DNA of 64,000 nucleotides from Clostridia bacterium (lineage in GTDB: Bacteria > Bacillota > Peptococcia > DRI-13 > UBA5745): positions 62,001-126,000 of the forward strand of contig JAHDMJ010000007.1 in assembly GCA_018436095.1 (NCBI GenBank). Direction: 5' to 3'. Below, piece by piece: positions 1 to 64,000 of the stretch (the stretch's first letter is position 1; the number at the start of each line of letters is the position of its first letter). The notes under the pieces were generated by a model that did no database searches, had not been told where the DNA came from, and saw only the letters and a list, made by a program, of their open reading frames with translations. Position numbers and translations under genes: made by a program.

Positions 1-218
1 TGAATCAAGGTCTCAGCCTGATCCTTGATGGCCTTCACCACTGCCGGATGGCAATGGCCCACGTTATTGACGGCAATACCTGCCACCAAATCAAGATAGA
101 CATTGCCGTCGCCATCCCAGACTTTGGCTCCCCGGCCCCGCAGAATACCCATGGGATACCTGTTATAGGTATTCATCACATATTCCTGACCCATTTTGGT
201 CATTAGCTGATTATCCAT
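1..218 (-). CDS. argD: Acetylornithine aminotransferase, N-terminal part (cut by window edge)
   Basis: Reverse-strand reading from the ATG at 218 gives about 72 residues typical of the N-terminus of class III PLP aminotransferases of the ArgD/OAT type: NTYNRYP near the start, then a GDGNVYLDLVAGIAVNNVGH stretch and HPAVVKA. The enzyme transaminates N-acetylglutamate semialdehyde to N-acetylornithine. A ribosome site (AGGAAGTG) lies just before the ATG. The gene follows argB by 74 bp in the same direction, consistent with an argJ-argB-argD operon. The PLP lysine lies outside the window, so the choice between ArgD and a related omega-aminotransferase rests on the N-terminus and context. Confidence 0.88.
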   Translation of the reverse strand, partial: MDNQLMTKMGQEYVMNTYNRYPMGILRGRGAKVWDGDGNVYLDLVAGIAVNNVGHCHPAVVKAIKDQAETLI

Positions 219-292
219 ACTTTCACTTCCTCGCCTAATTCTATCTTTCTTTAATTCCGCTTTTTCCCTGTATCCCTTGGCCCCCTGGCCGG

Positions 293-1147
293 TCACTTCA
301 CCCAGGTGCCGATACCTTCGTTGGTAAACACCTCCAGCAGCAGAGCATGAGGCTTGCGGCCATCGATGATATGAACGTTTTCCACGCCTTTTTCCACAGC
401 TTCCAAACAGCCTTGAGCTTTGGGAATCATGCCGCCGGTAAGGACTCCTTTTTCAATCAGACCGGGAATTTCCTTGGCTGCAAGCTGGGAAGCCAGCTTG
501 CGCTCCTGGCCTTCGCCCAGGAAAATCCCCTCCACATCGGTAAGCAGCACCAGCTTATGGGCCTTCAGGGCGCCGCCCAAAGCGGAGGCTACCGTATCCG
601 CATTAATATTCAGGCTTTCCCCTTTCTCCCCCATGCCCACCGAGGATACTACCGGGATAAAGTCCTGATCAATAAGGGTCAGAATCAAGGAGGGATCGAT
701 GACGGTGATTTCCCCTACCAGGCCCAGATCCTGGGGCTGAGTAATCCGCCGGCCTTTGATCATGCCGCCGTCCTTGCCGCAAAGTCCCACGGCCTTGCCG
801 CCCAGGTTTTGCATGCGGCTGACGATACCTTTGTTGACCTTGCCGGCCAGTACCATTTCTACCACTTCCATGGCTTCCGGGCCGGTAACCCGCAATCCGT
901 TGACAAAGTCGGCTTTTATATCCAGCCGGCCCAGCCAGCTATCGATCATGGGGCCGCCTCCATGAACCAGCACCAGCTTCATGCCGATAAGCTTCATCAG
1001 GATCACGTCCTTGAGCACCGACTCCTCCAGCTCCGGATCGATCATGGCATTGCCGCCATATTTCACTACAACGATTTTACCATAAAAAGACTGTATATAG
1101 GGCAGAGCTTCTGTTAATATTCCGGCTTTTTCTAACGGGCTTAGCAT
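293..1147 (-). CDS. argB: Acetylglutamate kinase
   Basis: A 284-residue amino acid kinase family protein of the normal ArgB length. It phosphorylates N-acetylglutamate, the second step of the acetylated arginine pathway, in the cytoplasm. KYGGNAM (residues 29-35) and VHGGGP (61-66) are the phosphate-binding loops. NINADTVASALGGALKA is the N-acetylglutamate/ATP region, and VLTGGMIPKAQ towards the C-terminus is the family signature. It lies between argJ (29 bp upstream) and argD. Feedback control by arginine is usual in linear-pathway enzymes, but ArgJ next door implies the cyclic pathway, where ArgB is the arginine-sensitive step in many species; sensitivity cannot be read here. Confidence 0.97.
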   Translation of the reverse strand: MLSPLEKAGILTEALPYIQSFYGKIVVVKYGGNAMIDPELEESVLKDVILMKLIGMKLVLVHGGGPMIDSWLGRLDIKADFVNGLRVTGPEAMEVVEMVLAGKVNKGIVSRMQNLGGKAVGLCGKDGGMIKGRRITQPQDLGLVGEITVIDPSLILTLIDQDFIPVVSSVGMGEKGESLNINADTVASALGGALKAHKLVLLTDVEGIFLGEGQERKLASQLAAKEIPGLIEKGVLTGGMIPKAQGCLEAVEKGVENVHIIDGRKPHALLLEVFTNEGIGTWVK

Positions 1148-1176
1148 AGGGCCTCTATCCTTTCCTCTGGAATCTA

Positions 1177-2397
1177 CTAACTGCGGTAATCGGCATTAAT
1201 GGATACATAATCATGGGTCAGATCACAGCCCCAAGCCGCCGCCTTTTCTTCTCCCTGGTGCAGTTCCACCAAAGCCACTATCTCGTCGCCTTCCAGATAA
1301 GCCCTGGCCTTTTCTTCATCAAAGATCAGCGCTTTGCCTTTATCCATCATCTGAATATCTCCCAGGTACATATCTACAATATCCGGGTCAAAGTCGGCGC
1401 CGGAGTAACCCAAGGCGCAAAGTATGCGGCCCCAATTGGCATCCTTGCCGTAAACCGCCGCCTTAACCAGGGAAGAGCCGGCAATGCTTTTGGCCGCCAG
1501 CCGGGCATCCCTTCTCGTCTTGGCCCCTTCCACTTTCACCTCAATAAACTTCGTGGCTCCCTCGCCATCCTTGGCAATCATTTGAGCCAAATGGCGGCAG
1601 ACATAAATCAGCCCCTCTAAAAATTCGCCATAGCCCAAATCTGTATTTTTTTGCAAAGCTGCATTGCCGGCCTGGCCGTTGGCTAAAGCAATAAGACAGT
1701 CGTTGGTGCTGGTATCGCCGTCAACGGTAACCATATTAAAAGTGGCGTCGCAGGCTTCCTTCAGGGCCTCCTGCAGCAAAACCGGATCAATGGCGCAATC
1801 CGTAGTCACCAGGGCCAGCATCGTAGCCATATTGGGATGGATCATGCCGGAGCCCTTAGCCATGGCGCCTAAAGTCACCGGCTTGCCGGCCACCTCTACT
1901 GTTACGGCGATTTCTTTGGGGCAGGTATCCGTCGTCATAATAGCCTGAGCCGCCAGGCTGCCGCCGGCTGCATCCATAGCCGCCACCCCGTCGGCAATGC
2001 CCGGTAAAATCTTTGCCATGGGCAGATAGGCGCCGATAACGCCGGTGGACGATACTAAGACCTGATTCATTTCGCAATGCAGAGCCGCGGCTGTAGCCTG
2101 AGCCATAGCCTTAGCATCCTCTTTACCCTGATCACCGGTGCAGGCATTGGCACAACCGCTGTTAAAAATCGCGGCATGACCCCAGCCCTGATTGGACGCC
2201 AAATTAGCCTGGCTGACCAGCACCGGCGCCGCTTTGACCTTATTGGTCGTAAACAAACCTGCCATAGCGGCAAGGGTCGGAGAATGGACAATGGTCAGGT
2301 CATAACGGCCCGACTTTTTAATCCCCGCCTTGGCCGAGCCCGCTAAAAAACCTTTTGGGGCCGTAACGCTGCCTTCATTTAATACGCTAATCTTCAT
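1177..2397 (-). CDS. argJ: Bifunctional glutamate N-acetyltransferase / ornithine acetyltransferase
   Basis: A 406-residue ArgJ protein. It recycles the acetyl group from N-acetylornithine to glutamate and often also makes N-acetylglutamate from acetyl-CoA. The self-cleavage motif KGSGMIHPNMATML lies at about residues 180-193; the Thr of MATML is the nucleophile released at autoproteolysis into alpha and beta chains. The C-terminus (THDYVSINADYRS) is typical. I start it at the ATG at 2397 (MKISV) rather than the in-frame ATG at 2412, because GGAGGA lies 6-11 bases before 2397 and overlaps the upstream ATG. It is first in the arg operon; no argC precedes it. Confidence 0.96.
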   Translation of the reverse strand: MKISVLNEGSVTAPKGFLAGSAKAGIKKSGRYDLTIVHSPTLAAMAGLFTTNKVKAAPVLVSQANLASNQGWGHAAIFNSGCANACTGDQGKEDAKAMAQATAAALHCEMNQVLVSSTGVIGAYLPMAKILPGIADGVAAMDAAGGSLAAQAIMTTDTCPKEIAVTVEVAGKPVTLGAMAKGSGMIHPNMATMLALVTTDCAIDPVLLQEALKEACDATFNMVTVDGDTSTNDCLIALANGQAGNAALQKNTDLGYGEFLEGLIYVCRHLAQMIAKDGEGATKFIEVKVEGAKTRRDARLAAKSIAGSSLVKAAVYGKDANWGRILCALGYSGADFDPDIVDMYLGDIQMMDKGKALIFDEEKARAYLEGDEIVALVELHQGEEKAAAWGCDLTHDYVSINADYRS

Positions 2398-2447
2398 TTC
2401 TGTCTCCTCCATCTCCCGATCAAAATTGCCGCTGTTAATTATTTATA

Positions 2448-2476
2448 ATTATACGCTTAGTTTTAATATTATGCAA
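2448..2476 (-). promoter_or_regulatory. Promoter of argJBD
   Basis: On the reverse strand TTGCAT (2471-2476) and TATAAT (2448-2453) are separated by exactly 17 bp, a near-consensus housekeeping promoter about 50 bp before the argJ start. The AT-rich stretch over and after the -10 box could hold an ArgR site, but I cannot pick out a convincing ARG box. Confidence 0.8.
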
Positions 2477-2547
2477 GAAGATTCTCATTGGAAACATTGA
2501 AAAAAAATTTCTGATAAAAAAAGATCAATTAAATTAGAGTTTTTAAA

Positions 2548-2610
2548 AGACAAAAAGTTCGCTTTTAAAGCAAATTAGACACATTTGCGACAAAAGTGAA
2601 CTTTTTGTCT
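2548..2610. repeat. 63-bp imperfect palindrome in the argJ-cwlD gap
   Basis: Two 28-nt arms (2548-2575 and 2583-2610) pair with four mismatches around a 7-nt loop. The outer arm AGACAAAAAGTTC matches perfectly. It lies in a 395-bp gap (2398-2792) between two minus-strand genes, downstream of cwlD and upstream of the argJ promoter. It could be a cwlD terminator, though no clean U-run follows, or a small palindromic repeat unit. I see no gene in this gap. Confidence 0.6.
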
Positions 2611-2792
2611 AATTTTTGTTCTTAATATTACCCCGAATTCCCAAATACTAATAGACGCTCATTCTCCTTTGGTAAATCCATTATTTGGCCTATACCTTTT
2701 TGGCCAAAATAATAATAATATTTGAACAGCAGCGTCTGCTGTTTTTTTCACGGCAATCCACTGGTGCATAGAAGGCTTTTGCCGGAGCATGA

Positions 2793-3533
2793 TTAACTGC
2801 CGCTGCCGGCCATATGGTATACAATGCCGCTGTATATGGCCCAAGCCAGTTTATCCTGATAGTCTGGCCGCTGCAGCAATTCCTCTTCCCGGGCATTTGA
2901 TAAAAAGCCCATTTCCACATTAACGGTGGGAATGACGGCTTGCTTCATAATCATACTGGTAACATCCTCTTTCGGCGTGCGCCGGGTGTTGCCCAAAGTC
3001 TCCCTCAGACTATTTTGCAGGCTTTGGGCCAATGCCAAACTCCCCTCTACCTGAGGGGCATAGAACACTTGGGCGCCGCTGGAATTGCTTTTGGGAAATG
3101 AATTACAATGCAGTGTTATATATATGGAGGCGCCTGTTTCTTCTACCAGGGCCAGGCGTCGGGTTAAATCCTCCCTTTTCCTTTCCCGGAGGGTTTCTTT
3201 ATCTTCGCAGAGAGAATGATCCTGTTCCCTGGTCATGACTACGGAAGCCCCCCCCTGAGCCAGCAGGCTTCTTAATTTAATGGCCACTTGAAGGTTGATA
3301 TCTTTTTCATAAGAACCTCCCACCCCTACTTTACCGGGATCTTCACCGCCGTGGCCAGGATCAATGATGATTGTCTGGCCGGCCACTGCCCAGGATATTG
3401 CCGCTAAGGCCTCATGCCCCGGCCGGTCCTGCCAGGCGGCAAAGGCCGAAAGCCCCAGGGCAGCGCAAAATGCCACTGTAAGCCAAGGCAGATAGCGCTT
3501 GCTGATTTCTTTGAAGGATACGAAAAAGAACAT
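2793..3533 (-). CDS. cwlD: N-acetylmuramoyl-L-alanine amidase, CwlD-like
   Basis: A 246-residue amidase_3 family protein. An N-terminal membrane segment (about residues 13-33) precedes a catalytic domain with zinc ligands in IIIDPGHGG, the Glu in GSYEKDINL, the His in TLHCNSF and the catalytic Glu of NVEMGFLSN. Size, single anchor and absence of SPOR or cell-wall repeats fit CwlD, which with PdaA makes muramic-delta-lactam in the spore cortex. GGAGGG precedes the ATG. If the assignment is right the host forms spores. A vegetative amidase of the same fold is the alternative. Confidence 0.85.
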   Translation of the reverse strand: MFFFVSFKEISKRYLPWLTVAFCAALGLSAFAAWQDRPGHEALAAISWAVAGQTIIIDPGHGGEDPGKVGVGGSYEKDINLQVAIKLRSLLAQGGASVVMTREQDHSLCEDKETLRERKREDLTRRLALVEETGASIYITLHCNSFPKSNSSGAQVFYAPQVEGSLALAQSLQNSLRETLGNTRRTPKEDVTSMIMKQAVIPTVNVEMGFLSNAREEELLQRPDYQDKLAWAIYSGIVYHMAGSGS

Positions 3534-3593
3534 GGTTTTCCCTCCATCATCTGTTCCAACTTTATCATATGATATGGTGGAATTGGCTGGCCT

Positions 3594-3734
3594 ATGACGG
3601 GAAGGAAAGGGAGATACCTGAAAACATCGGAGGTGCAGGCCGCCATAAAGAATTATTTATATGAATTACCGCCAAAATTCTTGGCCAAAGGATGGGACAA
3701 ACCTATAGCGGAAGCCGATTGTAAAATTCACTGA
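3594..3734 (+). CDS. Possible small protein, 46 residues
   Basis: An ATG at 3594 opens 46 codons to the TGA at 3732, giving a charged, plausible sequence (GRYLKTSEVQAAIKNYLYEL in its N-terminal half, KPIAEADCKIH at the end). It is divergent from cwlD. GGTGG lies upstream but further from the ATG than ideal. I recognise no family. The amino acid mix looks protein-like; length alone does not exclude chance. Confidence 0.3.
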   Translation: MTGRKGRYLKTSEVQAAIKNYLYELPPKFLAKGWDKPIAEADCKIH

Positions 3735-3854
3735 CAAAAAAATGCTAAAATCACTTCTTTTATTACATATTTATACCATTGCATTAATACAGAATCGACT
3801 ATACAATATAAATAACATTTTTTTACAAATAAACAAAAAATGGGAGGAATGATC

Positions 3855-4112
3855 ATGAGTCAACAACCTAATAATGTACGGTATCGTATGATCAAAACGG
3901 TAGAATGCGTAGAAGAATGCGGGAAGGTTATGACTTATGGTATTTGCTGCCGGGAAGACAAGAATCAACAAAATCGCCGCAAAGTAAAATATCATATAGT
4001 TCCTAATATATCTACTAAGCCTAATTTTGTAGAAGAATTAGTAACTCGTTTGGTTGCCAACAATGCTGATCCCGTACATCTAATGGATCTGATTTATGAT
4101 TATTTACCGTAA
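3855..4112 (+). CDS. Small conserved-looking protein, DUF6514-like
   Basis: An 85-residue basic protein. The chosen ATG at 3855 has GGAGGA about 6 bp upstream; an in-frame ATG at 3840 overlaps that site and is less likely. It contains two cysteine-bearing stretches (TVECVEECGKVMTYGICCRE) and ends HLMDLIYDYLP. The pattern 'short N-terminal strand, YGI, then NFVEELV...L..DPVHL.D.I.D.L' recalls small clostridial proteins of the DUF6514 type, but this is from memory and uncertain. Function unknown. It stands alone on the plus strand between two minus-strand units. Confidence 0.7.
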   Translation: MSQQPNNVRYRMIKTVECVEECGKVMTYGICCREDKNQQNRRKVKYHIVPNISTKPNFVEELVTRLVANNADPVHLMDLIYDYLP

Positions 4113-4204
4113 AACCACTCAAAAAAAGGAATACCCAAGGGGCTGGGCCAGAGCCGGCCACAGAGCTGCAAACGCCCAATACCAGTTGCTGCCGGACAGA
4201 CAAC

Positions 4205-4233
4205 GGGGGTGTCTCATTTTTTGAGACACCCCC
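4205..4233. terminator. Hairpin between convergent genes
   Basis: A perfect 12-bp stem (GGGGGTGTCTCA at 4205-4216 with its complement at 4222-4233) and 5-nt T loop lies between the plus-strand small gene and the minus-strand ABC operon. No U-run follows on either strand, so its strength as an intrinsic terminator is uncertain. Confidence 0.55.
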
Positions 4234-4239
4234 TGGTAT

Positions 4240-5052
4240 TTATGCCTGCAGCATCATATATTTTCCCTCATGCTCCAGCATCACTATATCTCCATAAATC
4301 TTGGTCAAGCAGCGCCAAATTTCTTCCTTCGGCGCCTCTGCCAGAGAAAGCTGGCCAATGATTTGGCCCTCCTGCAACAGGAATATCCGGTGGCAATAAG
4401 CCAAGGCAAAGTTGGGATCGTGGAGAGTCACTAAACCGGCTTTTCCCTCATCCTGAATTAGCTGCCGCACCCGGCTCAGCATCTTGTGGCGGTTCAGAAA
4501 GTCCAGGGCGCTGTCCGGCTCGTCCATCAGCATGACAGGCGCGTCCTGCAGCAAGGTGCGGGCCAGGATTACCAGTTGTTTTTGGCCTTCACTGATCCGG
4601 GCAAAATCCTCATGGGCTAGCTGGGGAATGCCCATCTTGTCCAGCAGATTTTTTGCCTGCTGCCGGTCTGCCACGGTCGGTGAAGCAAACAAAGCCAAGT
4701 GAGGATTGCGCCCCATCAATACGGCGTCCAACACCGTAACGCCTTGCATTTTACTGTATCTCTGAGGAATATACGAGATGTATCTGGCCCGTTTATATTC
4801 GTTAAAACCGGTGCAGTCCAGGCCATCTACCAGGCAGCGGCCCTCCTCCATAGGAAGCAGGCCGCAAAGGGCTTTCAGCAAGGTGGTTTTACCGGAACCG
4901 TTGAGACCTAAGAGAGCGCAAAACTCTCCCCGTTCAATAGTCAGACTCACCCCCCGGACAACTTTGCGGTTGCCGTAGCCTGCCCAGGCATTCTCCAAAT
5001 TCAGCAAGCCCTTTGCTGCCCCCGGTCTATCCAATCCGCCGGATTCCCTCAT
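4240..5052 (-). CDS. ABC importer ATPase, FepC/BtuD type
   Basis: A 270-residue ATP-binding subunit with Walker A GLNGSGKTT (about residues 48-56), signature ISEGQKQLV, Walker B VMLMDEP and the downstream H-loop LVTLHDPNF. It energises uptake through the FecCD-type permease encoded immediately upstream; the two reading frames overlap by 4 bp. The order ATPase-permease-binding protein on one strand shows a complete importer for a ferric siderophore, haem, corrinoid or oxyanion. The ATPase does not reveal which. The C-terminal ~50 residues beyond the H-loop are longer than the minimum. Confidence 0.93.
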   Translation of the reverse strand: MRESGGLDRPGAAKGLLNLENAWAGYGNRKVVRGVSLTIERGEFCALLGLNGSGKTTLLKALCGLLPMEEGRCLVDGLDCTGFNEYKRARYISYIPQRYSKMQGVTVLDAVLMGRNPHLALFASPTVADRQQAKNLLDKMGIPQLAHEDFARISEGQKQLVILARTLLQDAPVMLMDEPDSALDFLNRHKMLSRVRQLIQDEGKAGLVTLHDPNFALAYCHRIFLLQEGQIIGQLSLAEAPKEEIWRCLTKIYGDIVMLEHEGKYMMLQA

Positions 5053-6050
5053 ATTCGTCCTGCCTTTCTGCTGCGCATAAAGTAGACGAGAAAAGGAACG
5101 CCGATAAATGTGGTCAGGATGCTGATGGGTATTTCCGCACTGTAGATGGAGCGGGCCAGACAGTCGGCCACCAGCAGGATAAAGGCTCCTGCCAGGGAAG
5201 CGAAAATACCGGAAGCAAAGCTGGTTCGTTTAAGAACCAAGCGGGCAATATGAGGTGCAATCAGCCCCACAAAATTGATCAGGCCGGTAAGGCAGATGAT
5301 GGATGTAACCATCAGTGTAGAAAAGGTCAGAATAACGAGGCGGATCAGCTTTACCCGCACGCCCAGCATCCGGCTTTCATCTTCTTCCAGGCCCAGCAAA
5401 GCCACTTGGCGGCGCAGCAGTAAAAGACCCGCCAAGCCCGCCAAAAAGATAGGCAGGATGATCAATAGCCTAGAGGCCGTAATATTACCGAAGCTGCCCA
5501 TAGACCAAAACTCAATGGCGGCCAGCTCTTTTTCCGGGTCGGCAAAAAACTTCAGCACCATAATGCAGGCTTCCGAAACCGCCTTAAGAATGATACCGGC
5601 CAAAATGTATGTGGTGGTATTGGCATGGCCGGTGGAGCGAACCAGAGCAATAACCAGCAGCATTACCAGCATACCGCCTAAAAAGGCGGAGGCCGCCAGC
5701 AAAAAGGTGCTATGGCCAAACAGAACAATAGCAATGGCAGCCCCCAGATTAGCCCCGCTGGCTACGCCGATAATGTCCGGCGATGCCAAGGGGTTTTTAA
5801 AAATAGTCTGATAAACAGACCCGGCCAGGCCTAAGCCGAGGCCGGCCAGCAACGCCATTATGGTGCGGGGAACCCGCAGTGTAAAGAAAACGTCGCGTTT
5901 TAGCTGGCTGATGTCCCCGCCCAGCAAAATAGTTCGTATTTCCTCCAGGCTTAAAGGGTATTTGCCAACGCAAACGGACAGGACAAAAGCAGCCGCCACC
6001 AAGACGGCTGCCAGCAGGAATATCTGTTTTCTGCGGCCCTCACTGATCAT
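5049..6050 (-). CDS. FecCD-family ABC permease
   Basis: A 333-residue integral membrane protein with about nine to ten hydrophobic segments and FecCD family features: LRVPRTIMALLAGLGLGLAG near residue 60, NPLASPDIIGVASGANLG, and FVGLIAPHIARLV near residue 260, the coupling-helix region that docks to the ATPase. It probably forms a homodimer. It begins 3 bp after the binding-protein stop and overlaps the ATPase by 4 bp, indicating translational coupling in a three-gene operon. Confidence 0.94.
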   Translation of the reverse strand: MISEGRRKQIFLLAAVLVAAAFVLSVCVGKYPLSLEEIRTILLGGDISQLKRDVFFTLRVPRTIMALLAGLGLGLAGSVYQTIFKNPLASPDIIGVASGANLGAAIAIVLFGHSTFLLAASAFLGGMLVMLLVIALVRSTGHANTTTYILAGIILKAVSEACIMVLKFFADPEKELAAIEFWSMGSFGNITASRLLIILPIFLAGLAGLLLLRRQVALLGLEEDESRMLGVRVKLIRLVILTFSTLMVTSIICLTGLINFVGLIAPHIARLVLKRTSFASGIFASLAGAFILLVADCLARSIYSAEIPISILTTFIGVPFLVYFMRSRKAGRI

Positions 6051-6053
6051 CAG

Positions 6054-7124
6054 TTACTTTCCAATCAAAGACGTATCAATATCTATATCGTAAAACTCCT
6101 TATAAAAGCCGGCGGCATCAGCTTGGAGCTCCGCCAGAGGATATAAATCTTCATGCAGGGCACTTAACAGCCAGCGTATACCCAGCGTGCAGGAGGGAAC
6201 AGGTGAATCCCAGGCTTCAAAGTCTTTAGGCATCTGGTAAACCCGGCCTTCCTTCACCGCGGTAATCTGAGCCAATTGGCCATCACCCAGCACATCTTCT
6301 TTGGAATAACCGGCTTCGGCGGGAATAACTATGATCTCCGGATTCATAGCGATGATCTGCTCATAGGAAACATCCGTCCAATTGTCGCCGGCTATAGCCT
6401 CGGCAGCATTAATACCGCCGGCGGCGGCAATCAGGGAAGCCTGGTACATATCCTTGGGCGCAGTGCTGAGATAAGCGCTGTTGCCGGCCATGTAAACACT
6501 GGGCTTTTCACTGATGTTCTTCGTCAATTCGGCAACGGCGGCCAGCTCCGTATTATAATATTCAATCAGCTTGGAGGCCTTTTCCTCGGTGCCGGTAGCT
6601 TGCCCGATCAGGTCAATCATGTCCACCAGCTCCTGATGGCTTTCCGGACTCACCAAAATCACCGGTATGCCCAACTCCGTCATGGTATCGGCACTGTCCT
6701 TGAGGCGCTTAGGCAGGATCACCAGATCCGGCTCTAAAGCAATGCAACCTTCCATATTAAATTCTTTGGCGGTGCCCACGTTGGGCAGCTCCAGCAGTTG
6801 TGGTGCAGCCATAGCGTAGATAGGACGGCTGTCGGCCTTTGCCTCAATGCCTGCCAGCTTATCTTCAAGGCCTAAAGCGATGCAGGCGGAGGAAGAAATA
6901 TAGTATCCGCTGACGATCCTTTCCACCGGTCCCTCGACCGTGACTTGACGCCCGGCCTGATCAGTGACAGTAAAGGCTGTACTTGCCGGCTCCGTAGCTT
7001 CACTGCCTTGGGTTGCGGCGGGCTCCGTGGCTGTCTGGCCTCCCGGGCCGCCGCAGGCCACCAAAGAAGCTGTCAACATCAAAATCAGCAACAGACATAA
7101 TAATTTACTGCTTAGTTTACGCAT
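6054..7124 (-). CDS. Substrate-binding lipoprotein of the FecCD-type importer
   Basis: A 356-residue solute-binding protein. I start at the ATG at 7124, which follows a GGGGAG ribosome site and begins a proper lipoprotein signal (MRKLSSKLLCLLLILMLTA, then SLVAC lipobox). The longer frame to 7193 would add a basic leader spoiling the signal peptide. After a Thr/Ala/Glu linker the mature part has the class III (TroA/FepB/BtuF) layout: VERIVSGYYISSSACIALGL, LEPDLVILP, then a C-terminal lobe. Ligand unknown; FecCD systems take ferric siderophores, haem, cobalamin or, more rarely, molybdate/tungstate. Confidence 0.92.
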   Translation of the reverse strand: MRKLSSKLLCLLLILMLTASLVACGGPGGQTATEPAATQGSEATEPASTAFTVTDQAGRQVTVEGPVERIVSGYYISSSACIALGLEDKLAGIEAKADSRPIYAMAAPQLLELPNVGTAKEFNMEGCIALEPDLVILPKRLKDSADTMTELGIPVILVSPESHQELVDMIDLIGQATGTEEKASKLIEYYNTELAAVAELTKNISEKPSVYMAGNSAYLSTAPKDMYQASLIAAAGGINAAEAIAGDNWTDVSYEQIIAMNPEIIVIPAEAGYSKEDVLGDGQLAQITAVKEGRVYQMPKDFEAWDSPVPSCTLGIRWLLSALHEDLYPLAELQADAAGFYKEFYDIDIDTSLIGK

Positions 7125-7166
7125 ATGTACTCCCCTTCTCCTTTTTTTTATACATCGGCGCGCTTT

Positions 7167-7207
7167 ATAACGCAGAGCGTTATGCTGCTGCAACCTAACG
7201 CATTATA
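7167..7207 (-). promoter_or_regulatory. Likely promoter -10 box and operator of the ABC importer
   Basis: On the reverse strand TATAAT (7202-7207) is followed about 18 bp later by a perfect dyad, ATAACGC-N3-GCGTTAT (7167-7183). The dyad would cover the transcription start region, a normal place for a repressor such as a metal-responsive regulator. No strong -35 box is visible. The bound regulator cannot be named. Confidence 0.5.
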
Positions 7208-7238
7208 CCACAGAGTGGCAGTTAAGGACAGTAGCTAA

Positions 7239-7946
7239 TTACACTGCTTTAACATCGCGAATCAGGCTCCGGATATGCTCTTCCATAGCTTGGCGAGCCT
7301 TTTCCGGTTTTTTGTTTATAATAGCTTCGTAAATATCCCGGTGTGCTTTTAGCTCATCTACATCATTTAAACGAATGATATATTGAAAATCCTTTGTTTG
7401 CATCATCAAAATGGATAGTTGTTTAAAAAAACTATCCAGGATTGGGTTTTTGGCCGCAGCAGCTACAGCCACATGGAAATCCAGATTATCGTTGGCTACC
7501 CACTGACCAGGGGTCCTGTTGGCCTCCGCAGCCAGCAGGGACTCCTCTAACCGAATCAAGTCCTTCTCATCAGCATTTTCCGCAGCACAGAAAGCAATAG
7601 CAGGTTCCAGCGCTAATCTTGCCCCTAGAATATCTAAAAGATTAGAAAGATATTTCTTATCAATCAATTCTACAATTCTGTTCTGCTCGCTGGTCATTTC
7701 CTTGAGCCCTTGATTATAACGGATAGCCTGATAGCCCTTTTCCGTAATAATGCGACCTTTAAACTTCTCCTTTTGCAAATAACCCCGGCTCTCCAATTTA
7801 TTCAACACCCGGCCCACCGTGGCCGAACTGACCCGAATGCCTTTTTCGTTGAGATAATTTACGATATACCAAGAACCGATCGGCTCCGGCGCACTGCGGA
7901 TTAACTCTAAAATTAGTATTTCTTTCTCCTCTAATTCTGCCGGCAT
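7239..7946 (-). CDS. Transcriptional regulator: NrpR/RNase R-type winged helix plus FCD ligand domain
   Basis: A 235-residue regulator. Residues ~1-75 form a winged helix of the HTH_12 kind (ILELIRSAPEPIGSWYIVNY, SSATVGRVLNKLESRGYL, GRIITEKG) rather than a GntR helix-turn-helix. Residues ~90-235 are an all-helical FCD domain (NLDFHVAVAAAAKNPIL; HRDIYEAIINKKPEKARQAM; final EEHIRSLI) that usually binds a carboxylate through a metal held by Asp/His. The start is chosen where GAGGAGG stands about 8 bp before an ATG. It is divergent from the symporter/hydro-lyase operon and very likely controls it. Confidence 0.88.
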   Translation of the reverse strand: MPAELEEKEILILELIRSAPEPIGSWYIVNYLNEKGIRVSSATVGRVLNKLESRGYLQKEKFKGRIITEKGYQAIRYNQGLKEMTSEQNRIVELIDKKYLSNLLDILGARLALEPAIAFCAAENADEKDLIRLEESLLAAEANRTPGQWVANDNLDFHVAVAAAAKNPILDSFFKQLSILMMQTKDFQYIIRLNDVDELKAHRDIYEAIINKKPEKARQAMEEHIRSLIRDVKAV

Positions 7947-8014
7947 GAAAAGCCTCCTCACATTTGAATTGCTTCCTTTTTGATTTTAAGTTTTTTTAAT
8001 ATAAAAATAATAGA

Positions 8015-8043
8015 TTGACAGTAACCGATAATAATGATACCTT
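8015..8043 (+). promoter_or_regulatory. Candidate promoter of the symporter/hydro-lyase operon
   Basis: TTGACA (8015-8020) is consensus; 17 bp later stands TACCTT, a weak -10, as expected for a regulated promoter. The palindrome at 8048-8080 begins directly downstream. The leader to the start codon would be about 130 nt. Confidence 0.45.
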
Positions 8044-8047
8044 ATGT

Positions 8048-8080
8048 CTAGCTACTACTCACTAGATGAGTAGTAGCTAG
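8048..8080. promoter_or_regulatory. Palindromic operator between regulator and symporter
   Basis: A perfect inverted repeat, CTAGCTACTACTCA (8048-8061) and its complement (8067-8080), with a 5-bp spacer. Its place in the divergent gap beside the FCD regulator makes it the best candidate binding site for that protein. Arms this long could also form an RNA hairpin in the leader. Confidence 0.65.
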
Positions 8081-8183
8081 GGAATAGTAAGCTTGCTTAT
8101 TTCTTATTTTAAACCCGGGGCCCTAAATTTGTCAATCGTTCAATCTTGTAGTAAGAGCTTCAAAATCTAAAGGAGGTAAACAC

Positions 8184-9443
8184 ATGTCCGAGCAGAAAAT
8201 TCAAGTTAAAGCCAACTACCGTTTTCCTGTCATCCTTTTGATTTCCGTCATTCTGGGCGGTGTAGCCGGTGTTTTTCTCGGAGAGAAGGCTACTATCTTT
8301 AAGCCTCTTGGCCAAATCTTTATCAACCTGCTCTTTACCCTGATCATTCCTTTAGTCTTCTTTTCTATTGCCAGCGCTATCTCCGGCTTTAGTGACCTGA
8401 GCCGGTTGGGAAAAATGCTGGGCTCCGTTATTGGTGTCTTCGTCTTTACCGGCGCCATCGCTTCTGTTTTTATGCTAATTCTGATTCAATTTATTCCATA
8501 TGGCCAGGGGCTTGTTATCACTGCCAGTTCAACTGCAGAGGCTGCTCAGCTTTCCTTGGGAGAACACCTGGTTAATATGTTTACCGTCAGTGATTTTCCT
8601 GAACTTCTTTCAAAAAGCCGTATGATGCCCTTGATTGTTTTTGCAATCTTTTTTGGTGTTGCCGTGGCTATGTTGGGTGAAAAAGGGAAAGGCGTTCATC
8701 AAGGGCTAATCAATATTTCTGAGGTAATTTTCAAAATGATCGGTCTACTGATGAAAGCAGCCCCTATCGGTCTTGCCGCTTATTTTGCTAATCTGACCGG
8801 CATTTATGGCCCCAGTCTCCTGGGGACCTACGCCAAAGCCATGGCACTCTTTTATCCTACGCTTTTTTTCTACTTCTTCGTCTTTTTCGCTTTTTACGCT
8901 TATATGGCTGCCGGCAAGGATGGGATTAAAGCCTTTTTTAAGAATATTTTTCCGGCGGCAGTCAATGCTATCGGCACCCGCAGCAGCGCCGCCACTATTC
9001 CTCTGAATCTGGAAGCCTGCAATCGCATTGGTGTACCTCAGGACGTCAGCAGTGTGGTCTTGCCTATGGGAGCTACTATGCATATGGATGGCTCTTGTCT
9101 TAGCTGCATTTTTAAGATCACGGTCCTCAGTGCAATTTTCGGGATCCCTTTTGAAGGTTTGGGAACCTATGCCTTTGCGGTCATGGTAGCCGTATTCAGC
9201 GCCACAGCCATATCTGCAGTTCCCGGCGGCGGTGCCGTGGGAGAAGCTATGATTGTTACAATGTTCGGCTTTCCCCCTGAAGCTTTACCTATTGTGATTA
9301 TGCTGGGCCAGCTTTGTGATCCTATCACCACTATGGTAAATTCCACCGGCGATAGCGTGGCCTCCATGATGATCACCCGGATTCTGGAGGGTCCCCAATG
9401 GCTGTCAAGAAATCTTTCAGGCTTACAAAATAAAAACTGGTAA
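8184..9443 (+). CDS. Dicarboxylate/amino acid:cation symporter (DAACS family)
   Basis: A 419-residue membrane protein of the GltP/DctA/SstT superfamily. It imports an acidic amino acid or C4-dicarboxylate with Na+ or H+. Eight transmembrane helices are expected. The re-entrant loop region has the Ser-rich TRSSAATIPLN motif near residue 265, followed by LPMGATMHMDGS and the second hairpin AVPGGGAVGEA. The C-terminal helix motif LCDPITTMVNSTGDSVASMM carries substrate- and Na+-binding residues. AAAGGAGG precedes the ATG. Two hydro-lyase genes follow 20 bp downstream, so the transported substrate is probably that of the hydro-lyase. Confidence 0.95.
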   Translation: MSEQKIQVKANYRFPVILLISVILGGVAGVFLGEKATIFKPLGQIFINLLFTLIIPLVFFSIASAISGFSDLSRLGKMLGSVIGVFVFTGAIASVFMLILIQFIPYGQGLVITASSTAEAAQLSLGEHLVNMFTVSDFPELLSKSRMMPLIVFAIFFGVAVAMLGEKGKGVHQGLINISEVIFKMIGLLMKAAPIGLAAYFANLTGIYGPSLLGTYAKAMALFYPTLFFYFFVFFAFYAYMAAGKDGIKAFFKNIFPAAVNAIGTRSSAATIPLNLEACNRIGVPQDVSSVVLPMGATMHMDGSCLSCIFKITVLSAIFGIPFEGLGTYAFAVMVAVFSATAISAVPGGGAVGEAMIVTMFGFPPEALPIVIMLGQLCDPITTMVNSTGDSVASMMITRILEGPQWLSRNLSGLQNKNW

Positions 9444-9463
9444 ACACTTATCCGAGGAGGTAT

Positions 9464-9748
9464 ATGATGAAAAAGAGAATGTTGATCATGGAACCCGATG
9501 ACAACGCCGGCGTCATGCTGGAAGACGCCAGGCAAAACGATGCCGCCACCTTTGAGAATACCACAGTGGCAGCCCTTGAGCCTATTGAATTTGCTCATAA
9601 AATTGCGCTGAGGGATATTAAAAAAGATGAGGACATCATTAAGTATGGCGAGGCCATCGGTTATGCACTAAAGGATATTCAAAAAGGCCAGTGGATTCAC
9701 ATTCATAATATGGATGATGTCCATGGCCGGGAAGGCAGGCTGGCATAA
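9464..9748 (+). CDS. UxaA/SuyA-type hydro-lyase small subunit (SAF domain)
   Basis: A 94-residue SAF-domain protein, matching the N-terminal domain of altronate/galactarate dehydratases and the SuyA subunit of sulfolactate sulfo-lyase. EPIEFAHKIALRDIKKDEDI and IKYGEAIGYALKDIQKGQWI are typical, and the IHIHNMDDVHGR end resembles the usual VHVHNV hinge. GAGGAGG precedes tandem ATGs at 9464 and 9467. The stop overlaps the next start by one base. Substrate unresolved: an altronate-like sugar acid, a hydroxydicarboxylate or sulfolactate. Confidence 0.9.
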   Translation: MMKKRMLIMEPDDNAGVMLEDARQNDAATFENTTVAALEPIEFAHKIALRDIKKDEDIIKYGEAIGYALKDIQKGQWIHIHNMDDVHGREGRLA

Positions 9749-10920
9749 TGAAACTATTGGGTTATAAACGGGAAAACGGCAAGTACGGCGTTCGCAATTA
9801 CATTGCTGTTATCCCCTCTGTTTTTTGCGCCAATCATGTGGCGGAGCAAATAGCCAAGCAAGTGGATATGTGCGTAGCCTTGCCTCATCCTCTGGGTTGC
9901 GGTCAGCATGGCTCAGATTTGGATCAGACTGTTAACACCTTAATCGGCTTAGGCAAAAACCCCAATATCGGGGCAGTGCTCATTGTCGGTTTGGGCTGTG
10001 AACGAGTAACGGTGAAGGAGCTTTACGATGGGATTGCTCCCAGCGGCAAGCCTGTGGAAACTCTGGTGATTCAGGAGACAGGCGGAACAGTAAAGACCAT
10101 AGGCCGGGGCGTAGAAATTGCTGCGAAAATGGCCCAGCGGCTTTCGCAGCAGCAAAAAGTGGAATTCGATATATGTGAATTATTAGTCGGCGTTAAATGC
10201 GGCGGTACCGATGCAACCTCAGGAATAGCTGCCAATCCCGCTTTAGGTATGGCAGTGGATCAGATCATTGACCAAGGCGGCTCCGCTATATTGACCGAAG
10301 TAGGAGAGCTGGTAGGCGTAGAGCATATTTTAGCTAAAAGAGCCATTAACGAGCAGATAGGCCAGGATATTATACGCATTATCCGCCATTCGGAAGATGT
10401 GCTGCGTGAGAGCACTAAAAATTATGACCGCACCAGTAACCGGGCCGCTTTGGTTACTCCCGGAAATTTTGACGGCGGCGTAAGCTCCGTTACGGAAAAA
10501 GCCTTGGGCGGTATGTTTAAATCCGGCAGCCGCCCTTTCGTCGGTACTCTGGCCTATAGCGAGGCCCCCAAAACCCACGGCCTCTATCTGATGGACGCCG
10601 AAGGCCAGGATGGCGAGGTGGTCACACCCATGGCCGCTGCCGGCGCACAAATCATCTGCTTCACTTCCGGAAGGGGCACTCCCACCGGCTTTCCCTTTGT
10701 ACCTGTAATCAAAATCACCGGCAATAACGCTACCTACCTTAAAATGGAGGACAATATTGATATTAATGCCGGCAGCATCGTTGCCGGCAACAAAAAGATC
10801 AGCGAGGTAGGTAAGGAAATCCATCAGGAAATTATCGATGTTGCCTGCGGCAAAAAGACTAAGGCTGAAGCCATGGGTCATAGTGAGCTCTTTACTATCG
10901 GCCGTTTCGAGACTTATTAA
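9748..10920 (+). CDS. UxaA/SuyB-type hydro-lyase large subunit
   Basis: A 390-residue protein of the UxaA/GarD C-terminal family, which eliminates water (or sulfite in SuyB) from 2-hydroxy acids using iron. It opens with the family hallmark GYKRENGKYGVRNYIAVIPS. GCGQHGSD and VGLGCERV carry conserved cysteines, and KCGGTDATSGIAANPALG the third. Late in the protein come TSGRGTPTGFPFVPVIKITGN and INAGSIVAG. It is translationally coupled to the small subunit. Two separate chains match SuyAB organisation; fused UxaA is about 495 residues. The neighbouring C4-dicarboxylate-type symporter hints at a small dicarboxylate-like substrate. Confidence 0.9.
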   Translation: MKLLGYKRENGKYGVRNYIAVIPSVFCANHVAEQIAKQVDMCVALPHPLGCGQHGSDLDQTVNTLIGLGKNPNIGAVLIVGLGCERVTVKELYDGIAPSGKPVETLVIQETGGTVKTIGRGVEIAAKMAQRLSQQQKVEFDICELLVGVKCGGTDATSGIAANPALGMAVDQIIDQGGSAILTEVGELVGVEHILAKRAINEQIGQDIIRIIRHSEDVLRESTKNYDRTSNRAALVTPGNFDGGVSSVTEKALGGMFKSGSRPFVGTLAYSEAPKTHGLYLMDAEGQDGEVVTPMAAAGAQIICFTSGRGTPTGFPFVPVIKITGNNATYLKMEDNIDINAGSIVAGNKKISEVGKEIHQEIIDVACGKKTKAEAMGHSELFTIGRFETY

Positions 10921-10954
10921 ACAGCTCTCTTTGATGCCACAGAAGGCTGGGGAA

Positions 10955-11013
10955 GAAGTAAAGCCGTTATGAAATGATTAATCTGTAAGAAATCATTCAT
11001 ACCGGCTTACTTC
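10955..11013. terminator. Long hairpin after the hydro-lyase operon
   Basis: An imperfect inverted repeat of about 24-nt arms with a ~10-nt loop, ending TTACTTC, starts 35 bp after the hydro-lyase stop and lies between convergent genes. No long U-run follows. I see no gene in 10921-11120. Confidence 0.5.
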
Positions 11014-11120
11014 TTAACATCGTATTTTCCCTCGTATCCTTCTGCGGACATGGGCTGCCCCTGCAGCATCCTTTTAGCAATGCCCGGCATTGCTGTTGAT
11101 TCCAAAAGTTCCAGATAGCT

Positions 11121-11771
11121 TCATGTATTTCCTCCTGATTTCCTGCGATAACGGAAGTCACAGCAATCATCCCCAGTTGCCAGGGTTTTCGTGCGGATTA
11201 GCTCCGCACCCATAAAATCCGCCGAGATAAAATCAAATTGGCACATTTGAGGCACGATGTTTGTGCAGCCTTCCTGCTGCGCCAGCCTGCAAAGCCCGCA
11301 CTGGGTATAGTTGATACCATATTCCTCAAGCGTATCGCCGGGGATAAATTCGCTTTTCCAGTCATAGGGATTCTCTTTTTCCTGCGAGGCCTTGGCCTGG
11401 AGCGCCTTTTTATCCTGAAAGGCTTTGGTAAACGGATCTTTTTTGTTCATGCGGCGCATGAGAGGGTTTTTCCCCATGGCGGCAATCATGTTACCCAGAG
11501 TTTCTTCCGTAATCCTACCGTTACCGGACTGGTAAACGGCAATCACCAAGGCGCCCCACGTCAATGCCATAGCCAAGGGATTTTCCCTTGTGCTGCCGAG
11601 GGAAGGTGTGCGGGCAAGAATCTCCCTGTAACGCCTTTTGCTTGCCTTCTTTAACGTAGAAAGCTCCATATCGGGACAATGCGTCTGCAAAGTAGGGAAA
11701 AAGATTCGGGAAAAGAAGTGCCAAAGAAACTTTGCCGTAAAATCGTAAGGGATGACAGTTTGTTTCATCAT
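11121..11771 (-). CDS. L-2-amino-thiazoline-4-carboxylate hydrolase-like protein
   Basis: A 216-residue protein resembling the ATC hydrolase family (PF14196), best known for opening a thiazoline ring to give cysteine derivatives, though most relatives are untested. Visible features: helical N-terminus, then a Cys-rich C-terminal half with YTQCGLCRLAQQEGC, VPQMCQFDF and ATGDDCCDFRYRR. It is last in an operon of ABC exporters and an ECF module. The ATG at 11771 overlaps the exporter stop (ATGA) and is preferred over the upstream in-frame ATG. Co-occurrence with these transporters suggests a peptide or thiazoline-like metabolite, but that is inference. Confidence 0.75.
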   Translation of the reverse strand: MMKQTVIPYDFTAKFLWHFFSRIFFPTLQTHCPDMELSTLKKASKRRYREILARTPSLGSTRENPLAMALTWGALVIAVYQSGNGRITEETLGNMIAAMGKNPLMRRMNKKDPFTKAFQDKKALQAKASQEKENPYDWKSEFIPGDTLEEYGINYTQCGLCRLAQQEGCTNIVPQMCQFDFISADFMGAELIRTKTLATGDDCCDFRYRRKSGGNT

Positions 11772-13516
11772 GCCCCTACGCTCCATCCAAGACTCTCCTG
11801 CTGAATGGTAAAGAGCTTGTGATACAACCCGTTCTGCCGGATGAGCTCCTGGTGGGTGCCCTGTTCCGCCACCCGGCCTTTGTCCAGAACGATAATCTTC
11901 TCGGCGCCCGTGATGGTACGCAGGCGGTGGGCGATGACGATCACTGTTTTGCCCTCGATCAGCGTGGAGATGGCCCGCTGAATCAGCGCTTCGTTTTCGG
12001 GGTCAAGAGATGCGGTAGCCTCGTCCAGCAGCACAATCGGCGCGTCCTTCAGCAGCGCCCGCGCAATAGAAAGCCGTTGGCGTTCTCCGCCGGAAAGGGT
12101 GGAACCATTCTCGCCCAGCATAGTGTCGTAGCCAACCGGTAATTTCTGCACAAACTCATCACAGCAGGCAGCTTTGGCTGCGGCCATGACCTCCTCGGGA
12201 GTGGCGTCCATATTGCCGATACGGATGTTATTATAGATGGTGTCGTTGAATAGCACCACATCCTGGAAGACAAAGCTCATGTAGCTCATAAGATGCTCGG
12301 GGTCCAGGGTTTTGACGTCTATGCCCCCAATGGTGAGCGTCCCTTTGTTTGTATCCCAAAAGCGGGCAATCAGGCGGGATACGGTGCTCTTGCCGCTGCC
12401 GGAGGGGCCCACCAGCGCCGTTATGCCGCCTGACGGGATGGTAACGTTCATGCCGCTGATCGTCTGCTCCCCATCGTCATTATAGCGAAAGTCCACATCC
12501 TCGAAAGCGATATTGTACTGCTTAATTTCCTTTTCCGCGTTGCCCTCCATGGGCTGGAAAGCCATCAAATCACGCATGCGTTTGATGGCGATCTGGAAAT
12601 AGAACAGCTCTGGCAAAAGAGTCAGCTCCACCAAAACCGGGCCGTAAATCCGTACCACGATCATTACAAACATGATCATAGGGATAAAGGCAATCTGCCC
12701 ATTGGTCAAAAGTGTGGTGCCCAGCAGCACGGTGAGCCCGATGCCCGCCTGCAGCACGACTTGGGCACCTGTGACAAAAATGCCTGTGCCAAGCTCCATC
12801 GCCACTGCAAGGCGCATCATGGTGCGCAGCGCATTTTCTAGCGCCGAGAATTTTTCCCCGTCCAGGTTGCAGGCCCGGATCACCTTGATGCCCTCGATAT
12901 ACTCCTGTACCTGACCGGAGGCGGCCAGCTTGGCATCCATATGCTTTTGGTGCAGCTTGCCGTAGATCCTGCGGCTGAACAGGATAATGAAAAACGCCAG
13001 GGGCACGGTGATAAACATGGCCAGCGCCATACGCCAGTCAAATATCGCCATCATGGCGCAGATCACAGTGATGGAAATCGCGTTGGCAAAAAGCTGCGGC
13101 ACGATATGGCTCAAAACGTGCTCGCTGGTAGCCACGTCGTCCATCAGATTGGTGGTCAGCTCTGACAGGTCTTTGGAATTAAACAGACTCATGGGCAGCT
13201 TTCGGATGTGCTCGGCCAGTGTGATGCGCGTGCTTTCACTCTGGGTGTAGGAGGTGGTGTAGGTTTTTTTGTAATCGTTCTTATGGCATAAGAACACGAT
13301 GCCTGCCACAGCAATCCCCAGGCCGAAATAGAGCCACATCCTGTTCCAGGAAATTTCCCCGCCGGTCAGGGGGCCAATGAGCTCCATAATCACCTGCATC
13401 ATCACGCCGAAGGGCAGCATCAGGGAAAAGTTTGTCAGCGTACAGGCGGCAATGGCGCCCTTTAAGTCCTTGTACCCCTTGTCGGTCAGCATAAATAGTT
13501 CTTGCAGTTTAGGCAT
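11768..13516 (-). CDS. ABC exporter half-transporter (membrane + ATPase), second of pair
   Basis: A 582-residue type IV ABC protein: six membrane segments (about residues 20-300), then a nucleotide-binding domain with Walker A GPSGSGKST, Q-loop FVFQDVVLF, signature LSGGERQRLS, Walker B IVLLDEATASLD and switch His IAHRL. It probably dimerises with the preceding gene product to export a small molecule or act as an importer of the IrtAB/YbtPQ kind. I start at the ATG at 13516, where GGAGGT lies within the end of the upstream gene (8-bp overlap). A longer frame to 13618 has no support. Confidence 0.94.
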   Translation of the reverse strand: MPKLQELFMLTDKGYKDLKGAIAACTLTNFSLMLPFGVMMQVIMELIGPLTGGEISWNRMWLYFGLGIAVAGIVFLCHKNDYKKTYTTSYTQSESTRITLAEHIRKLPMSLFNSKDLSELTTNLMDDVATSEHVLSHIVPQLFANAISITVICAMMAIFDWRMALAMFITVPLAFFIILFSRRIYGKLHQKHMDAKLAASGQVQEYIEGIKVIRACNLDGEKFSALENALRTMMRLAVAMELGTGIFVTGAQVVLQAGIGLTVLLGTTLLTNGQIAFIPMIMFVMIVVRIYGPVLVELTLLPELFYFQIAIKRMRDLMAFQPMEGNAEKEIKQYNIAFEDVDFRYNDDGEQTISGMNVTIPSGGITALVGPSGSGKSTVSRLIARFWDTNKGTLTIGGIDVKTLDPEHLMSYMSFVFQDVVLFNDTIYNNIRIGNMDATPEEVMAAAKAACCDEFVQKLPVGYDTMLGENGSTLSGGERQRLSIARALLKDAPIVLLDEATASLDPENEALIQRAISTLIEGKTVIVIAHRLRTITGAEKIIVLDKGRVAEQGTHQELIRQNGLYHKLFTIQQESLGWSVGA

Positions 13517-15326
13517 GTGTACGCACCTCCTTTTTGTTTGCCATGCTCCAGCTTGCCGTTTCGGTGTAGGTCTGCCACATAGTGTGATATTTACCGCCTT
13601 TTTGAATGAGCTCATCATGGGTACCCTGCTCAGTCACCCGGCCGCCCTCCACCACAATGATGTTGTTGGCACCCCGGACAGTGGAGAGGCGATGGGCAAT
13701 CATCACGACGGTTTTGTTCCTCATCAGCTTCTCAAAGGCTTTTTGAATGAGGTGCTCGTTTTCGGGATCGGCAAAGGCCGTGGCCTCATCCAGCACGACA
13801 ATGGGCGCATCCTTGACAATGGCCCGTGCGATGGCGATACGCTGCTTTTCCCCGCCGGATAGGTGTACCCCTCGCGTTCCGATGACGGTCTGATAGCCCT
13901 TGGGCAGCTTCATAATAAAATCATGGCACTGGGCCGCTTTCGCCGCTTCTATGACCTGCTCATCGTTGGCGTTCTGGTTGCCCATGCGGATGTTGTCCAT
14001 CACGCTCTGCTTGAACAAGAATACATCCTGAAATACAAAGCTGACCTGATCCATTAGGTAATGGGTATCCATCTGGCGGATATCCACGCCGCCAATGGCG
14101 ATTTCACCTGCCGTCACATCAAAAAAACGGGGAATCAGATGGGCGATGGTGCTTTTTCCGCCGCCGGAGGGGCCGACAATCGCCGTGATCTCCCCCCGTT
14201 TGGCTCGAAATGAGACGCCGGAAAGGGCTTCGGTCTCTTTGGCTTTATCATAAGAGAAGGTGACCTCCCGGAAAGAAACATCATGGGACCCTGCGGCTTG
14301 GGGCTGTGCGGGCTGTATGAGTTCGGGCTCGGCCAGCACCTGGTCCATTGCCTCAACGCCGCCAATGATGCGCATTGCATTGCCATTGACATACATGATC
14401 CTCATCAAAATGGTTGCGATGGATTGGACAAAAATCAGGTAGAAAATGACCGTACTGGCAAAGGACGCATAGTCGGTAGTTTTCATCCCCACCCAAATCG
14501 CAACCGGCAGGATAAACAGATAGATGTTGTTGACAAGGGTGGTAAACCCGGAAAAGGAGTTCTCCCAGCTCAGCGTATAAGGGATCACCATGGCGGTGTA
14601 GGCCTTGATGGTGTCGTGGAGCCGGCGGAAGGAATAGACCGTCTGCTTGAATGCCTTGACCACCGAGATACCCCGGATGTATTCTACCGAGGCGTTGTTC
14701 ATTTCCTCAATGGATTTCTGGTATTTCGCCATCATCGCTTTGGAGCCTTCATTTCCGTAAATCGAAAACTGCATGAAAAATGCCAGAAGAACGCCTAAGA
14801 GGGCGGCCAGGCCGAAACGCCAGTCCACAGCCACCAAGATAATCACCATGACAACCGGGGCGACAAAGGCCCCCACCAGGTCGGGCAACTGATGGGCAAT
14901 AAAGCCTTCCACCTTCTCAATGTTTTCATCGGTAATCTTTCGCAGCTTTCCGCTGCCAACCATCACATGAAAGCCCAGAGGCACCTTGGCAAGATGGGTG
15001 GCAAAATTGACCTTGAGTTCGTACAAAGTACCAAATGCGGCCAAATGGGAGCAGACAAGGGCCCCCCAATACAGCAGGATGTTGCCCACCACACCCCCGA
15101 AGGCCAACCAGCCATATTGAATTGTCAGCGTACTGTTTAGGTTCGCCATATCGGGCAATGCGCCGAGGATTTCGCCCACGATCAAATAAATGGCGATGTA
15201 GGGCACAAAACTTACGATAGACGCCAGCGCTGAGAGAATTAGCGAGCCGATCACCAGCGGCTTTTTGGTAGCGGCCAACTGCAACAGGCGTGCCGTACCG
15301 GTTTTTTTCTTTTGTTCAGATTTCAT
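13509..15326 (-). CDS. ABC exporter half-transporter (membrane + ATPase), first of pair
   Basis: A 605-residue type IV ABC half-transporter with the same layout: hydrophobic domain to about residue 310, then Walker A GPSGGGKST, FVFQDVFLF, signature LSGGEKQRIA, Walker B IVVLDEATAFADPENE and switch His IAHRLSTV. The D-loop AFADPE differs from ASLDPE in its partner, which suggests a heterodimer with two non-equivalent sites. Its ATG overlaps the stop of the 15-codon ECF ATPase vestige (ATGA), so it is translationally coupled to it. Confidence 0.94.
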   Translation of the reverse strand: MKSEQKKKTGTARLLQLAATKKPLVIGSLILSALASIVSFVPYIAIYLIVGEILGALPDMANLNSTLTIQYGWLAFGGVVGNILLYWGALVCSHLAAFGTLYELKVNFATHLAKVPLGFHVMVGSGKLRKITDENIEKVEGFIAHQLPDLVGAFVAPVVMVIILVAVDWRFGLAALLGVLLAFFMQFSIYGNEGSKAMMAKYQKSIEEMNNASVEYIRGISVVKAFKQTVYSFRRLHDTIKAYTAMVIPYTLSWENSFSGFTTLVNNIYLFILPVAIWVGMKTTDYASFASTVIFYLIFVQSIATILMRIMYVNGNAMRIIGGVEAMDQVLAEPELIQPAQPQAAGSHDVSFREVTFSYDKAKETEALSGVSFRAKRGEITAIVGPSGGGKSTIAHLIPRFFDVTAGEIAIGGVDIRQMDTHYLMDQVSFVFQDVFLFKQSVMDNIRMGNQNANDEQVIEAAKAAQCHDFIMKLPKGYQTVIGTRGVHLSGGEKQRIAIARAIVKDAPIVVLDEATAFADPENEHLIQKAFEKLMRNKTVVMIAHRLSTVRGANNIIVVEGGRVTEQGTHDELIQKGGKYHTMWQTYTETASWSMANKKEVRTHA

Positions 15327-15370
15327 ACGATCAGCTTCCTTTCCTGCTGTTCAAAACTCAACTCGATCAT
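15323..15370 (-). pseudogene. 15-codon vestige of an ECF ATPase gene (EcfA)
   Basis: Between ecfT and the exporters stands an intact mini-frame MIELSFEQQERKLIV. It has a ribosome site (GGGGGAG), lies 11 bp after the ecfT stop, and its TGA overlaps the next ATG. The first residues resemble ECF/ABC ATPase N-termini (MIEL..). Operons of this type normally carry a full EcfA gene here. The simplest reading is an internal in-frame deletion joining its first and last codons. Without homologues the identity of the tail is inferred. Confidence 0.5.
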
Positions 15371-15381
15371 GGTTCTCCCCC

Positions 15382-16119
15382 TCACAATAGTTCCATGTAC
15401 GCCAGGGCGGCGGCGGCAAAGGCGGCGACGCACAGGGTGATAAGGATGATGTCCTGGACCTTAAAGCCGATGCGACAGATATTGGTGCGCTTGATTTCGC
15501 CGCCCAGCCCCCGGGTAAGGGCCGCCGCAGACAGCTCCTCACCGATTTTGGCTGAACAGGTCATCAGGGGCACCAGCCGGTACTCCAGCATTTTTCCCGC
15601 CCTGCCGCCGCCCAGACTGATTCCCCGCATCCGCATGGCGGCGTTGATGGCGCCGAACTCTTCGCCTATCGTGGGGAAGAAGCGAAACATAACGGACATG
15701 GGAATGATGATTTTCTCGCTGACATGAAGACGCTGCATGGCGGCGGTGAATTCGCTGACGGTGGTGGTGGAGACGACGTAGGCTCCCAGTACCACACCGG
15801 GCATCACCCGGCTTAAAATTCCGGTGCAGCCCAGTACGAAAAATTGGGAAAAGCCTGACAACCGGGGCAACAGCAGCAGCGACGCCAGGTAGGCGCCCCC
15901 AAAAGCCGCCGAATAGAGGACCGCCGGCTTAATTTTTCTCGCCGCCAGAAGCAGCACCAGCGGCAGGGCGGACAAACAGGGCACAAGGAAGGTCAGCTTA
16001 TCGCCGCCAAGCCCTCCCAGCACAAAGGTAGAAACGGTAACAAGCAGCAGCAGCTTGGTACGGGGGTCTAACACCAGTCCGCGTTTTTGTCCGGTGGCTT
16101 GCAGGATACCGGAGGCCAT
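15382..16119 (-). CDS. ECF transporter T component (EcfT)
   Basis: A 245-residue membrane protein of the CbiQ/EcfT family, the scaffold between a substrate-capturing S protein and the ATPases. Membrane segments lie at about 25-65, 75-115 and 215-240. The two short coupling motifs of EcfT appear as MRMRGISLGGG near residue 157 and LTRGLGGE near residue 196 (A-R-G type). The start overlaps the S-component stop. In this operon the usual cognate ATPase is missing, so it would need ATPases encoded elsewhere. Confidence 0.88.
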   Translation of the reverse strand: MASGILQATGQKRGLVLDPRTKLLLLVTVSTFVLGGLGGDKLTFLVPCLSALPLVLLLAARKIKPAVLYSAAFGGAYLASLLLLPRLSGFSQFFVLGCTGILSRVMPGVVLGAYVVSTTTVSEFTAAMQRLHVSEKIIIPMSVMFRFFPTIGEEFGAINAAMRMRGISLGGGRAGKMLEYRLVPLMTCSAKIGEELSAAALTRGLGGEIKRTNICRIGFKVQDIILITLCVAAFAAAALAYMELL

Positions 16120-16721
16120 CAGACGATCCCCGCCTTGGCAAAGTGCTTTTTCATCAGCGCCCGGCCCAGCAATCCGCCGATCACGCCGCAGACAAAGCAG
16201 CTAAGCAACAGAACCGGATTCATCCAGGGCGGCAGCAGAGCAGTCAGCGCTGCCTCATAGTCTGCTCCGAACTCTGTCCGGGTGGAGAAATAGCCCGCCG
16301 GGTTGGTGAACAAGGGAATAAAGTTGCCCCACATCCAGATGTTGAAGAAGCCGCAGACCACGACGGAGCTGCCTGCCCTGCTGTAATGAGCCCACTTCCA
16401 GATGAACTCCGCGATGAGGGCGGACACCACGGCCACGGGCAGAGCATACAAACCCATGCCGGTCAGGACCATCATAATACCCATGATGATGCTCATAATG
16501 AGAATCATGCCGAACTTTTTTACCTTGGTCAAAAACAGCATAAAGGGGATGCCGCCGGCGATGGGTCCTATGACGCAGAGCAAGGGCATCATAACCGGTA
16601 TGTAGCCCAGCATGGCCAGCGCCATAATAATGACAAAATAGATGGCCGAATAGATTCCCACGTTAATGAGGTCTTTTCCCGTCAAACGGTTTAGTTTCTT
16701 GCGGACGATGTTTGTGGACAT
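16119..16721 (-). CDS. ECF transporter S component, MptD/Trep_Strep family
   Basis: A 200-residue polytopic membrane protein with about five to six helices. It resembles the MptD-type (TIGR02185-like) putative S components: KKLNRLTGKDLINVGIYSAI at the N-terminus, PVMMPLLCVIGPIAGGIPFM, then a glycine-rich helix. It would bind an unknown substrate at the membrane and hand it to EcfT. The start is the ATG at 16721, preceded by GGAGGT; an upstream ATG overlaps that site. It is the first gene after a TetR operator. Confidence 0.82.
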   Translation of the reverse strand: MSTNIVRKKLNRLTGKDLINVGIYSAIYFVIIMALAMLGYIPVMMPLLCVIGPIAGGIPFMLFLTKVKKFGMILIMSIIMGIMMVLTGMGLYALPVAVVSALIAEFIWKWAHYSRAGSSVVVCGFFNIWMWGNFIPLFTNPAGYFSTRTEFGADYEAALTALLPPWMNPVLLLSCFVCGVIGGLLGRALMKKHFAKAGIV

Positions 16722-16778
16722 GATAGATACCTCCATGCGTTTTAATTTTATCCGGGCAGCTACCCTGGATAATATAAT

Positions 16779-16800
16779 TTAGTTAGCTATTGCTAACTAA
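16779..16800. promoter_or_regulatory. TetR-type operator before the ECF/exporter operon
   Basis: A perfect inverted repeat TTAGTTAGC-TATT-GCTAACTAA in the 83 bp between the tetR terminator and the S-component gene. Size and symmetry are typical of TetR-family sites. The adjacent tetR is the obvious partner. Confidence 0.7.
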
Positions 16801-16806
16801 GGCTCC

Positions 16807-16832
16807 AAAAAAATTTGGGGTCAGAGCCCCAA
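16807..16832 (-). terminator. Intrinsic terminator of tetR
   Basis: Read on the reverse strand: stem TTGGGG/CCCCAA with a 6-nt loop, then a run of seven T. The tetR stop codon lies inside the hairpin loop. It separates tetR from the operon it probably controls, which therefore has its own promoter. Confidence 0.85.
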
Positions 16833-17429
16833 TATTTTACGCCAGCCGGCCATGCTGTATTGCTTGACACTGTCCATGACGGCAACCGCCTGCTGATAAG
16901 GTAAATCGTGGGAGACCAGCTCCACCAGATACTGAAATCCGGTGGCGGCGGTCAGGTGCAGGAACATATCCTCTACGTGCTTTCCATTTATGCCAAGGAA
17001 GTCGCAGTAGCCCCTATAGGCTGCCTCCTCAATCTCGATCAAATACTCCAGATAGGTGGACCAGCGGGTGCCTTCTGAGCGGCAGAAAATGAGCCGAAAG
17101 GCATCCAGATGCTCATAGATATAGCCAAGCATCCAATCCGTACCTATATAGGCCTGCTCCTCCACACTGTCCATTGCTCCCGCAGAAAGCTTTTCCCCCG
17201 CCTGCCGGTGTAGTTCCTGAAACTGCGCCAACATCTCCTCTGCCGGCGCCTGTACCAGTGCGTCGAACAACACCGCCTTGTTGGCAAAGTGGTTGTACAT
17301 CGCGCCGGTGGTAACATCTGCTGTCTGGGCGATACGCCGCATATTGGCGTTTTGATAACCGTGTTCCATAAATTCCTGCCGGGCGCATTCCAAGATACGT
17401 TTGCGGGTCAGCTTTGAATTATAACCCAT
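16821..17429 (-). CDS. TetR/AcrR family regulator
   Basis: A 202-residue TetR-family protein. Residues ~5-50 form the DNA-binding domain (LTRKRILECARQEFMEHGYQ; MRRIAQTADVTTGAMYNHFA; NKAVLFDALV); the rest is a helical ligand domain. The ATG at 17429 gives a standard N-terminus, whereas the longer GTG frame would start inside the palindrome at 17460-17476. Ribosome-site spacing at 17429 is poor, so the start is uncertain. It probably represses the ECF/exporter operon downstream and itself. Confidence 0.9.
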   Translation of the reverse strand: MGYNSKLTRKRILECARQEFMEHGYQNANMRRIAQTADVTTGAMYNHFANKAVLFDALVQAPAEEMLAQFQELHRQAGEKLSAGAMDSVEEQAYIGTDWMLGYIYEHLDAFRLIFCRSEGTRWSTYLEYLIEIEEAAYRGYCDFLGINGKHVEDMFLHLTAATGFQYLVELVSHDLPYQQAVAVMDSVKQYSMAGWRKILGL

Positions 17430-17459
17430 CCTTTCACCGCAAGCCTTCCTTGTAATATT

Positions 17460-17476
17460 TGATAACAATGTTATCA
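17460..17476. promoter_or_regulatory. Palindrome upstream of tetR
   Basis: TGATAACA-A-TGTTATCA is a perfect 17-bp palindrome about 30 bp before the tetR start. It differs from the 16779 operator, so either TetR binds both loosely or another regulator acts here. Confidence 0.55.
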
Positions 17477-17563
17477 CTTTCCCCCATTCGAGTCAAGACA
17501 GTTCTCCGATAAAGTGGAAAAAAGGGGATTGCCTTTCCGCCTGGTTGCGTGCCGGGCACACCT

Positions 17564-17615
17564 GGACATAGAAAGGAGCAGAAGCCATCGCCGGCTCCCG
17601 CTCCTTTCTATGTCC
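17564..17615. terminator. Strong hairpin between MCP gene and tetR
   Basis: A perfect 16-bp stem (GGACATAGAAAGGAGC with its complement) closes a 20-nt loop that itself contains AGCC/GGCT. It follows the minus-strand chemoreceptor gene by 58 bp. No U-run is present on either side. Likely a transcription barrier or a palindromic repeat. Confidence 0.55.
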
Positions 17616-17673
17616 CGAATTTAGTTTGGCTTACTGCCGGTTAATCCGATTCTCTTGCTATATTATTAATGCT

Positions 17674-19134
17674 TTATAAATGCTTTTTGATGGTTTCGTA
17701 ATTTACCGCCAACTGCAAAAGGCCTTTCGTCCGCAGACGGGGAAAAAGGGCAAACTTCCAATAATTCTTGTCGTGCTGGGCCACTTTAATGGGGGAAATA
17801 AACTCCTTCACCTTGCCCTCAAGCATGTCGCCGTATAACGGACGCAGCTTCGGCATATTGAGGCCGATCTGGCTGGGATGGGTGCAGATCTTCACCACGC
17901 CGGCGGCGTCGGTGACGCTGAGCAAATCGATGCCCAGTTCTTTTTGTACCGTTTTTAAATCTTGCTCTTCAATGGCTTGTTTTATATCTAACTGCTGCAG
18001 GCGCTGCCCCGCCTTTAACATCAGTAATTCTAAGGTTTCGGAGTTGATGGCCTGCTGCAACTCGTCGCTTTGTTTGCGCAACCCTTCGGTCAGGCCGGCG
18101 ATTTCCTGGATGGCGGCAGTTTGCTGCTGAGTAGCTGAAGCCACTTCCTCACTGGCCGCCGAGGTGTTGGTGGTGGTGCCCTTCAAATAGTCTATGGCTT
18201 CCGCTATATGGCCGGATTTGTCAAGCAATTCCTCGGCATATTGCCGGAGGGTGGAAAACTCCTGATCCGTCTTGGCAATGGAAGAGGTGATGGTTTGCAA
18301 AGTATTTCCCGTAACGTGAATAACCTTGTTGCCGGTATCCACCATCTCCTTAACCTCATTCATCATGGCCACAGCCTGCTGGATCTCCTGCTGGATGCCG
18401 CCGACGATGACGATAATATCCTGACCGGAACGTCCCGACTGATCGGCCAATATCCGCACTTCGTCTGCCACCACGGCAAAGCCTTTGCCCTGCTCACCGG
18501 CCCGGGCCGCCTCGATAGCGGCATTGAGAGCTAAGAGATTTGTTCTTCTGGCAATATCCGTTATCACCTCTACAACCTGGGCAATTTTCTCTGATTGGAT
18601 AGCCAGGTTATGGGATATCTCCAGCATACTGTCTACGCCGCCTTTGATCTGTTCGATCTGCTTCACCGCCTGGCCGGCTGCCTGGCTGCCTTCTTGGGCT
18701 TTAACCATGGATTCGCCGGAGGCAGAGGCAGCTTTTCCCACCGCATCAACCTGGCCGGCAATCAGATCCTTCACCGCTGTAGCCGATGTAGCTACCGTTT
18801 CAATCTGCTGCTGCTGGCTTAGCATATCCCTGGTTATGCCCTCCGTGCTTTGGGCCACCTCCCGGGTAGAGATAGCCATGTCGTTAACGGTCTCCTCCAG
18901 CCTGGTGGTGGCTTTAAGCACATCCAAAGCCATGCTCATCACTTGGTCATTACATGATTTGCCTGCCGGACCTGCCGCTCCGTCTCCCTTTGCGGCCCGT
19001 GGGCCTTGTCTTAGAAGGAGAAAAATTGCCAAGCTTGCACAAAAAACGGCCAACCCAACACCCAAAAGCCAGGAGAATTTAGCTGCCAGAACGGGTATAA
19101 ATATTGCACTCCCAACGTAGATGAATCTGCTCAA
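17674..19134 (-). CDS. Methyl-accepting chemotaxis protein with C-terminal sensor
   Basis: A 486-residue receptor. Two adjacent hydrophobic stretches near the N-terminus (residues ~5-45) anchor it; there is no obvious extracellular loop or HAMP domain. A long coiled-coil signalling domain follows, with the conserved tip NLLALNAAIEAARAGEQGKG. The last ~115 residues form a separate domain (DIKQAIEEQDLKTVQKELGI, LSVTDAAGVVKICTHPSQIG, FALFPRLRTKGLLQLAVNYE) that looks like a small PAS/Cache-type sensor. The start is a TTG at 19134 with GGAGGG before it; the ATG at 19176 has none. A flagellar-type promoter candidate lies upstream. Confidence 0.9.
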   Translation of the reverse strand: MSRFIYVGSAIFIPVLAAKFSWLLGVGLAVFCASLAIFLLLRQGPRAAKGDGAAGPAGKSCNDQVMSMALDVLKATTRLEETVNDMAISTREVAQSTEGITRDMLSQQQQIETVATSATAVKDLIAGQVDAVGKAASASGESMVKAQEGSQAAGQAVKQIEQIKGGVDSMLEISHNLAIQSEKIAQVVEVITDIARRTNLLALNAAIEAARAGEQGKGFAVVADEVRILADQSGRSGQDIIVIVGGIQQEIQQAVAMMNEVKEMVDTGNKVIHVTGNTLQTITSSIAKTDQEFSTLRQYAEELLDKSGHIAEAIDYLKGTTTNTSAASEEVASATQQQTAAIQEIAGLTEGLRKQSDELQQAINSETLELLMLKAGQRLQQLDIKQAIEEQDLKTVQKELGIDLLSVTDAAGVVKICTHPSQIGLNMPKLRPLYGDMLEGKVKEFISPIKVAQHDKNYWKFALFPRLRTKGLLQLAVNYETIKKHL

Positions 19135-19196
19135 TTTTGCTCCCTCCACAATTTTAATAATTAAGCAATTCAGCATTAAAAGAATTGCTTCCCCTA

Positions 19197-19222
19197 TTAT
19201 CGCTTATTAAGGCAAATTTTTA
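19197..19222 (-). promoter_or_regulatory. Candidate sigma-D/sigma-28 promoter of the chemoreceptor
   Basis: On the reverse strand TAAAAATT, 10 bp, AGCGATAA: six of eight matches each to the motility-sigma -35 (TAAAGTTT) and -10 (GCCGATAA) boxes, one base short of the usual 11-bp spacing. It lies 60-90 bp before the TTG start. Confidence 0.35.
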
Positions 19223-19421
19223 AAGTACCAAATGACAAATTAAATGTTTTTTTGATGTATTTATAAAAAAAGAAGCGCCTTTTCAGATGCTTAATCAGAA
19301 AATTCTTAGTCTGGGTTAAGGTTTTTGATGCTGTTTTCCATGCATGTTAATTATTTTAATATTCTGATATTTCCGTGGCTGCTACACTGATTGCATTCAT
19401 AATCGCTCTTTGATCAACTAT

Positions 19422-19493
19422 ATGGAGCTGTTTACGTTCTGTCTGGTTATCATCGGTATCATTGGCTTGTTGCAAAACAAGCCAAAAAAATAA
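19422..19493 (+). other. Possible 23-residue hydrophobic peptide frame
   Basis: An ATG frame MELFTFCLVIIGIIGLLQNK, then PKK and stop, has the make-up of small membrane toxins or holin-like peptides: one hydrophobic helix and a lysine tail. No ribosome site precedes it and no antisense RNA can be seen, so it may be a relic or chance. The rest of 19223-19621 shows nothing I can name. Confidence 0.2.
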
Positions 19494-19621
19494 AACCGCC
19501 TATCCGTAGATAAGGATCTGGCCGCCTAGCAAAAAGCAGCAGTTCCTATTTGTATTTATATCCTAACATAGCGGCGATACCAGTACCAAGCGCACCAAGC
19601 AAGCAATAGTTATGCCTGTAT

Positions 19622-20254
19622 ATCCTGAGTTCCCGCAAAATTACACCATAAAATCCTAGCCCCTTAATAAATAAGGATTAATCAGATCCTTATCCCAAAA
19701 GCTGTATAGTATTTAACTTTATTTCGAAAAAATCCGGACACTTTAAACTTGCAATTTTGGTTATTTCCGCCCCCCCTTTGCACACTGATCCGCCGGCGGG
19801 GCTAAGTGGGTTTTCAAACTATATTAGCCTATCCTAATGGAAAGAGATGGACACATCACCTCCTCACCGGTAGGGGGTGGATGACTTATTATAGGTCCCC
19901 CTCTGTGCAAAATTGCAAGTTTGTCTTCGTCTAGAGAGCCTAATCAGAGGAAATGTTAGAAAGCTTAAGCATTTTTTGCAGTTTAGTAGTGAATTTATTT
20001 CTGCCAGGGCACTAGATACAGCCAAGGTATAGGTTTCTACTTATTTTTTGAGCCGCCATAACTCTAAGGGGTGTCTACAAACTTGCATTTTTGCTCAACT
20101 GGCGCCCTTACTGGATACAAACCTGCATTTTTGCACAGAGAGGACAAAACCTGCAGAGAGGCCAAAAGCGAATTCTGAGTCAAGCTTGACAAGACAAATC
20201 TGGTCATTGGCGGTTTTTCTTGGTGTATGGTTTAATTTTGCGGGAACTCAGGAT
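19622..20254. repeat. 633-bp gene-free segment bounded by 29-bp inverted repeats
   Basis: The ends 19622-19650 and 20226-20254 are inverted copies matching at 28 of 29 bases (core CTGAGTTCCCGCAAAATT). Inside are several copies of the dispersed ~20-nt motif in both orientations and GC-rich blocks, but no credible gene. This resembles a MITE-like element or a large structured intergenic repeat. I see no clear target-site duplication next to the ends. Confidence 0.55.
19745..20156. repeat. Dispersed ~20-nt motif, cluster A
   Basis: Copies at 19745-19760 (minus), 19904-19925 (plus, preceded by a CCCCC tract), 20077-20097 and 20117-20137 (minus, starts 40 bp apart) and a partial at 20144-20156. 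The plus-sense form is close to TGCAAAATTGCAAGTTTGT. The spacer between the two 20.1-kb copies is unique. Confidence 0.65.
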
Positions 20255-20278
20255 TTATCATAGCCTGCACTAAACTGC

Positions 20279-20325
20279 AAAAAAGGCCAGCCCTTCCAAG
20301 CAATAACGCTTGAATCGGACTGGCC
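20279..20325 (-). terminator. Intrinsic terminator of rplM-rpsI
   Basis: Reverse-strand hairpin with GGCCAG/CTGGCC at the base and CAAGC/GCTTG at the top, followed by a run of T. It starts about 50 bp after the rpsI stop. Confidence 0.9.
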
Positions 20326-20373
20326 GTTTTCGTATCTTTGTGCTGCCGTTCTTTTGGAACCTGGCGCCAAAAA

Positions 20374-20769
20374 CTATCTCTTGCTAAACTGGGGAGCTCT
20401 ACGGGCGCCTTTGAGGCCGTATTTCTTACGCTCCTTCATCCTGGGGTCACGGGTGAGAAAGCCTGCTTTCTTCAAGGAAGGACGCATTTCGGCGTCTGCC
20501 TTGAGCAAAGCTCTGGCGATACCCAGACGGATAGCGCCGGCCTGACCGGTGATGCCGCCGCCTTTGACGGTGGCCATGATATCGTATCTGCCTTCGGTCT
20601 TCGTCAGAACCAAGGGCTGCTTTACGACCATTTCCAAAGTCTTTTTGCCGAAGTACTCGGTAAGGGGACGCTTATTGATCAATACTTTGCCTTCCCCGGG
20701 AATCAGACGAACCTGGGCCACGGAGGTTTTCCGACGGCCAGTACCTCTGTATTGGATTGCTTGAGCCAT
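20374..20769 (-). CDS. rpsI: 30S ribosomal protein S9
   Basis: A 131-residue protein of standard S9 length with [17 protein letters not shown] at the N-terminus, [19 protein letters not shown] in the middle and the basic tail ending QFSKR that reaches the P-site tRNA. It is in the usual rplM-rpsI pair, 19 bp after rplM, with a strong terminator downstream. Confidence 0.98.
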
Positions 20770-20788
20770 TCTTCAAATACCTCCTTCC

Positions 20789-21223
20789 TTACGCTCTGAT
20801 TGTCCACACTTCAGGCTGCTGGGCCTGATGGGGATGCTCCGGTCCTCTATAGACCTTCAGCTTGCGGTACATCTGGTCGCCTAATTTATTCTTAGGCAGC
20901 ATCCCTTTGATGGCTTTTTCCATAACCCGCTCCGGTTTCTTCTGGAGCATAATGCCATAAGCGGTGCGTTTTAATCCGCCGGGATAACCGGAATGGGTGA
21001 TAAATTCTTTTTGCTGCAGTTTTTTGCCGGTGAGTTCCACCTTTTCTGCATTGATGACGATAACGAAATCGCCGGTGTCCACATGAGGCGTGTATGTGGG
21101 TTTATGCTTGCCCCGCAAAAGCGTCGCCGCTTCTGTGGCTATGCTGCCTAAAGTCTTGCCTGCAGCGTCCAGTACATACCATTTACGCTGAACCTGACCA
21201 GGTTTTGCCATGAAGGTTGTCAC
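20789..21223 (-). CDS. rplM: 50S ribosomal protein L13
   Basis: A 144-residue L13, an early-assembly protein of the large subunit. Features: [20 protein letters not shown] at the N-terminus, [20 protein letters not shown], and the C-terminal [20 protein letters not shown] start at the GTG at 21223 because AGGAGGG lies 6 bp before it and MTTFMAKP... fits clostridial L13 N-termini; the ATG at 21211 is possible but too far from the ribosome site. Confidence 0.97.
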
Positions 21224-21326
21224 GATATTCCCTCCTAAAAACACTTACGTCCATTATATCCGGCGCCGCAAATCTTACAGCGCTGTTTCACCGGGGCTGG
21301 TGGGTATATAATTGGATAACATGAAG

Positions 21327-21355
21327 ATTCTAATACACCGGGCCTGGCGTGTCAA
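21327..21355 (-). promoter_or_regulatory. Promoter and leader of rplM-rpsI
   Basis: TTGACA (21350-21355) and TAGAAT (21327-21332) on the reverse strand are 17 bp apart. The promoter overlaps the isocitrate dehydrogenase stop codon. The ~95-nt leader that follows contains CAGCGCTG and GGCGCCGG dyads and could host an L13-type autoregulatory RNA, but I cannot match it to the known leader structure. Confidence 0.75.
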
Positions 21356-22563
21356 GCCCTTTCCCCTAACATTTTCGGGATATCGCGGAATAATTCCACC
21401 TTAGCCAAGGTTTCCAGGATATAATCGCCAAATTGCCGGCAGGTAGCTCCGGCGGAGTCCCCGGTAATCCGCAGTTTTCTTTCTTCCTGAAGGCAGATGT
21501 CCAGTGCCCGGTCCAGCCGGCGGGCTTCGGCCCCCAGGCCGATATGGTTAAGGAGCATAGCCGCTGCCCGCAAAAGGGAAGAAGGATTGGCGTAATCGCC
21601 CCGGCCCTCGGCCATCATCCTGTCGGCGGAACCGTGGATGGCTTCAAACATGGCATACTTTTTGCCGATATTGGCGCTGCCGGCAGTGCCGACACCGCCC
21701 TGAATCTGGGCCGCTTCATCGGTGATGATGTCGCCGTAGAGATTGGGCAGCACCACCACTTGAAAGTTTTTCCTGACCCGGTCGTCAATCAGGTTGGCCG
21801 TCATGATATCCACATAGCGCTCATCCCTTTGGATGGCGGGATATTTTTCACCGATCTGATGGAAGATCTCCAGAAATTTGCCGTCGGTGGTCTTGATCAC
21901 ATTTGCTTTGGTAACGGCGGTAACCTTAGTCTTGCCGTTTTTTACCGCATAGTCAAAGGCGGCCTCAATAATACGCCGGCAGCCTTCATCGGTGACCATA
22001 GTGAAATCCACCGCCAGCTCCGCCGATATCTCAAAGCCCTTGCTGCCTACGGCATAGGCGCCCTCTGTATTTTCCCGGAAAAATGTCCAGTCGATACCCA
22101 GCTCCGGCACCCGCACGGGCCTGACATTGGCAAAGAGGTCCAGGGCCTTACGCATAGCCACATTGGCGCTTTCAATATTCGGCCGGCCGTCGCCCTTTTG
22201 GGGTGTGGCCGTGGGCCCTTTCAAAATGACGGGGCAGCTTTTCAGCTCTTCCAGCACATCATCGGGAATAGCCTTACCGGCCAATATGCGGTTTTCTATG
22301 GTGAGGCCTGAAATATCCCGAAAAAGGATTTCTCCCTTTGCCAGGGAATCCGTCAGCAAATAACTGAGAATCCGCCGGGACTCCGCCATAATAATCGGAC
22401 CGATACCGTCGCCGCCGCAAAAACCGATGGTCAAAGGCCTCAGGCTTTCGTAATCCGTAAAATCCCCCTGAGCCTTAATGGCCTCCGCCCGGCTCAACTG
22501 TTCTCTTACCAGGCTGGCAAACTTTTCGCAGGCAATGTTAACTTGGTGCTCCAGATGTTCCAT
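21352..22563 (-). CDS. Isocitrate dehydrogenase (isocitrate/isopropylmalate dehydrogenase family)
   Basis: A 403-residue beta-decarboxylating dehydrogenase. Visible motifs: FCGGDGIGPIIM near the N-terminus, KGPTATPQKGDGRPNIESAN (substrate loop), FANVRPVRVPELGIDWTFFR with ENTEGAYAVG, the metal/cofactor region VVLPNLYGDIITDEAAQIQG and FEAIHGSADRM. Context with Re-citrate synthase makes isocitrate the likely substrate, giving 2-oxoglutarate for glutamate synthesis; isopropylmalate or homoisocitrate dehydrogenase are alternatives. Its start lies 26 bp inside the regulator gene. AAAGGAG precedes the ATG. Confidence 0.85.
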   Translation of the reverse strand: MEHLEHQVNIACEKFASLVREQLSRAEAIKAQGDFTDYESLRPLTIGFCGGDGIGPIIMAESRRILSYLLTDSLAKGEILFRDISGLTIENRILAGKAIPDDVLEELKSCPVILKGPTATPQKGDGRPNIESANVAMRKALDLFANVRPVRVPELGIDWTFFRENTEGAYAVGSKGFEISAELAVDFTMVTDEGCRRIIEAAFDYAVKNGKTKVTAVTKANVIKTTDGKFLEIFHQIGEKYPAIQRDERYVDIMTANLIDDRVRKNFQVVVLPNLYGDIITDEAAQIQGGVGTAGSANIGKKYAMFEAIHGSADRMMAEGRGDYANPSSLLRAAAMLLNHIGLGAEARRLDRALDICLQEERKLRITGDSAGATCRQFGDYILETLAKVELFRDIPKMLGERA

Positions 22564-23254
22564 AAGCTGCTCCTTTATTTTCTTTCGCTAAAAGCTTCAC
22601 TAAATTCTCTTTGGCATTATTGATATGGATAACCGTCAATCGTTCAGCCTCGTCGCCGTCACCCCCGCAAATAGCTTCCAGAATCAGGCGGTGCTCGGCA
22701 ATGGCTTTTTCTGTACGGCCGGTTTCGGCAATGGATTGCCGCCGGTAGCGCTGGATCATATGATGAAGATCCCGCAGCATGTGCTGGAGGGTCCGGCTAT
22801 CGCAATAGGAGAAAATGGTTTCATGGAAGCGGGAATCCATCTCGCTGATTTGCTCCTGGTAAGATTTCAAATGATAGAATTCTTGCAAATCCACGATTTC
22901 CCGCAATTCCTTGCGCCGGGCTTCCGTGATGTTTTCTGCCGCCCAACGGGAAGCCAAACCTTCGATGTAGCTGCGTATGGTGTAGACATCCAGAAGATCC
23001 TTGCTGTCCACACCCAGGACCACGGCGCCCTTGTTGGGCACTAAACGGACCAGGCCTTTTTGTTCCAGCATACGGATAGCTTCCCTGACCGGCGTGCGGC
23101 TAACTCCCAATTCTGCCGAAAGCTTTAGCTCGATGAGGTTTTCTCCCGGCAGAATGCTGCCATTTAAAATGCCTTCTTCCAACTGCTCAAACACCCGGCA
23201 ACTGAGGGAATTAGCTTCTCCGCCGCCGCTGAAACCCATGTTTTCCTTCTTCAT
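22538..23254 (-). CDS. GntR family regulator, FCD type
   Basis: A 238-residue regulator: GntR winged helix at about residues 15-80 (ENLIELKLSAELGVSRTPVR, EAIRMLEQKGLVRLVPNKGA) and an FCD effector domain (LDVYTIRSYIEGLASRWAAE; DSRFHETIFSYCDSRTL; IAEHRLILEAICGGDGDEAE). The Asp/His residues that usually hold a metal for carboxylate binding are present. It sits between Re-citrate synthase and isocitrate dehydrogenase, overlapping both neighbours' expression signals, and probably senses a cycle acid. The ATG at 23254 follows GGAGG. Operator candidate at 24669-24686. Confidence 0.92.
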   Translation of the reverse strand: MKKENMGFSGGGEANSLSCRVFEQLEEGILNGSILPGENLIELKLSAELGVSRTPVREAIRMLEQKGLVRLVPNKGAVVLGVDSKDLLDVYTIRSYIEGLASRWAAENITEARRKELREIVDLQEFYHLKSYQEQISEMDSRFHETIFSYCDSRTLQHMLRDLHHMIQRYRRQSIAETGRTEKAIAEHRLILEAICGGDGDEAERLTVIHINNAKENLVKLLAKENKGAAYGTSGAPS

Positions 23255-23258
23255 TGCC

Positions 23259-24623
23259 CTATACCTCCGGAGCAAAACTCTCCACTAATGCCTCCATCTC
23301 ACCGTCGCTGATCACCGTTTGACGGCCTTCGGCATACTGGCTATCGATCCATTCTTTGATCTTCAGAACCATGGGATCTTGCTTGCTCACTTTTCTTTCT
23401 TCCGTTAAATCATAATGCTCATTGATCCAATATGCAATACCTGCCAAACCGCTGGTGTTGCTGATAGCCACAGCGGCCGGCCTGGAAAGCAGGGTATTTG
23501 TATCGAAAATATTATAGATTTCCTCATCTTTCATTAAACCGTCGGCATGGATGCCGGCTCTGGTGACGTTAAAGTTTTTTCCTACAAAAGGCGTCATCGC
23601 CGGTATGCGGTAGCCGATTTTCTTCTCATAATAGCGGGCGATCTCTGTTACTACCGTGGGGTCTATGCCATCCAGGGTGCCCCTTAGGGAAGCATATTCA
23701 AACACCATGGATTCCAGAGGTATATTGCCGGTGCGTTCACCGATACCCAAAAGGGAGCAATTGACGGCGCTGGCTCCGTAAAGCCAGGCTGCACTGGCAT
23801 TGACCACCGCTTTATTAAAATCGTTATGGCCATGCCATTCCAGCAGCGCGGAAGGCACGTCGGAATAATGCTGCAAGCCGTAGATGATGCCGGGAACGCT
23901 GCGGGGCAAAGCCACGCCGGCGAAAGGAATGCCATAGCCCATGGTGTCGCAGGCCCGGATCTTTACCGGAATTTCCGCCTCTTTGGACAGCTTCATCAGC
24001 TCATTGACAAAAGGCACCACAAAGCCGTAGAAATCCGCCCGGGTGATGTCTTCCAGATGACAGCGGGGTTTTACCCCCATTTCCAAAGCCTGGCTAACCA
24101 CGGCCAAATAGCCTTCCATAGCCTGCTTTCTGGTTTTGCCCAATTTCTTAAAAATATGGTAATCGGAGCAGCTCACCAAAATACCGGTTTCCTTAATGCC
24201 GATATCCTTCACCAACTGAAAATCCTCTTTGGTGGCCCGAATCCAGGTGGTGGGCTCGGGATAAGTGTAGCCCAGCTCCATACACTTTAGAAGGGCTTGC
24301 CGGTCCTTTTCACTATAAACAAAAAATTCCGTTTGCCGGATCTTGCCCTGAGGCCCCCCCAACCGGGCCAGCAATTTGTACAGATCAACGATTTGCTCTA
24401 CCGTATAAGGGGCCCTGGACTGCTGGCCGTCCCGAAATGTCGTGTCGGTAATCCAGATTTCTTCCGGCATACCAATGGGTACCCGCCGGTGGTTGAAGGG
24501 GATTTTCGGCACCTCTGTGTAAGGATACAGATCCCGGTAAAGATTAGGTTCTGCCACATCCTGCAGCGAGTATTTATAAGGGTCTTGCTCCAATAGATTG
24601 CTTTGCTTATTGATTTCAATCAT
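23259..24623 (-). CDS. Re-citrate synthase (homocitrate/isopropylmalate synthase superfamily)
   Basis: A 454-residue DRE-TIM condensing enzyme. The catalytic signature appears as WITDTTFRDGQQSR (about residues 55-68). Further landmarks: QTEFFVYSEKDRQALLKCME, PEPTTWIRATKEDF, CSDYHIFKKLG, PRCHLEDITRADFYGF, LEWHGHNDFNKAVVNASAAW (metal-binding HxH) and LGIGERTGN. This pattern matches the Clostridium kluyveri type Re-citrate synthase, which makes citrate from oxaloacetate and acetyl-CoA in anaerobes lacking the Si-enzyme. Pairing with isocitrate dehydrogenase supports it. It lacks the C-terminal LeuA regulatory domain. Start at 24623 after GAGGAGG. Confidence 0.85.
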   Translation of the reverse strand: MIEINKQSNLLEQDPYKYSLQDVAEPNLYRDLYPYTEVPKIPFNHRRVPIGMPEEIWITDTTFRDGQQSRAPYTVEQIVDLYKLLARLGGPQGKIRQTEFFVYSEKDRQALLKCMELGYTYPEPTTWIRATKEDFQLVKDIGIKETGILVSCSDYHIFKKLGKTRKQAMEGYLAVVSQALEMGVKPRCHLEDITRADFYGFVVPFVNELMKLSKEAEIPVKIRACDTMGYGIPFAGVALPRSVPGIIYGLQHYSDVPSALLEWHGHNDFNKAVVNASAAWLYGASAVNCSLLGIGERTGNIPLESMVFEYASLRGTLDGIDPTVVTEIARYYEKKIGYRIPAMTPFVGKNFNVTRAGIHADGLMKDEEIYNIFDTNTLLSRPAAVAISNTSGLAGIAYWINEHYDLTEERKVSKQDPMVLKIKEWIDSQYAEGRQTVISDGEMEALVESFAPEV

Positions 24624-24668
24624 GGGTCTGCCTCCTCTCATTTGCCATCGTATACCTCGAATGAATAC

Positions 24669-24686
24669 TTGTATGCAATTATACAA
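24669..24686. promoter_or_regulatory. Operator of the citrate synthase operon
   Basis: TTGTAT-GCAATT-ATACAA is a perfect inverted repeat with arms typical of FCD-GntR sites. It starts 4 bp after the -10 box and would cover the transcription start, so binding should repress the operon that encodes the regulator. Confidence 0.7.
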
Positions 24687-24689
24687 AGC

Positions 24690-24718
24690 ATTATATGAGG
24701 CCCACCGGCAATAGTCAA
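24690..24718 (-). promoter_or_regulatory. Promoter of Re-citrate synthase operon
   Basis: TTGACT (24713-24718) and TATAAT (24690-24695) on the reverse strand with a 17-bp spacer; five of six and six of six consensus matches. Confidence 0.85.
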
Positions 24719-24794
24719 GAGATTTGAGGAGGCTGTGTCATGTATTCATGCTAAAAAGGCCCTAAGCTCATGGGGACTCCTCCCCGGTAGTGAT

Positions 24795-24936
24795 CTAGTG
24801 AGCAGTGACTAGTGAGCAGTGGAGCACCGAGGCACTGACGGCACTGACGGCACTGACGGCACTGACGCCCCGCCTGTGCAAAAATTGCGGTTGTATTCAA
24901 TTGCCTAAGGTCAGGTGAGCAAAAATTGCGGTTGTA
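24795..24936. repeat. Composite repeat block, cluster B
   Basis: Three layers: a 14-bp unit CTAGTGAGCAGTGA twice (24795-24822), the 9-bp unit GGCACTGAC four times (24831-24866), a GCCCCGCC tract, then two plus-sense copies of the dispersed motif (24875-24895 and 24916-24936; GCAAAAATTGCGGTTGTA) starting 41 bp apart. A pair of AAAAATTGTACAG copies follows at 25045 and 25086. The 560-bp gap 24624-25183 has no credible gene. Confidence 0.7.
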
Positions 24937-25127
24937 TGTAAAATGCAAGGTCAAGATGGCTGCACAAACGGAAAAACCGCACCGCTTTAGCCTGAAATTT
25001 GCTAAAATTGACCTTTGCAGCGGCTGCAATTCCCGCAAAAACGAAAAAATTGTACAGGCAACGGCAAGAATCTGCCCACAACCGTAAAAATTGTACAGAG
25101 CCCCGTGCCGCCCCCGAAAATCTATAC

Positions 25128-25169
25128 AAAAAAAGGAGCAGAATCGCCGATTGGCCGGTGCTCTGCCCC
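25128..25169 (-). terminator. Intrinsic terminator after the VanY-type gene
   Basis: Reverse-strand stem GGGGCAGA/TCTGCTCC (one G-U pair) with inner CCG/CGG pairing, followed directly by seven T, 15 bp after the stop. Confidence 0.85.
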
Positions 25170-25183
25170 TTTCCGTTTCTCAT

Positions 25184-26005
25184 TTATTTTTGCAGGTCTT
25201 GCCAAGCCGCCGGATCTGCAACCAGCTCATTTTCTTTTTCTAAGTTAGCCAAATACTCTTCCAGACAAAGGCCTTGCTCCATGATTTCCTGAGCCGCCGG
25301 CTGGCCTACATAGCGGAAATGCCAGGGTTCGTAAATAACGCCGGTAATATGGCTCTTGTCTTTGGGGTAGCGGAGGATAAAGCCGTATTCCCAGCAATGC
25401 TCATAGAGCCATTGGATCTCGGCGGTATCGCCCTGGGCGTCATCTAAATGCTGATAGCTGTAAGCAACCAGGTCCGCCGCCAGACCCAGGTTATGCTCGC
25501 TGGTGCCGGGGTAAGCCACCACCTTGCGGGCTTCTATCTCCGCCTCTTCCCGGTTTAAGCCCTGGCCCATCAATCGCATGATCTTATTCTCGTACAGCTG
25601 CCACTGCCTTTCCACTGAGCGATAGGCTGAGGCCACCACCGGAAATAAGCCTTCGTCTCTGGCGTCGCTGATCATCCTCTCCAAAAAACCGATGGCCCTC
25701 TCGTCAAATTCCAGGCCATTATTCAGTGTAGCCAAATGGATTTCATAATCGGCAGGCAAAGGGTTATCTTCATTAACTAAAATCAGCCGCCAGTCTTCAG
25801 GGACTGCCGGCGACGAGGGCTCCGGTGATGAGGGGGCAGGGTCCGTTTCTGTCTGGGACACTGCCGGAGGTTGGTTTTCGGGAGGCAAACGAAAAATCAG
25901 GAAAAGCTCCGCCGCCGCCACAATCGCCAAAATAACCGCTACAACAATAAAACCGTAGTTGCCCAGGGAAAAACCTGGTTTGTCTTCAAAAGGGTCTCGC
26001 GCCAT
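25184..26005 (-). CDS. D-alanyl-D-alanine carboxypeptidase, VanY/M15B family
   Basis: A 273-residue membrane-anchored peptidase that would trim the terminal D-Ala of peptidoglycan precursors outside the cell. One N-terminal membrane helix (about residues 14-36) is followed by a Pro/Ser/Thr-rich linker and the catalytic domain from about residue 70. Zinc-site motifs are SEHNLGLAADLV (SxHxxGxAxD) and the EPWHFRYVG block (ExxH), with FILRYPKDKSHITGV between them. It is last in an operon with a two-component system, the arrangement seen for VanY-type genes, but no vanHAX ligase genes are present. Confidence 0.92.
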   Translation of the reverse strand: MARDPFEDKPGFSLGNYGFIVVAVILAIVAAAELFLIFRLPPENQPPAVSQTETDPAPSSPEPSSPAVPEDWRLILVNEDNPLPADYEIHLATLNNGLEFDERAIGFLERMISDARDEGLFPVVASAYRSVERQWQLYENKIMRLMGQGLNREEAEIEARKVVAYPGTSEHNLGLAADLVAYSYQHLDDAQGDTAEIQWLYEHCWEYGFILRYPKDKSHITGVIYEPWHFRYVGQPAAQEIMEQGLCLEEYLANLEKENELVADPAAWQDLQK

Positions 26006-26016
26006 AATCTCCTCTT

Positions 26017-26080
26017 CCTTAACTGATTTTAACCTTAGCTGGTTTTAACCTTAACTGGCTTTTACCTTAACTGATTTTAA
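26017..26080. repeat. Four tandem 16-bp repeats spanning a stop codon
   Basis: Units starting at 26017, 26033, 26049 and 26065, each close to CCTTAACTGATTTTAA. The last unit contains the stop codon of the unknown exported protein; the others fill the gap to the VanY-type gene. Replication slippage could have copied the end of the gene. Confidence 0.75.
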
Positions 26081-26867
26081 CGTCGTTGAAGGCGGCGGCA
26101 TACTCATAATTAGCCCGGGGATAATTCAACACCCAGCGGTTTGACCCCGTGGCCTGGATCAGGCTATAAAACTGTCCGCCGATGCTGCGGGGGCCGGAGC
26201 TCAATTCAAAAGTATAAATATCCTGCTGATCAATTTTTCTTATCCCTTCCTGTTTTTCCGCCTCCAGGCCCTCCGGGGCTTTGCCGATATTCTTTACTTC
26301 CGTCCCCAAATAAACGGCCCAAGCTTCCGCCATATCCTGGGTATAAATACAATCGTTATATGTGCCGGCCCTCATGTCAAAGCTGAGGATTTTACCGGTC
26401 TGGTCATCCATGAAAAAAGTAGCGGTAAGGCCCTCAACCCGAAAATTGATTTCCCACAAAATCATGCTGATGGAAGGCGCGTCATTTTGAATATAGAGAG
26501 TGACGCCAGGGTTAAAGCTCTTGTATTCCCCGGTTACCGGCAGAGGAAAAAAACCCAACTCATATAGCCTTTCCAATTCCTCAAAGAATTTTACCTTAAC
26601 CGTATCCTGATCATAGTTGGAGCCGGTTTTCAAAGGAACCAGGGATGTGCCTTTAGCCTGGCCCAGCAGACTGACTTTATCCACCATGGATACATTGACG
26701 TAATCGGACAGCTCCGCCTGGTCCAGAGGCTGGCTTTGCACCTGGCCCAAAATCTTCTGATCACTGCCGGCGGCCAACTGTACCGGCAGAAACAGGCCGG
26801 CCACTACCAAGAAAGCCACAGCCGTAACGCCTACTATATATTTTACTGATTTTTTCATCTTAATCAT
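26067..26867 (-). CDS. Unknown membrane-anchored extracytoplasmic protein
   Basis: A 266-residue protein with an uncleaved-looking N-terminal helix (about residues 9-33) and a soluble remainder without cysteines in obvious motifs. The middle (GYFPLPVTGEY-like segment, then IQNDAPSISMILWEINFRVE, FFMDDQTGKILSFDMRAGTY) looks like tandem beta-rich modules, as in lipoproteins that accompany histidine kinases. I recognise no family. It lies 24 bp after the histidine kinase and before the carboxypeptidase, so it may help sense or respond to envelope state. Confidence 0.8.
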   Translation of the reverse strand: MIKMKKSVKYIVGVTAVAFLVVAGLFLPVQLAAGSDQKILGQVQSQPLDQAELSDYVNVSMVDKVSLLGQAKGTSLVPLKTGSNYDQDTVKVKFFEELERLYELGFFPLPVTGEYKSFNPGVTLYIQNDAPSISMILWEINFRVEGLTATFFMDDQTGKILSFDMRAGTYNDCIYTQDMAEAWAVYLGTEVKNIGKAPEGLEAEKQEGIRKIDQQDIYTFELSSGPRSIGGQFYSLIQATGSNRWVLNYPRANYEYAAAFNDVKIS

Positions 26868-26891
26868 CTCTTACGGATCACCTCGTCCTGA

Positions 26892-28286
26892 TCATCCCTT
26901 CAGTTCCAGTATTACTTTTGTGCCCTGATCGATGACGGAAGCAAAGCTCATGGTGCCGCCGTGGAGTTCCACAATCTCGTGGCAGATAGCCAGGCCAAGG
27001 CCGGCGCCGCCTTTAGCCCGGGACCGGGATTTGTCCACCATATAAAATGCCTCGGTAATCCTGGATATCTCCGATTCCGGTATGCCCCGGCCATTATCCT
27101 CCACCGCAATGGTATATTTGTCCTCGGATATTCGGACCCCCTCCAAATGGATCAGGCCCTCTGCCGCAATGGACTTTCTGGCGTTGTCGATCAAATTCAG
27201 GATCAGGGTTTTCATCAAGTCGGTTTCGATCCTGATCATGGTATCCTGGGCTTTATAAGTAAAACTTATTCCCGTGTTCTTTAATATGGGGTAAATAATG
27301 CCGTTGATGCTGGCAAAAAGCTGCTCCATGCTGACTTTCTTCATCAGGAAGTCCCGGTTTTGCAGAACAATCAGCTCAAGCAGCTTCAAAGACAGAGCTT
27401 CCAGCCGTTTGCCTTCACTGAATATGTAATCCGCCGCCAGCATCCTGTCCTCTTCTTCCATCTGGCGGGAGCGCAGCATATCGGCATAGCCGATGATGGA
27501 AGTGAGGGGAGTTTTGGCTTCGTGGGCAAAACTGCCCACAAAATCCCGCTGCCGGGTGGCAGCCGCCTCCAGATCGCCGATTTTGATCTCCAGGCTTTCC
27601 GCCATATTGTTGAAATCGTCGGCCAGCATACCCAGCTCATCGGAGGTATGCACCTCTACTCTGTTATTATAGCGGCCCTGGGCGATTTTTCTGGTGGCCC
27701 TGGACAGCTTCCTGATGGGATAGGCCGTCCAAAAGGATACGGCATAAATCAAAATGCCGTTGAGGGCCACCAGAACCAGCAGCAGCTTTCGGTAAATGCC
27801 GAACTGATTCTGCCGGTCCGTAAATATAGGGGTAATATCATGGAAGCTTTCCAAATAAACTCTGCTTCTTTGGGCATTGGCTATGCTGACCGTCTGTACG
27901 AAGTAAGCCCCTTCCTGCTCTACCACCGTATGCACCCGGGTATCGTCGGTGATTTTGCCCAGTAAGCCGGCGCCAAAATTTACTTCGCCGCTTTGGCGGA
28001 TCACCCGGTTATTTTCATCCCAGATCCTGATTTTCAGCTTATCCCCGGCGGAATAAGAAATAATTGACTCGGCAATGGCCTCCAGGCCGCCGGAGCTGCC
28101 GGTGACCATGGTAGTCACCGCCGATTGGAAAGAATAGCGCAGCATTTTGTTTTCTTCCTGGGCTGCAATGATCTCCCGATCCAGGGCAGCCTGAAAAGAG
28201 GAGGATATCAAGATATAGCCTCCTAAGCTGAAGGTTAATATGGTAATGATCAGGGTGCTGAAAAATATCTTCCACGATAAGCTCAT
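26892..28286 (-). CDS. Sensor histidine kinase
   Basis: A 464-residue classic membrane kinase: helix 1 at about 7-30, an extracellular sensor of ~130 residues, helix 2 at about 168-188, a HAMP domain (YPIRKLSRATRKIAQGRYNN), the dimerisation/phosphoacceptor helix with His in SFAHEAKTPLTSIIGYADML, then the ATPase domain: N-box LILNLIDNARKS, G1 VEDNGRGIPE, G2 GGAGLGLAICHEIVELHGG. It phosphorylates the response regulator encoded 30 bp upstream. The signal is unknown; downstream genes suggest cell-wall or envelope conditions. Confidence 0.95.
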   Translation of the reverse strand: MSLSWKIFFSTLIITILTFSLGGYILISSSFQAALDREIIAAQEENKMLRYSFQSAVTTMVTGSSGGLEAIAESIISYSAGDKLKIRIWDENNRVIRQSGEVNFGAGLLGKITDDTRVHTVVEQEGAYFVQTVSIANAQRSRVYLESFHDITPIFTDRQNQFGIYRKLLLVLVALNGILIYAVSFWTAYPIRKLSRATRKIAQGRYNNRVEVHTSDELGMLADDFNNMAESLEIKIGDLEAAATRQRDFVGSFAHEAKTPLTSIIGYADMLRSRQMEEEDRMLAADYIFSEGKRLEALSLKLLELIVLQNRDFLMKKVSMEQLFASINGIIYPILKNTGISFTYKAQDTMIRIETDLMKTLILNLIDNARKSIAAEGLIHLEGVRISEDKYTIAVEDNGRGIPESEISRITEAFYMVDKSRSRAKGGAGLGLAICHEIVELHGGTMSFASVIDQGTKVILELKG

Positions 28287-28316
28287 TTAATTTCCTGCTC
28301 TATATTTTGTCTTCTG

Positions 28317-28976
28317 CTATTCTCCCAATTCCAGCCGGTAGCCTACTTTATATACCGAGGCAATTTTTTGCTCCCAGCCCAATTTCTTGCGCAGCCGCTG
28401 GACATGGAGGTCCACCGTACGGCTGTCGCCCATATAATCGCTTTCCCAAATCTTTTCGTAAATTTTATCCCGAAAAAGAGCGATATTTTTATTGCGGATA
28501 AAAAACAGCAGCAATTCGTATTCTTTCTTGGTCAAAGAAATTTCTTTCCCGGCCTTTTTGACGGTCCTTGATCCCGTGTCGATGACCAGGTCGTCCACCT
28601 CAATCATGCGCTGGTTCAGATTATAGCGGCGCAGTACGGTTTCTACCCGGGCCAAAAGCTCAATGATCTCAAAGGGCTTCACCAGGTAATCGTCGGCCCC
28701 CAGCTTTAACCCTTTGACCCTGTCTTCTACCCGGCCCTTAGCCGTCAGAAAAATTACCGGCGTACCGTAGGGCTGAATATAAGGCATCAGCTCATAACCA
28801 TTAACCTCCGGCAACATAATATCCAAAAGAATCAAGTCATACCTGTTTTCCTCAATCTTGTGGGCAGCCGCCATGCCGTCGAAAGCGCAATCACAGAAAT
28901 AGCCCGCCGACTGCAAATTCAAGCGAATCAAGTCCGATATGGGTTTTTCATCTTCCACAATCAAAATGCGGATCAT
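28317..28976 (-). CDS. OmpR/PhoB family response regulator
   Basis: A 219-residue regulator. The receiver domain (1-115) shows the acidic pair in VEDEK, phospho-Asp in LILLDIMLPEVNG, Thr in FLTAKG and Lys in LVKPFEI. The C-terminal winged helix (about 125-219) contains SLTKKEYELLLFFIRNKNIA and RTVDLHVQRLRKKLG. It starts the operon of kinase, exported protein and carboxypeptidase. The ATG at 28976 follows GAGGTG. Confidence 0.96.
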   Translation of the reverse strand: MIRILIVEDEKPISDLIRLNLQSAGYFCDCAFDGMAAAHKIEENRYDLILLDIMLPEVNGYELMPYIQPYGTPVIFLTAKGRVEDRVKGLKLGADDYLVKPFEIIELLARVETVLRRYNLNQRMIEVDDLVIDTGSRTVKKAGKEISLTKKEYELLLFFIRNKNIALFRDKIYEKIWESDYMGDSRTVDLHVQRLRKKLGWEQKIASVYKVGYRLELGE

Positions 28977-29003
28977 CGGCAATCACCTCAAGCATCATTT
29001 TTC

Positions 29004-29032
29004 AATGAGATTATAATATTAATTGTCTCATT
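29004..29032. promoter_or_regulatory. Dyad in the divergent gap between response regulator and helD
   Basis: AATGAGA (29004-29010) and TCTCATT (29026-29032) flank an AT-rich 15-bp centre that includes TATAAT-like sequence on both strands. It could be the regulator's own operator or a shared promoter region. Confidence 0.35.
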
Positions 29033-29149
29033 ATACCGCGGACTTGCATTGTTATTGTATCATAAACAGAATTAGCCGTGACATAAGGTTTGTACCAGCC
29101 ATTGTAATTTTTCTTGTCAAAGCATAAAATAGAGGCCGGAGGGTTTAAT

Positions 29150-31399
29150 ATGGATACAGATTTTTTGCACGAACAGGCATATTTGAAACAAACCCGGGCC
29201 CTGATTGAACGGAGCCTTACGGAATTGTTAAGCACTATGGATGAAGAACGGGAAAAATTGGCCCAGGCCCGGCAGGAGCTGCAGGAAAACCAGCCGGCCT
29301 TTGCCGGCGATATGGACAAGCAGGCGGAGACCGCCCAGTATTTAAACGGCCTGCAAACCCAGTTGTCGGCTTACCGGGTCTATGCCGAACGCCTTAAGAA
29401 GCTTCAGGGGCTGCAAGACTCCCCTTATTTTGGCCGCATCGACTTTGCGGAGGAGGGGCAAGGTACCGATACCTATTATATCGGCCGCTCAAGCCTCCGG
29501 GATCCCCTGACCTTTCAAATCCAGGTCTGCGACTGGCGGACGCCTTTAGCCAGTATGTTTTACCGCTCCTCTCCCGGCCCCGCTTCCTTTATGGCGCCCC
29601 AAGGCTCCATTGCCGGCCGCCTGCTGCTGAAGCGCCAATATGAGATCAGCAAGGGAGAGCTTCTTTACTATTTTGATACGGAATCTCACATTAAAGATAA
29701 TATATTGAAAAAACTGCTGGGCCAAAAGGCCTCTCCCCAGATGAAGGCTATTGTGGAAAGCTTGCAGGAGGCTCAAGACCGGCTGATCCGGGAGAAAAGC
29801 CGCAAAGTCCTTTTGGTTCAGGGCGCTGCCGGCAGCGGCAAAACCAGCCTGGCGCTGCACCGGGCGGCCTTTCTGATGTACCAGGATTTTCAGGATGCTT
29901 TATCTTCCCGGGAAATTCTGGTCATCTCCCCCAACCACCTTTTCAGCCATTATATCAGAAGGGTTTTGCCGGAGCTAGGGGAGGACAATATTACCAGTCT
30001 TACCTTTGAGGATATTTTCACCCTCAATTTAGACAGATTAGACACAGTCGCGGAGGGGCAAACCCGGACCTCGGATATGGAAAGTCTGCTTGGGGAAAGC
30101 CGGCGCTCCGTGTTTTCCCTGCGTCAGGATATTTATGCTTTTAAGAATTCCGCCGCCTTTGCCGCCTTGCTTTCCCGGCTGGCTGATTACTATGGCCGCC
30201 GCTTAATTGAGCTGCCGGATATCTATTACCATCACACCTATATTGCCAGCCGTCAGGAGCTCAAAGAAGAGCTTTTGCGGGACCGGGGGGGTCTGCCTCT
30301 GGCTAAGCGCCTGGAGCAAATACGGCGCCGTCTCTCCCTGAAAATTCACCGGTTGAAAAAGCAACGGCTGCCCTCTTTGCAGCTTTTTGTAAGCGAATAT
30401 CCCGATCATCAGTTGGAGATTTTCCCCTTTGCCCGGCTGCTGTCCATGAAGCGGGGAGCTTATTTAAACAGAACCTTGGACAGGCTGACGGCCATAGATA
30501 TTCCCGGCCTCTACCGCCGCCTCTGGGACAAGGAGCTTTTCTACCATCTGGCCAAAGGCCTCAGCCTCCCCGCCAATATCGAGGATATCCGCCAGGCTTG
30601 CATTAATGCTTTGGCGGAAGCGGGTTTTGACCAAAGCGATGCTGCCGGCCTGATCTGGCTGCGGCTGATTTTGGAAGGCACCGCCGATTATCCCCAGATC
30701 CGCCAGGTCATGGTGGATGAAGCCCAGGATTACGGCCCCCTTCATTATATGCTTTTAAAAAAATGGTTCCCTAAAGCTAATTTCACCGTATTAGGCGATA
30801 TCCAGCAGAGTCTGATCCAACCTCACCGCCTGGATCATTACCAGGAGATCGGCAAAGCTTTAGGAGACCCGGATTGTCCCACGGCTATTTTGCGGGAAAG
30901 CTACCGCAGTTCCTGGGAAATCAGCAGCTTCTGCCGCCGCTTCCTGGAGTATCCCGATCTGCTGGAACCCTTTCAACGCCATAGCAAGCCGGTGGAGATT
31001 TTCGGGGCAGCCAATAACCAGGAAGCTATTCAATTGCTTTTGGATACCATCAACCGCTTCCGCAAAGAAGACGTGGGTTCCATAGCGGTAATCTGTAAGA
31101 CTGCCGCCCAGGCCGCCGCCCTTTACAGCCAGATCAAAGGCAAATCTGCCCTGCAATTAGTCAAGGACGCCGGCAAGGCAGACTTAAACCGCAGCCTGCT
31201 GCTGCCTTTGCATTTGGTCAAAGGCCTGGAATTTGACGGGGTCATCCTTTGGGACGTCAGCGAAGAAAACTACGGCTGGCCCGAACAAAAACGCTTTTTA
31301 TATCTGGCTGCCAGCCGGGCTCTTCATCGTTTGACATTGCTGTTCACCGGTCAATTAAGCCCTTTGGTTCAGGAGGACAATGACCCCGCAGCAGAGTAA
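29150..31399 (+). CDS. helD: HelD-type RNA polymerase-associated ATPase
   Basis: A 749-residue superfamily 1 helicase-like protein. HelD releases stalled RNA polymerase from DNA in Gram-positive bacteria. The N-terminal ~80 residues form a charged coiled coil (KQTRALIERSLTELLSTMDE) that enters the polymerase secondary channel. Walker A is LVQGAAGSGKTSLALHRAAF (about residue 225), Walker B/DEAQ is VMVDEAQDYGPLHY (about 525), helicase motif IV-like SYRSS follows, and LVKGLEFDGVILWD with FLYLAASRALH forms motifs V and VI. The start at 29150 follows GGAGGG; the longer frame to 29114 lacks a site. Confidence 0.9.
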   Translation: MDTDFLHEQAYLKQTRALIERSLTELLSTMDEEREKLAQARQELQENQPAFAGDMDKQAETAQYLNGLQTQLSAYRVYAERLKKLQGLQDSPYFGRIDFAEEGQGTDTYYIGRSSLRDPLTFQIQVCDWRTPLASMFYRSSPGPASFMAPQGSIAGRLLLKRQYEISKGELLYYFDTESHIKDNILKKLLGQKASPQMKAIVESLQEAQDRLIREKSRKVLLVQGAAGSGKTSLALHRAAFLMYQDFQDALSSREILVISPNHLFSHYIRRVLPELGEDNITSLTFEDIFTLNLDRLDTVAEGQTRTSDMESLLGESRRSVFSLRQDIYAFKNSAAFAALLSRLADYYGRRLIELPDIYYHHTYIASRQELKEELLRDRGGLPLAKRLEQIRRRLSLKIHRLKKQRLPSLQLFVSEYPDHQLEIFPFARLLSMKRGAYLNRTLDRLTAIDIPGLYRRLWDKELFYHLAKGLSLPANIEDIRQACINALAEAGFDQSDAAGLIWLRLILEGTADYPQIRQVMVDEAQDYGPLHYMLLKKWFPKANFTVLGDIQQSLIQPHRLDHYQEIGKALGDPDCPTAILRESYRSSWEISSFCRRFLEYPDLLEPFQRHSKPVEIFGAANNQEAIQLLLDTINRFRKEDVGSIAVICKTAAQAAALYSQIKGKSALQLVKDAGKADLNRSLLLPLHLVKGLEFDGVILWDVSEENYGWPEQKRFLYLAASRALHRLTLLFTGQLSPLVQEDNDPAAE

Positions 31400-31424
31400 G
31401 GATACAGTAAACAGACCATGAAAG

Positions 31425-32429
31425 GTGTTGATTCCTCTGATGGATAGCCCCACCGATAGCCGGACAATAAACAGCCCGGCTCTGAACGAACAAGAAATTC
31501 AGCTTTTTGCCCGTTACCGCAGGCGGGTGGTAGAAAACTGCTCAAAAGTAATTCTAGGCAAGGAACAGGCCATCAGCTATCTGCTTACCACGTTTCTATG
31601 TTCCGGCCACATTTTGCTGGAGGACTTGCCCGGCACCGGCAAAACTATGTTGTTAAAAGCCTTCGCCCGCTCCATCGGCGGCGAATTTAAACGTATCCAG
31701 TTTACCCCGGACCTTTTACCCTCAGATTTGACGGGCATCAACTTCTATAATCAGAAGCTGGGGAATTTTGAGTTTCGCCCCGGCCCCTTATTTACCAATA
31801 TTGTTCTGGCCGATGAGATCAACCGGGCTACCCCCAGAACCCAATCCAGCCTCCTGGAGGCCATGGAGGAACGGCAAATCACCGTAGACGGCCACACCCG
31901 CCTGCTGGCCCAGCCCTTCATGGTAATGGCTACGCAAAACCCCATTGAATCCTACGGCACCTTCCCTTTGCCGGAAGCCCAGGTGGACCGTTTCTTTATG
32001 CGTTTGTCTCTGGGCTACATGGAAAGAGCCGATGAGCTTACCGTTATCAGCCGCCGGGATTCCCAGGATATTCTGGGGGATCTTGAAACAGTCGTCACTG
32101 CCGAAGAGACGGCCTGGCTGAAAGAAAACTACCGCCGCATCACCGTCAGCGCCGACGTGGCCAATTATTTGATGGACATTGTGGATCAGACCCGGCAGGA
32201 AAGCGGCTTTGCCGCCGGCGTTTCTACCCGGGGAGCCTTGGCCTTATATAAAGCCGTCCAGGTTACCGCCGCTTTTGCCGGCCGGTCTTTCGTAGTGCCG
32301 GAGGATATCCGGCTGCTGGCTCCCCATGTGCTGGCTCATCGCATTATGGCCGGCAATCTGGGCCAGGGCAGCGCCGTTCTTGATTGCCTGGAAGAGCTGA
32401 TCCGGCAGATTCCGGTACCCATGGAATAG
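31425..32429 (+). CDS. MoxR family AAA+ ATPase
   Basis: A 334-residue AAA_3 ATPase with Walker A LEDLPGTGKTMLLKAFA, Walker B IVLADEINRATPRTQSSLLE, the MATQNPIESYGTFPLPEAQV sensor block and a C-terminal lid. MoxR proteins act as chaperones that insert metals or assemble VWA/DUF58 complexes. It opens a three-gene cluster with DUF58 and a membrane protein. The start is unclear: a GTG at 31425 or an ATG at 31440, each with a weak site (AAAGG). Confidence 0.93.
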   Translation: MLIPLMDSPTDSRTINSPALNEQEIQLFARYRRRVVENCSKVILGKEQAISYLLTTFLCSGHILLEDLPGTGKTMLLKAFARSIGGEFKRIQFTPDLLPSDLTGINFYNQKLGNFEFRPGPLFTNIVLADEINRATPRTQSSLLEAMEERQITVDGHTRLLAQPFMVMATQNPIESYGTFPLPEAQVDRFFMRLSLGYMERADELTVISRRDSQDILGDLETVVTAEETAWLKENYRRITVSADVANYLMDIVDQTRQESGFAAGVSTRGALALYKAVQVTAAFAGRSFVVPEDIRLLAPHVLAHRIMAGNLGQGSAVLDCLEELIRQIPVPME

Positions 32430-32438
32430 GAGGCCTTT

Positions 32439-33692
32439 GTGCTGCTGCTTTTCGTCCTGCTTGTCCTGGGCGCCTTCTTGCTGGAGCGAGCCTCCCTCAA
32501 GGATGAGCTGCCCTACATTTCTTATACCTGCCGGCCGGACCGCCGCCAAACGGAGCCGGGCCAGCCTTTTACTATCACCACAGCCCTCACCAACCGGCGG
32601 CGGCTGCCGGTTGCTTTTTTGCGCCTGGAAGAGCAGTTCCCTCCCTCCCTTGCCATCAAAGGCGAAGGTTTAGGCCTGCGGTCAAAGCCTGATTCTCTGC
32701 TGCTTTGCAGCACCGTATTTCTCATGCCCAGAGAAATACTCACCCGCAAAATAACTGTCAGTCTGCCGGAGCGGGGCCGTTATATTTTCCGGGGCGCTCT
32801 GATCTATGCCGGGGACTTCCTGGGCCTTCAGGAGAGAGGCCGCCAATTCCGGCAAACCGAGGAAATTGTGGTCTACCCTGCCGCTGCCAAGAATCAGGCT
32901 TTGCCTCAGGTGTTGGGCAGCTTTTTGGGGGATCAATCCGTCCGGCGTTTTATTTTGGAAGATCCCATTTTGACCCTGGGCTTTCGGGAATATACCGGCC
33001 ACGAGCCCCAGCGCAGTATTAGCTGGCCCCAGAGCCTGGCCAAAGGCAGGCTGATGGTAAAGCAGTACGATTACACCCAGGATCTGTCCGTCACCGTGTT
33101 GCTGAATACCGACTGCGGCATTAAAAACTACCGGGACCCTCAGCTAATCGAGGAAGCCTTTTCCTTAGCCCGCAGCGTCTGTGAAAACCTGGAGGCAAAA
33201 AAAATCCGCTACAGCTTTTTAACCAACGCCACAACCGCCGGTGCTATGGGTCAATGGAGCTTCCTGCCGGCAGGCTTAGGAGGCCAACACTTTTATACCA
33301 TTATGGAGGGCTTGGGCCGGGCTACTTACGATCACCGTGAGCCTTGCAGCAGTTTGCTCAAGCGGGCAGAAAAGCGGGGAGACCACGGCCAGGCCCATAT
33401 TCTCATTACCCCCCGTCAAAGTCCTCGGCTTTTGGCCATGGTCAAAAGGCTGGAAGTCTTGAGCGGCGGCAAAGTTTGTTTACTGAGCGCTGTGCCGGGT
33501 GCTGCATCGGGCACTGCTTCGGGTGCTGCATCAGGTGCTGCTTCGGGCGTTGCATCGGACACTGCTTCAGTCACTGCAGCGGGCGTTGCGCCGGACACTG
33601 CAGCGGACGCTGGTGGCCTTACCGATGCCGGTGATAATACCCCTACTGCTGCTTACGCTAATACCACCGCAAACCAGGAGGTGCCGGCATGA
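32439..33692 (+). CDS. DUF58 protein with repetitive C-terminus
   Basis: A 417-residue protein: a short N-terminal hydrophobic segment, then a beta-rich part and the DUF58 core (PVAFLRLEEQFPP; SLPERGRYIFRGALIYAGDF; GFREYTGHEPQRSISWPQSL; VKQYDYTQDLSVTVLLNT), related to von Willebrand A domains. It commonly works with MoxR. The last ~65 residues are Ala/Ser/Gly/Thr-rich low-complexity sequence from a 12-bp tandem repeat. The start is a GTG with AGGAGG 7 bp upstream. The end overlaps the next gene by 4 bp. Confidence 0.9.
   Translation: MLLLFVLLVLGAFLLERASLKDELPYISYTCRPDRRQTEPGQPFTITTALTNRRRLPVAFLRLEEQFPPSLAIKGEGLGLRSKPDSLLLCSTVFLMPREILTRKITVSLPERGRYIFRGALIYAGDFLGLQERGRQFRQTEEIVVYPAAAKNQALPQVLGSFLGDQSVRRFILEDPILTLGFREYTGHEPQRSISWPQSLAKGRLMVKQYDYTQDLSVTVLLNTDCGIKNYRDPQLIEEAFSLARSVCENLEAKKIRYSFLTNATTAGAMGQWSFLPAGLGGQHFYTIMEGLGRATYDHREPCSSLLKRAEKRGDHGQAHILITPRQSPRLLAMVKRLEVLSGGKVCLLSAVPGAASGTASGAASGAASGVASDTASVTAAGVAPDTAADAGGLTDAGDNTPTAAYANTTANQEVPA
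33497..33616 (+). repeat. 12-bp tandem repeat inside the DUF58 gene
   Basis: About ten units of a 12-bp motif near GGGTGCTGCATC / GGGCACTGCTTC encode (G/D)-(A/T/V)-A-(S/A) tetrapeptides. Units have diverged but the frame is kept, so the tail probably is translated as a flexible linker. Confidence 0.85.
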
Positions 33693-34993
33693 TCCTCAGC
33701 TTTTTTTGCCGGCTGACGGCAGATCTGGCCTTTTATTTCTCTTTTGCCAATTATCTTTTGATCTTTGCCGCATCGGGCTCGAATCAGCCCTCTGCCGCTG
33801 CGGGGACTCCTTCCTTTACCGCCGCTCCCATTCTATGGCCTATAGCCCTGTTATTGGCGGCGGGTCTCTTCTCTTACCTGCTAAAAACAAAGACAGGGAG
33901 AAAACCCCTTCAAGCTTTGCCCCTGTTTCTTCCCTGCCTCATTTTGTTATTGTCGCCGGGCCTGCTTCCCCTGCTGGTAATGCTGCCGCCCTGGGCCTAT
34001 CTGGCCTATATTCTTTTTCAGGGCCGGGAACAGCTATCCCACAGCCAATATCATGACCGTTTTTTCTGGAGCCTCAAGCTATTGCCCCTGCTGATTTTGC
34101 CGCCGCTGCTTAGCTTCCGCCTTGATCTTCTAACCCTTGTGCAGCGGCAAATACTGCCCTTTGTGGTTCTTTATCTCTTTTGCAGTGTTTTATCCTTGCG
34201 GCTTTCCCGCCATCAACAAGAGTCTTTGGGCCGCAAATCTATGCTATTGACCAACCTCCTGCTATTGCTCTGCTTTTTTCTGCTCTGCCTTTCCTTCGTC
34301 TATTCTCAGGTCTGGTCTTTAGCCTGGCAGGGTCTGGCCCTGATTTATAAATATCTATTGGCTCCCTTGCTGCTTCTGCTGGCCATGGCCATCTCCTTGC
34401 CTTTTTTCGCCTTTGGCTTATTGATCAAGTTGTTGGCGGAAAAAAATCCCCCGGCAGAAGGCACCCCTTTCGCCCAAGAGCTGGGAGAGGCCATGTCCTC
34501 TGCTTTCGGTGATGCTCCCCTGGGCGGTTTCCCGGAGTCCCTGCGCCTCCTGCTGTTGTTTTTGCTGCTGCTGGCCTTTCTCTGGGTGGCCTGGCGTCTG
34601 TTCCGGCGGCTGGCCGGCGCCTCTGCTGCCCCGGCAGACTCTGCCGCCATCAGCGAAAGCCGGCAAAAGCTTTCTCCTTCTGCCGGCCAGGATTTAAATT
34701 TATTGCCGCCGGCGGATTCCCGTCTGGCGGTACGGTACTATTACCGTAAGTTTTTACGTTTATGCCAAAAGCAAGGCTTACCTTTGGAAGCCGGCCAAAC
34801 CAGCCTGGATATTCAGGCGCTGGCCCAGGAGCAACTGCCCTCCCAGCAGGCCGCTTTAGCAGAATTGCGGCAGCTCTATCTGCCGGCCCGCTATGACAAA
34901 AGCAGCTCTGTCACCGATAAGGAAAAAGCAAGCAGGGCCAAGGCCATTTACCGGCTGATTAAAAAGGCTTTTTTAGAGAAAGCAAATGGCTGA
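33689..34993 (+). CDS. Membrane protein of the MoxR/DUF58 cluster (DUF4129-like C-terminus)
   Basis: A 434-residue protein with about eight hydrophobic segments to residue ~310 and a soluble C-terminal domain. The end (LAVRYYYRKFLRLCQKQGLP; AALAELRQLYLPARYDKSSS; KAIYRLIKKAFLEKAN) resembles the DUF4129 domain that usually closes transglutaminase-like membrane proteins next to MoxR and DUF58. No transglutaminase Cys-His-Asp domain is present, so this looks like a shortened form. Its last 35 bp overlap the convergent idi gene. Confidence 0.75.
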   Translation: MILSFFCRLTADLAFYFSFANYLLIFAASGSNQPSAAAGTPSFTAAPILWPIALLLAAGLFSYLLKTKTGRKPLQALPLFLPCLILLLSPGLLPLLVMLPPWAYLAYILFQGREQLSHSQYHDRFFWSLKLLPLLILPPLLSFRLDLLTLVQRQILPFVVLYLFCSVLSLRLSRHQQESLGRKSMLLTNLLLLLCFFLLCLSFVYSQVWSLAWQGLALIYKYLLAPLLLLLAMAISLPFFAFGLLIKLLAEKNPPAEGTPFAQELGEAMSSAFGDAPLGGFPESLRLLLLFLLLLAFLWVAWRLFRRLAGASAAPADSAAISESRQKLSPSAGQDLNLLPPADSRLAVRYYYRKFLRLCQKQGLPLEAGQTSLDIQALAQEQLPSQQAALAELRQLYLPARYDKSSSVTDKEKASRAKAIYRLIKKAFLEKANG

Positions 34994-35522
34994 TGACCTT
35001 GGGAGCGGCAATCAGAAACCAGGCGGCATAGCGGCTGGGATTATCTTTTAAATCTGCCGCTAAAGCATCAATCTCCACCCAGGCCAGCTCCTGAATTTCT
35101 GCAGGATCCGGCTGCAAGCTTCCTCCTGCCGCCGTCTCATCCCAGCAGCCGATAAAGACATGGTCAAATTCGTATTCCGATAAGCCGTCTGCAAAAACCT
35201 GGCGGTAAACGAAGGCATCAATCTCCGTCAGCCCGCATTGAATACCCACTTCTTCCTTAAGCCGCCGGCCGGCGGCTTCTTTCGTATCCTCACCGGGCCG
35301 GGGATGGGAGCAGCACGTATTGGCCCAAAGGCCGCCGCTGTGGTATTTGCCGCCGGCCCGCTGCTGGATCAATAAACGTTTGGCTTCTATATCCGTTATA
35401 AATACAGAAAAAGCCCTGTGCAAAAGGCCTTTTCGATGAGTTTCTTCCTTGCCCGCCTCACCCAAAGGCCGGTCTAATACATCTACCAGAATTAGCCGGT
35501 CTTGACTGTTATTCATATTCAT
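34959..35522 (-). CDS. idi: Isopentenyl-diphosphate delta-isomerase, type 1 (Nudix)
   Basis: A 187-residue type 1 IPP isomerase, interconverting IPP and DMAPP. The active-site Cys lies in GGLWANTCCSHPRPGE (about residue 70), the Nudix-like metal site in AAGRRLKEEVGIQ, and the Glu residues in EYEFDHVFIG. Most Firmicutes carry the unrelated type 2 enzyme or none, so a type 1 gene is less common here. It fits functionally with the prenyl synthase at 60.6 kb. It overlaps the convergent gene's 3' end and follows the threonine ammonia-lyase by 4 bp. Confidence 0.93.
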   Translation of the reverse strand: MNMNNSQDRLILVDVLDRPLGEAGKEETHRKGLLHRAFSVFITDIEAKRLLIQQRAGGKYHSGGLWANTCCSHPRPGEDTKEAAGRRLKEEVGIQCGLTEIDAFVYRQVFADGLSEYEFDHVFIGCWDETAAGGSLQPDPAEIQELAWVEIDALAADLKDNPSRYAAWFLIAAPKVISHLLSLKKPF

Positions 35523-35526
35523 CTCC

Positions 35527-36684
35527 TTACCATTTCAATAAAGTAATACCATCCCGGCGCAAAGCCGATAAAATTTCTTCACCATGCTGAAAACTTCTCG
35601 TCTCAATGAGCACTGTAACCCCTACCATATTGATAGGTATATCTACCCGGTTGCGCTCATGGGTAACATTGATCACATTGCCTTTTTCTTTGGCGATGAT
35701 CTCCAGACAATGCTGCAAAGCTCCCGGCCTATCCCCTAAAGCCGCGGTGATTTCCCGGTATCTGCCGTTTTTCATCATGCCTCGCTGGATGATCTGGGCC
35801 ATAAAGTTTACGTCGATATTGCCGCCGCTGATGATGCAAACCACTTTTTTGCCCGCTGTCGGAAATTTTTTGTATAAGGCCGCTGCCACAGTGGCGGCGC
35901 CGGCTCCTTCCGTCACCACCTTAGCCCGTTCAAGGAGCAGCAAAATGGCTCCCGCCAGCTCTTCGTCATCTACCTGAACCATACCGTCCAGATACTTCTC
36001 TAAAATGGGTCCGGTAATTGAGCCGGGCTTTTTTACTTTGATGCCGTCGGCAATGGTATTGCTGCGGTTGGCCGCTTCCACGCCGATTACCTGAATTCGG
36101 GGATTCAGGGATTTGACAGCCAAGGCAACGCCGGCAGCCAAACCGCCGCCGCCCACCGGCACCAGGATTACCTCGGCTTCCGGCAACTGCTCCAAAATCT
36201 CCAGACCCACCGTGCCCTGACCGGCAATAATATACGGATCGTCGTAAGCATGAACGAAGGTAGCTCCCGTTTCCTGCTGCAGCTCCATGGCCTTTTGATA
36301 AGCATCGTCATAATTTTCGCCGGCCAGCACCACTTGAGCGCCGTAGCTCTTCGTGGCTGCCACCTTGGCCAGAGGCGCTCCCTCCGGCATAACGATAGTG
36401 GCGGTAAGACCGCTATTGCCGGCAGCCAGAGCCACACCCTGAGCATGATTGCCGGCGGAGGCGGCAATCACGCCTTTAGCCGCTTCTTCCTCCGAAAGGT
36501 TCAGTATCCGGTTGGCCGCTCCCCTGGATTTAAAAGAGCCTGTCTTCTGCATGTTTTCCAGCTTGAGATAAACCTGGCCGCCGATTAGCTGATCCAGGGA
36601 GCGGGAGCGGGAAAGGCCCGTTTTATGGACCTGATCTTGCAGACCTTCTTTGGCCTGCCAAATGTCTTTTAATTGGATATCCAA
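35527..36684 (-). CDS. ilvA: Threonine ammonia-lyase with ACT-like C-terminus
   Basis: A 385-residue PLP enzyme that deaminates threonine to 2-oxobutyrate. PLP lysine motif GSFKSRGAANRIL (about residue 52), substrate-loop SAGNHAQGVALAA, glycine loop VPVGGGGLAAGVA and C-terminal SGGNIDVN. A short regulatory tail (ITAALGDRPGALQHCLEIIA; NVTHERNRVDIPI) is a single ACT-like domain, so this is the 400-residue form, not the 510-residue E. coli IlvA. It may be biosynthetic or catabolic. The TTG at 36684 has GGAGG 8 bp before it; another TTG at 36690 is too close. Confidence 0.93.
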   Translation of the reverse strand: MDIQLKDIWQAKEGLQDQVHKTGLSRSRSLDQLIGGQVYLKLENMQKTGSFKSRGAANRILNLSEEEAAKGVIAASAGNHAQGVALAAGNSGLTATIVMPEGAPLAKVAATKSYGAQVVLAGENYDDAYQKAMELQQETGATFVHAYDDPYIIAGQGTVGLEILEQLPEAEVILVPVGGGGLAAGVALAVKSLNPRIQVIGVEAANRSNTIADGIKVKKPGSITGPILEKYLDGMVQVDDEELAGAILLLLERAKVVTEGAGAATVAAALYKKFPTAGKKVVCIISGGNIDVNFMAQIIQRGMMKNGRYREITAALGDRPGALQHCLEIIAKEKGNVINVTHERNRVDIPINMVGVTVLIETRSFQHGEEILSALRRDGITLLKW

Positions 36685-36763
36685 ATACAATACCTCCGCT
36701 TTCTGTAAGCTCTATGCAGTTTAGCTTGTCCCTTAGCCCTTGCCGGCAAAGCTGCACTAGCCT

Positions 36764-37348
36764 TTATTTCTCAATACCCTCTCTGGCCTCTAAACCCAGA
36801 TCATTGTAATAATGCTTGATTTCTTTCATCTCCGTAACCAGGTGAGCTTTTTCAATCAGCTCTGCCGTAGCTCCCCGGCCGGTAAGAATGACTTCCGTTT
36901 CTGCGGCTTTATTATCCAGGAGCGCTTCCAAACCGGACCAATCAATAAGGCCGAAGCTCAAGGCCACATTGATTTCATCCAGCACCACCAAATCGTATTC
37001 ACCGCTGGCCACTACTTCGGCCGCCCTGGCCAGTCCCCGGTCTACCAGAGCCTGATAATCTGCCGGCGGCTTGCCCGGAGGAAAAATCACCACACTATCG
37101 CCCCATTTAGCCTTGTCCTCTTCCGATATCACATTCTCAGGCACCATAAAAAAGGGCTTGCCCACTGTCTCTAAAGTTAGCTGAGGAGCAAAATCCGCTA
37201 AAATCTTATGTTCGCTGTAACCCTTTGCTTTCAGAAATTGCAGGAACATTACTTTTTTGCCGGCCCCCAAAGCCCGGAGGGACAAACCGATAGCCGCCGT
37301 GGTTTTGCCTTTACCATTCCCTGTGTAAACTTGAATCATACCCGTCAT
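36764..37348 (-). CDS. cobO: Cob(I)yrinic acid a,c-diamide adenosyltransferase
   Basis: A 194-residue CobA/CobO/BtuR protein that adds the adenosyl group to cobalt in corrinoids. P-loop VYTGNGKGKTTAAIGLSLRA at the N-terminus, KVMFLQFLKAKGYSEHKIL, YDLVVLDEINVALSFGLID (Walker B) and VILTGRGA. No other cobalamin genes are near, so it may serve salvage. AGGAGGG precedes the ATG. The start lies 37 bp inside the upstream TPR-like gene. Confidence 0.95.
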   Translation of the reverse strand: MTGMIQVYTGNGKGKTTAAIGLSLRALGAGKKVMFLQFLKAKGYSEHKILADFAPQLTLETVGKPFFMVPENVISEEDKAKWGDSVVIFPPGKPPADYQALVDRGLARAAEVVASGEYDLVVLDEINVALSFGLIDWSGLEALLDNKAAETEVILTGRGATAELIEKAHLVTEMKEIKHYYNDLGLEAREGIEK

Positions 37349-37877
37349 TTTTCTTCCCTCCTATAAATTCCACACCCTCAAGCTGCGAGGCGTTGTTGAA
37401 ATATTGCTGGGCCTGGTTGTAGCAGTCCCCCGCTTCCCGGTACTTTTCTTCCCGCTGCAATTGGGTGGCCAACTGATTGAAGGCCAAAGCCAAATTAAAA
37501 TGGGACTCATGAGCCGCCGGCGCTAAAAGCAAGGAGGCCTGCAGCATCCAAATAGCTTGGGGCAGGTTGTATTGGGCGGCCATTTCCGTCCCCTCATAAA
37601 AAAGCTGGCTGGCCAGCTCTTCATTGTAGACATTGAGCCAGGCGCAATACTGGGGGTTCAGGGGCGACTCCGGCTCGTGGCCCAGCAAAAACACCATGGT
37701 ACTGGCAACCGCCGCAAAAAACTCCTGGCTGCTCATACCGCTTTTTAATGAGGAAATGAAGATGGGGTAGGCCGGCAGCACCGGTGATTGCTCCATTCCC
37801 GGCAATTCCGGCTGTACCCAGGGCAAATAAGTGATCTGGCTGTGCCAGGTTTTATCCCAAGGTAAATAACCAGTCAT
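37311..37877 (-). CDS. Uncharacterised TPR-like protein
   Basis: A 188-residue soluble protein. Residues ~105-170 look like tetratricopeptide helices (LPQAIWMLQASLLLAPAAHE; HFNLALAFNQLATQLQREEK; YREAGDCYNQAQQYFNNASQ). The N-terminal ~50 residues are rich in Pro and Trp (TGYLPWDKTWHSQITYLPWV). I recognise no family. It is upstream of and overlaps cobO, so the two are probably co-expressed; a link to corrinoids is only positional. Confidence 0.75.
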   Translation of the reverse strand: MTGYLPWDKTWHSQITYLPWVQPELPGMEQSPVLPAYPIFISSLKSGMSSQEFFAAVASTMVFLLGHEPESPLNPQYCAWLNVYNEELASQLFYEGTEMAAQYNLPQAIWMLQASLLLAPAAHESHFNLALAFNQLATQLQREEKYREAGDCYNQAQQYFNNASQLEGVEFIGGKKNDGYDSSLHREW

Positions 37878-37922
37878 TTATCCACCTGCTTTCGTTTTTA
37901 TAATCTTATAATACCATAACGC

Positions 37923-37956
37923 CTAAAAAGAAAATAGAGCCCAAAATTGAGCCCTA
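37923..37956 (-). terminator. Terminator of the nine-gene carboxylate operon
   Basis: A reverse-strand 10-bp stem with two G-U pairs (TAGGGCTCAA/TTGGGCTCTA) and a 2-nt loop, followed by TTTTCTTTTT, 27 bp after the prpF stop. Confidence 0.75.
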
Positions 37957-37982
37957 TATATCTTATTTCTTTAAAAACTTTG

Positions 37983-39143
37983 TTAATCAAATATACTTTT
38001 CTTAATATAGACGTAGCCGTCCATAATTTTACGAGCAGTGCGATAAAAAGCTGCCCGGGTTAAAAAACGCTTGCCTTCCCGCAGTTCGGAAGCTGCTTCC
38101 ACCTCGATGATCCCGGCCGGATGGCCAATACGGATCACCGGAGCCTCCTTAGCTGCTTCCGAAAGCTGCTCCCATAATACAGTGCCGGGAATCTTTGCAG
38201 CCGCTCCTGTACAGACAGTGCCGGTTCCGGGATAGGTTTTGTGCATTTTAAGCATAAACAGCAGCCGGGAAACGATATCCACCTCTTTCTTTGCTACCTC
38301 TTTACCGTTGTAACAGCTGTAATCAGCCGGCGGGCTCACAATAGCGAAGAAGGGAATGTATGGACTTTTTGCCGCAGCGTCCTCTTCTTTATCAACCAAG
38401 CCGCAGAGTAAGGCGGCCCGGGCACGGATCATCTCAATAGTATCCATCAGCGGCTTGTTGCTCTCGATCTCAGACGGCGTTTCTGTGCCCTTCATTCCCA
38501 GTGAAGCGGCAGAAATGAAAACCAAAGGGTTTCCCGCATCTACCACTGAAACCTCGAAACTACCTTTTTCACCAAAATCAAATATTTCTTTGGGCTTGCC
38601 GGTAGGCAGCAAGCTGCCGGTGAAAGCGCCCTGGGTATCGGAAAAATCCAGAGTAATTCGCATGCCAGTACCGGGAACCCCCGAAATGGCATAGTCTCCA
38701 TCCGATAAGGCACGGCCGTTCTTGACCGGAACATCAGTCAGGATCACGTTATCAGTATTGGTTAGATGGATTCGTATTGTGGTAATCGGCTCAATCGGTT
38801 CAACCAGCCCTGCATCGATAGCAAAGGGCCCTACAGCTGAAGAAATGTTCCCGCAATTACCCTTATAATCTACCATAGGGGCAGTGTAGCTAACTTGCCC
38901 AAAGGTGTAATCCACATCGCAATCTTCACGGGTGGAGGGCCCGATGATTGCAACCTTACTGGTCAAGGTATCGGCGCCGCCTAAACCGTCGATCTGCCGA
39001 ATGTCCACTCCGCCAAAGGCGGCAAGAATTACCTGATCACGCAACGGTTGTTGTTTAGGCAAGTCATTTTCCAGAAAAAATACAGCTTTGCTGGTGCCAC
39101 CGCGCATAATGCTGCAGCGTATCATTTCCATATCAGGATGCAT
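37983..39143 (-). CDS. PrpF-family double-bond isomerase
   Basis: A 386-residue PrpF (AcnD-accessory) family protein. Members move a C=C bond in unsaturated di- and tricarboxylates: 2-methylaconitate cis-trans isomerase, trans-aconitate isomerase, or methylitaconate delta-isomerase of nicotinate fermenters. Landmarks: MIRCSIMRGGTSKAVFFLEN, GGVDIRQIDGLGGADTLTSK, DYTFGQVS, KGNCGNISSAVGPFAIDAGL (catalytic Cys region), VDAGNPLVFI and GHPAGIIEVEA. It is last in the operon, 19 bp after the LeuD-like gene. AGGAGG precedes the ATG. Substrate unknown. Confidence 0.92.
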   Translation of the reverse strand: MHPDMEMIRCSIMRGGTSKAVFFLENDLPKQQPLRDQVILAAFGGVDIRQIDGLGGADTLTSKVAIIGPSTREDCDVDYTFGQVSYTAPMVDYKGNCGNISSAVGPFAIDAGLVEPIEPITTIRIHLTNTDNVILTDVPVKNGRALSDGDYAISGVPGTGMRITLDFSDTQGAFTGSLLPTGKPKEIFDFGEKGSFEVSVVDAGNPLVFISAASLGMKGTETPSEIESNKPLMDTIEMIRARAALLCGLVDKEEDAAAKSPYIPFFAIVSPPADYSCYNGKEVAKKEVDIVSRLLFMLKMHKTYPGTGTVCTGAAAKIPGTVLWEQLSEAAKEAPVIRIGHPAGIIEVEAASELREGKRFLTRAAFYRTARKIMDGYVYIKKSIFD

Positions 39144-39162
39144 GAAAATTCCTCCTTTTATG

Positions 39163-39645
39163 TTAGGACTGTTCGAGTTGAGCTACCAAACCGCCTGCCT
39201 CCAGCATTGTCAGCAAACGGTCGGGCAGCGGAGTAAACCTATAAGTTTTTCCTTGGGTTAGGTTAAAAATTGTACCGGCTTGCATATCAACCTCCAATTC
39301 ATCCCTGTCTAAGATTTCTTCGGCCTCCTTGAGCTCTAAAGCAGCCAGCCCAATGTTGATGGCATTGCGATAAAAAATACGAGCATAGCTTTTAGCTATG
39401 ATTATTGCAATACCCGCTTGCTTGAGAGCTTGAGGTGCAGTCTCTCGGCTGGAGCCGGAGCCAAAATTATTTTCGGCTACTAAAATATCTCCTTCTTTAA
39501 CCTTGGAATAAAACTCCGGATCGACACCTTCCATGGCGTGTTTTGCCATTTCTTCAATAGAGAGCTCCATATATTTACCGGGAGTAATAATATCGGTATT
39601 GATGTTATTACCGTATTTGTGGGCTATTCCTTTAATCTTATCCAT
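39163..39645 (-). CDS. Aconitase-family hydratase small subunit (LeuD-like)
   Basis: A 160-residue swivel-domain subunit: YGNNINTDIITPGKYMELSI, VAENNFGSGSSRETAPQALK (substrate-binding loop) and AIIIAKSYARIFYRNAINIG. It pairs with the large subunit encoded 10 bp upstream. The family includes isopropylmalate isomerase, homoaconitase, maleate hydratase and dimethylmaleate hydratase. No leuA or leuB lies near, and the surrounding genes point to catabolism rather than leucine synthesis. Confidence 0.93.
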   Translation of the reverse strand: MDKIKGIAHKYGNNINTDIITPGKYMELSIEEMAKHAMEGVDPEFYSKVKEGDILVAENNFGSGSSRETAPQALKQAGIAIIIAKSYARIFYRNAINIGLAALELKEAEEILDRDELEVDMQAGTIFNLTQGKTYRFTPLPDRLLTMLEAGGLVAQLEQS

Positions 39646-39655
39646 ACTGCACCTC

Positions 39656-40921
39656 CTAAAGGAAGGCTCTGGGATCGGTTATGCAGCCTTCCAGAGCAGT
39701 AGCTGCAGCTGTAGCTGCAGAAACAAGATATACATCTCCATGCTTGCTGCCCATCCGTCCAATGAAGTTACGGTTGGTAGTGGAAACACAGACCTCCCCT
39801 TTGCCGATGGTGCCGGAGTGCAAACCTAAGCAAGCTCCGCAGGTAGGAGCGAGCACAACAGATCCCGCGTCCGACAGCGCCTTCAGCAGACCTTCCTCCA
39901 GAGCTTCTCGCCAGACACGCTGGGATGAGGGAGAAACCAATAGCCGTATTTTCTTTGACACTTGTTTCCCCTGCAACATTTTGGCTGCGATTCGTAAATC
40001 GTTGAGGCGGCCGCCGGTGCAGGATCCAATATACACCTGATCCACCTTTAATCCCGCAATATCCTGCACAGGCTTAACATTGTCAACCTCGTGGGGACAG
40101 GCGGCAACCGGTACCAGATCGCTGGCATCAAAGACAAGTCTCCGGGCGTAGCAGGCATCCGGATCAGCGCAATAAAGCGGTGCATTCTCCGCCTGACTTA
40201 TGTCGTGGTATTTCAGGTAGTCCACTGTTTTTTGGTCGGCGGCAATCAAGCCTACTTTGGCGCCGGCCTCCACTGCCATGTTAGCGATACACATTCGTTC
40301 ATCCATGGACAAAGACTCGATAGTGTCTCCGAAAAACTCCATGGAACAGTAAGTAGCTCCGGCATGACCTATCTCTCCGATAGTTTGCAGAATGATATCC
40401 TTTGCATAAACGCCTTTGGCCAGGGAACCCTTCCACTCAATCCGAATACTCTCGGGCACCTTAAACCAAATTTCGCCGTTGACCAGTACCCCCAGCATCT
40501 CGGTGGAGCCAATACCAGTGGCAAAGCATCCGAAAGCTCCTGCCGTACAAGAGTGGGAATCTGTACCCACCAGAATGCTGCCGGGATAGGAATAGCCCTT
40601 TTCAGCTAAAAGCTGGTGACAGGGCCCCTCCAATTCTATAAAAGACACTCCATGTTTGAGACACCACTCTCGGCTGAATTTAACGATTTCAGACTGGTGC
40701 TCGGTGGCAGCAGGGGTATAGTGGTCAGCTATGACTACTGCTCCGGCCGGATTCTTAATCGGCTTACCAAGTTTCTCAATCTGTTCGGCAAAAATCCGAG
40801 GGCCCAAGATATCGGTCATCATGGCGCAGTCCACCGGAACCATGACTATCTCACCGGGGATGACACATTCCTTTCCTGCCTTAGCGGCTAAAATTTTTTC
40901 GGCTAAGGTCATTGCCATCAT
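39656..40921 (-). CDS. Aconitase-family hydratase large subunit (LeuC-like, 4Fe-4S)
   Basis: A 421-residue LeuC/homoaconitase-type subunit with VPVDCAMMTDILGPRIF near the N-terminus, LVGTDSHSCTAGAFGCFATG (first cluster Cys), QVYIGSCTGGRLNDLRIAAK, and APTCGACLGLHSG, which gives the second and third cluster cysteines. It should add water across the double bond of a maleate-type diacid. The length matches the archaeal/clostridial short LeuC. It overlaps the HMG-CoA-lyase-like gene by 4 bp (ATGA). An analogue with a close pathway role is dimethylmaleate hydratase DmdA, but sequence alone does not assign it. Confidence 0.93.
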   Translation of the reverse strand: MMAMTLAEKILAAKAGKECVIPGEIVMVPVDCAMMTDILGPRIFAEQIEKLGKPIKNPAGAVVIADHYTPAATEHQSEIVKFSREWCLKHGVSFIELEGPCHQLLAEKGYSYPGSILVGTDSHSCTAGAFGCFATGIGSTEMLGVLVNGEIWFKVPESIRIEWKGSLAKGVYAKDIILQTIGEIGHAGATYCSMEFFGDTIESLSMDERMCIANMAVEAGAKVGLIAADQKTVDYLKYHDISQAENAPLYCADPDACYARRLVFDASDLVPVAACPHEVDNVKPVQDIAGLKVDQVYIGSCTGGRLNDLRIAAKMLQGKQVSKKIRLLVSPSSQRVWREALEEGLLKALSDAGSVVLAPTCGACLGLHSGTIGKGEVCVSTTNRNFIGRMGSKHGDVYLVSAATAAATALEGCITDPRAFL

Positions 40922-41838
40922 ACAGCTCCCCTTCCCTGAAAGATTTTATGAATGGTCACAGAGTTGATTTTGCTGTCTCCGCTGCATCCCGTTCTTGAGG
41001 TCATAAACTCGGTGGCGGCAATTACTTTGTTTACATTTACTCCTGTGACAATGCCAAGCTCATCAAGCAAATAAACCATATCCTCAGTGGCCATATTGCC
41101 GGATGCACCCGGTGCAAAGGGACAGCCGCCCAGACCGCCGGCGGCAGTCTCAAACCGGTCAATACCTTCTTCCAATGCCGCCACAGTATTGGCAGCGGCA
41201 AGACCTCGGGTATTATGAAGATGCAGCGACCAATCTATCTGCGGATGATTTAATTTAAGCTCGGCTACTATGCGGCTGACCTGAGTGGGTACAGCCACGC
41301 CAATCGTATCGCACAGGCAGATATCATGGATGCCTAGTGTTACTGCCCCATCCACTACTTCCTGTACCCGCTCCATGGGCACCTCTCCCTCGAAGGGGCA
41401 GCCGAAGGCGGTAGCTAGGGAGAGTTTAATATGGATTTGCGGATACGCTTTCCGAATTTCTGACAACTCCTTCAGGGACTGTGCCGGTGTTTTGCGCACA
41501 TTGCTCATATTGTGAGCCTCGCTGGCAGAAATAACCACCGCCAACCGGTTAATGCCATTTTCTACGGCACGGTCCGCACCTTTTTTATTAGGCACCAAGG
41601 CGAAGGCCTTTCCGATATAGGGAGTCCCTTTCAGACTTTGAACGACTTCAGCCGCATCCTGCATCTGGGGTATGGCCTTGGGTGAAACAAAGGAGGTAAC
41701 CTCCATCAAATCCACCCCTGCCTCAAATAGCCGTTTAACAACTTCAATCTTGTCGGAAGTTTCGATCCACTGGACAACACTTTGAAAGCCATCCCGGGGC
41801 CCTACCTCACAAATGCGAACTTTCTTTGGAAATTTCAC
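40918..41838 (-). CDS. HMG-CoA-lyase-like protein
   Basis: A 306-residue DRE-TIM lyase. Metal site: VRICEVGPRDGFQS (Asp) and SLHLHNTRGLAAANTVAALE (HxH, Asn). The HMG-CoA lyase signature with its catalytic Cys is GGLGGCPFAPGASGN (about residues 230-244). Members cleave tertiary 3-hydroxyacyl-CoAs into acetyl-CoA plus a keto acid. Here the partner CoA-transferase suggests a substrate such as citramalyl-CoA or a methylated analogue instead of HMG-CoA. The start is a GTG with GGGGTG upstream. It begins one base after the CoA-transferase gene. Confidence 0.9.
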   Translation of the reverse strand: MKFPKKVRICEVGPRDGFQSVVQWIETSDKIEVVKRLFEAGVDLMEVTSFVSPKAIPQMQDAAEVVQSLKGTPYIGKAFALVPNKKGADRAVENGINRLAVVISASEAHNMSNVRKTPAQSLKELSEIRKAYPQIHIKLSLATAFGCPFEGEVPMERVQEVVDGAVTLGIHDICLCDTIGVAVPTQVSRIVAELKLNHPQIDWSLHLHNTRGLAAANTVAALEEGIDRFETAAGGLGGCPFAPGASGNMATEDMVYLLDELGIVTGVNVNKVIAATEFMTSRTGCSGDSKINSVTIHKIFQGRGAV

Positions 41839-43026
41839 CTATATCACCCCTGCTTTAGTAAAAGCTTGCACTTGCTGCGAGGTATAACCTAATTCAATTA
41901 AGACTTCAGCATTGTGCTGCCCCAAAATAGGAGATGGGGTGCGGACGCCTGTCTTGCTATTGCTAAATTTAATATGGCTGCCGGTGAGCTTCATCTTCCC
42001 TGCCACCGGATGCTCTATCTCTACAAACATTTCTCTTGCCCCTGCAATATGGGGATCTTTAGTAGTATCGGCAATGGTGTTAATCGGACCGGAGGGAATC
42101 CCTGCTCCCAGGAGCATGTCAACCAATTCATCCCGCTTGTATTGGACAGTCCACCGTTCCACAATTTTTTTGAGAGGCTCATGGTTTTCCACTCGCTTAG
42201 GATTGGTATCAAATTTTGAATCAATAATCAATTCGGGTTGATTCATCAAATTGGCCAGCTTTTGATAGAGGTTATCATTACCGCAGGCAATTACCAGATC
42301 ACCGTCGCTGGCTTTGAAGGAATCATAGGGATAGCAGGATTCGTAACGATTGCCTATCCGCTCGGGAATGCGCCCTGTTGCCAGATAAATTTGATTGATG
42401 ATTTCCAGGCTGGCCACGGTGGAATCCACCAGAGCTACATCTATTTTTTGTCCCCGTCCAGTTTCCCTGGCATTTAAAACAGCAGCCAGTACACCAATAG
42501 TTACCGAAAGTCCTGCTAACACATCGGACATGGCCGTGCCCGACCGGGTAGGGCCAGTATCAGGCCAGCCGGTGGTACTCATCAAGCCACCCATAGCCTG
42601 ACCGATAATATCATAACCCCCCCTTTGGCTGTAAGGACCGTAATGGCCAAAGCCTGAAACACAACCATACACGATATGGGGGTTTATTTTGCTTAGATCC
42701 TCGTATCCTAGTCCCAGGCGATCCATTACACCAGGCCGGAAATTTTCCAGTACAATATCGGCTTTCGCTACTAATTTCTTAAAAATTTCTTTGCCTTTAG
42801 AACTTTTAAGGTTGAGAGTAATCCCACGTTTATTGCGGTTTAAATTCATATAATAGCAGCTTTCACCATTTAGCATAGGGGCGAATTGCCGGCTATCATC
42901 TCCGGCGCCGGGGGTTTCGATCTTGATCACATCCGCGCCCATATCCGCCAGCATCATGGCGGAAAAAGGCCCGGCCAGCACCCTTGTAAGATCAAGTACA
43001 GTAATACCGTTTAATACTTTATCCAT
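41839..43026 (-). CDS. Class III CoA-transferase (CaiB/BaiF family)
   Basis: A 395-residue CoA-transferase. It starts VLDLTRVLAGPFSAMMLADM and continues GADVIKIETPGAGDDSR, LNRNKRGITLNLKSSKGKE and ENFRPGVMDRLGLGYEDL. The catalytic Asp is expected in the RGGYDIIGQAMGGLM stretch (about residue 140). It would activate an acid by taking CoA from succinyl-CoA, acetyl-CoA or the pathway's product CoA ester. The gene lies 16 bp downstream of the second MmgE/PrpD gene and abuts the lyase gene. Confidence 0.93.
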   Translation of the reverse strand: MDKVLNGITVLDLTRVLAGPFSAMMLADMGADVIKIETPGAGDDSRQFAPMLNGESCYYMNLNRNKRGITLNLKSSKGKEIFKKLVAKADIVLENFRPGVMDRLGLGYEDLSKINPHIVYGCVSGFGHYGPYSQRGGYDIIGQAMGGLMSTTGWPDTGPTRSGTAMSDVLAGLSVTIGVLAAVLNARETGRGQKIDVALVDSTVASLEIINQIYLATGRIPERIGNRYESCYPYDSFKASDGDLVIACGNDNLYQKLANLMNQPELIIDSKFDTNPKRVENHEPLKKIVERWTVQYKRDELVDMLLGAGIPSGPINTIADTTKDPHIAGAREMFVEIEHPVAGKMKLTGSHIKFSNSKTGVRTPSPILGQHNAEVLIELGYTSQQVQAFTKAGVI

Positions 43027-43042
43027 GATATGTATCCTCCAA

Positions 43043-44419
43043 TTAATCCATAATAAATTCAGTCTTATTTATTAAACATGCTACAGTATTAAGATTTTCC
43101 AGATGGTTCAAACAATCCAGAAGGCCTTCGATATTCTCCGGCTTGATCACTCCATTGGCCTGATCGATAAATTTCTCGTTAACTGCCTGAGCACTAAGGG
43201 GGTTTTCAGGATCGCCGGTAGCGTAACGCACTCGTTTATAAAGCTTTGTACTGTCTTTTAGAATAATAGTAGCCTCGGTTTCCCATGTCCCGTTATAATA
43301 CTTCCCTTGTGCAATTTCCTCGTTAACCTCCATATGCACTTTTTGCATCAGATCCAGGACCGCGGAGTCATTGATGATCTCTCCCTGGAAGTGGGCAAGG
43401 TTAACCCGGCCATATACCAGAGCGCAGGCTACGCAATAGTTCATGCTAAACTTACCCTGCAGCGGGGTGTGGGCAAGAGGATATTTAAGCAAGTCTTTAG
43501 CGATAGGCTGGCAGCCTACCAGCACCCGGGCCACATCTGCAGGTTGAAAGCCGTGTTCGGCAGCCAGATCCATTACAGCATTGATACCGTTGTGCGTAGC
43601 TTTGCAGGAGGGAAAAGGCTTGACGGCAAGTCCGGGCTCAAGAAACTCCGATCCTCCCTTGGCAATGAAAGCGGTGACTGCCTCTAAATCTGCTTCACCA
43701 GAGGTGGCGGGAATAAAACCGCCGCTCATTTCCATAATATCGGGATTGGCATCAAAACCCAGAGCCGCCATTTGGGCAGCAAATATGCCATTAGAAGCAG
43801 CCAGTCCGGCATGCAGGGACTTGGTCATGGTCCCGAAATTACCCTTGAGTCCGGCGGCACGGCTTGCCGCGATACCAATAGCGTTAATCATTTGGTTCCG
43901 GTTCAACTGCAATAGCAATCCCGCAGCAGCTACCGCACCAAAGGTTCCAAGGGTACCAGTATTATGCCAACCCCGCTGGTAATGCTGCGGATTGAGGGCA
44001 CGCCCCATTAGAGCCATCACCTCAATGCCGGCGATATAAGCGGTCAGTATATCCTTTCCGCTGGCTCCCCGCTCTTCGCCCAGAGCCAGCACCACCGGCT
44101 GCACTACCACACTTGGATGTCCCGTCACGGTAATACTCACATCATCGTAATCGTGGATATGGGCTGAGGTACCGTTGACCATAGCAGCACTGCAAGGATC
44201 AGTCTTAAACCCTTTTTTGCTGATAACGGAAGAAACCTGACGGGCTCCTAGGGTTTCGCAGTAACTGCCGGCTATTAAGGGAGCTTGCTCATGAGCTCCG
44301 GCCAGCATGCAGCCATAGCAATCCTTAAAAAACAGCTTTGCCTGTTCTACTACCTTCGGCGAAAGAGCCTCAAAGAGTTGGGCCAGGATATAATCGGCCA
44401 ATACTTCAGTTAATCGCAT
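43043..44419 (-). CDS. MmgE/PrpD family protein, copy 2
   Basis: A 458-residue MmgE/PrpD protein. The family includes 2-methylcitrate dehydratase, cis-aconitate decarboxylase and iminodisuccinate epimerase. Landmarks: VEQAKLFFKDCYGCMLAGAH, NGTSAHIHDYDDVSITVTGH, HPSVVVQPVVLALGEERGAS, HNTGTLGTFGAVAAAGLLLQ, KSLHAGLAASNGIFAAQMAA, KPFPSCKATHNGINAVMDLA. The real start is 44419 (AGGAGG upstream); the longer frame runs into the preceding gene. It and copy 1 are distant paralogues with different active-site surroundings, suggesting two steps or a heteromer. Confidence 0.92.
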   Translation of the reverse strand: MRLTEVLADYILAQLFEALSPKVVEQAKLFFKDCYGCMLAGAHEQAPLIAGSYCETLGARQVSSVISKKGFKTDPCSAAMVNGTSAHIHDYDDVSITVTGHPSVVVQPVVLALGEERGASGKDILTAYIAGIEVMALMGRALNPQHYQRGWHNTGTLGTFGAVAAAGLLLQLNRNQMINAIGIAASRAAGLKGNFGTMTKSLHAGLAASNGIFAAQMAALGFDANPDIMEMSGGFIPATSGEADLEAVTAFIAKGGSEFLEPGLAVKPFPSCKATHNGINAVMDLAAEHGFQPADVARVLVGCQPIAKDLLKYPLAHTPLQGKFSMNYCVACALVYGRVNLAHFQGEIINDSAVLDLMQKVHMEVNEEIAQGKYYNGTWETEATIILKDSTKLYKRVRYATGDPENPLSAQAVNEKFIDQANGVIKPENIEGLLDCLNHLENLNTVACLINKTEFIMD

Positions 44420-44429
44420 CCCAATCCTC

Positions 44430-45803
44430 CTATTGCAGACTGGAGACCAGCTGTCCGATGTCAACGTAGTTTTCCAGATGCATAAAGTTCTGATAAACCT
44501 CATCAGCCTTGTCTTTCGTCCAGGTGAAACCGGTCAGGTTACTATATTTTCCCTTGATGTCTTGTTCCGTGGCAGGCCGCTGGGGATGGGCTTTGGGATA
44601 AACTACAAGCTCCTTGAATTCTCTGCCATCTTTCAATGTTACGGTAGCCTCACTGGTAAAACCACTGTCCGGATACAGTCGATTGAACTCCGGTTCAGGC
44701 TGGACTTCTACCCGTTTCATGAAATCAAGATTGGCGGAATCCTTGATGGAGTCTTCAGTAAAATCATTCAAGGTAACCCGGCGCAGTTTGGCGGCAAAGG
44801 TCATACAGCAAGGTAAGCTGAGTCTCGCTGCAAGGACGCTGTCAGGCTGATAATTGACCCCCTGCCCTTTGGCTAAAGGAGAGAGACGGATGAGTATCTT
44901 CTCAATCTCTTGCCAAGGGATATCATTTTTCGTGATTATGTTCAATGTTGCCTCAATCCCGGAATGGCTGCCATGAATAGTGGGATACATTTTAAGCGCA
45001 TCCCGCATGATGGTATAATCGTTGCCCAATCTTTCGGTAAGCAGTTCCAGCTTTGGTTCAGAACAGGTAGCATTACAAAAACCGGTAGGGTATTCCAGCA
45101 GACCCCTAGGCCCCGAAGAACCGCCGGCGATCATCTGAGCAGCCATTACACCGCGCATAGCTGCCCAGCCCGGATGAAGGCTTTTGGAAAAATCTCCCTT
45201 GTCGATGCAATAACGCAGACCGCAGGCCTGATCTATTCCCAGGCCAATGGCTTGTTCTGCCGCATTGGCATCCAGCTTCATCAGCTTAGCAGCAGCGGCT
45301 GCACAGGCAATAGTACCCGCAGTGGCAGTTGGATGCCAGTATTTATAATGTAAGTGAACTTCGCCTTTATTAACGCTGTTTCCGGCTCTGGCCCCCACGT
45401 CAAAGCCCAGTATAAAGGCTGTCAGGACCTCTTTGCCTGTTGCTTTGACCTTTTCTCCCAGGCTAAGCACAGTACCCAAAAGACCCGCTCCCAGATGGGC
45501 AATGGAATCAATGTGGGTATCGTCGAAATCCACGGTATGTACCATAGTTGAATTAGCCATAGCCGCCATCATTGCAGAGGTTCTGTACCCGTCCAACCAG
45601 ACAGTAGACTCCGGTATGCCGCCGGTTTCTTTGATAAAGTTGAGAATCCAGCCGCATTCCTCGGGCGCCTTGGTATAGCCGGCTACTGCACAGGAAAGGG
45701 TATCAAGCATGACGACCTTGGCGCGGGCCACAACGTCGGCAGGAATATCGTCATAGCAGGTGTTAGCTACAAATTCTGCAAGCTGCCGTGTATAATCAGA
45801 CAT
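44430..45803 (-). CDS. MmgE/PrpD family protein, copy 1
   Basis: A 457-residue MmgE/PrpD protein. Landmarks: RAKVVMLDTLSCAVAGYTKA, NSTMVHTVDFDDTHIDSIAH, HYKYWHPTATAGTIACAAAA, KSLHPGWAAMRGVMAAQMIA, KMYPTIHGSHSGIEATLNII. The HTVDFDDTH block and the KSLHPGWAA lysine/histidine are the expected active-site positions. The DDTH motif differs from YDDVSITV of copy 2. It is 26 bp downstream of the TRAP permease. Dehydration, decarboxylation or epimerisation are all possible. Confidence 0.93.
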   Translation of the reverse strand: MSDYTRQLAEFVANTCYDDIPADVVARAKVVMLDTLSCAVAGYTKAPEECGWILNFIKETGGIPESTVWLDGYRTSAMMAAMANSTMVHTVDFDDTHIDSIAHLGAGLLGTVLSLGEKVKATGKEVLTAFILGFDVGARAGNSVNKGEVHLHYKYWHPTATAGTIACAAAAAKLMKLDANAAEQAIGLGIDQACGLRYCIDKGDFSKSLHPGWAAMRGVMAAQMIAGGSSGPRGLLEYPTGFCNATCSEPKLELLTERLGNDYTIMRDALKMYPTIHGSHSGIEATLNIITKNDIPWQEIEKILIRLSPLAKGQGVNYQPDSVLAARLSLPCCMTFAAKLRRVTLNDFTEDSIKDSANLDFMKRVEVQPEPEFNRLYPDSGFTSEATVTLKDGREFKELVVYPKAHPQRPATEQDIKGKYSNLTGFTWTKDKADEVYQNFMHLENYVDIGQLVSSLQ

Positions 45804-45828
45804 AGTTACCTCCTGTTTCTTATATAAA

Positions 45829-47748
45829 TTAAAATCCGCCGTACCCCATAGTGCTGGGTAACCAGGTGGCCAGGAAGGGGAACAAATACAAGATTACCAA
45901 TCCTACCCCCAGAAGTAGCATGAAAGGCAGCACGCCTCTAATCACCTGAGACATAGGTGCTTTAGCAATACCCTGAATCACAAAGGTATTAAGACCTACC
46001 GGCGGGGTAATTAAGGCCATCTCCATTAACAAAGTAGCAAATACGCCGAACCAGATACCGTTGTAGCCCAGGGAAACGACCAGCGGGTAGACGATTGGCA
46101 TGGCTATGTACATGATAGAGATGACTTCCAGAAACATACCCAAAACGATAAAGATCAGGCAGAGCACGAATAGAACAACACCGGGAGGAATGCTCAGAGT
46201 GCCAACATAGTTGATAATCTGCTGCGGCACCTGCATGATAGTAATCACATTACCCATGATCAGTGCCCCGGCCACAATCATCATAATCATACCGCCGCTG
46301 CCATTGCCCATTTTGGCAATTTTGAGAATCTCGGTAACTTTAATTTTGCGTCGAAAAAGTGATACCAGCATAGCGTAGGCCACGGCAACCCCGGCGGCTT
46401 CGGTGGGAGTGCAGAAACCTGTATAGATACTAGTCAGGATAATCACTGGCGTCAGGATTCCCCAGATAGAGGTCAATGTGGTTTTCAGCCGCACCTCTCT
46501 TGAACATCGCTCCATTTTAAGATATTTGCCAGTACGCATACAAAAGATAACCGCATAAGCAGCAAAGATAGTGGCCATAATTAAGCCTGGAATCACGCCG
46601 CCCATAAACAATGCACCTGTAGATTCCTCAGTAATGGTAGCGTACACGATCATTGAACTGCTGGGGGGGATAAGTATGCCTAATGTCCCTCCTGCAGCCA
46701 GCAGTCCATAAGACATAACGGGATCGTATTCATATTTGCGCAGTTCAGGCAGGGCTACCATGCCAATGATAGCTGCGGTAGCCACGCTGGAGCCTGAAAT
46801 TGCCGCAAAGATAGCGCAGGCTGCTATAGTGGCTACTGCAATACCGCCCGGTAAATGGCCGATCCACTTAACACAAACATCGTACAGTTCCTGACCAATA
46901 CCGCCTTCCACCAGAAAGTTGCCTGCAAGGATGAATAAGGGAATAGCCAGTAAGGTGTAGCTTTCTACACCCTTTTGTGCAATAACTGCAATCTGAGGCA
47001 AACCCGACTGCAAACCCATCATATAGAACAGGCCGATACAGCCCATCAGACCCAAACCGGCAAAAACTGGAACCCCTACCAAGAGCAGGGCGAATACAGT
47101 GATAATGACAGCGGCACCCCGGCTTATATTAAAAAAACTTAGTCCCAAAACCAGCAATATGAAAAAGGTAATCAACACGAAATATGGGTTTTCCCGTAAG
47201 CCTTTACCCGGAGCAAAGCCTAATTTACTCCATTCCTTAATCTTGCCGCTAAACAGAATTACTGCCTGCAAAAACAGCAGAATACTGCCAATCACCATCC
47301 CCAGCTGGATCAGCCAAACCGGCATACGCAAAAGGCTGATTGTCCTTTCTTTAAATGCCAGGCTTTCGTGGCAGAGGCGGAAAGTGTAAAAGCTCATCAG
47401 CCCGGAATACACCGCCACCCCCAAAAGACCTAACGTGTCGGCGGCGACCCTCGCCCTGCCCCGTAAGTTGGTGATGAGGATATCTACTTTGATATGGTGA
47501 TCGTCTTTCAGTGCTTTGCCTGCCACCATGAAGGAATACCAAATCAACAGATATATACTTACATCATAGGTCCATATAGTAGGACTTTTTAAAAAGTGGC
47601 GTACGATTACCTCATATAGGGTAATCAGCGCTGTAAATACCATTGCCAGCCCCATCACGCTGTCCGCCAGGTCAGTGATTTTATCGATTACTCTTATCAT
47701 GATATTGGGCTTGTTTGCCACAGCAGCCGCTTCCAGATTATTACTCAC
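45829..47748 (-). CDS. TRAP transporter fused DctQ-DctM permease
   Basis: A 639-residue fusion. Residues ~20-180 are the four-helix DctQ part (VFTALITLYEVIVRHFLKSP; IWYSFMVAGKALKDDHHIKV); after a short linker the 12-helix DctM part runs from about 195 (LGLMGCIGLFYMMGLQSGLP; ISGSSVATAAIIGMVALPEL; SYGLLAAGGTLGILIPPSSS; PVGLNTFVIQGIAKAP). It imports a carboxylate delivered by the binding protein, driven by a Na+ gradient. The GTG at 47748 with AAAGGAG upstream is preferred over the longer frame to 47805. Confidence 0.94.
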   Translation of the reverse strand: MSNNLEAAAVANKPNIMIRVIDKITDLADSVMGLAMVFTALITLYEVIVRHFLKSPTIWTYDVSIYLLIWYSFMVAGKALKDDHHIKVDILITNLRGRARVAADTLGLLGVAVYSGLMSFYTFRLCHESLAFKERTISLLRMPVWLIQLGMVIGSILLFLQAVILFSGKIKEWSKLGFAPGKGLRENPYFVLITFFILLVLGLSFFNISRGAAVIITVFALLLVGVPVFAGLGLMGCIGLFYMMGLQSGLPQIAVIAQKGVESYTLLAIPLFILAGNFLVEGGIGQELYDVCVKWIGHLPGGIAVATIAACAIFAAISGSSVATAAIIGMVALPELRKYEYDPVMSYGLLAAGGTLGILIPPSSSMIVYATITEESTGALFMGGVIPGLIMATIFAAYAVIFCMRTGKYLKMERCSREVRLKTTLTSIWGILTPVIILTSIYTGFCTPTEAAGVAVAYAMLVSLFRRKIKVTEILKIAKMGNGSGGMIMMIVAGALIMGNVITIMQVPQQIINYVGTLSIPPGVVLFVLCLIFIVLGMFLEVISIMYIAMPIVYPLVVSLGYNGIWFGVFATLLMEMALITPPVGLNTFVIQGIAKAPMSQVIRGVLPFMLLLGVGLVILYLFPFLATWLPSTMGYGGF

Positions 47749-47833
47749 AGCATCTACTCCTTTCACGAACGAAATATTTCGAACCGGCCGGCGGCGGCAG
47801 CCCACCAGCCGGGCCTCCTATATTTTTGTCTGT

Positions 47834-48913
47834 TTAACGCAAGGCCTCGCTGGCTTCAATCAGCTTGGTGTATAGACTATCGCCTACTTCTTTTCTAAAT
47901 TGTTTAAGTACGGGTTCCAGGGTAATAGCCTGGATAGCCTTAAACTCTTCCGGGGTCCAATAGGTGAGTTCGCAGCCCAGCTTTTCGAGTTGATCCAAGG
48001 CATCCTGATCCGATTCTTTGCTGGCAGTGACATTGTAATCAAAAACTACCTGTCCGGCATCTTCCAGAATTCTCTGATGTTCAGGAGAAAGGCTATTCCA
48101 GAACTTGCCGTTTACCATAAGGAAGTATTTCGTCTCTTTAAGCTGAGTACCGACAGTCACGTATTTACCTACTTCGTACAGCTTGCGGGAAATCACGCTG
48201 GAAGGACCTGTAGAAGCTCCTTCAACAGTGCCCTTTTGCATAGCTTCGTAGTTTTCGGCTGCCGACATGCTTACAGGTGATCCACCTAAAGCCTGTAGGT
48301 ATATGCTCTCGGATGTACCCAGCATCCGCAAACGGGCGCCTTTGAAATCCGCAGGTGTGCGCAAGGGTTTTGTACTGACCAGTTCACAGATGCCATAGTT
48401 GAGTAGCTGCAGAACTTTAACATTGGCAGCTGCCTCAAGCTCGGAAACCACAATTTGGCCCGGCTCTCCGGCGCAACATTTTTTAAACCAGTCATAATCA
48501 TCAAAATAAGAGGAAAGAGTATAGTAGCCGGTGGCGGGACATAGACCGCTCCAATTGGCAGTTTGGCATATGCCCATTTCCACACCGCCTTGAGGAACAG
48601 CCTTTACCATAGTCTCATCATTGTAAAGCTGGCCGGCGGGATAAAATTCTACATTGAGTGCGCCGCCGGATTTTTTATTGACCTCATCGGCAAAGAGCTG
48701 CCCTGTCTTTGAAAGCTGATGCTCGGCAGGCAGGGTCCCGGCAAGACGGATAGTGATTGTGTCGGTTGCGGCGGCATTGCTCTCCGAATTAGCGCTTGGT
48801 ACCGTACTATTGTTGCTCCCCGCCGAATTACCGGCGCTGCCGCCACAACCGGCCAAAAAGCTACACAATAGCATACTAATAATGATAAATAACGCCGTTG
48901 CTTTTTTCTGCAT
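47834..48913 (-). CDS. TRAP transporter substrate-binding lipoprotein, DctP family
   Basis: A 359-residue binding protein with a lipoprotein signal (LFIIISMLLCSFLAGC, Cys ~22), a Ser/Asn-rich linker and a DctP fold: IRLAGTLPAEHQLSKTGQLF, FYPAGQLYNDETMVKAVPQG, GARLRMLGTSESIYLQALGG (the Arg that binds the substrate carboxylate), MQKGTVEGASTGPSSVISRK. It selects the operon's substrate outside the cell. It is the first gene after the sigma-54 promoter, with GAGGAGG before the ATG. Confidence 0.95.
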   Translation of the reverse strand: MQKKATALFIIISMLLCSFLAGCGGSAGNSAGSNNSTVPSANSESNAAATDTITIRLAGTLPAEHQLSKTGQLFADEVNKKSGGALNVEFYPAGQLYNDETMVKAVPQGGVEMGICQTANWSGLCPATGYYTLSSYFDDYDWFKKCCAGEPGQIVVSELEAAANVKVLQLLNYGICELVSTKPLRTPADFKGARLRMLGTSESIYLQALGGSPVSMSAAENYEAMQKGTVEGASTGPSSVISRKLYEVGKYVTVGTQLKETKYFLMVNGKFWNSLSPEHQRILEDAGQVVFDYNVTASKESDQDALDQLEKLGCELTYWTPEEFKAIQAITLEPVLKQFRKEVGDSLYTKLIEASEALR

Positions 48914-48982
48914 GAATACTCCTCCTCAAATTTACGTTTTCTCGAAACTGCAGCATGCTTTACAATTCCATACCTGTTCTAT

Positions 48983-48998
48983 TGCAAATAGCGTGCCA
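48983..48998 (-). promoter_or_regulatory. Sigma-54 promoter of the nine-gene carboxylate operon
   Basis: The reverse strand reads TGGCACGCTATTTGCA: every base of the -24/-12 consensus TGGCACG-N4-TTGCA is present. Transcription would start near 48972, about 60 bp before dctP. A sigma-54 activator gene lies directly upstream. Confidence 0.9.
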
Positions 48999-49042
48999 AG
49001 ATTCTAAGAAATATCATTATTTTCTTTTCAAAACATTTATCT

Positions 49043-49055
49043 TTTGTCGAACAAA
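49043..49055. promoter_or_regulatory. Possible activator site near the sigma-54 promoter
   Basis: TTTGT-CGA-ACAAA is a small dyad 45 bp upstream of the -24 box. It could be an activator half of an upstream element, but it is close for an enhancer and may simply be part of the adjacent terminator region. Confidence 0.25.
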
Positions 49056-49095
49056 TAAAAAAGACGTACTGAAAACACAATTACAGTACGTCTTT
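49055..49095 (-). terminator. Terminator of the sigma-54 activator gene
   Basis: Reverse-strand stem AAAGACGTACTG/CAGTACGTCTTT with a 12-nt loop, continuing into a T-rich run. It insulates the dctP promoter from the activator gene 120 bp upstream. Confidence 0.8.
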
Positions 49096-49214
49096 CAATT
49101 CCATGATTTACCAATAATTTGTATTACTAAATTAAGAAATGCCAGAATATTTTTGATAGTTGCAATCTTGTCATTGGTTTCATAGTTAAAAAATTTATCT
49201 TACGCGTTAATTTA

Positions 49215-51119
49215 TTAATCGCTTTCGTCCATAATCTTACCAAGCTTGTTCCATACAGTGACTCGACTAATGCCCAGTTGATTAGCCAGCATCGTTTTGT
49301 TGCGGCCACATCTCTCATAAAGCTGCTGCAGAAGCTCCTCTTCCATTTCCTCTAAAGTTCCTTGCTGAATAGTCACAGTAGGGGTTTTAGCCGACAACGA
49401 TATCTGAGCCGGCTGGTAAAGCTCGGCACTGGTTCGGATGCAGGAGTCCAGCAGTTTATCCGGCGGTATATGAGGTGAAAGCAAACAGACCTTCTCCACA
49501 AAATTGCGCAACTCCCTTGCATTGCCCGGCCAGTTATGTTCCTTCATCTTTTGCCTGGTAGCAACAGGCAGGATAGAAGGTGATTTCCCTAATGAAATAC
49601 AACAGGCATCTGCAATCAGTAAAATATCCTCTCTACGCTCACGCAAAGGCGGAACCTCCATATCCAGGACGCACAGGCGATAATAAAGATCCAGACGAAA
49701 ATCACCGGCTACTACCTTGGCCCTCAGATCACTGTTCGTAGCAGCAATTACTCTCACGTCAATGGGAATCACCTTGTCAGTACCGATTCGGCGTATTTCT
49801 TTCTCCTGAAGAACTCGCAAAAGATGAGCCTGGAGATCGGATGAGATGCTGCCCATTTCATCTAAAAAAATAGTACCGCCGTGAGCCTGCTCAAACAGCC
49901 CTATTCTCCCGCCCCTTTTAGCGCCGGTGAAAGCCCCCTCACCGTAACCAAACAATTCACTTTCAAGCAAGGTGGTGGTTAGCGCAGAGCAGTTAACAGC
50001 CACAAAAGGCCCCTTACTCCGCAAGCTTAAATTATGAATGCTTTGGGCCAAGATTTCCTTACCGGTACCGGATTCGCCGGTGAGCAACACAGTGGAATCA
50101 AACTTGGCATAATATTCGGCAATAGCCTTACAACTGAGAGCTTTGGGGCTTTCCCCTAAAAAATCATTCAGAGTATGCCTGGCTGTATATCCTTTATCAC
50201 TGATATGCTTACGAATTCGGTATTCCAGACTCTGAATCCGGGCGGTATCCTGCAAGAAAATTGCCATACCAGTTTCGTCACCGCCCAAATCAATAGGCTG
50301 CTGAGTCATTACCACTGGGGTTGAGCCGATGGTGACCACCTCTCCCGATCGCCTGGTTCTTTCCCTGAAATCCTTTATAAAATCAGGGGTAGAAAAAAGC
50401 TGGTAAATCGAAGTGACATTTTCAAGGCCGGAAAGCTCCCTTGTAATGGCTCTGGCTCCCGGATTCATTAAAAGGATGTCCCCATCGTGATTGATAAGAA
50501 TCACTGAATCGGAAACATAATTTAAGATGTTAGCCACTCGTTCCAGTATATTGCGCTCTTTTTCCAGTACACGTACTACTCGTATAGCTTCATCTATGGA
50601 TTGTTCCATTGTCTCGGTGCGGGTTTGAACCAGAATACCGGGCAGTCCGTTTTCTTCGGCGTAGCGCACCGAAATAATGCCGCCTACTATAACATTTACA
50701 CCCTGATTTTTTAATTCCAGCACATAGCTCAGGTTTTCCTGTTGGTTTTGATAGCCGCTGAAAAAAAACAATTCAATTTGAAACAAGTCCTCTAAAACAT
50801 CATGCATCCACTCATGGGGCGAAAATGTCACTACGCCAATCCTGCGGCCAAATTTGCGAGCCTCCCGCAATGCATAAATAAGATCGATTACACCGTAGTT
50901 GCAGTTGATAACGGGCAAGGAGCAACGCTGCTCAATGTAGGCCCGGGTAGCCCCCCGGCTGATAATAATATCTACTCCTTGAGCCTCCATTTTTTTTGCT
51001 TCTTCCAGGGCTTGTACATAAGTTGCTTCCTGAACAATCAATTCGATATCAGTACGCTGCTGGAGCTTTTCGATGTCAACTACCATTTCTCTATAAGGAG
51101 CAATAATGCCGATTTTCAT
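49215..51119 (-). CDS. Sigma-54-dependent activator with PrpR_N sensor
   Basis: A 634-residue enhancer-binding protein. Residues ~1-180 are a PrpR_N-type sensor ([60 protein letters not shown]), the domain that senses 2-methylcitrate in PrpR. Then a PAS domain (~195-300), the AAA+ domain with Walker [12 protein letters not shown], sigma-54 contact loop [11 protein letters not shown], Walker [12 protein letters not shown] and the arginine-finger region, and a Fis-type helix-turn-helix at the end ([20 protein letters not shown]). It should activate the operon from the promoter at 48983 when a pathway acid is present. Confidence 0.95.
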
Positions 51120-51347
51120 ATCCTATTCCTCCTGATCAATGAACAATTATTGCACCTACATAATACTAAAGATTCTATCAATTCTCAATATAGTTGGTCG
51201 CGGTTTCATCAGCAAAGGATTGGTCTTAAAACAGTGTTACATTTATTAATCCCAGTAAAACATTTAATGTCGCAGGCCTGCATACCGGAGTAATGATCAC
51301 ACTGCTTTATTTTATCTATCATTTGATTCTCACTTAGGATCAAGATT

Positions 51348-51410
51348 AAAATAAGATAGGGGGATGCTTCAAATTTGAAAAGTCTATTTGAGGCATCTCC
51401 CTATTATTTT
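51348..51410 (-). terminator. Terminator downstream of the methyltransferase and prpF remnant
   Basis: Long AT-flanked hairpin with arms around GGGATGCTTCAAA/TTTGAGGCATCTCCC, followed on the reverse strand by TATCTTATTTT. The rest of 51120-51347 holds the activator's upstream region; I see no gene there. Confidence 0.7.
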
Positions 51411-51423
51411 AAAACGTTGTTAT

Positions 51424-51495
51424 TCATAATGTGCTTTTCTTAATATAGGTATCCTCGTACATAGTTTTACCATCCGGTGCAGTAAAACTATGCAG
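51424..51495 (-). pseudogene. C-terminal remnant of a second prpF gene
   Basis: Directly after the methyltransferase stop, in the same frame, 23 codons end GKTMYEDTYIKKSTL. The intact PrpF at 37983 ends ARKIMDGYVYIKKSIFD. The DNA also matches: CTTTTCTTAATATAG is shared, and flanking bases align at roughly 70% by eye. This looks like the 3' tail left from a lost prpF paralogue. Confidence 0.55.
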
Positions 51496-52428
51496 TCATT
51501 GCAGAGCCTTAGCTATTTCAATAATATGTGAATCATCGGTACCACAGCAACCGCCATAGATTTTTAGGGGGAAGGATCTATGCAATAATAAAAACTCCTC
51601 CGCCAGTTCCTTAGCGGTCGTGGTTTTTAATGTCTTACTGTTGTCAAGTTCCTCTGGCGAAAGGTTTATAGCGTTAGCTTGTATGCCCCAAAATCTTTTT
51701 TTGACTAATTCGGTCCGGTTTTCTTTTTGCGATAGTGCCTCTCTAAGTATGGCCGGGTGGACACAGTTGGTCATATAGCAAAGCGGATTTAATTCAGTTG
51801 AGGCATCAATCTTTAAAATGGCATCATGAATCGTGCTGCCGTCAAGCAGCGTACCATTACCGTTTATCATTAGACTAATGATATATGGCAGTTTTGATTT
51901 TTCCATAACTTTCGCCATTCCAAGGGCCTCCGGCAGCGCAGGCATAATCCCGGCGAAAAGAAAATCAATAGCCTCTAAATCAAACATATCCATCTGCCAG
52001 GAATGGTATTCTATCGCTTCATCCGTATTCAGGCCTTCTATCCCGCTGTATGCATCGCCCCTGCAGCCCATCATTCCGCCAATAAATGTTTCACAGACAT
52101 ATTTAGACGACAATTCGCCAAGAAAAGCAGCGTAATCTTTCATCATGTTTTTATCCCTGTATTTAGAGCGCAAAACTCTTTCTTTATTGGCCCTTCTTGT
52201 ATTTGTAAGCAAAAGGATTGGCAGTTTGTAATCCTCGGCAACTTTTAAATAACTGCAATAAATTGACGTTAACGCATCCCGCCCAGCAGAGTCGTAAATT
52301 AAAGATGCATACATTATGTCTGCATCGGGCCTTATAGAAAATGCATGCTCAATTCTTTGCCCTACTGCCCCCTCAGTAAGGATAAGGTGATTTGTATTAA
52401 AACAGTTTTTGAAACGTGATTCCTCCAT
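51496..52428 (-). CDS. Homocysteine S-methyltransferase-like protein
   Basis: A 310-residue single-domain homocysteine S-methyltransferase fold protein. Zinc ligands are likely in CYMTNCVHPAIL and GGCCGTDDSHIIEIA (paired Cys near the C-terminus), both in family positions. ADIMYASLIYDSAGRDALTS and LLLTNTRRANKERVLRSKYR are less standard. Such enzymes use S-methylmethionine, betaine or other methyl donors. The gene stands beside the carboxylate operon but no direct link is evident. Start at 52428 (GGAG upstream). Base composition is more AT-rich than the arg, helD or pyr genes. Confidence 0.85.
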   Translation of the reverse strand: MEESRFKNCFNTNHLILTEGAVGQRIEHAFSIRPDADIMYASLIYDSAGRDALTSIYCSYLKVAEDYKLPILLLTNTRRANKERVLRSKYRDKNMMKDYAAFLGELSSKYVCETFIGGMMGCRGDAYSGIEGLNTDEAIEYHSWQMDMFDLEAIDFLFAGIMPALPEALGMAKVMEKSKLPYIISLMINGNGTLLDGSTIHDAILKIDASTELNPLCYMTNCVHPAILREALSQKENRTELVKKRFWGIQANAINLSPEELDNSKTLKTTTAKELAEEFLLLHRSFPLKIYGGCCGTDDSHIIEIAKALQ

Positions 52429-52493
52429 AATTCGCAACTCCGTAACAATTTTCCCTAAAACCCAACCTTCATTGAGCGATAAACGGAACATAT

Positions 52494-52521
52494 AAAGAAA
52501 TAGAGCCCTTAATCGAGCCCC
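52494..52521 (-). terminator. Terminator after the YwgA-like gene
   Basis: Reverse-strand stem of about 7 bp with G-U pairs (GGGGCTC/GGGCTCT) and a 6-nt loop, then TTTCTTT; resembles the hairpin at 37923. Confidence 0.5.
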
Positions 52522-52551
52522 ATTCCCTTATCGATAAACAATCTTAAAATA

Positions 52552-53073
52552 TTAATGAGAAAACCGCTTATTAAAATAGGCAAAACTCTCCAACGAACGC
52601 TGGATTTGCTCTACGGAATATTTGGCGCCTTTGATTTTTTGCACGCCGGCAATCACGCTTTCCCTTGTTTTGTCCTCCAAATGGTCATAAGCATACATAG
52701 CTGTGGTCAATAGTTCCAGATCCGATGGAGACTCATGAGAAAAACGCTGAATTAGCTGATCGATAATCTCTTGCTGCTCCCTTGATAATTCCTTTGGTAA
52801 AACAGCAAAGTCCCTTTCATTTATGCTCATTAAATGAGAGTGTCCGGAATAATCAAACTCAATTATCCCATCAGCACCCAAAGACATAGTAGAGGTGTCT
52901 AATGCTGCACTATAAGGCCCATAAAAATGAATGCCATAATTATACCCAAGATTAACGCCTTTTTGCTGGATTAAAAAAATCATTTTATGCAAAGCTTTTT
53001 TTCCTGGCTTTTTGCCCCAGAGCTCATTAATCCTTTTGATTACATATGCCGCATTATCCAAAATCTCCATCAT
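52552..53073 (-). CDS. YwgA-like protein
   Basis: A 173-residue protein resembling Bacillus YwgA. KALHKMIFLIQQKGVNLGYN and GIHFYGPYSAALDTSTMSLG recall the 'KLQKLLYLAQ...YGP' core of the Panacea/DUF4065 fold, whose members neutralise toxins. It starts at the stop of the HD gene (TGATG overlap), so the pair is translationally coupled, as ywfO-ywgA are adjacent in Bacillus. Function is unknown; an accessory or inhibitor of the HD enzyme is a reasonable guess. Confidence 0.78.
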   Translation of the reverse strand: MMEILDNAAYVIKRINELWGKKPGKKALHKMIFLIQQKGVNLGYNYGIHFYGPYSAALDTSTMSLGADGIIEFDYSGHSHLMSINERDFAVLPKELSREQQEIIDQLIQRFSHESPSDLELLTTAMYAYDHLEDKTRESVIAGVQKIKGAKYSVEQIQRSLESFAYFNKRFSH

Positions 53074-54404
53074 CAGCTCTCCTTCCTTGTATCCAGCAGT
53101 TCAGCGACGATTCTTTTTGCATCTGCAGCATGCAGTTTATCCACGTAAAGCCGCTTAATGTTAATCGGTTTAATAAGGCTTTGCAACAATATTGATTCTG
53201 CCGCAATACTTGAGGGCTCCTCCATATGGTTTACTAATATAGGAATTCCCTTGCCGCTGTTAGCGGCATATTCCTCTAATACAGGAATTTTGTGGGGCAG
53301 CTTATTAGCTGTGTCTTCAAATATATCACAGGCCAGCTCTCTTTTCAACTTGTCCTTAATCACCTTATACAAGATCAAATCGCTTCCTTGACTACTGTGA
53401 GGCGGAGTCTCGTAAACACAGGACATAACGCTCCTCCTTAAAAATTGCTGGGCAACAGGATTGATAGCTTGAGTCTCCTTAATTTTACCCAATACTGTTA
53501 AGTCATCCCATTTTAGAAATTCTTCAACTTCCTCGGGATATTTAGAACCAGGCAAAACATTGCGAATACTTTCAGTTAAGAGATTGTCCAGATAACGCCT
53601 GGTTTTGTGAAAATAAACTTGAATAAACATGAAGTATCGGGCAATCACAAACTCTTCAAAGGCATGGACGCCGCCTCTCTCCACCGCTAATTGCATAATA
53701 TTGCCTTTTGGTTCAACATACACACTTAAAGAAGATAGTAATCTATTTAAATCATACTTGCCGTAATTAACACCGCAATAATAGGAGTCCCGCAATAAAT
53801 AATCCATTTTATCGCAATCAAGCTCACTATCCATGAAGCTTCTAAGAAACTTATAATCCGGCACCCTGTACTGAGGGTCCATTTCGGGATTATCTTCACC
53901 ATAGATTAACCATAGTAACTCCGGGGTAATCGCATACTCTTCTCCTACATTATATCTTTGACAAAATTCATCTCCAATGTCACGGATACATTGGGAAATT
54001 TCAGTGTTACAGATTATTTTGCGGGTGAAATCCTCGTGTTCTTCACCCTGTCCAAAAAGTTCCTCGGAACCATGGGAAAATGGTGCATGACCAAGATCAT
54101 GAGTCAAAGCAATTAATCTTAATATCTGCTTGTACCACTGCTTGTGCACCTCGTTAAAGAGTACTGTTCCTTTAGACTTTCTATAGTTGTCCAATGCAGA
54201 TTCATAAGTTTTTGTCACTAAATGCATTACGCCCAGTGAATGGCCAAAGCGGCTATGCTCTGCTCCCGGATATACTAAGTATGTAGTAGACAATTGTTTT
54301 ATATTACGCAGCCGCTGAAAAGGAATTGAGTCAATAATTCTTAATTCCAAGTCACTCGATTCAATAAATCCATGTATGGGATCCCGAAATCGGTACGGCA
54401 ACAC
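53073..54404 (-). CDS. HD-domain nucleotide phosphohydrolase (YwfO/SAMHD1-like)
   Basis: A 443-residue HD-superfamily protein. FRDPIHGFIESSDLELRIID, QRLRNIKQLSTTYLVYPGAE with HSRFGHSLGVMHL, and ALTHDLGHAPFSHGSEELFG supply the H...HD metal ligands; SELDCDKMDYLLRDSYYCGV gives the last Asp. This is the SAMHD1/dGTPase-like pattern, consistent with hydrolysis of dNTPs. Start is a GTG with GAGGTG upstream. The base composition is AT-richer than its neighbours, and the coupled YwgA-like gene suggests a two-component module. Confidence 0.88.
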   Translation of the reverse strand: MLPYRFRDPIHGFIESSDLELRIIDSIPFQRLRNIKQLSTTYLVYPGAEHSRFGHSLGVMHLVTKTYESALDNYRKSKGTVLFNEVHKQWYKQILRLIALTHDLGHAPFSHGSEELFGQGEEHEDFTRKIICNTEISQCIRDIGDEFCQRYNVGEEYAITPELLWLIYGEDNPEMDPQYRVPDYKFLRSFMDSELDCDKMDYLLRDSYYCGVNYGKYDLNRLLSSLSVYVEPKGNIMQLAVERGGVHAFEEFVIARYFMFIQVYFHKTRRYLDNLLTESIRNVLPGSKYPEEVEEFLKWDDLTVLGKIKETQAINPVAQQFLRRSVMSCVYETPPHSSQGSDLILYKVIKDKLKRELACDIFEDTANKLPHKIPVLEEYAANSGKGIPILVNHMEEPSSIAAESILLQSLIKPINIKRLYVDKLHAADAKRIVAELLDTRKES

Positions 54405-54501
54405 GCATCACCTCTTCTTTACATAATCTTACCATTTCCCTCCATCCTTCTCAATCTTTTAATTGTTGATTTTATTTTGATGACCTCCTTAGTGCTGTGT
54501 G

Positions 54502-54724
54502 TCGGCTAAAACTTGTCAATGATCGGCGAGAATTTTTTTCGTCAGACAAGGCGGAGGAAGAAGGCATACCCGTGGCGGTATGGCGACTGACGACAACGCC
54601 GGTTCTACGAACTCAATCTGCTGTCCGTAGATATCGGGGCGCAGATGTATCTGCTATCCGGAGTTACTTCGGGCGCAGATGTACTGACGGAAAAAAGGCC
54701 GGCGAGCAGTAAAGTTTTAGCTGA
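54502..54724. repeat. 223-bp intergenic element with inverted ends
   Basis: The ends TCGGCTAAAACTT (54502-54514) and AAGTTTTAGCTGA (54712-54724) are inverted copies with one mismatch. Further in, TTTTTT-CGTCAG on the left faces CTGACGG-AAAAAA on the right. Direct repeats GGGCGCAGATGTA occur within. It has MITE-like form and no gene. It fills most of the gap 54405-54792. Confidence 0.55.
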
Positions 54725-54792
54725 TACATAGCGCTGGACTCCTTGACGAGGACTGGCCGTCCCTATACAATCTTAGGAAAGGAGGTTTTCCT

Positions 54793-56100
54793 ATGCCTGC
54801 AAATATTATCCGGCTTACCGGGGCCCTTTTGGCCGACCCTGCCGCCGGTATTTTCGCCCCCTTTGACCTGCAGCTTGAAGATGACCGGATTGAGGGCATC
54901 TACCCCGCCGGCAGCCTCAAGGGCAAAGCTCAGGGCCAAGAAATGGATCTATCCGGCTGCATTCTGGCGCCGGGTCTCACCGATCTCCACGTACATCTGC
55001 GGGAGCCCGGCGGCGAAGAAAACGAAACCATCCACTGCGGCCTAAAGGCTGCCGCCGCAGGCGGTTTTACCGCCATCTGCACCATGCCCAATTCCCTCCG
55101 GACAGCCGACCATCCTGATGTGCTCCGCTATATTAAAGACAAGGCTGCCGCCTTAAATCTGGCGGATATCCTGCCTATTGCGGCCATCACCAAAGGTCTG
55201 GCCGGCCAGGAATTCACGGATATGGCAGCCTTAAAAGAGGCGGGGGCTGTGGCTTTTAGTGACGACGGCATGCCGGTCACCCATAGCGGTATTATGGAGG
55301 AGGCTCTTATACGGGCCAAGGCTCTGGGCCTTGCCATCATTGATCATTGCGAAGACTTGGCTCTTAAAAAGGACGGTTTGATGCATGAAGGGGCAATCTC
55401 CCGCCAACTGGGGCTCCCCGGCATTTCCGCTGTCAGCGAGGCTGTGCCCATTGCCCGCAACATCCTGCTGGCTCAGAAAACCGGCGGCCGCATGCATATC
55501 GCCCATTTAAGCACCCGGGAGGGCGTAGCCCTTATGGCCTTTGCCCGCAGCCAGGGTATTACCGTCACCGCCGAAGCTATGCCTCATCATATCCGGCTTA
55601 CGGACCGGGAGCTGTTGGGCTTCAACACCATGGCCAAGGTCAGCCCGCCCCTCAGAGGGGAGGAGCATCGTCAAGCCGTGGCCGGCGGGGTCAAAAGCGG
55701 CCTGCTGACATGCCTGGCTACCGATCACGCCCCTTGGTCCTTAGCCGCTAAAGCCAAACCCTTTGCCCAGGCCCCCAACGGTATCAGCGGCCTGGAGACG
55801 GCCCTGGCCGTGGCTTGGGATACCCTGGTGGTCAAGGAAGATATGGCGCCTTTGGATCTGCTGGCCCGCTTCATTGTAGGCCCCGCCCAGGTGCTGGGCC
55901 GGAAGCCCGCCGCTTTAGCTGCCGGCGAACCTGCCAATTTAGTAGCCATTGATCCTCTATTAAAGAAGACCGTGGAGCCTGACCATTTTTATTCCATGGG
56001 TAAAAACACTCCCTTTGCCGGCATGACTCTCCAAGGCTGGCCCGTACTCACTATCTATCGGGGCCGGGTTGTTATGGAAAAGGGGCGGGTCATTGACTGA
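54793..56100 (+). CDS. pyrC: Dihydroorotase
   Basis: A 435-residue dihydroorotase of the Bacillus PyrC class, cyclising carbamoyl-aspartate to dihydroorotate. Zinc motif LTDLHVHLREPGGEENETIH, later His in AITKG... and IIDHCEDLALKKDG, HIAHLSTREGVALM, and the catalytic Asp in CLATDHAPWS. AAAGGAGG precedes the ATG. It heads the plus-strand pyr genes; no pyrR-type attenuator was recognised in front of it. Confidence 0.96.
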   Translation: MPANIIRLTGALLADPAAGIFAPFDLQLEDDRIEGIYPAGSLKGKAQGQEMDLSGCILAPGLTDLHVHLREPGGEENETIHCGLKAAAAGGFTAICTMPNSLRTADHPDVLRYIKDKAAALNLADILPIAAITKGLAGQEFTDMAALKEAGAVAFSDDGMPVTHSGIMEEALIRAKALGLAIIDHCEDLALKKDGLMHEGAISRQLGLPGISAVSEAVPIARNILLAQKTGGRMHIAHLSTREGVALMAFARSQGITVTAEAMPHHIRLTDRELLGFNTMAKVSPPLRGEEHRQAVAGGVKSGLLTCLATDHAPWSLAAKAKPFAQAPNGISGLETALAVAWDTLVVKEDMAPLDLLARFIVGPAQVLGRKPAALAAGEPANLVAIDPLLKKTVEPDHFYSMGKNTPFAGMTLQGWPVLTIYRGRVVMEKGRVID

Positions 56101-56118
56101 CCGTCGTAAAGCTGAAAT

Positions 56119-56280
56119 GTACAAAATCTGAGGTTTTGTGGCTGTTGTTCCTTTGGAATAGTAGATTCAAACTATGCCTAACGCTAAATATAGGGAGAAA
56201 TCGGTGTTCAGGGGCGTAAAATTTGAGATTTTGAGTGATGAACCAATGCAAACAGCCCTAAAAACTCAAATTTTGTACAC
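56119..56280. repeat. Dispersed ~20-nt motif, cluster C (variant)
   Basis: Three diverged copies between pyrC and pyrF: 56119-56140 (plus, GTACAAAATCTGAGGTTTTG), 56214-56237 (plus) and 56260-56280 (minus, ends TTTTGTACAC). The last two face each other and could pair in RNA. A short open frame here (56174-56392) does not look coding. Confidence 0.55.
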
Positions 56281-56394
56281 ATGGCTGGATGGGAAGCGAC
56301 TTTCTCAGCGCCCTCAGTCTAAAGTTTGTCCTTTCCTTGGAGCAGCAGATGAGTTCCTGTTACAATCAAAAATCTTAACGAAAGAGTGTTGAAT

Positions 56395-57120
56395 ATGAAC
56401 CACGAAGAACGGTTGATCGTAGCTCTGGATTTTCCCCGCTGGCAAGAGGCCCTGGAGTTGGTGGACTCTTTGCCGGAAGTTGTTTTTTATAAAATCGGCC
56501 TGGAGATGTTCCTGTCGGCAGGACAGCAGGCCATAAAGGACTTGAAGGACCGGGGCAAGAAAGTTTTCCTGGATTTAAAATTCCACGACATCCCCAATAC
56601 CGTAGCCCGGGCCTGCTGCCAGGCCTGCCGCTTCGGAGCCGATATCATCAACGTCCACGCCGCCGGCGGCGCCAAAATGATGGAGCAGGCCGCCAGGGAA
56701 ATGGCTGCTTATGCCCAAAAGGAAGGGCTTACGCCGCCTGCCTTGATTGCCGTTACTATCTTGACCAGTATGGCGGCCGAGGATCTGGCTCCGGTGGGCT
56801 TCAGCGGGCTGCCCGCAGAAAACGTGGTGCGGCTGGCAAAGCTCTCCCACGGCTACGGCATGCAGGGAGTGGTAGCCTCCCCCAGGGAAATCAAGCAAAT
56901 CCGGGAAGCTGTGGGCCAGGACTTTCTCATCGTCTGTCCCGGCGTCCGTCCCGCCGGCACCGATCTTAACGACCAGCAAAGAACCATGACGCCGCAAGAA
57001 GCCATCGCTGCCGGCGCCGACTATCTGGTGGTAGGCCGCCCCATTACCAAGGCTGCAGAGCCCCGGACAAAAGCCCTGGAGATTTTGGCGGAGATCAGGC
57101 AGGGCCTGGCTCAGCGTTGA
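56395..57120 (+). CDS. pyrF: Orotidine-5'-phosphate decarboxylase
   Basis: A 241-residue class I OMP decarboxylase, making UMP. Active-site motif FLDLKFHDIPNTVARA (Asp-Lys-Asp tetrad), ALDFPRW near the N-terminus, VNVHAAGG-like INVHAAGGAKMME, VCPGVRPAGTD and YLVVGRPITKA at the phosphate-binding end. The ATG at 56395 is preferred; the ribosome site is weak (GAAAGAG). It lies downstream of pyrC, separated by repeat cluster C. Confidence 0.96.
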   Translation: MNHEERLIVALDFPRWQEALELVDSLPEVVFYKIGLEMFLSAGQQAIKDLKDRGKKVFLDLKFHDIPNTVARACCQACRFGADIINVHAAGGAKMMEQAAREMAAYAQKEGLTPPALIAVTILTSMAAEDLAPVGFSGLPAENVVRLAKLSHGYGMQGVVASPREIKQIREAVGQDFLIVCPGVRPAGTDLNDQQRTMTPQEAIAAGADYLVVGRPITKAAEPRTKALEILAEIRQGLAQR

Positions 57121-57166
57121 GGCAGCTTGCCCCATTATTCCACTAATAAAATGCGGAGGAATTACT

Positions 57167-58078
57167 TTGAATCACCACAGCACAACAGGCAATAATTCCG
57201 GGAATCAGGCGGAAGCCTCCCCTTTAAAAAAAGCTTTTCTTACCAGAAACCAACAAATTGCCAAAGGCATATACGAAATGGAGCTGGTGGAGCCTGATCT
57301 TGCCGCCGCAGCCCAGCCGGGGCAATTCGTTATGCTCGCCATCCGCAAAGGGGTGGAGCCTTTTTTGCGGCGGCCCTTCGGCATCGCCGGCATTCAGCCT
57401 CAGGCGGGCAGTATCCGCCTGATTTATCAGGTAACAGGCCGGGGCACCGCTGAAATGGCCGGCTGGGAGGCGGGCCGGCTGGTTGAGCTGCTGGGGCCTT
57501 TAGGCAATGGCTTCACCTGGGAAGAGGGACCCGGCCGGGTCATTTTGGCCGGCGGCGGTATGGGCATCGCGCCCCTGCTCCCTTTAGCCAAAGCCTTGCG
57601 CTCCCTGGATAAAGATGTCACTGTTTTCCTGGGAGCGAGAAGCCTGGACCTGGTCTTTGGCGTCAAAGAGTTGGGCCAGGCCGGCTGTCAGGTTCAGTTG
57701 GCTACCGAGGATGGCTCCGCCGGCGCTGCCGGTTTTGTCACTCTGCCCTTGGAAAGCTATCTGCAAAAAAACATTTCTGCCGCTCCCAATCAAGATCACC
57801 GCCGGAGCCAAACAGCAAACCAGCCTCAGCCTTCTTCTCTGCAGCTACAGGGCTTATACGCCTGCGGCCCCACCCCCTTTCTCAAAGCTGTAAGCAGCTT
57901 ATGCAGCCGCTACAGCCTGGCCGCCCAGCTCTCCCTTGAAGAACGCATGGGCTGCGGTCTGGGGGCCTGCATGGGCTGTACCGTCCAAATCAAGGACGGC
58001 GCCGGTAAAATCAAGCAGCAGCGTGTCTGCTACGAGGGACCAGTATTCAGAGCGGAGGAGGTGGTTTTCCATGGCTGA
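57167..58078 (+). CDS. pyrK: Dihydroorotate dehydrogenase electron-transfer subunit
   Basis: A 303-residue PyrK: FAD/NAD-binding ferredoxin reductase fold with a C-terminal 2Fe-2S cluster. RRPFGIAGIQ is the FAD motif, GGGMGIAPLLPLAKAL the NAD loop, and the cluster ligands are in MGCGLGACMGCTV plus RVCYEGPVF. Compared with the usual ~255-residue PyrK there is a Gln/Ser-rich insert of about 25 residues (NQDHRRSQTANQPQ) before the cluster domain. Start is TTG with GGAGGA upstream. It overlaps pyrD by 8 bp. Confidence 0.93.
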   Translation: MNHHSTTGNNSGNQAEASPLKKAFLTRNQQIAKGIYEMELVEPDLAAAAQPGQFVMLAIRKGVEPFLRRPFGIAGIQPQAGSIRLIYQVTGRGTAEMAGWEAGRLVELLGPLGNGFTWEEGPGRVILAGGGMGIAPLLPLAKALRSLDKDVTVFLGARSLDLVFGVKELGQAGCQVQLATEDGSAGAAGFVTLPLESYLQKNISAAPNQDHRRSQTANQPQPSSLQLQGLYACGPTPFLKAVSSLCSRYSLAAQLSLEERMGCGLGACMGCTVQIKDGAGKIKQQRVCYEGPVFRAEEVVFHG

Positions 58079-58988
58079 TCTTAAGGTGAATTTAGCCGGC
58101 CTGGCTTTAGATAATCCCGTTATGGCCGCCTCGGGCACCTACGGCTTCGGCCGGGAATTTCTGAAATTTTACCCCTCCAGCCTGCCCGGGGCCATTATGG
58201 CCAAAGGCCTGACGGTGGAGCCCACCGCCGGCAACCCCACACCCCGTATCGCCGAAACCCCTGCCGGCATGCTCAATAGCATCGGCCTGCAAAATCCCGG
58301 CGTGGAGGCTTTCATCCAGGAAGAATTACCTTGGCTCAAAGACCAAGGAGCCCGGGTCATTGCCAATATTAACGGTCATTCCTTAAAGGATTTCGAGGAA
58401 ATCAGCCGCCGCCTGGCGGCAGCCACCGGCCTTGACGCCATTGAAGTCAATATTTCCTGTCCCAATGTGGATAATGGCGGCATGTTTTTCGGCACTGATC
58501 CCACCTTGGCTGCCGAAGTCACCAAAGCGGTTAAAAAGCATTGCCGGGTGCCGCTGATTATCAAGCTTTCGCCCAACGTCACCGACATCACCGCCATTGC
58601 CAAGGCCGTAGCTGCCGAAGGAGCCGATATGCTCTCTTTGATCAATACCCTTTTGGGCATGGCCATCGACCGCAAAACCCGGCGGCCGGTGTTGGCCCGG
58701 CAGGTGGGCGGCCTTTCCGGCCCTGCCGTTAAACCGGTGGCTCTGCGAATGGTCTGGCAGGTGGCCCAGGCCGTGGATTTGCCGATTATCGGCATGGGAG
58801 GCATTGTCTCCGCCGAAGACGCCATCGAGTTTTTCCTGGCCGGTGCATCGGCTGTCGCAGTAGGCTCCGGCAATTTGACCAACCCTTACTGCATACCGGA
58901 GATTATTGCCGGCATCAGGCAATGGCTGGATCAAGAGGGCTACGCCTCCATTAATGATATTCGGGGCCTGGCCTTGCCCTGCCGCTGA
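58071..58988 (+). CDS. pyrD: Dihydroorotate dehydrogenase, catalytic subunit (class 1B)
   Basis: A 305-residue FMN enzyme that oxidises dihydroorotate to orotate and passes electrons through PyrK to NAD+. Motifs: NPVMAASGTYGFG, AKGLTVEPTAGNPTPRI, AIEVNISCPNVDNGG (catalytic Cys), IIKLSPNVTDI, MLSLINTLLGMAIDRKTRRP, IIGMGGIVSAEDAIEFFLAG. The start is the ATG at 58071 with GGAGGAGG upstream; the longer in-frame extension lies wholly in pyrK. Confidence 0.97.
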   Translation: MADLKVNLAGLALDNPVMAASGTYGFGREFLKFYPSSLPGAIMAKGLTVEPTAGNPTPRIAETPAGMLNSIGLQNPGVEAFIQEELPWLKDQGARVIANINGHSLKDFEEISRRLAAATGLDAIEVNISCPNVDNGGMFFGTDPTLAAEVTKAVKKHCRVPLIIKLSPNVTDITAIAKAVAAEGADMLSLINTLLGMAIDRKTRRPVLARQVGGLSGPAVKPVALRMVWQVAQAVDLPIIGMGGIVSAEDAIEFFLAGASAVAVGSGNLTNPYCIPEIIAGIRQWLDQEGYASINDIRGLALPCR

Positions 58989-59125
58989 TAGACCATATCT
59001 TACACAAACTTAACGCCAGCCCGCTGAGAAAAGCCCTTGCCAAAGCAGGCTAAACCCTGTAAACTGAAGGGAATAAGAAACTAGCACCCGGTAATCAATC
59101 CGAAACAGGAGAAAGAGGGTTCTCT

Positions 59126-59986
59126 ATGGCCGAAAAAGAAATTCGCATCGTCACGGACAGCACTGCCGACCTGCCTCCGGAATTCATTAAAGAAAACCGA
59201 ATCACGGTGGTGCCTTTACATATCACCTTTCCCAAAGGAGGCGCCTATCGGGATGGGCTTGATCTGACGGCAAAGGATTTTTATCCCTTGCTTTTAGCTG
59301 CCGGCGATGCTATTCCCAAAACCTCTACCCCCACAAAAGATGAATTTGCCCGGACCTATCAGGAGCTGATGGCCGAAAACCCCGATTGCCAGATCATCTC
59401 TATTCACTTGTCGGGAGGTCTCAGCAGCACCATAAGCGTGGCCCAGACCGCCGCCCGGGAAGTCAGTCCGGATATTTTCCCCTTTGACAGCCGCAATATC
59501 AGCTTCGGCATGGGCCTGCAGGTTCTGGAAGCTATTCGCCTGATCAAAGAGGGCGCCGCCGTCAAAAAAATCCTGGATCATCTAAGCCTGGTAGCCGCCC
59601 ATACGGAGACCATGTTTTGTCTGGATACCTTGGAGTATCTTTACAAGGGCGGCCGCATCGGCAGAGTTACCGCTTTTTTCGGCTCCATTCTCAATGTGAA
59701 ACCCATTATCCATGTTAAAGACGGTGTCTACGAATCCTTTGACAAAGTCCGCAGCCAAAAACAAGCCATCCAAAAGATGGTGGACCGGGGACTTAGTGTT
59801 TTGGATGGCCGCAAGCCTTTGCGGATGGGCGTAATCCACGGGGCCTGCGAGTCCATGGCCGACCTGCTGAAAGAAAAAGTCGAGACGGCTTACGGCAAGG
59901 CTGTGGACTGCTTCTCCGAGACGGGAGCCGTTATCGGCACTCATACCGGGCCCGGTACCTTGGGTATGACCGTTTGCCATTTATGA
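59126..59986 (+). CDS. DegV family fatty-acid-binding protein
   Basis: A 286-residue DegV protein. EIRIVTDSTADLPPEFIKEN, YRDGLDLTAKDFYPLL, PKTSTPTKDEFARTYQELM, IHLSGGLSSTISVAQTAA and a C-terminal IGTHTGPGTLGM are family features. DegV/FakB proteins carry a fatty acid for phosphorylation by FakA; many remain unassigned. It lies 137 bp after pyrD and may have its own promoter. Confidence 0.94.
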   Translation: MAEKEIRIVTDSTADLPPEFIKENRITVVPLHITFPKGGAYRDGLDLTAKDFYPLLLAAGDAIPKTSTPTKDEFARTYQELMAENPDCQIISIHLSGGLSSTISVAQTAAREVSPDIFPFDSRNISFGMGLQVLEAIRLIKEGAAVKKILDHLSLVAAHTETMFCLDTLEYLYKGGRIGRVTAFFGSILNVKPIIHVKDGVYESFDKVRSQKQAIQKMVDRGLSVLDGRKPLRMGVIHGACESMADLLKEKVETAYGKAVDCFSETGAVIGTHTGPGTLGMTVCHL

Positions 59987-60045
59987 TTTAAGACGGGATC
60001 ACTTTCTGCTGCAATATTTATAATATACGGTTTACACTTAATAGA

Positions 60046-60123
60046 AAAGACGCACGGTTCTGCCAATGGTATGCTGCATGAAAAGAGCAGCATACCATTT
60101 TACATAGCAACCGGTGCGTCTTT
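60046..60123. terminator. Large hairpin after degV
   Basis: An outer stem (AAAGACGCACGGTT with its near-perfect complement) encloses an inner perfect 12-bp stem ATGGTATGCTGC/GCAGCATACCAT. It starts 60 bp after the degV stop. A short T-run follows. Probably a terminator; its outer arm resembles the hairpin at 49055. Confidence 0.65.
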
Positions 60124-60209
60124 AAAACATCATTGTAAAAACAAACAGTTGCAAGGCAGGACCTGTGCAACTGTTTCGATCATATGCAGCTTCAAGAGGC
60201 AGCTTGCAC

Positions 60210-60344
60210 GGCACTGACGGCACTGACGGCACTGACCCCCTTGTGCAAAATTGCGGGTTTGTTACCCCGTTTGCTTGGAAAGGTGCAAAATTGCAGGTTT
60301 GTCGCCATTCGCACAGGCTAACTGTGCAAAATTGCAGCTTTGTC
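60210..60344 (+). repeat. Composite repeat block, cluster D plus-sense half
   Basis: Three units of GGCACTGAC (60210-60236), a CCCC tract, then three plus-sense copies of the dispersed motif at 60242-60262, 60282-60303 and 60323-60344, starts 40-41 bp apart. Copies read GCAAAATTGC(G/A)G(G/C)TTTGT. Spacers are unrelated to each other. Confidence 0.75.
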
Positions 60345-60420
60345 GGGTCAGATCACCGTCTTTTGGCCGTTTTTAGCATCAAAACAGGCTGAAAACCGGA
60401 TTTTTATAGCTGGAAGCCTT

Positions 60421-60524
60421 TACAAACTTGAAATTTTGCTCATTTGGCCGTTGTATACCATGACAAACTTGAAGTTTTGCTCAGTTAGCCCCAGGCAACA
60501 GAAACAAACCTGCAAAATTGAACA
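60421..60524 (-). repeat. Cluster D minus-sense half
   Basis: Three minus-sense copies at 60421-60442, 60462-60483 and 60504-60524, starts 41-42 bp apart, close to ACAAACTTGAAATTTTGCTC. They face the plus-sense half across a ~75-bp gap, so the whole block is a large inverted arrangement. The 660-bp gap 59987-60646 holds this block and the degV hairpin but no credible gene. Confidence 0.7.
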
Positions 60525-60646
60525 GCCAGCCACCGGCACTGCCATCTCAAACCGCCCGCTGCATCACTGCCCTACTGCTCCGCTACATCATTGCATCATT
60601 GCTCTATTTCCCCACTGCCTCATGGATGCTGTGGCACAAACGCCCA

Positions 60647-61855
60647 TCAATTTTGCCGGCACACCAGCATATCCGCCATCTCCCTTAAAAACCGGGTATC
60701 CCCCGGCAGCTTATCCAGGGCCTTTTTGGCCTCCGCATTTAACCTGTCTACCTCCTGTTGGGCCTTTGTCAAACCGTACAGCCTGACAAAGGTGGTTTTT
60801 CCATTAGCCTCATCGCTGCCGATGGGCTTGCCCAAAAGGGCGGCGTCGCCGGTGATATCCAAAATGTCGTCCTTAATCTGAAAGGCAAAGCCCAGATGAT
60901 CAGCATATTCTACGGCGGCCCGGCAAGCTTCCCGGTCAGCCCCTGCCAAAATACAGCCGATCTCGGCAGCTACGGCCAGAAGAGCCCCCGTCTTTAATTT
61001 GTACATGCGCTCCAACAGCTCTGCCGGCGTACTTTTGCCCTCCTGGGCCAAATCAATAGCTTGTCCGCCGATCATGCCGCCAAGGCCGGTGGCCCGGGCC
61101 AGACAATGGATCACCTGCAAAACTCTGGCAGCCGGAAAGGGCCGGCTATAGCGGGGATCCGTCATCACCTCAAAGGCTAAGTCCAGCAAGGCGTCCCCCG
61201 CCAATAAAGCCTGGGCCTCCCCGAAAGCTTTGTGACAGGAAGGTTTGCCCCGCCGCAGATCATCATCATCCATACAAGGCAAATCATCATGAATCAAAGA
61301 AAAGGCATGGATCATCTCTAAAGCCCCGGCATAGGGCAAGGCCGCTGCAATATCTTCATGGTACAAATGGTAAAAAGCCAGGACCAGCGCACCTCTAATT
61401 CGTTTGCCGCCCCCCAGCAGGCTATAGCCCATAGCCTCCGCCACCTGGCTTTCCGGCAGGGGACATTGGGGTAAATAAGAGGCTAAGGCTGTCTCCAGGC
61501 TGTGGGCATACCGGGACAACTGCTGTTTTGCCGCTTCCCCGATAGTCTTGGTTTCTTCAGCGCCCTCGGCCTTCCCAGCGCTCTCGGCTTTCCCAGCGCC
61601 CTCGCCTATCTCAGCGCCCTCAGCCTTCCCAGCGCTCCCGGCTTTCCCAGCGCCCTCGCCTATCTCAGCGCCCTCAGCCTTCCCAGCGCTCCCGGCTATC
61701 TCAGGGCTCTCGGCCCTCCCAGCTAGCTCGGCTCCCTTGGTTCCTTTGACTTCCTTAGCCAGCCCGGCTCTCCCGGCTACCGCCGTCCTCTCAGCTTCCG
61801 CTTCTTTTTTATCTTTGTTATCAAGCACTGCCATATTCAATACTGCTGCTTCCAT
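60647..61855 (-). CDS. ispA: Polyprenyl diphosphate synthase (IspA-like) with repetitive N-terminal extension
   Basis: A 402-residue short-chain prenyl synthase. The core from about residue 105 has both Asp-rich motifs: SLIHDDLPCMDDDDLRRGKP (DDxxxxD) and AFQIKDDILDITGD, plus LGGGKRIRGALVLA and KTGALLAVAAE. The first ~100 residues are an Ala/Gly/Glu/Lys-rich extension with an 18-residue unit GSAGKAEGAEIGEGAGKA twice (about 55-90) and a third partial copy. Normal IspA is ~295 residues. An internal start beyond the repeats is possible, but the ATG at 61855 has GGGAG and sits 10 bp after pyrE. Confidence 0.9.
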   Translation of the reverse strand: MEAAVLNMAVLDNKDKKEAEAERTAVAGRAGLAKEVKGTKGAELAGRAESPEIAGSAGKAEGAEIGEGAGKAGSAGKAEGAEIGEGAGKAESAGKAEGAEETKTIGEAAKQQLSRYAHSLETALASYLPQCPLPESQVAEAMGYSLLGGGKRIRGALVLAFYHLYHEDIAAALPYAGALEMIHAFSLIHDDLPCMDDDDLRRGKPSCHKAFGEAQALLAGDALLDLAFEVMTDPRYSRPFPAARVLQVIHCLARATGLGGMIGGQAIDLAQEGKSTPAELLERMYKLKTGALLAVAAEIGCILAGADREACRAAVEYADHLGFAFQIKDDILDITGDAALLGKPIGSDEANGKTTFVRLYGLTKAQQEVDRLNAEAKKALDKLPGDTRFLREMADMLVCRQN

Positions 61856-61865
61856 GATAGCTCCC

Positions 61866-62528
61866 TTACTTAACGCAATACTTCTCCCGGTACTCATCCA
61901 TCCGCCGCAAATCCTCGGGATTGCCGCCGGTAACCGCCAGCCACTCCCGGATATCCTCCACGGTAACCAAAGCCTGAACCTGCAGGCCGAATTCTTCGGC
62001 CACTTCCATCACCGCAGTCTTGCCGGGGGTTTGTCCGTATTCCCGGCGGTCTACGGAAATAAACATATCCGTAACCTGCACATCTCCAAAACCTTTGAGC
62101 AGCGGCATCACTTCCCGGACGGCAGTGCCGGCGGTAATCACGTCTTCGATGAGGATAATCCTGTCGCCGGCTACCGGCTTATAGCCAATAATATTGCCGC
62201 CCTCGCCGTGGTCCTTTACTTCCTTGCGGTTAAAAAAATAGGGCTTGTCGATGTGGTATTTTTCCGCCAGCGCCACGGCGCAGGCTGCCACCAGGGGTAT
62301 TCCTTTGTAAGCCGGCCCGAACATGGCGGAAAACTTATTGCCCAGCACCCGCTGAACCATAGCGGCATAAAACCGGCCTAAGGCTGCCAACTGGCCGCCG
62401 GTGCGGTAATTTCCCGTATTGATAAAATAGGGGCTGTTTCTGCCGCTTTTCGTGACAAACTGGCCAAAACGCAAAACGTCTGCTGCTACCATAAAGGTAA
62501 TAAATTCTTTTTTTTCTTCTGTAAGCAT
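61866..62528 (-). CDS. pyrE: Orotate phosphoribosyltransferase
   Basis: A 220-residue PRPP transferase converting orotate to OMP. PRPP-binding motif RIILIEDVITAGTAVREVMP, N-terminal FGQFVTKSGRNSPYFINTGN, AMFGPAYKGIPLVAACAVAL and YFFNRKEVKDHGEGG (catalytic loop Lys). It is away from the other pyr genes, in a minus-strand unit between the nucleoside kinase (18 bp) and the prenyl synthase. Start at 62528 gives better spacing to GGGGG than the ATG at 62534. Confidence 0.96.
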   Translation of the reverse strand: MLTEEKKEFITFMVAADVLRFGQFVTKSGRNSPYFINTGNYRTGGQLAALGRFYAAMVQRVLGNKFSAMFGPAYKGIPLVAACAVALAEKYHIDKPYFFNRKEVKDHGEGGNIIGYKPVAGDRIILIEDVITAGTAVREVMPLLKGFGDVQVTDMFISVDRREYGQTPGKTAVMEVAEEFGLQVQALVTVEDIREWLAVTGGNPEDLRRMDEYREKYCVK

Positions 62529-62546
62529 TAACATTCCCCCACATTC

Positions 62547-64000
62547 TTATTCATCATGAATAGAGCTGCCGCCGATAAATTCCCTTAAAATCGAATTTAA
62601 GGGCACATCCTTGTCATCAATGAACGGAAAATAAGACAGAATGGATAGAAGCCTTTGGGCGTCGGCGTATTCCGGAATCGACTGGCTGACCTGCTTCAGC
62701 AGAGGCTCCGCGTATTTTTTGAAGACACCGGTCTCATAGAGCAGCGCCGTATTGAACATGGAATCCGCATCCTCCTGAAAGGGAAAAATATTTTGTTCCT
62801 CCCCCTGACGCACTGCCGGCCATTGGATCAGCGTAGCTTCCGCCGTCTTGCCCCGGTACTGGGAATCCCGGACCAGCCGCCGCAAAAGCCGGGCATCGCT
62901 GGTAGACACCCGGTTATAGGAATCGATATCGATCTGCACCATGGAGCTGATATAGATTTTAAACTTCATGCCCCGTCCCACGGCGGGAGTCAAGGCTTCA
63001 TTGAGGGCATGGATACCCTCGATGATCACCGGATGGCCCGGCTCCAGCTTCAATAGACGGGCGTCGTCCATCCTCTGACCCTGTTTGAAATCAAAGATCG
63101 GGGTCCTCACTTCTTCACCGGCAATCAGCCTGGCCAGATTGTCGTTAAACAAATCGATATTGATGGCCCGCAAAGATTCGAAATCATAAGAGCCATCGGC
63201 GTTTTTGGGCGTCTCCCAGCGGTTCACAAAATAATCGTCGGTGGACAAAGTCACCGGCCGCAGGCCCAGCACCCGCAATTGAATGGCCAGACGGTAGCAA
63301 AAGGTGGTTTTGCCCGACGAAGAAGGCCCGGCAATCAGGATTACCCGCAGACGGTCCCTATCTTCATAAATCTGGTCAGCCAGGTTAGCCAGGTATTTTT
63401 CCTGCAGGGCTTCCGAAACATGAATCAAATCCCGGACAGCTTTGGGTCCCTGGGATACGGTCTGATAAAGACCCGGTACATTGTACACGTCTAATATCTT
63501 CGTCCACTCTTTCGTCTCCCGTAAGACGCCGGCTACCTTCGGCATCTCCGTCAAAGGGGCCACCCGCTCCGGCACCTTCATAGTGGGATAGCGTATGAGG
63601 AAGCCCTTCTCATAAGGCTCCAGGCTAAAGACCTTCAAACAGCCGGCGCTGGGAGCCAGAGAATAGAAGGAATGAAAAATCTGCTGCCCCATGGTATAAA
63701 TACAGACCCTTTTGTTGCCTACACTTTGCAGCAACTGAGCCGTCTTGGCGTAGCCTGCCTCTTCCAGCACAGGTATGGCCAGAGAATCAGGCAGGTAATT
63801 AGGCACAATAGGCTCATCCGCCTCGATCAATTTGTTCATATGGTCGGTTATTAGCTCCAAAGTTCTGACGGAGGGATTGATGGTACCGTCAAGCTCACAA
63901 TAGCTGTGCTTACCTAAAGAATGATGGACGTCCAAAGACCAATGGGGAAACAGTTCCCTGACGGCCTGAGCCAAAAGCATCACCAGGCTTTGCTTATAAA
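62547..64000 (-). CDS. Long nucleoside kinase (uridine kinase-like), 5' end outside window
   Basis: The frame stays open to the window edge, so the N-terminus is missing; about 484 residues are visible. Residues at the visible start (VRELFPHWSLDVHHSLGKHS) belong to the threonyl-tRNA synthetase-like TGS/SAD region that precedes the kinase in ~550-residue clostridial proteins. The kinase has P-loop VILIAGPSSSGKTTFCYRLA, DDYFVNRWETPKNADGSYDF and IEGIHALNE, as in phosphoribulokinase/uridine kinases. Position before pyrE suits pyrimidine salvage. Confidence 0.9.
   Translation of the reverse strand, partial: YKQSLVMLLAQAVRELFPHWSLDVHHSLGKHSYCELDGTINPSVRTLELITDHMNKLIEADEPIVPNYLPDSLAIPVLEEAGYAKTAQLLQSVGNKRVCIYTMGQQIFHSFYSLAPSAGCLKVFSLEPYEKGFLIRYPTMKVPERVAPLTEMPKVAGVLRETKEWTKILDVYNVPGLYQTVSQGPKAVRDLIHVSEALQEKYLANLADQIYEDRDRLRVILIAGPSSSGKTTFCYRLAIQLRVLGLRPVTLSTDDYFVNRWETPKNADGSYDFESLRAINIDLFNDNLARLIAGEEVRTPIFDFKQGQRMDDARLLKLEPGHPVIIEGIHALNEALTPAVGRGMKFKIYISSMVQIDIDSYNRVSTSDARLLRRLVRDSQYRGKTAEATLIQWPAVRQGEEQNIFPFQEDADSMFNTALLYETGVFKKYAEPLLKQVSQSIPEYADAQRLLSILSYFPFIDDKDVPLNSILREFIGGSSIHDE

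Follow-up and report, generated by a model that had tools for sequence, protein, structure and literature searches.

Cluster D in the degV–ispA intergenic region

Within the window, the whole 64,000-nucleotide stretch of DNA analysed here, two convergent genes, one for a DegV protein (PF02645) and one for an ispA-type polyprenyl synthetase (PF00348), flank a repeat array, cluster D. The array consists of six 22-bp units, three in plus orientation followed by three in minus orientation, and spans 283 bp (60242-60524). The plus arm comprises unit 1 (60242-60263, outermost), unit 2 (60282-60303, which carries the exact core TGCAAAATTGCAGGTTTGT) and unit 3 (60323-60344, innermost), and the minus arm comprises unit 4 (60421-60442, innermost), unit 5 (60462-60483, whose core has four mismatches) and unit 6 (60503-60524, outermost), with a 76-bp centre (60345-60420) separating both arms. 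Start-to-start distances are 40 and 41 bp in the plus arm, 41 and 41 bp in the minus arm, and 98 bp across the centre. An earlier note on this DNA had described three plus and three minus copies, a spacing of ~41 bp in each half, a gap of ~75 bp between the halves and a location between convergent degV and ispA, all of which are borne out by the mapped units and the flanking domains. Its start at 60210 is explained by three head-to-tail plus-strand copies of the 9-mer GGCACTGAC (60210-60236), which lie in the outer flank ahead of unit 1.

A search with the 19-mer core, allowing up to three mismatches, yielded eight matches in the window against 0.03 expected from shuffles, five of them in cluster D. 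With a position matrix and a minimum of 15 bits there were ten matches against 0.025 (40 shuffles), six of them in cluster D; the unit at 60462-60483 was detected only with the matrix or a looser scan. A chance origin of the cluster D units is excluded. The window also contains tandem repeats of 18/54 bp and 24 bp (61557-61723 and 33496-33584), unrelated to the arrays.

Facing arrays throughout the source genome

Searching the 3.7-Mb source genome with the same core and up to three mismatches gave 414 matches, compared with 0 for the reversed control. Arms built from 22-bp units, with a pitch of 40/41 bp, occur at about 90 genomic places, and most of them face across a centre. For analysis of the family, 93 stretches around unit matches were taken, giving the unit consensus TGWGCAAAAWTKCARGTTTGTA. 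The pitch within arms is 40 or 41 bp in 171 of 178 same-strand spacings under 120 bp. In 77 arrays a plus arm faces a minus arm once, with arms of one to four units; 22 of these fall in a gap class of 165-175 bp, and in the remaining 55 the arms are equal in 17 and unequal in 38, the difference being at most one unit in 53.

Most clusters are intergenic, 91 of 93 being without overlap to a predicted gene. Where both neighbouring genes were called, using simple codon-score predictions, their orientation was convergent in 25 cases, tandem in 38 and divergent in 8. The idea of a regulon, with units upstream of a common gene class, was rejected, since the neighbours of five clusters have nothing in common: the eight proteins beside these single-unit or one-armed clusters include metabolic enzymes, a GntR/aminotransferase fusion, a cell-wall hydrolase, a transport-binding protein and others. 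Assembly contigs often end in or beside arrays (e.g. C1, C5, C12, C13, C20, C21, C24), so that array counts may miss copies in assembly gaps.

Among 150 genomes, the source genome included, 10 had any unit match at up to two mismatches, and the nine others had one to three scattered matches each. A search of genome contigs also returned one exact unit match in a Ferruginibacter MAG. Viral contigs gave 0 exact matches for the two-unit pattern and for the unit, and the array gave no match among plasmids.

Helical phasing of the arm distance

The distances between facing arms cluster at 89, 98-100, 108-111, 118-121, 131, 137-139, 161-162, 170-173 and 181 bp, with single arrays at 65 and 127 bp. 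Without the 165-175 class, R is 0.79 near a period of 10.3 bp (55 arrays), and 0 of 5000 jittered sets were as high. The best period for all 77 arrays is 10.40 bp (bootstrap 10.35-10.45), with R only 0.38 at 11.0. The arrays share ancestry, so their 55 gaps cannot be treated as independent values, and phasing was therefore re-tested on nine centres that are non-redundant by shared 7-mers; in this weaker test R = 0.81, a value reached by 55 of 10000 jittered sets. Gaps of 65, 127 and 137-139 bp lie off the main phase. The arm distance is locked to the helical repeat of 10.4 bp.

The strongest sign of phasing comes from related centres, whose lengths hardly ever differ by intermediate amounts. 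Comparison of 600 pairs revealed net length differences of 0-2 bp in 435, 9-13 bp in 134, 21-23 bp in 15, 32-33 bp in three and 42 bp in one, with 3-8 bp in one, 14-20 bp in two and other values in nine. A single 21-bp indel separates the centre of array L044 from those of L109, L116 and L134, at 91-94% identity. Since the 40/41-bp pitch corresponds to 3.9 turns at 10.4 bp, the units of one arm come close to sharing a face of the DNA without being perfectly aligned on it. The regular pitch and the helix-phased arm distance fit the suggestion in the earlier note that the array would look symmetrical to a protein bound at each copy.

Phased A-tracts in the array centres

In the 55 centres, four-base A/T tracts recur in phase at 10.4 bp; their mean z over dinucleotide shuffles is 1.96, compared with 0.07 and 0.29 in control flanks. 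The peak for this full set lies at 10.0-10.4 bp, and no tested period outside 9.5-10.8 bp exceeds 0.73; in the nine non-redundant centres the peak is lower (1.47, at a period of 10.0). The phase of the tracts relative to the units is common to the arrays (resultant 0.84). The array centres are probably curved, as predicted from the phased A-tracts. The closest relative in view of the cluster D centre is that of array L129.

A second unit type and related elements

Units of a second type, like TGTACAAAAATTGCGGTTGT, number 41 in the source genome and 43 in the congener G004 (up to two mismatches), the search covering 46 genomes, four of them with a match. Their arms have a 41-bp pitch, and the gaps of 20 arrays in two species measure 120-121, 131, 141-142, 161-162 or 172 bp, with R = 0.96 (0/5000). 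Among eight aligned second-type copies in G004, one carries a 21-bp insertion in a centre that is otherwise similar. One second-type array lies in the window (24831-25098): four copies of GGCACTGAC are followed by units TGWGCAAAAATTGCGGTTGTAT at 24875 and 24916 on the plus strand, facing units at about 25037 and 25078 on the minus strand, with a 41-bp pitch in both arms. The 9-mer GGCACTGAC is common to the flanks of this array and of cluster D. At L150, sequence like CAATGTCATTTAGATAAG stands at both ends in inverted orientation.

The window further contains a MITE-like element (19619-20257) with one plus unit (19904-19925) and two minus units (20076-20097 and 20116-20137) within the 32-nt terminal inverted repeat TATATCCTGAGTTCCCGCAAAATTACACCATA (19619-19650 and 20226-20257, 94%). 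It belongs to the 165-175 gap class, and its interior has no ORF of at least 100 aa. Terminal inverted repeats are present in some copies of the 165-175 class and of the second type, and none beyond the facing units was found in cluster D or in most of the 55 arrays.

Two further arrangements were seen. A third unit type, TGCACAAAAATCGAAGTTGTGT, occurs in facing arrangement at L125 and L126. The source genome also has a family of inverted pairs, GAGGGCACTGAAAAAGTCG, with 66 ends (up to two mismatches); several of these pairs are spaced about 214-216 or 224-225 bp, values that on inspection again differ by about one helical turn.

Conservation, boundaries and orthologous loci

Divergence in 51 nearest pairs is 0.087 for units, 0.143 for centres and 0.22 for inner spacers; unit sequence is better conserved than the sequence between units. 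In nearest pairs with a centre identity of at least 0.9 the values are 0.049 for units and 0.052 for centres, a comparison that is biased because these pairs were selected by centre similarity.

Homology between arrays ends at their outermost units. Counting only alignments that came within 30 bp of both array ends, 2376 of 2978 ends lie within 12 bp of the outermost unit, and 372 extend more than 20 bp past the units. The motif GGCA[CG]TGA occurs at 3.5 per kb within 80 bp outside the 55 arrays, versus 0.14 per kb at 200-600 bp (~25-fold), and 23 of its 30 occurrences face the array. GGCASTG facing the array within 80 bp is present on both sides of three of the 55 arrays, on one side of 20 and on neither side of 32, with 11 of 203 in a displaced control. 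A search for target-site duplications at the outermost units of the 55 arrays revealed no offset or length that stands out.

In the congener G004, degV and ispA are still convergent and similarity to the source persists just downstream of degV, with no array in the gap; in G002 the degV–ispA gap is about 140 bp and also has no array. The absence of the array from the orthologous gap in both genomes indicates a lineage-specific gain or loss. A retention of copies with loss of orientation or spacing in related strains, the outcome that the earlier note had named as evidence against its reading, was not seen: orientation and spacing are kept genome-wide, and in the two congeners the array itself is absent. 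Because homology stops at the outermost units, and the arrays are intergenic and absent from the orthologous gap, they are regarded as a discrete dispersed element. The G004 gap (L167:715-1381) contains a pair encoding a nucleotidyltransferase (PF18765/PF01909) and a HepT-like protein (PF01934), the make-up of an MNT/HepT toxin-antitoxin system.

Comparison with known interspersed repeats

The arrays resemble REP, BIME and REPIN sequences, as described in the accessible part of PMC2817692, in having more than 100 copies of a short intergenic unit, with units oppositely oriented. In BIMEs, however, the orientation alternates, whereas the arrays place all plus units before all minus units, and no listed array group has a minus unit ahead of a plus unit. 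They also differ from REP/BIME/REPIN in their 41-bp pitch, in the helix-phased arm distance and in a genome without the Y1 (RAYT) transposase: a search for Y1_Tnp gave 0 matches in the source genome, one in G004 and matches in one of five genus genomes, with matches in 5 of 14 control genomes. The inter-REP DNA of BIME-1 binds IHF, according to the accessible part of PMC2817692, and IHF is described as a DNA bender in that of PMC10969869.

Like pneumococcal BOX, in the portion of PMC3049150 available, the arrays are interspersed and modular, differ in how many modules they contain (tandem boxB in BOX) and show a convergent excess; unlike BOX, in which the end modules boxA and boxC stand around tandem boxB, they have two facing arms of one unit. 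With prokaryotic MITEs they share a short, non-coding, dispersed and intergenic nature, and some arrays lie within terminal inverted repeats, which in MITEs measure about 4-30 bp. In size, too, cluster D (283 bp) agrees with the MITE description of under 500 bp, non-coding and intergenic, 91 of 93 clusters being intergenic. Unlike MITEs, most of the 55 arrays, cluster D among them, are without a terminal repeat beyond the units and without a target duplication; target duplications fade with age according to the accessible text of PMC10969869, a text in which phased internal site arrays are not mentioned for prokaryotic MITEs.

BIME/REP, BOX and MITEs are the nearest known kinds, and the arrays differ from all of them in having facing arms of the same unit at a helix-locked distance; they have some features of MITEs and lack the defining ones of BIMEs. 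The ends of Mu and Tn7 each carry several sites of about 22 bp, and in P1 parS the sites flank a bend and are bridged by a protein, with IHF. The arrays are similar to the former in the several ~22-bp sites per end and to the latter in the sites on either side of a probable bend, but no transposase or partition gene was seen beside them, their unit count is variable and the module occurs about 90 times. A literature search, for which most subscription papers were out of reach, found no description of such arrays.

Discussion

The geometry of the arrays is consistent with a protein-DNA assembly. Our preferred reading, to which we give somewhat better than even chances, is that cluster D represents one copy of a lineage-specific, non-coding and dispersed element resembling a MITE, in which a protein would bind both arms and hold them together over a bent centre, probably to achieve synapsis of the ends. 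In this pathway, a sequence-specific protein would sit on each unit, those within an arm occupying almost the same DNA face; the bent centre would fold the DNA back on itself and bring both arms next to each other, and the unit-bound proteins would bridge the arms, forming a protein-held hairpin of double-stranded DNA. This hairpin would serve end synapsis in a small mobile element of MITE-like character, the units would be sites for a transposase or an accessory protein, and the short element length would force the phasing. We infer the protein, the mobility and the function; they are a reading of the observed geometry, phasing, A-tract phase, relative conservation and dispersal. The missing target duplication and the missing transposase count against the mobile reading (a DDE transposase with rve and Mu-C domains lies between the ends of Mu/Tn7-type elements; a search of the source genome for the rve domain gave one match, with no units around it, and one for Mu-transpos_C gave none, control genomes also being without a match). 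The closest pairs, with a centre identity of at least 0.9 and units not less divergent than centres, also count against the preferred reading, as do the shared descent of the arrays, with weaker phasing and a lower A-tract peak in the nine non-redundant centres, the pitch that falls short of four whole turns and the gaps off the main phase.

The earlier note had proposed that a transcript through cluster D could pair copy with copy. Accordingly, read-through transcripts would pair forward and reverse copies into a long interrupted hairpin, an RNA ladder that terminates transcription or protects mRNA. Such pairing is physically possible: the plus strand of 60200-60535 folds into the ladder at -106.4 kcal/mol (z = -2.38, a value that none of 100 shuffles equalled), RNAalifold reports a double change in 4 of 23 pairs, and for the innermost pairs only 4 of 500 shuffles attain the observed value of one covariation measure, that of further pair types. 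Any inverted repeat folds, however; the minus strand gives z = -1.53, the folding is unremarkable overall, and the other four of the five innermost-pair measures stand out less or not at all. Agreement at six variable positions is 0.547 between facing partners versus 0.581 with units of other arrays, compared with 0.532 for opposite-arm non-partners and 0.639 for same-arm units (within-array permutation p = 0.06). The 19 aligned innermost pairs are 91.9% complementary versus 91.3% after partner shuffling (125 of 500); the covariation of copy with copy that a ladder would require was not found. In 38 of 55 arrays the arms differ in unit number, against ladder pairing, and the gap period is 10.4 bp, that of B-DNA, not 11. 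Of 4227 Rfam families, none scored above its gathering score anywhere in the window. On partner agreement, the pairing control, the unequal arms and the period, the RNA ladder is rejected and appears highly improbable; the evidence points to double-stranded DNA, which a protein would fold.

A less probable alternative, though one to be taken seriously, is that the arrays are host architectural elements, at which a nucleoid or chromosome-organising protein makes small loops at about 90 intergenic places for insulation or supercoil domains; the arrays would have spread once by mobility and now be kept for the host. The greater conservation of units than of inner spacers agrees with this, as do the persistence of arrays without a constant terminal repeat or target duplication and the keeping of one architecture by two unit types in two species. 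However, the array is not kept at the orthologous degV–ispA gap in G004 or G002, and in the closest pairs the units are no more constrained than the centres. Convergent places outnumber divergent ones 25 to 8, as a host role would have it, but tolerated insertions also yield a convergent excess, according to the part of PMC3049150 available. The same excess, together with the relatedness of the centres and the lack of target duplications, would fit neutral filler or a bidirectional terminator, that is, dead repeats tolerated downstream of genes with a regularity inherited from one master copy. We consider this unlikely. Dead copies would gain indels of any length, whereas the length differences among related centres are nearly all whole turns; out-of-phase lengths, which filler predicts among the youngest copies, are hardly seen; the units are less divergent than the spacers, and phase locking is seen again in the second unit type. 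A terminator scan of 59900-60700 gave one site against 1.2 expected.

The preferred reading of protein-bridged arms may extend beyond a single family. Tentatively, and with more doubt than for cluster D itself, the arrays could represent an undescribed class of interspersed element, in which facing site arrays and a curved centre make a protein-bridged hairpin of fixed geometry, site types diversifying while the geometry is kept. Perhaps parallel site types, each with a cognate protein, hold the geometry constant (about 41-bp pitch, phase-locked arms). As a module of this geometry is found in MITE-like elements whose terminal repeats are of at least two kinds, it would be a transferable architectural device rather than the transposase site of one family.

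To our knowledge, helix-phased facing sites are known mostly from a few well-studied loci. The arrays provide about 90 natural spacing experiments in one genome, together with a second site type in two species, in which the surviving lengths differ by whole turns. A protein-DNA assembly would thus be readable from sequence alone, giving a direct handle for fishing out the candidate protein. If end synapsis is true, the arrays suggest how very short mobile elements unite their ends.
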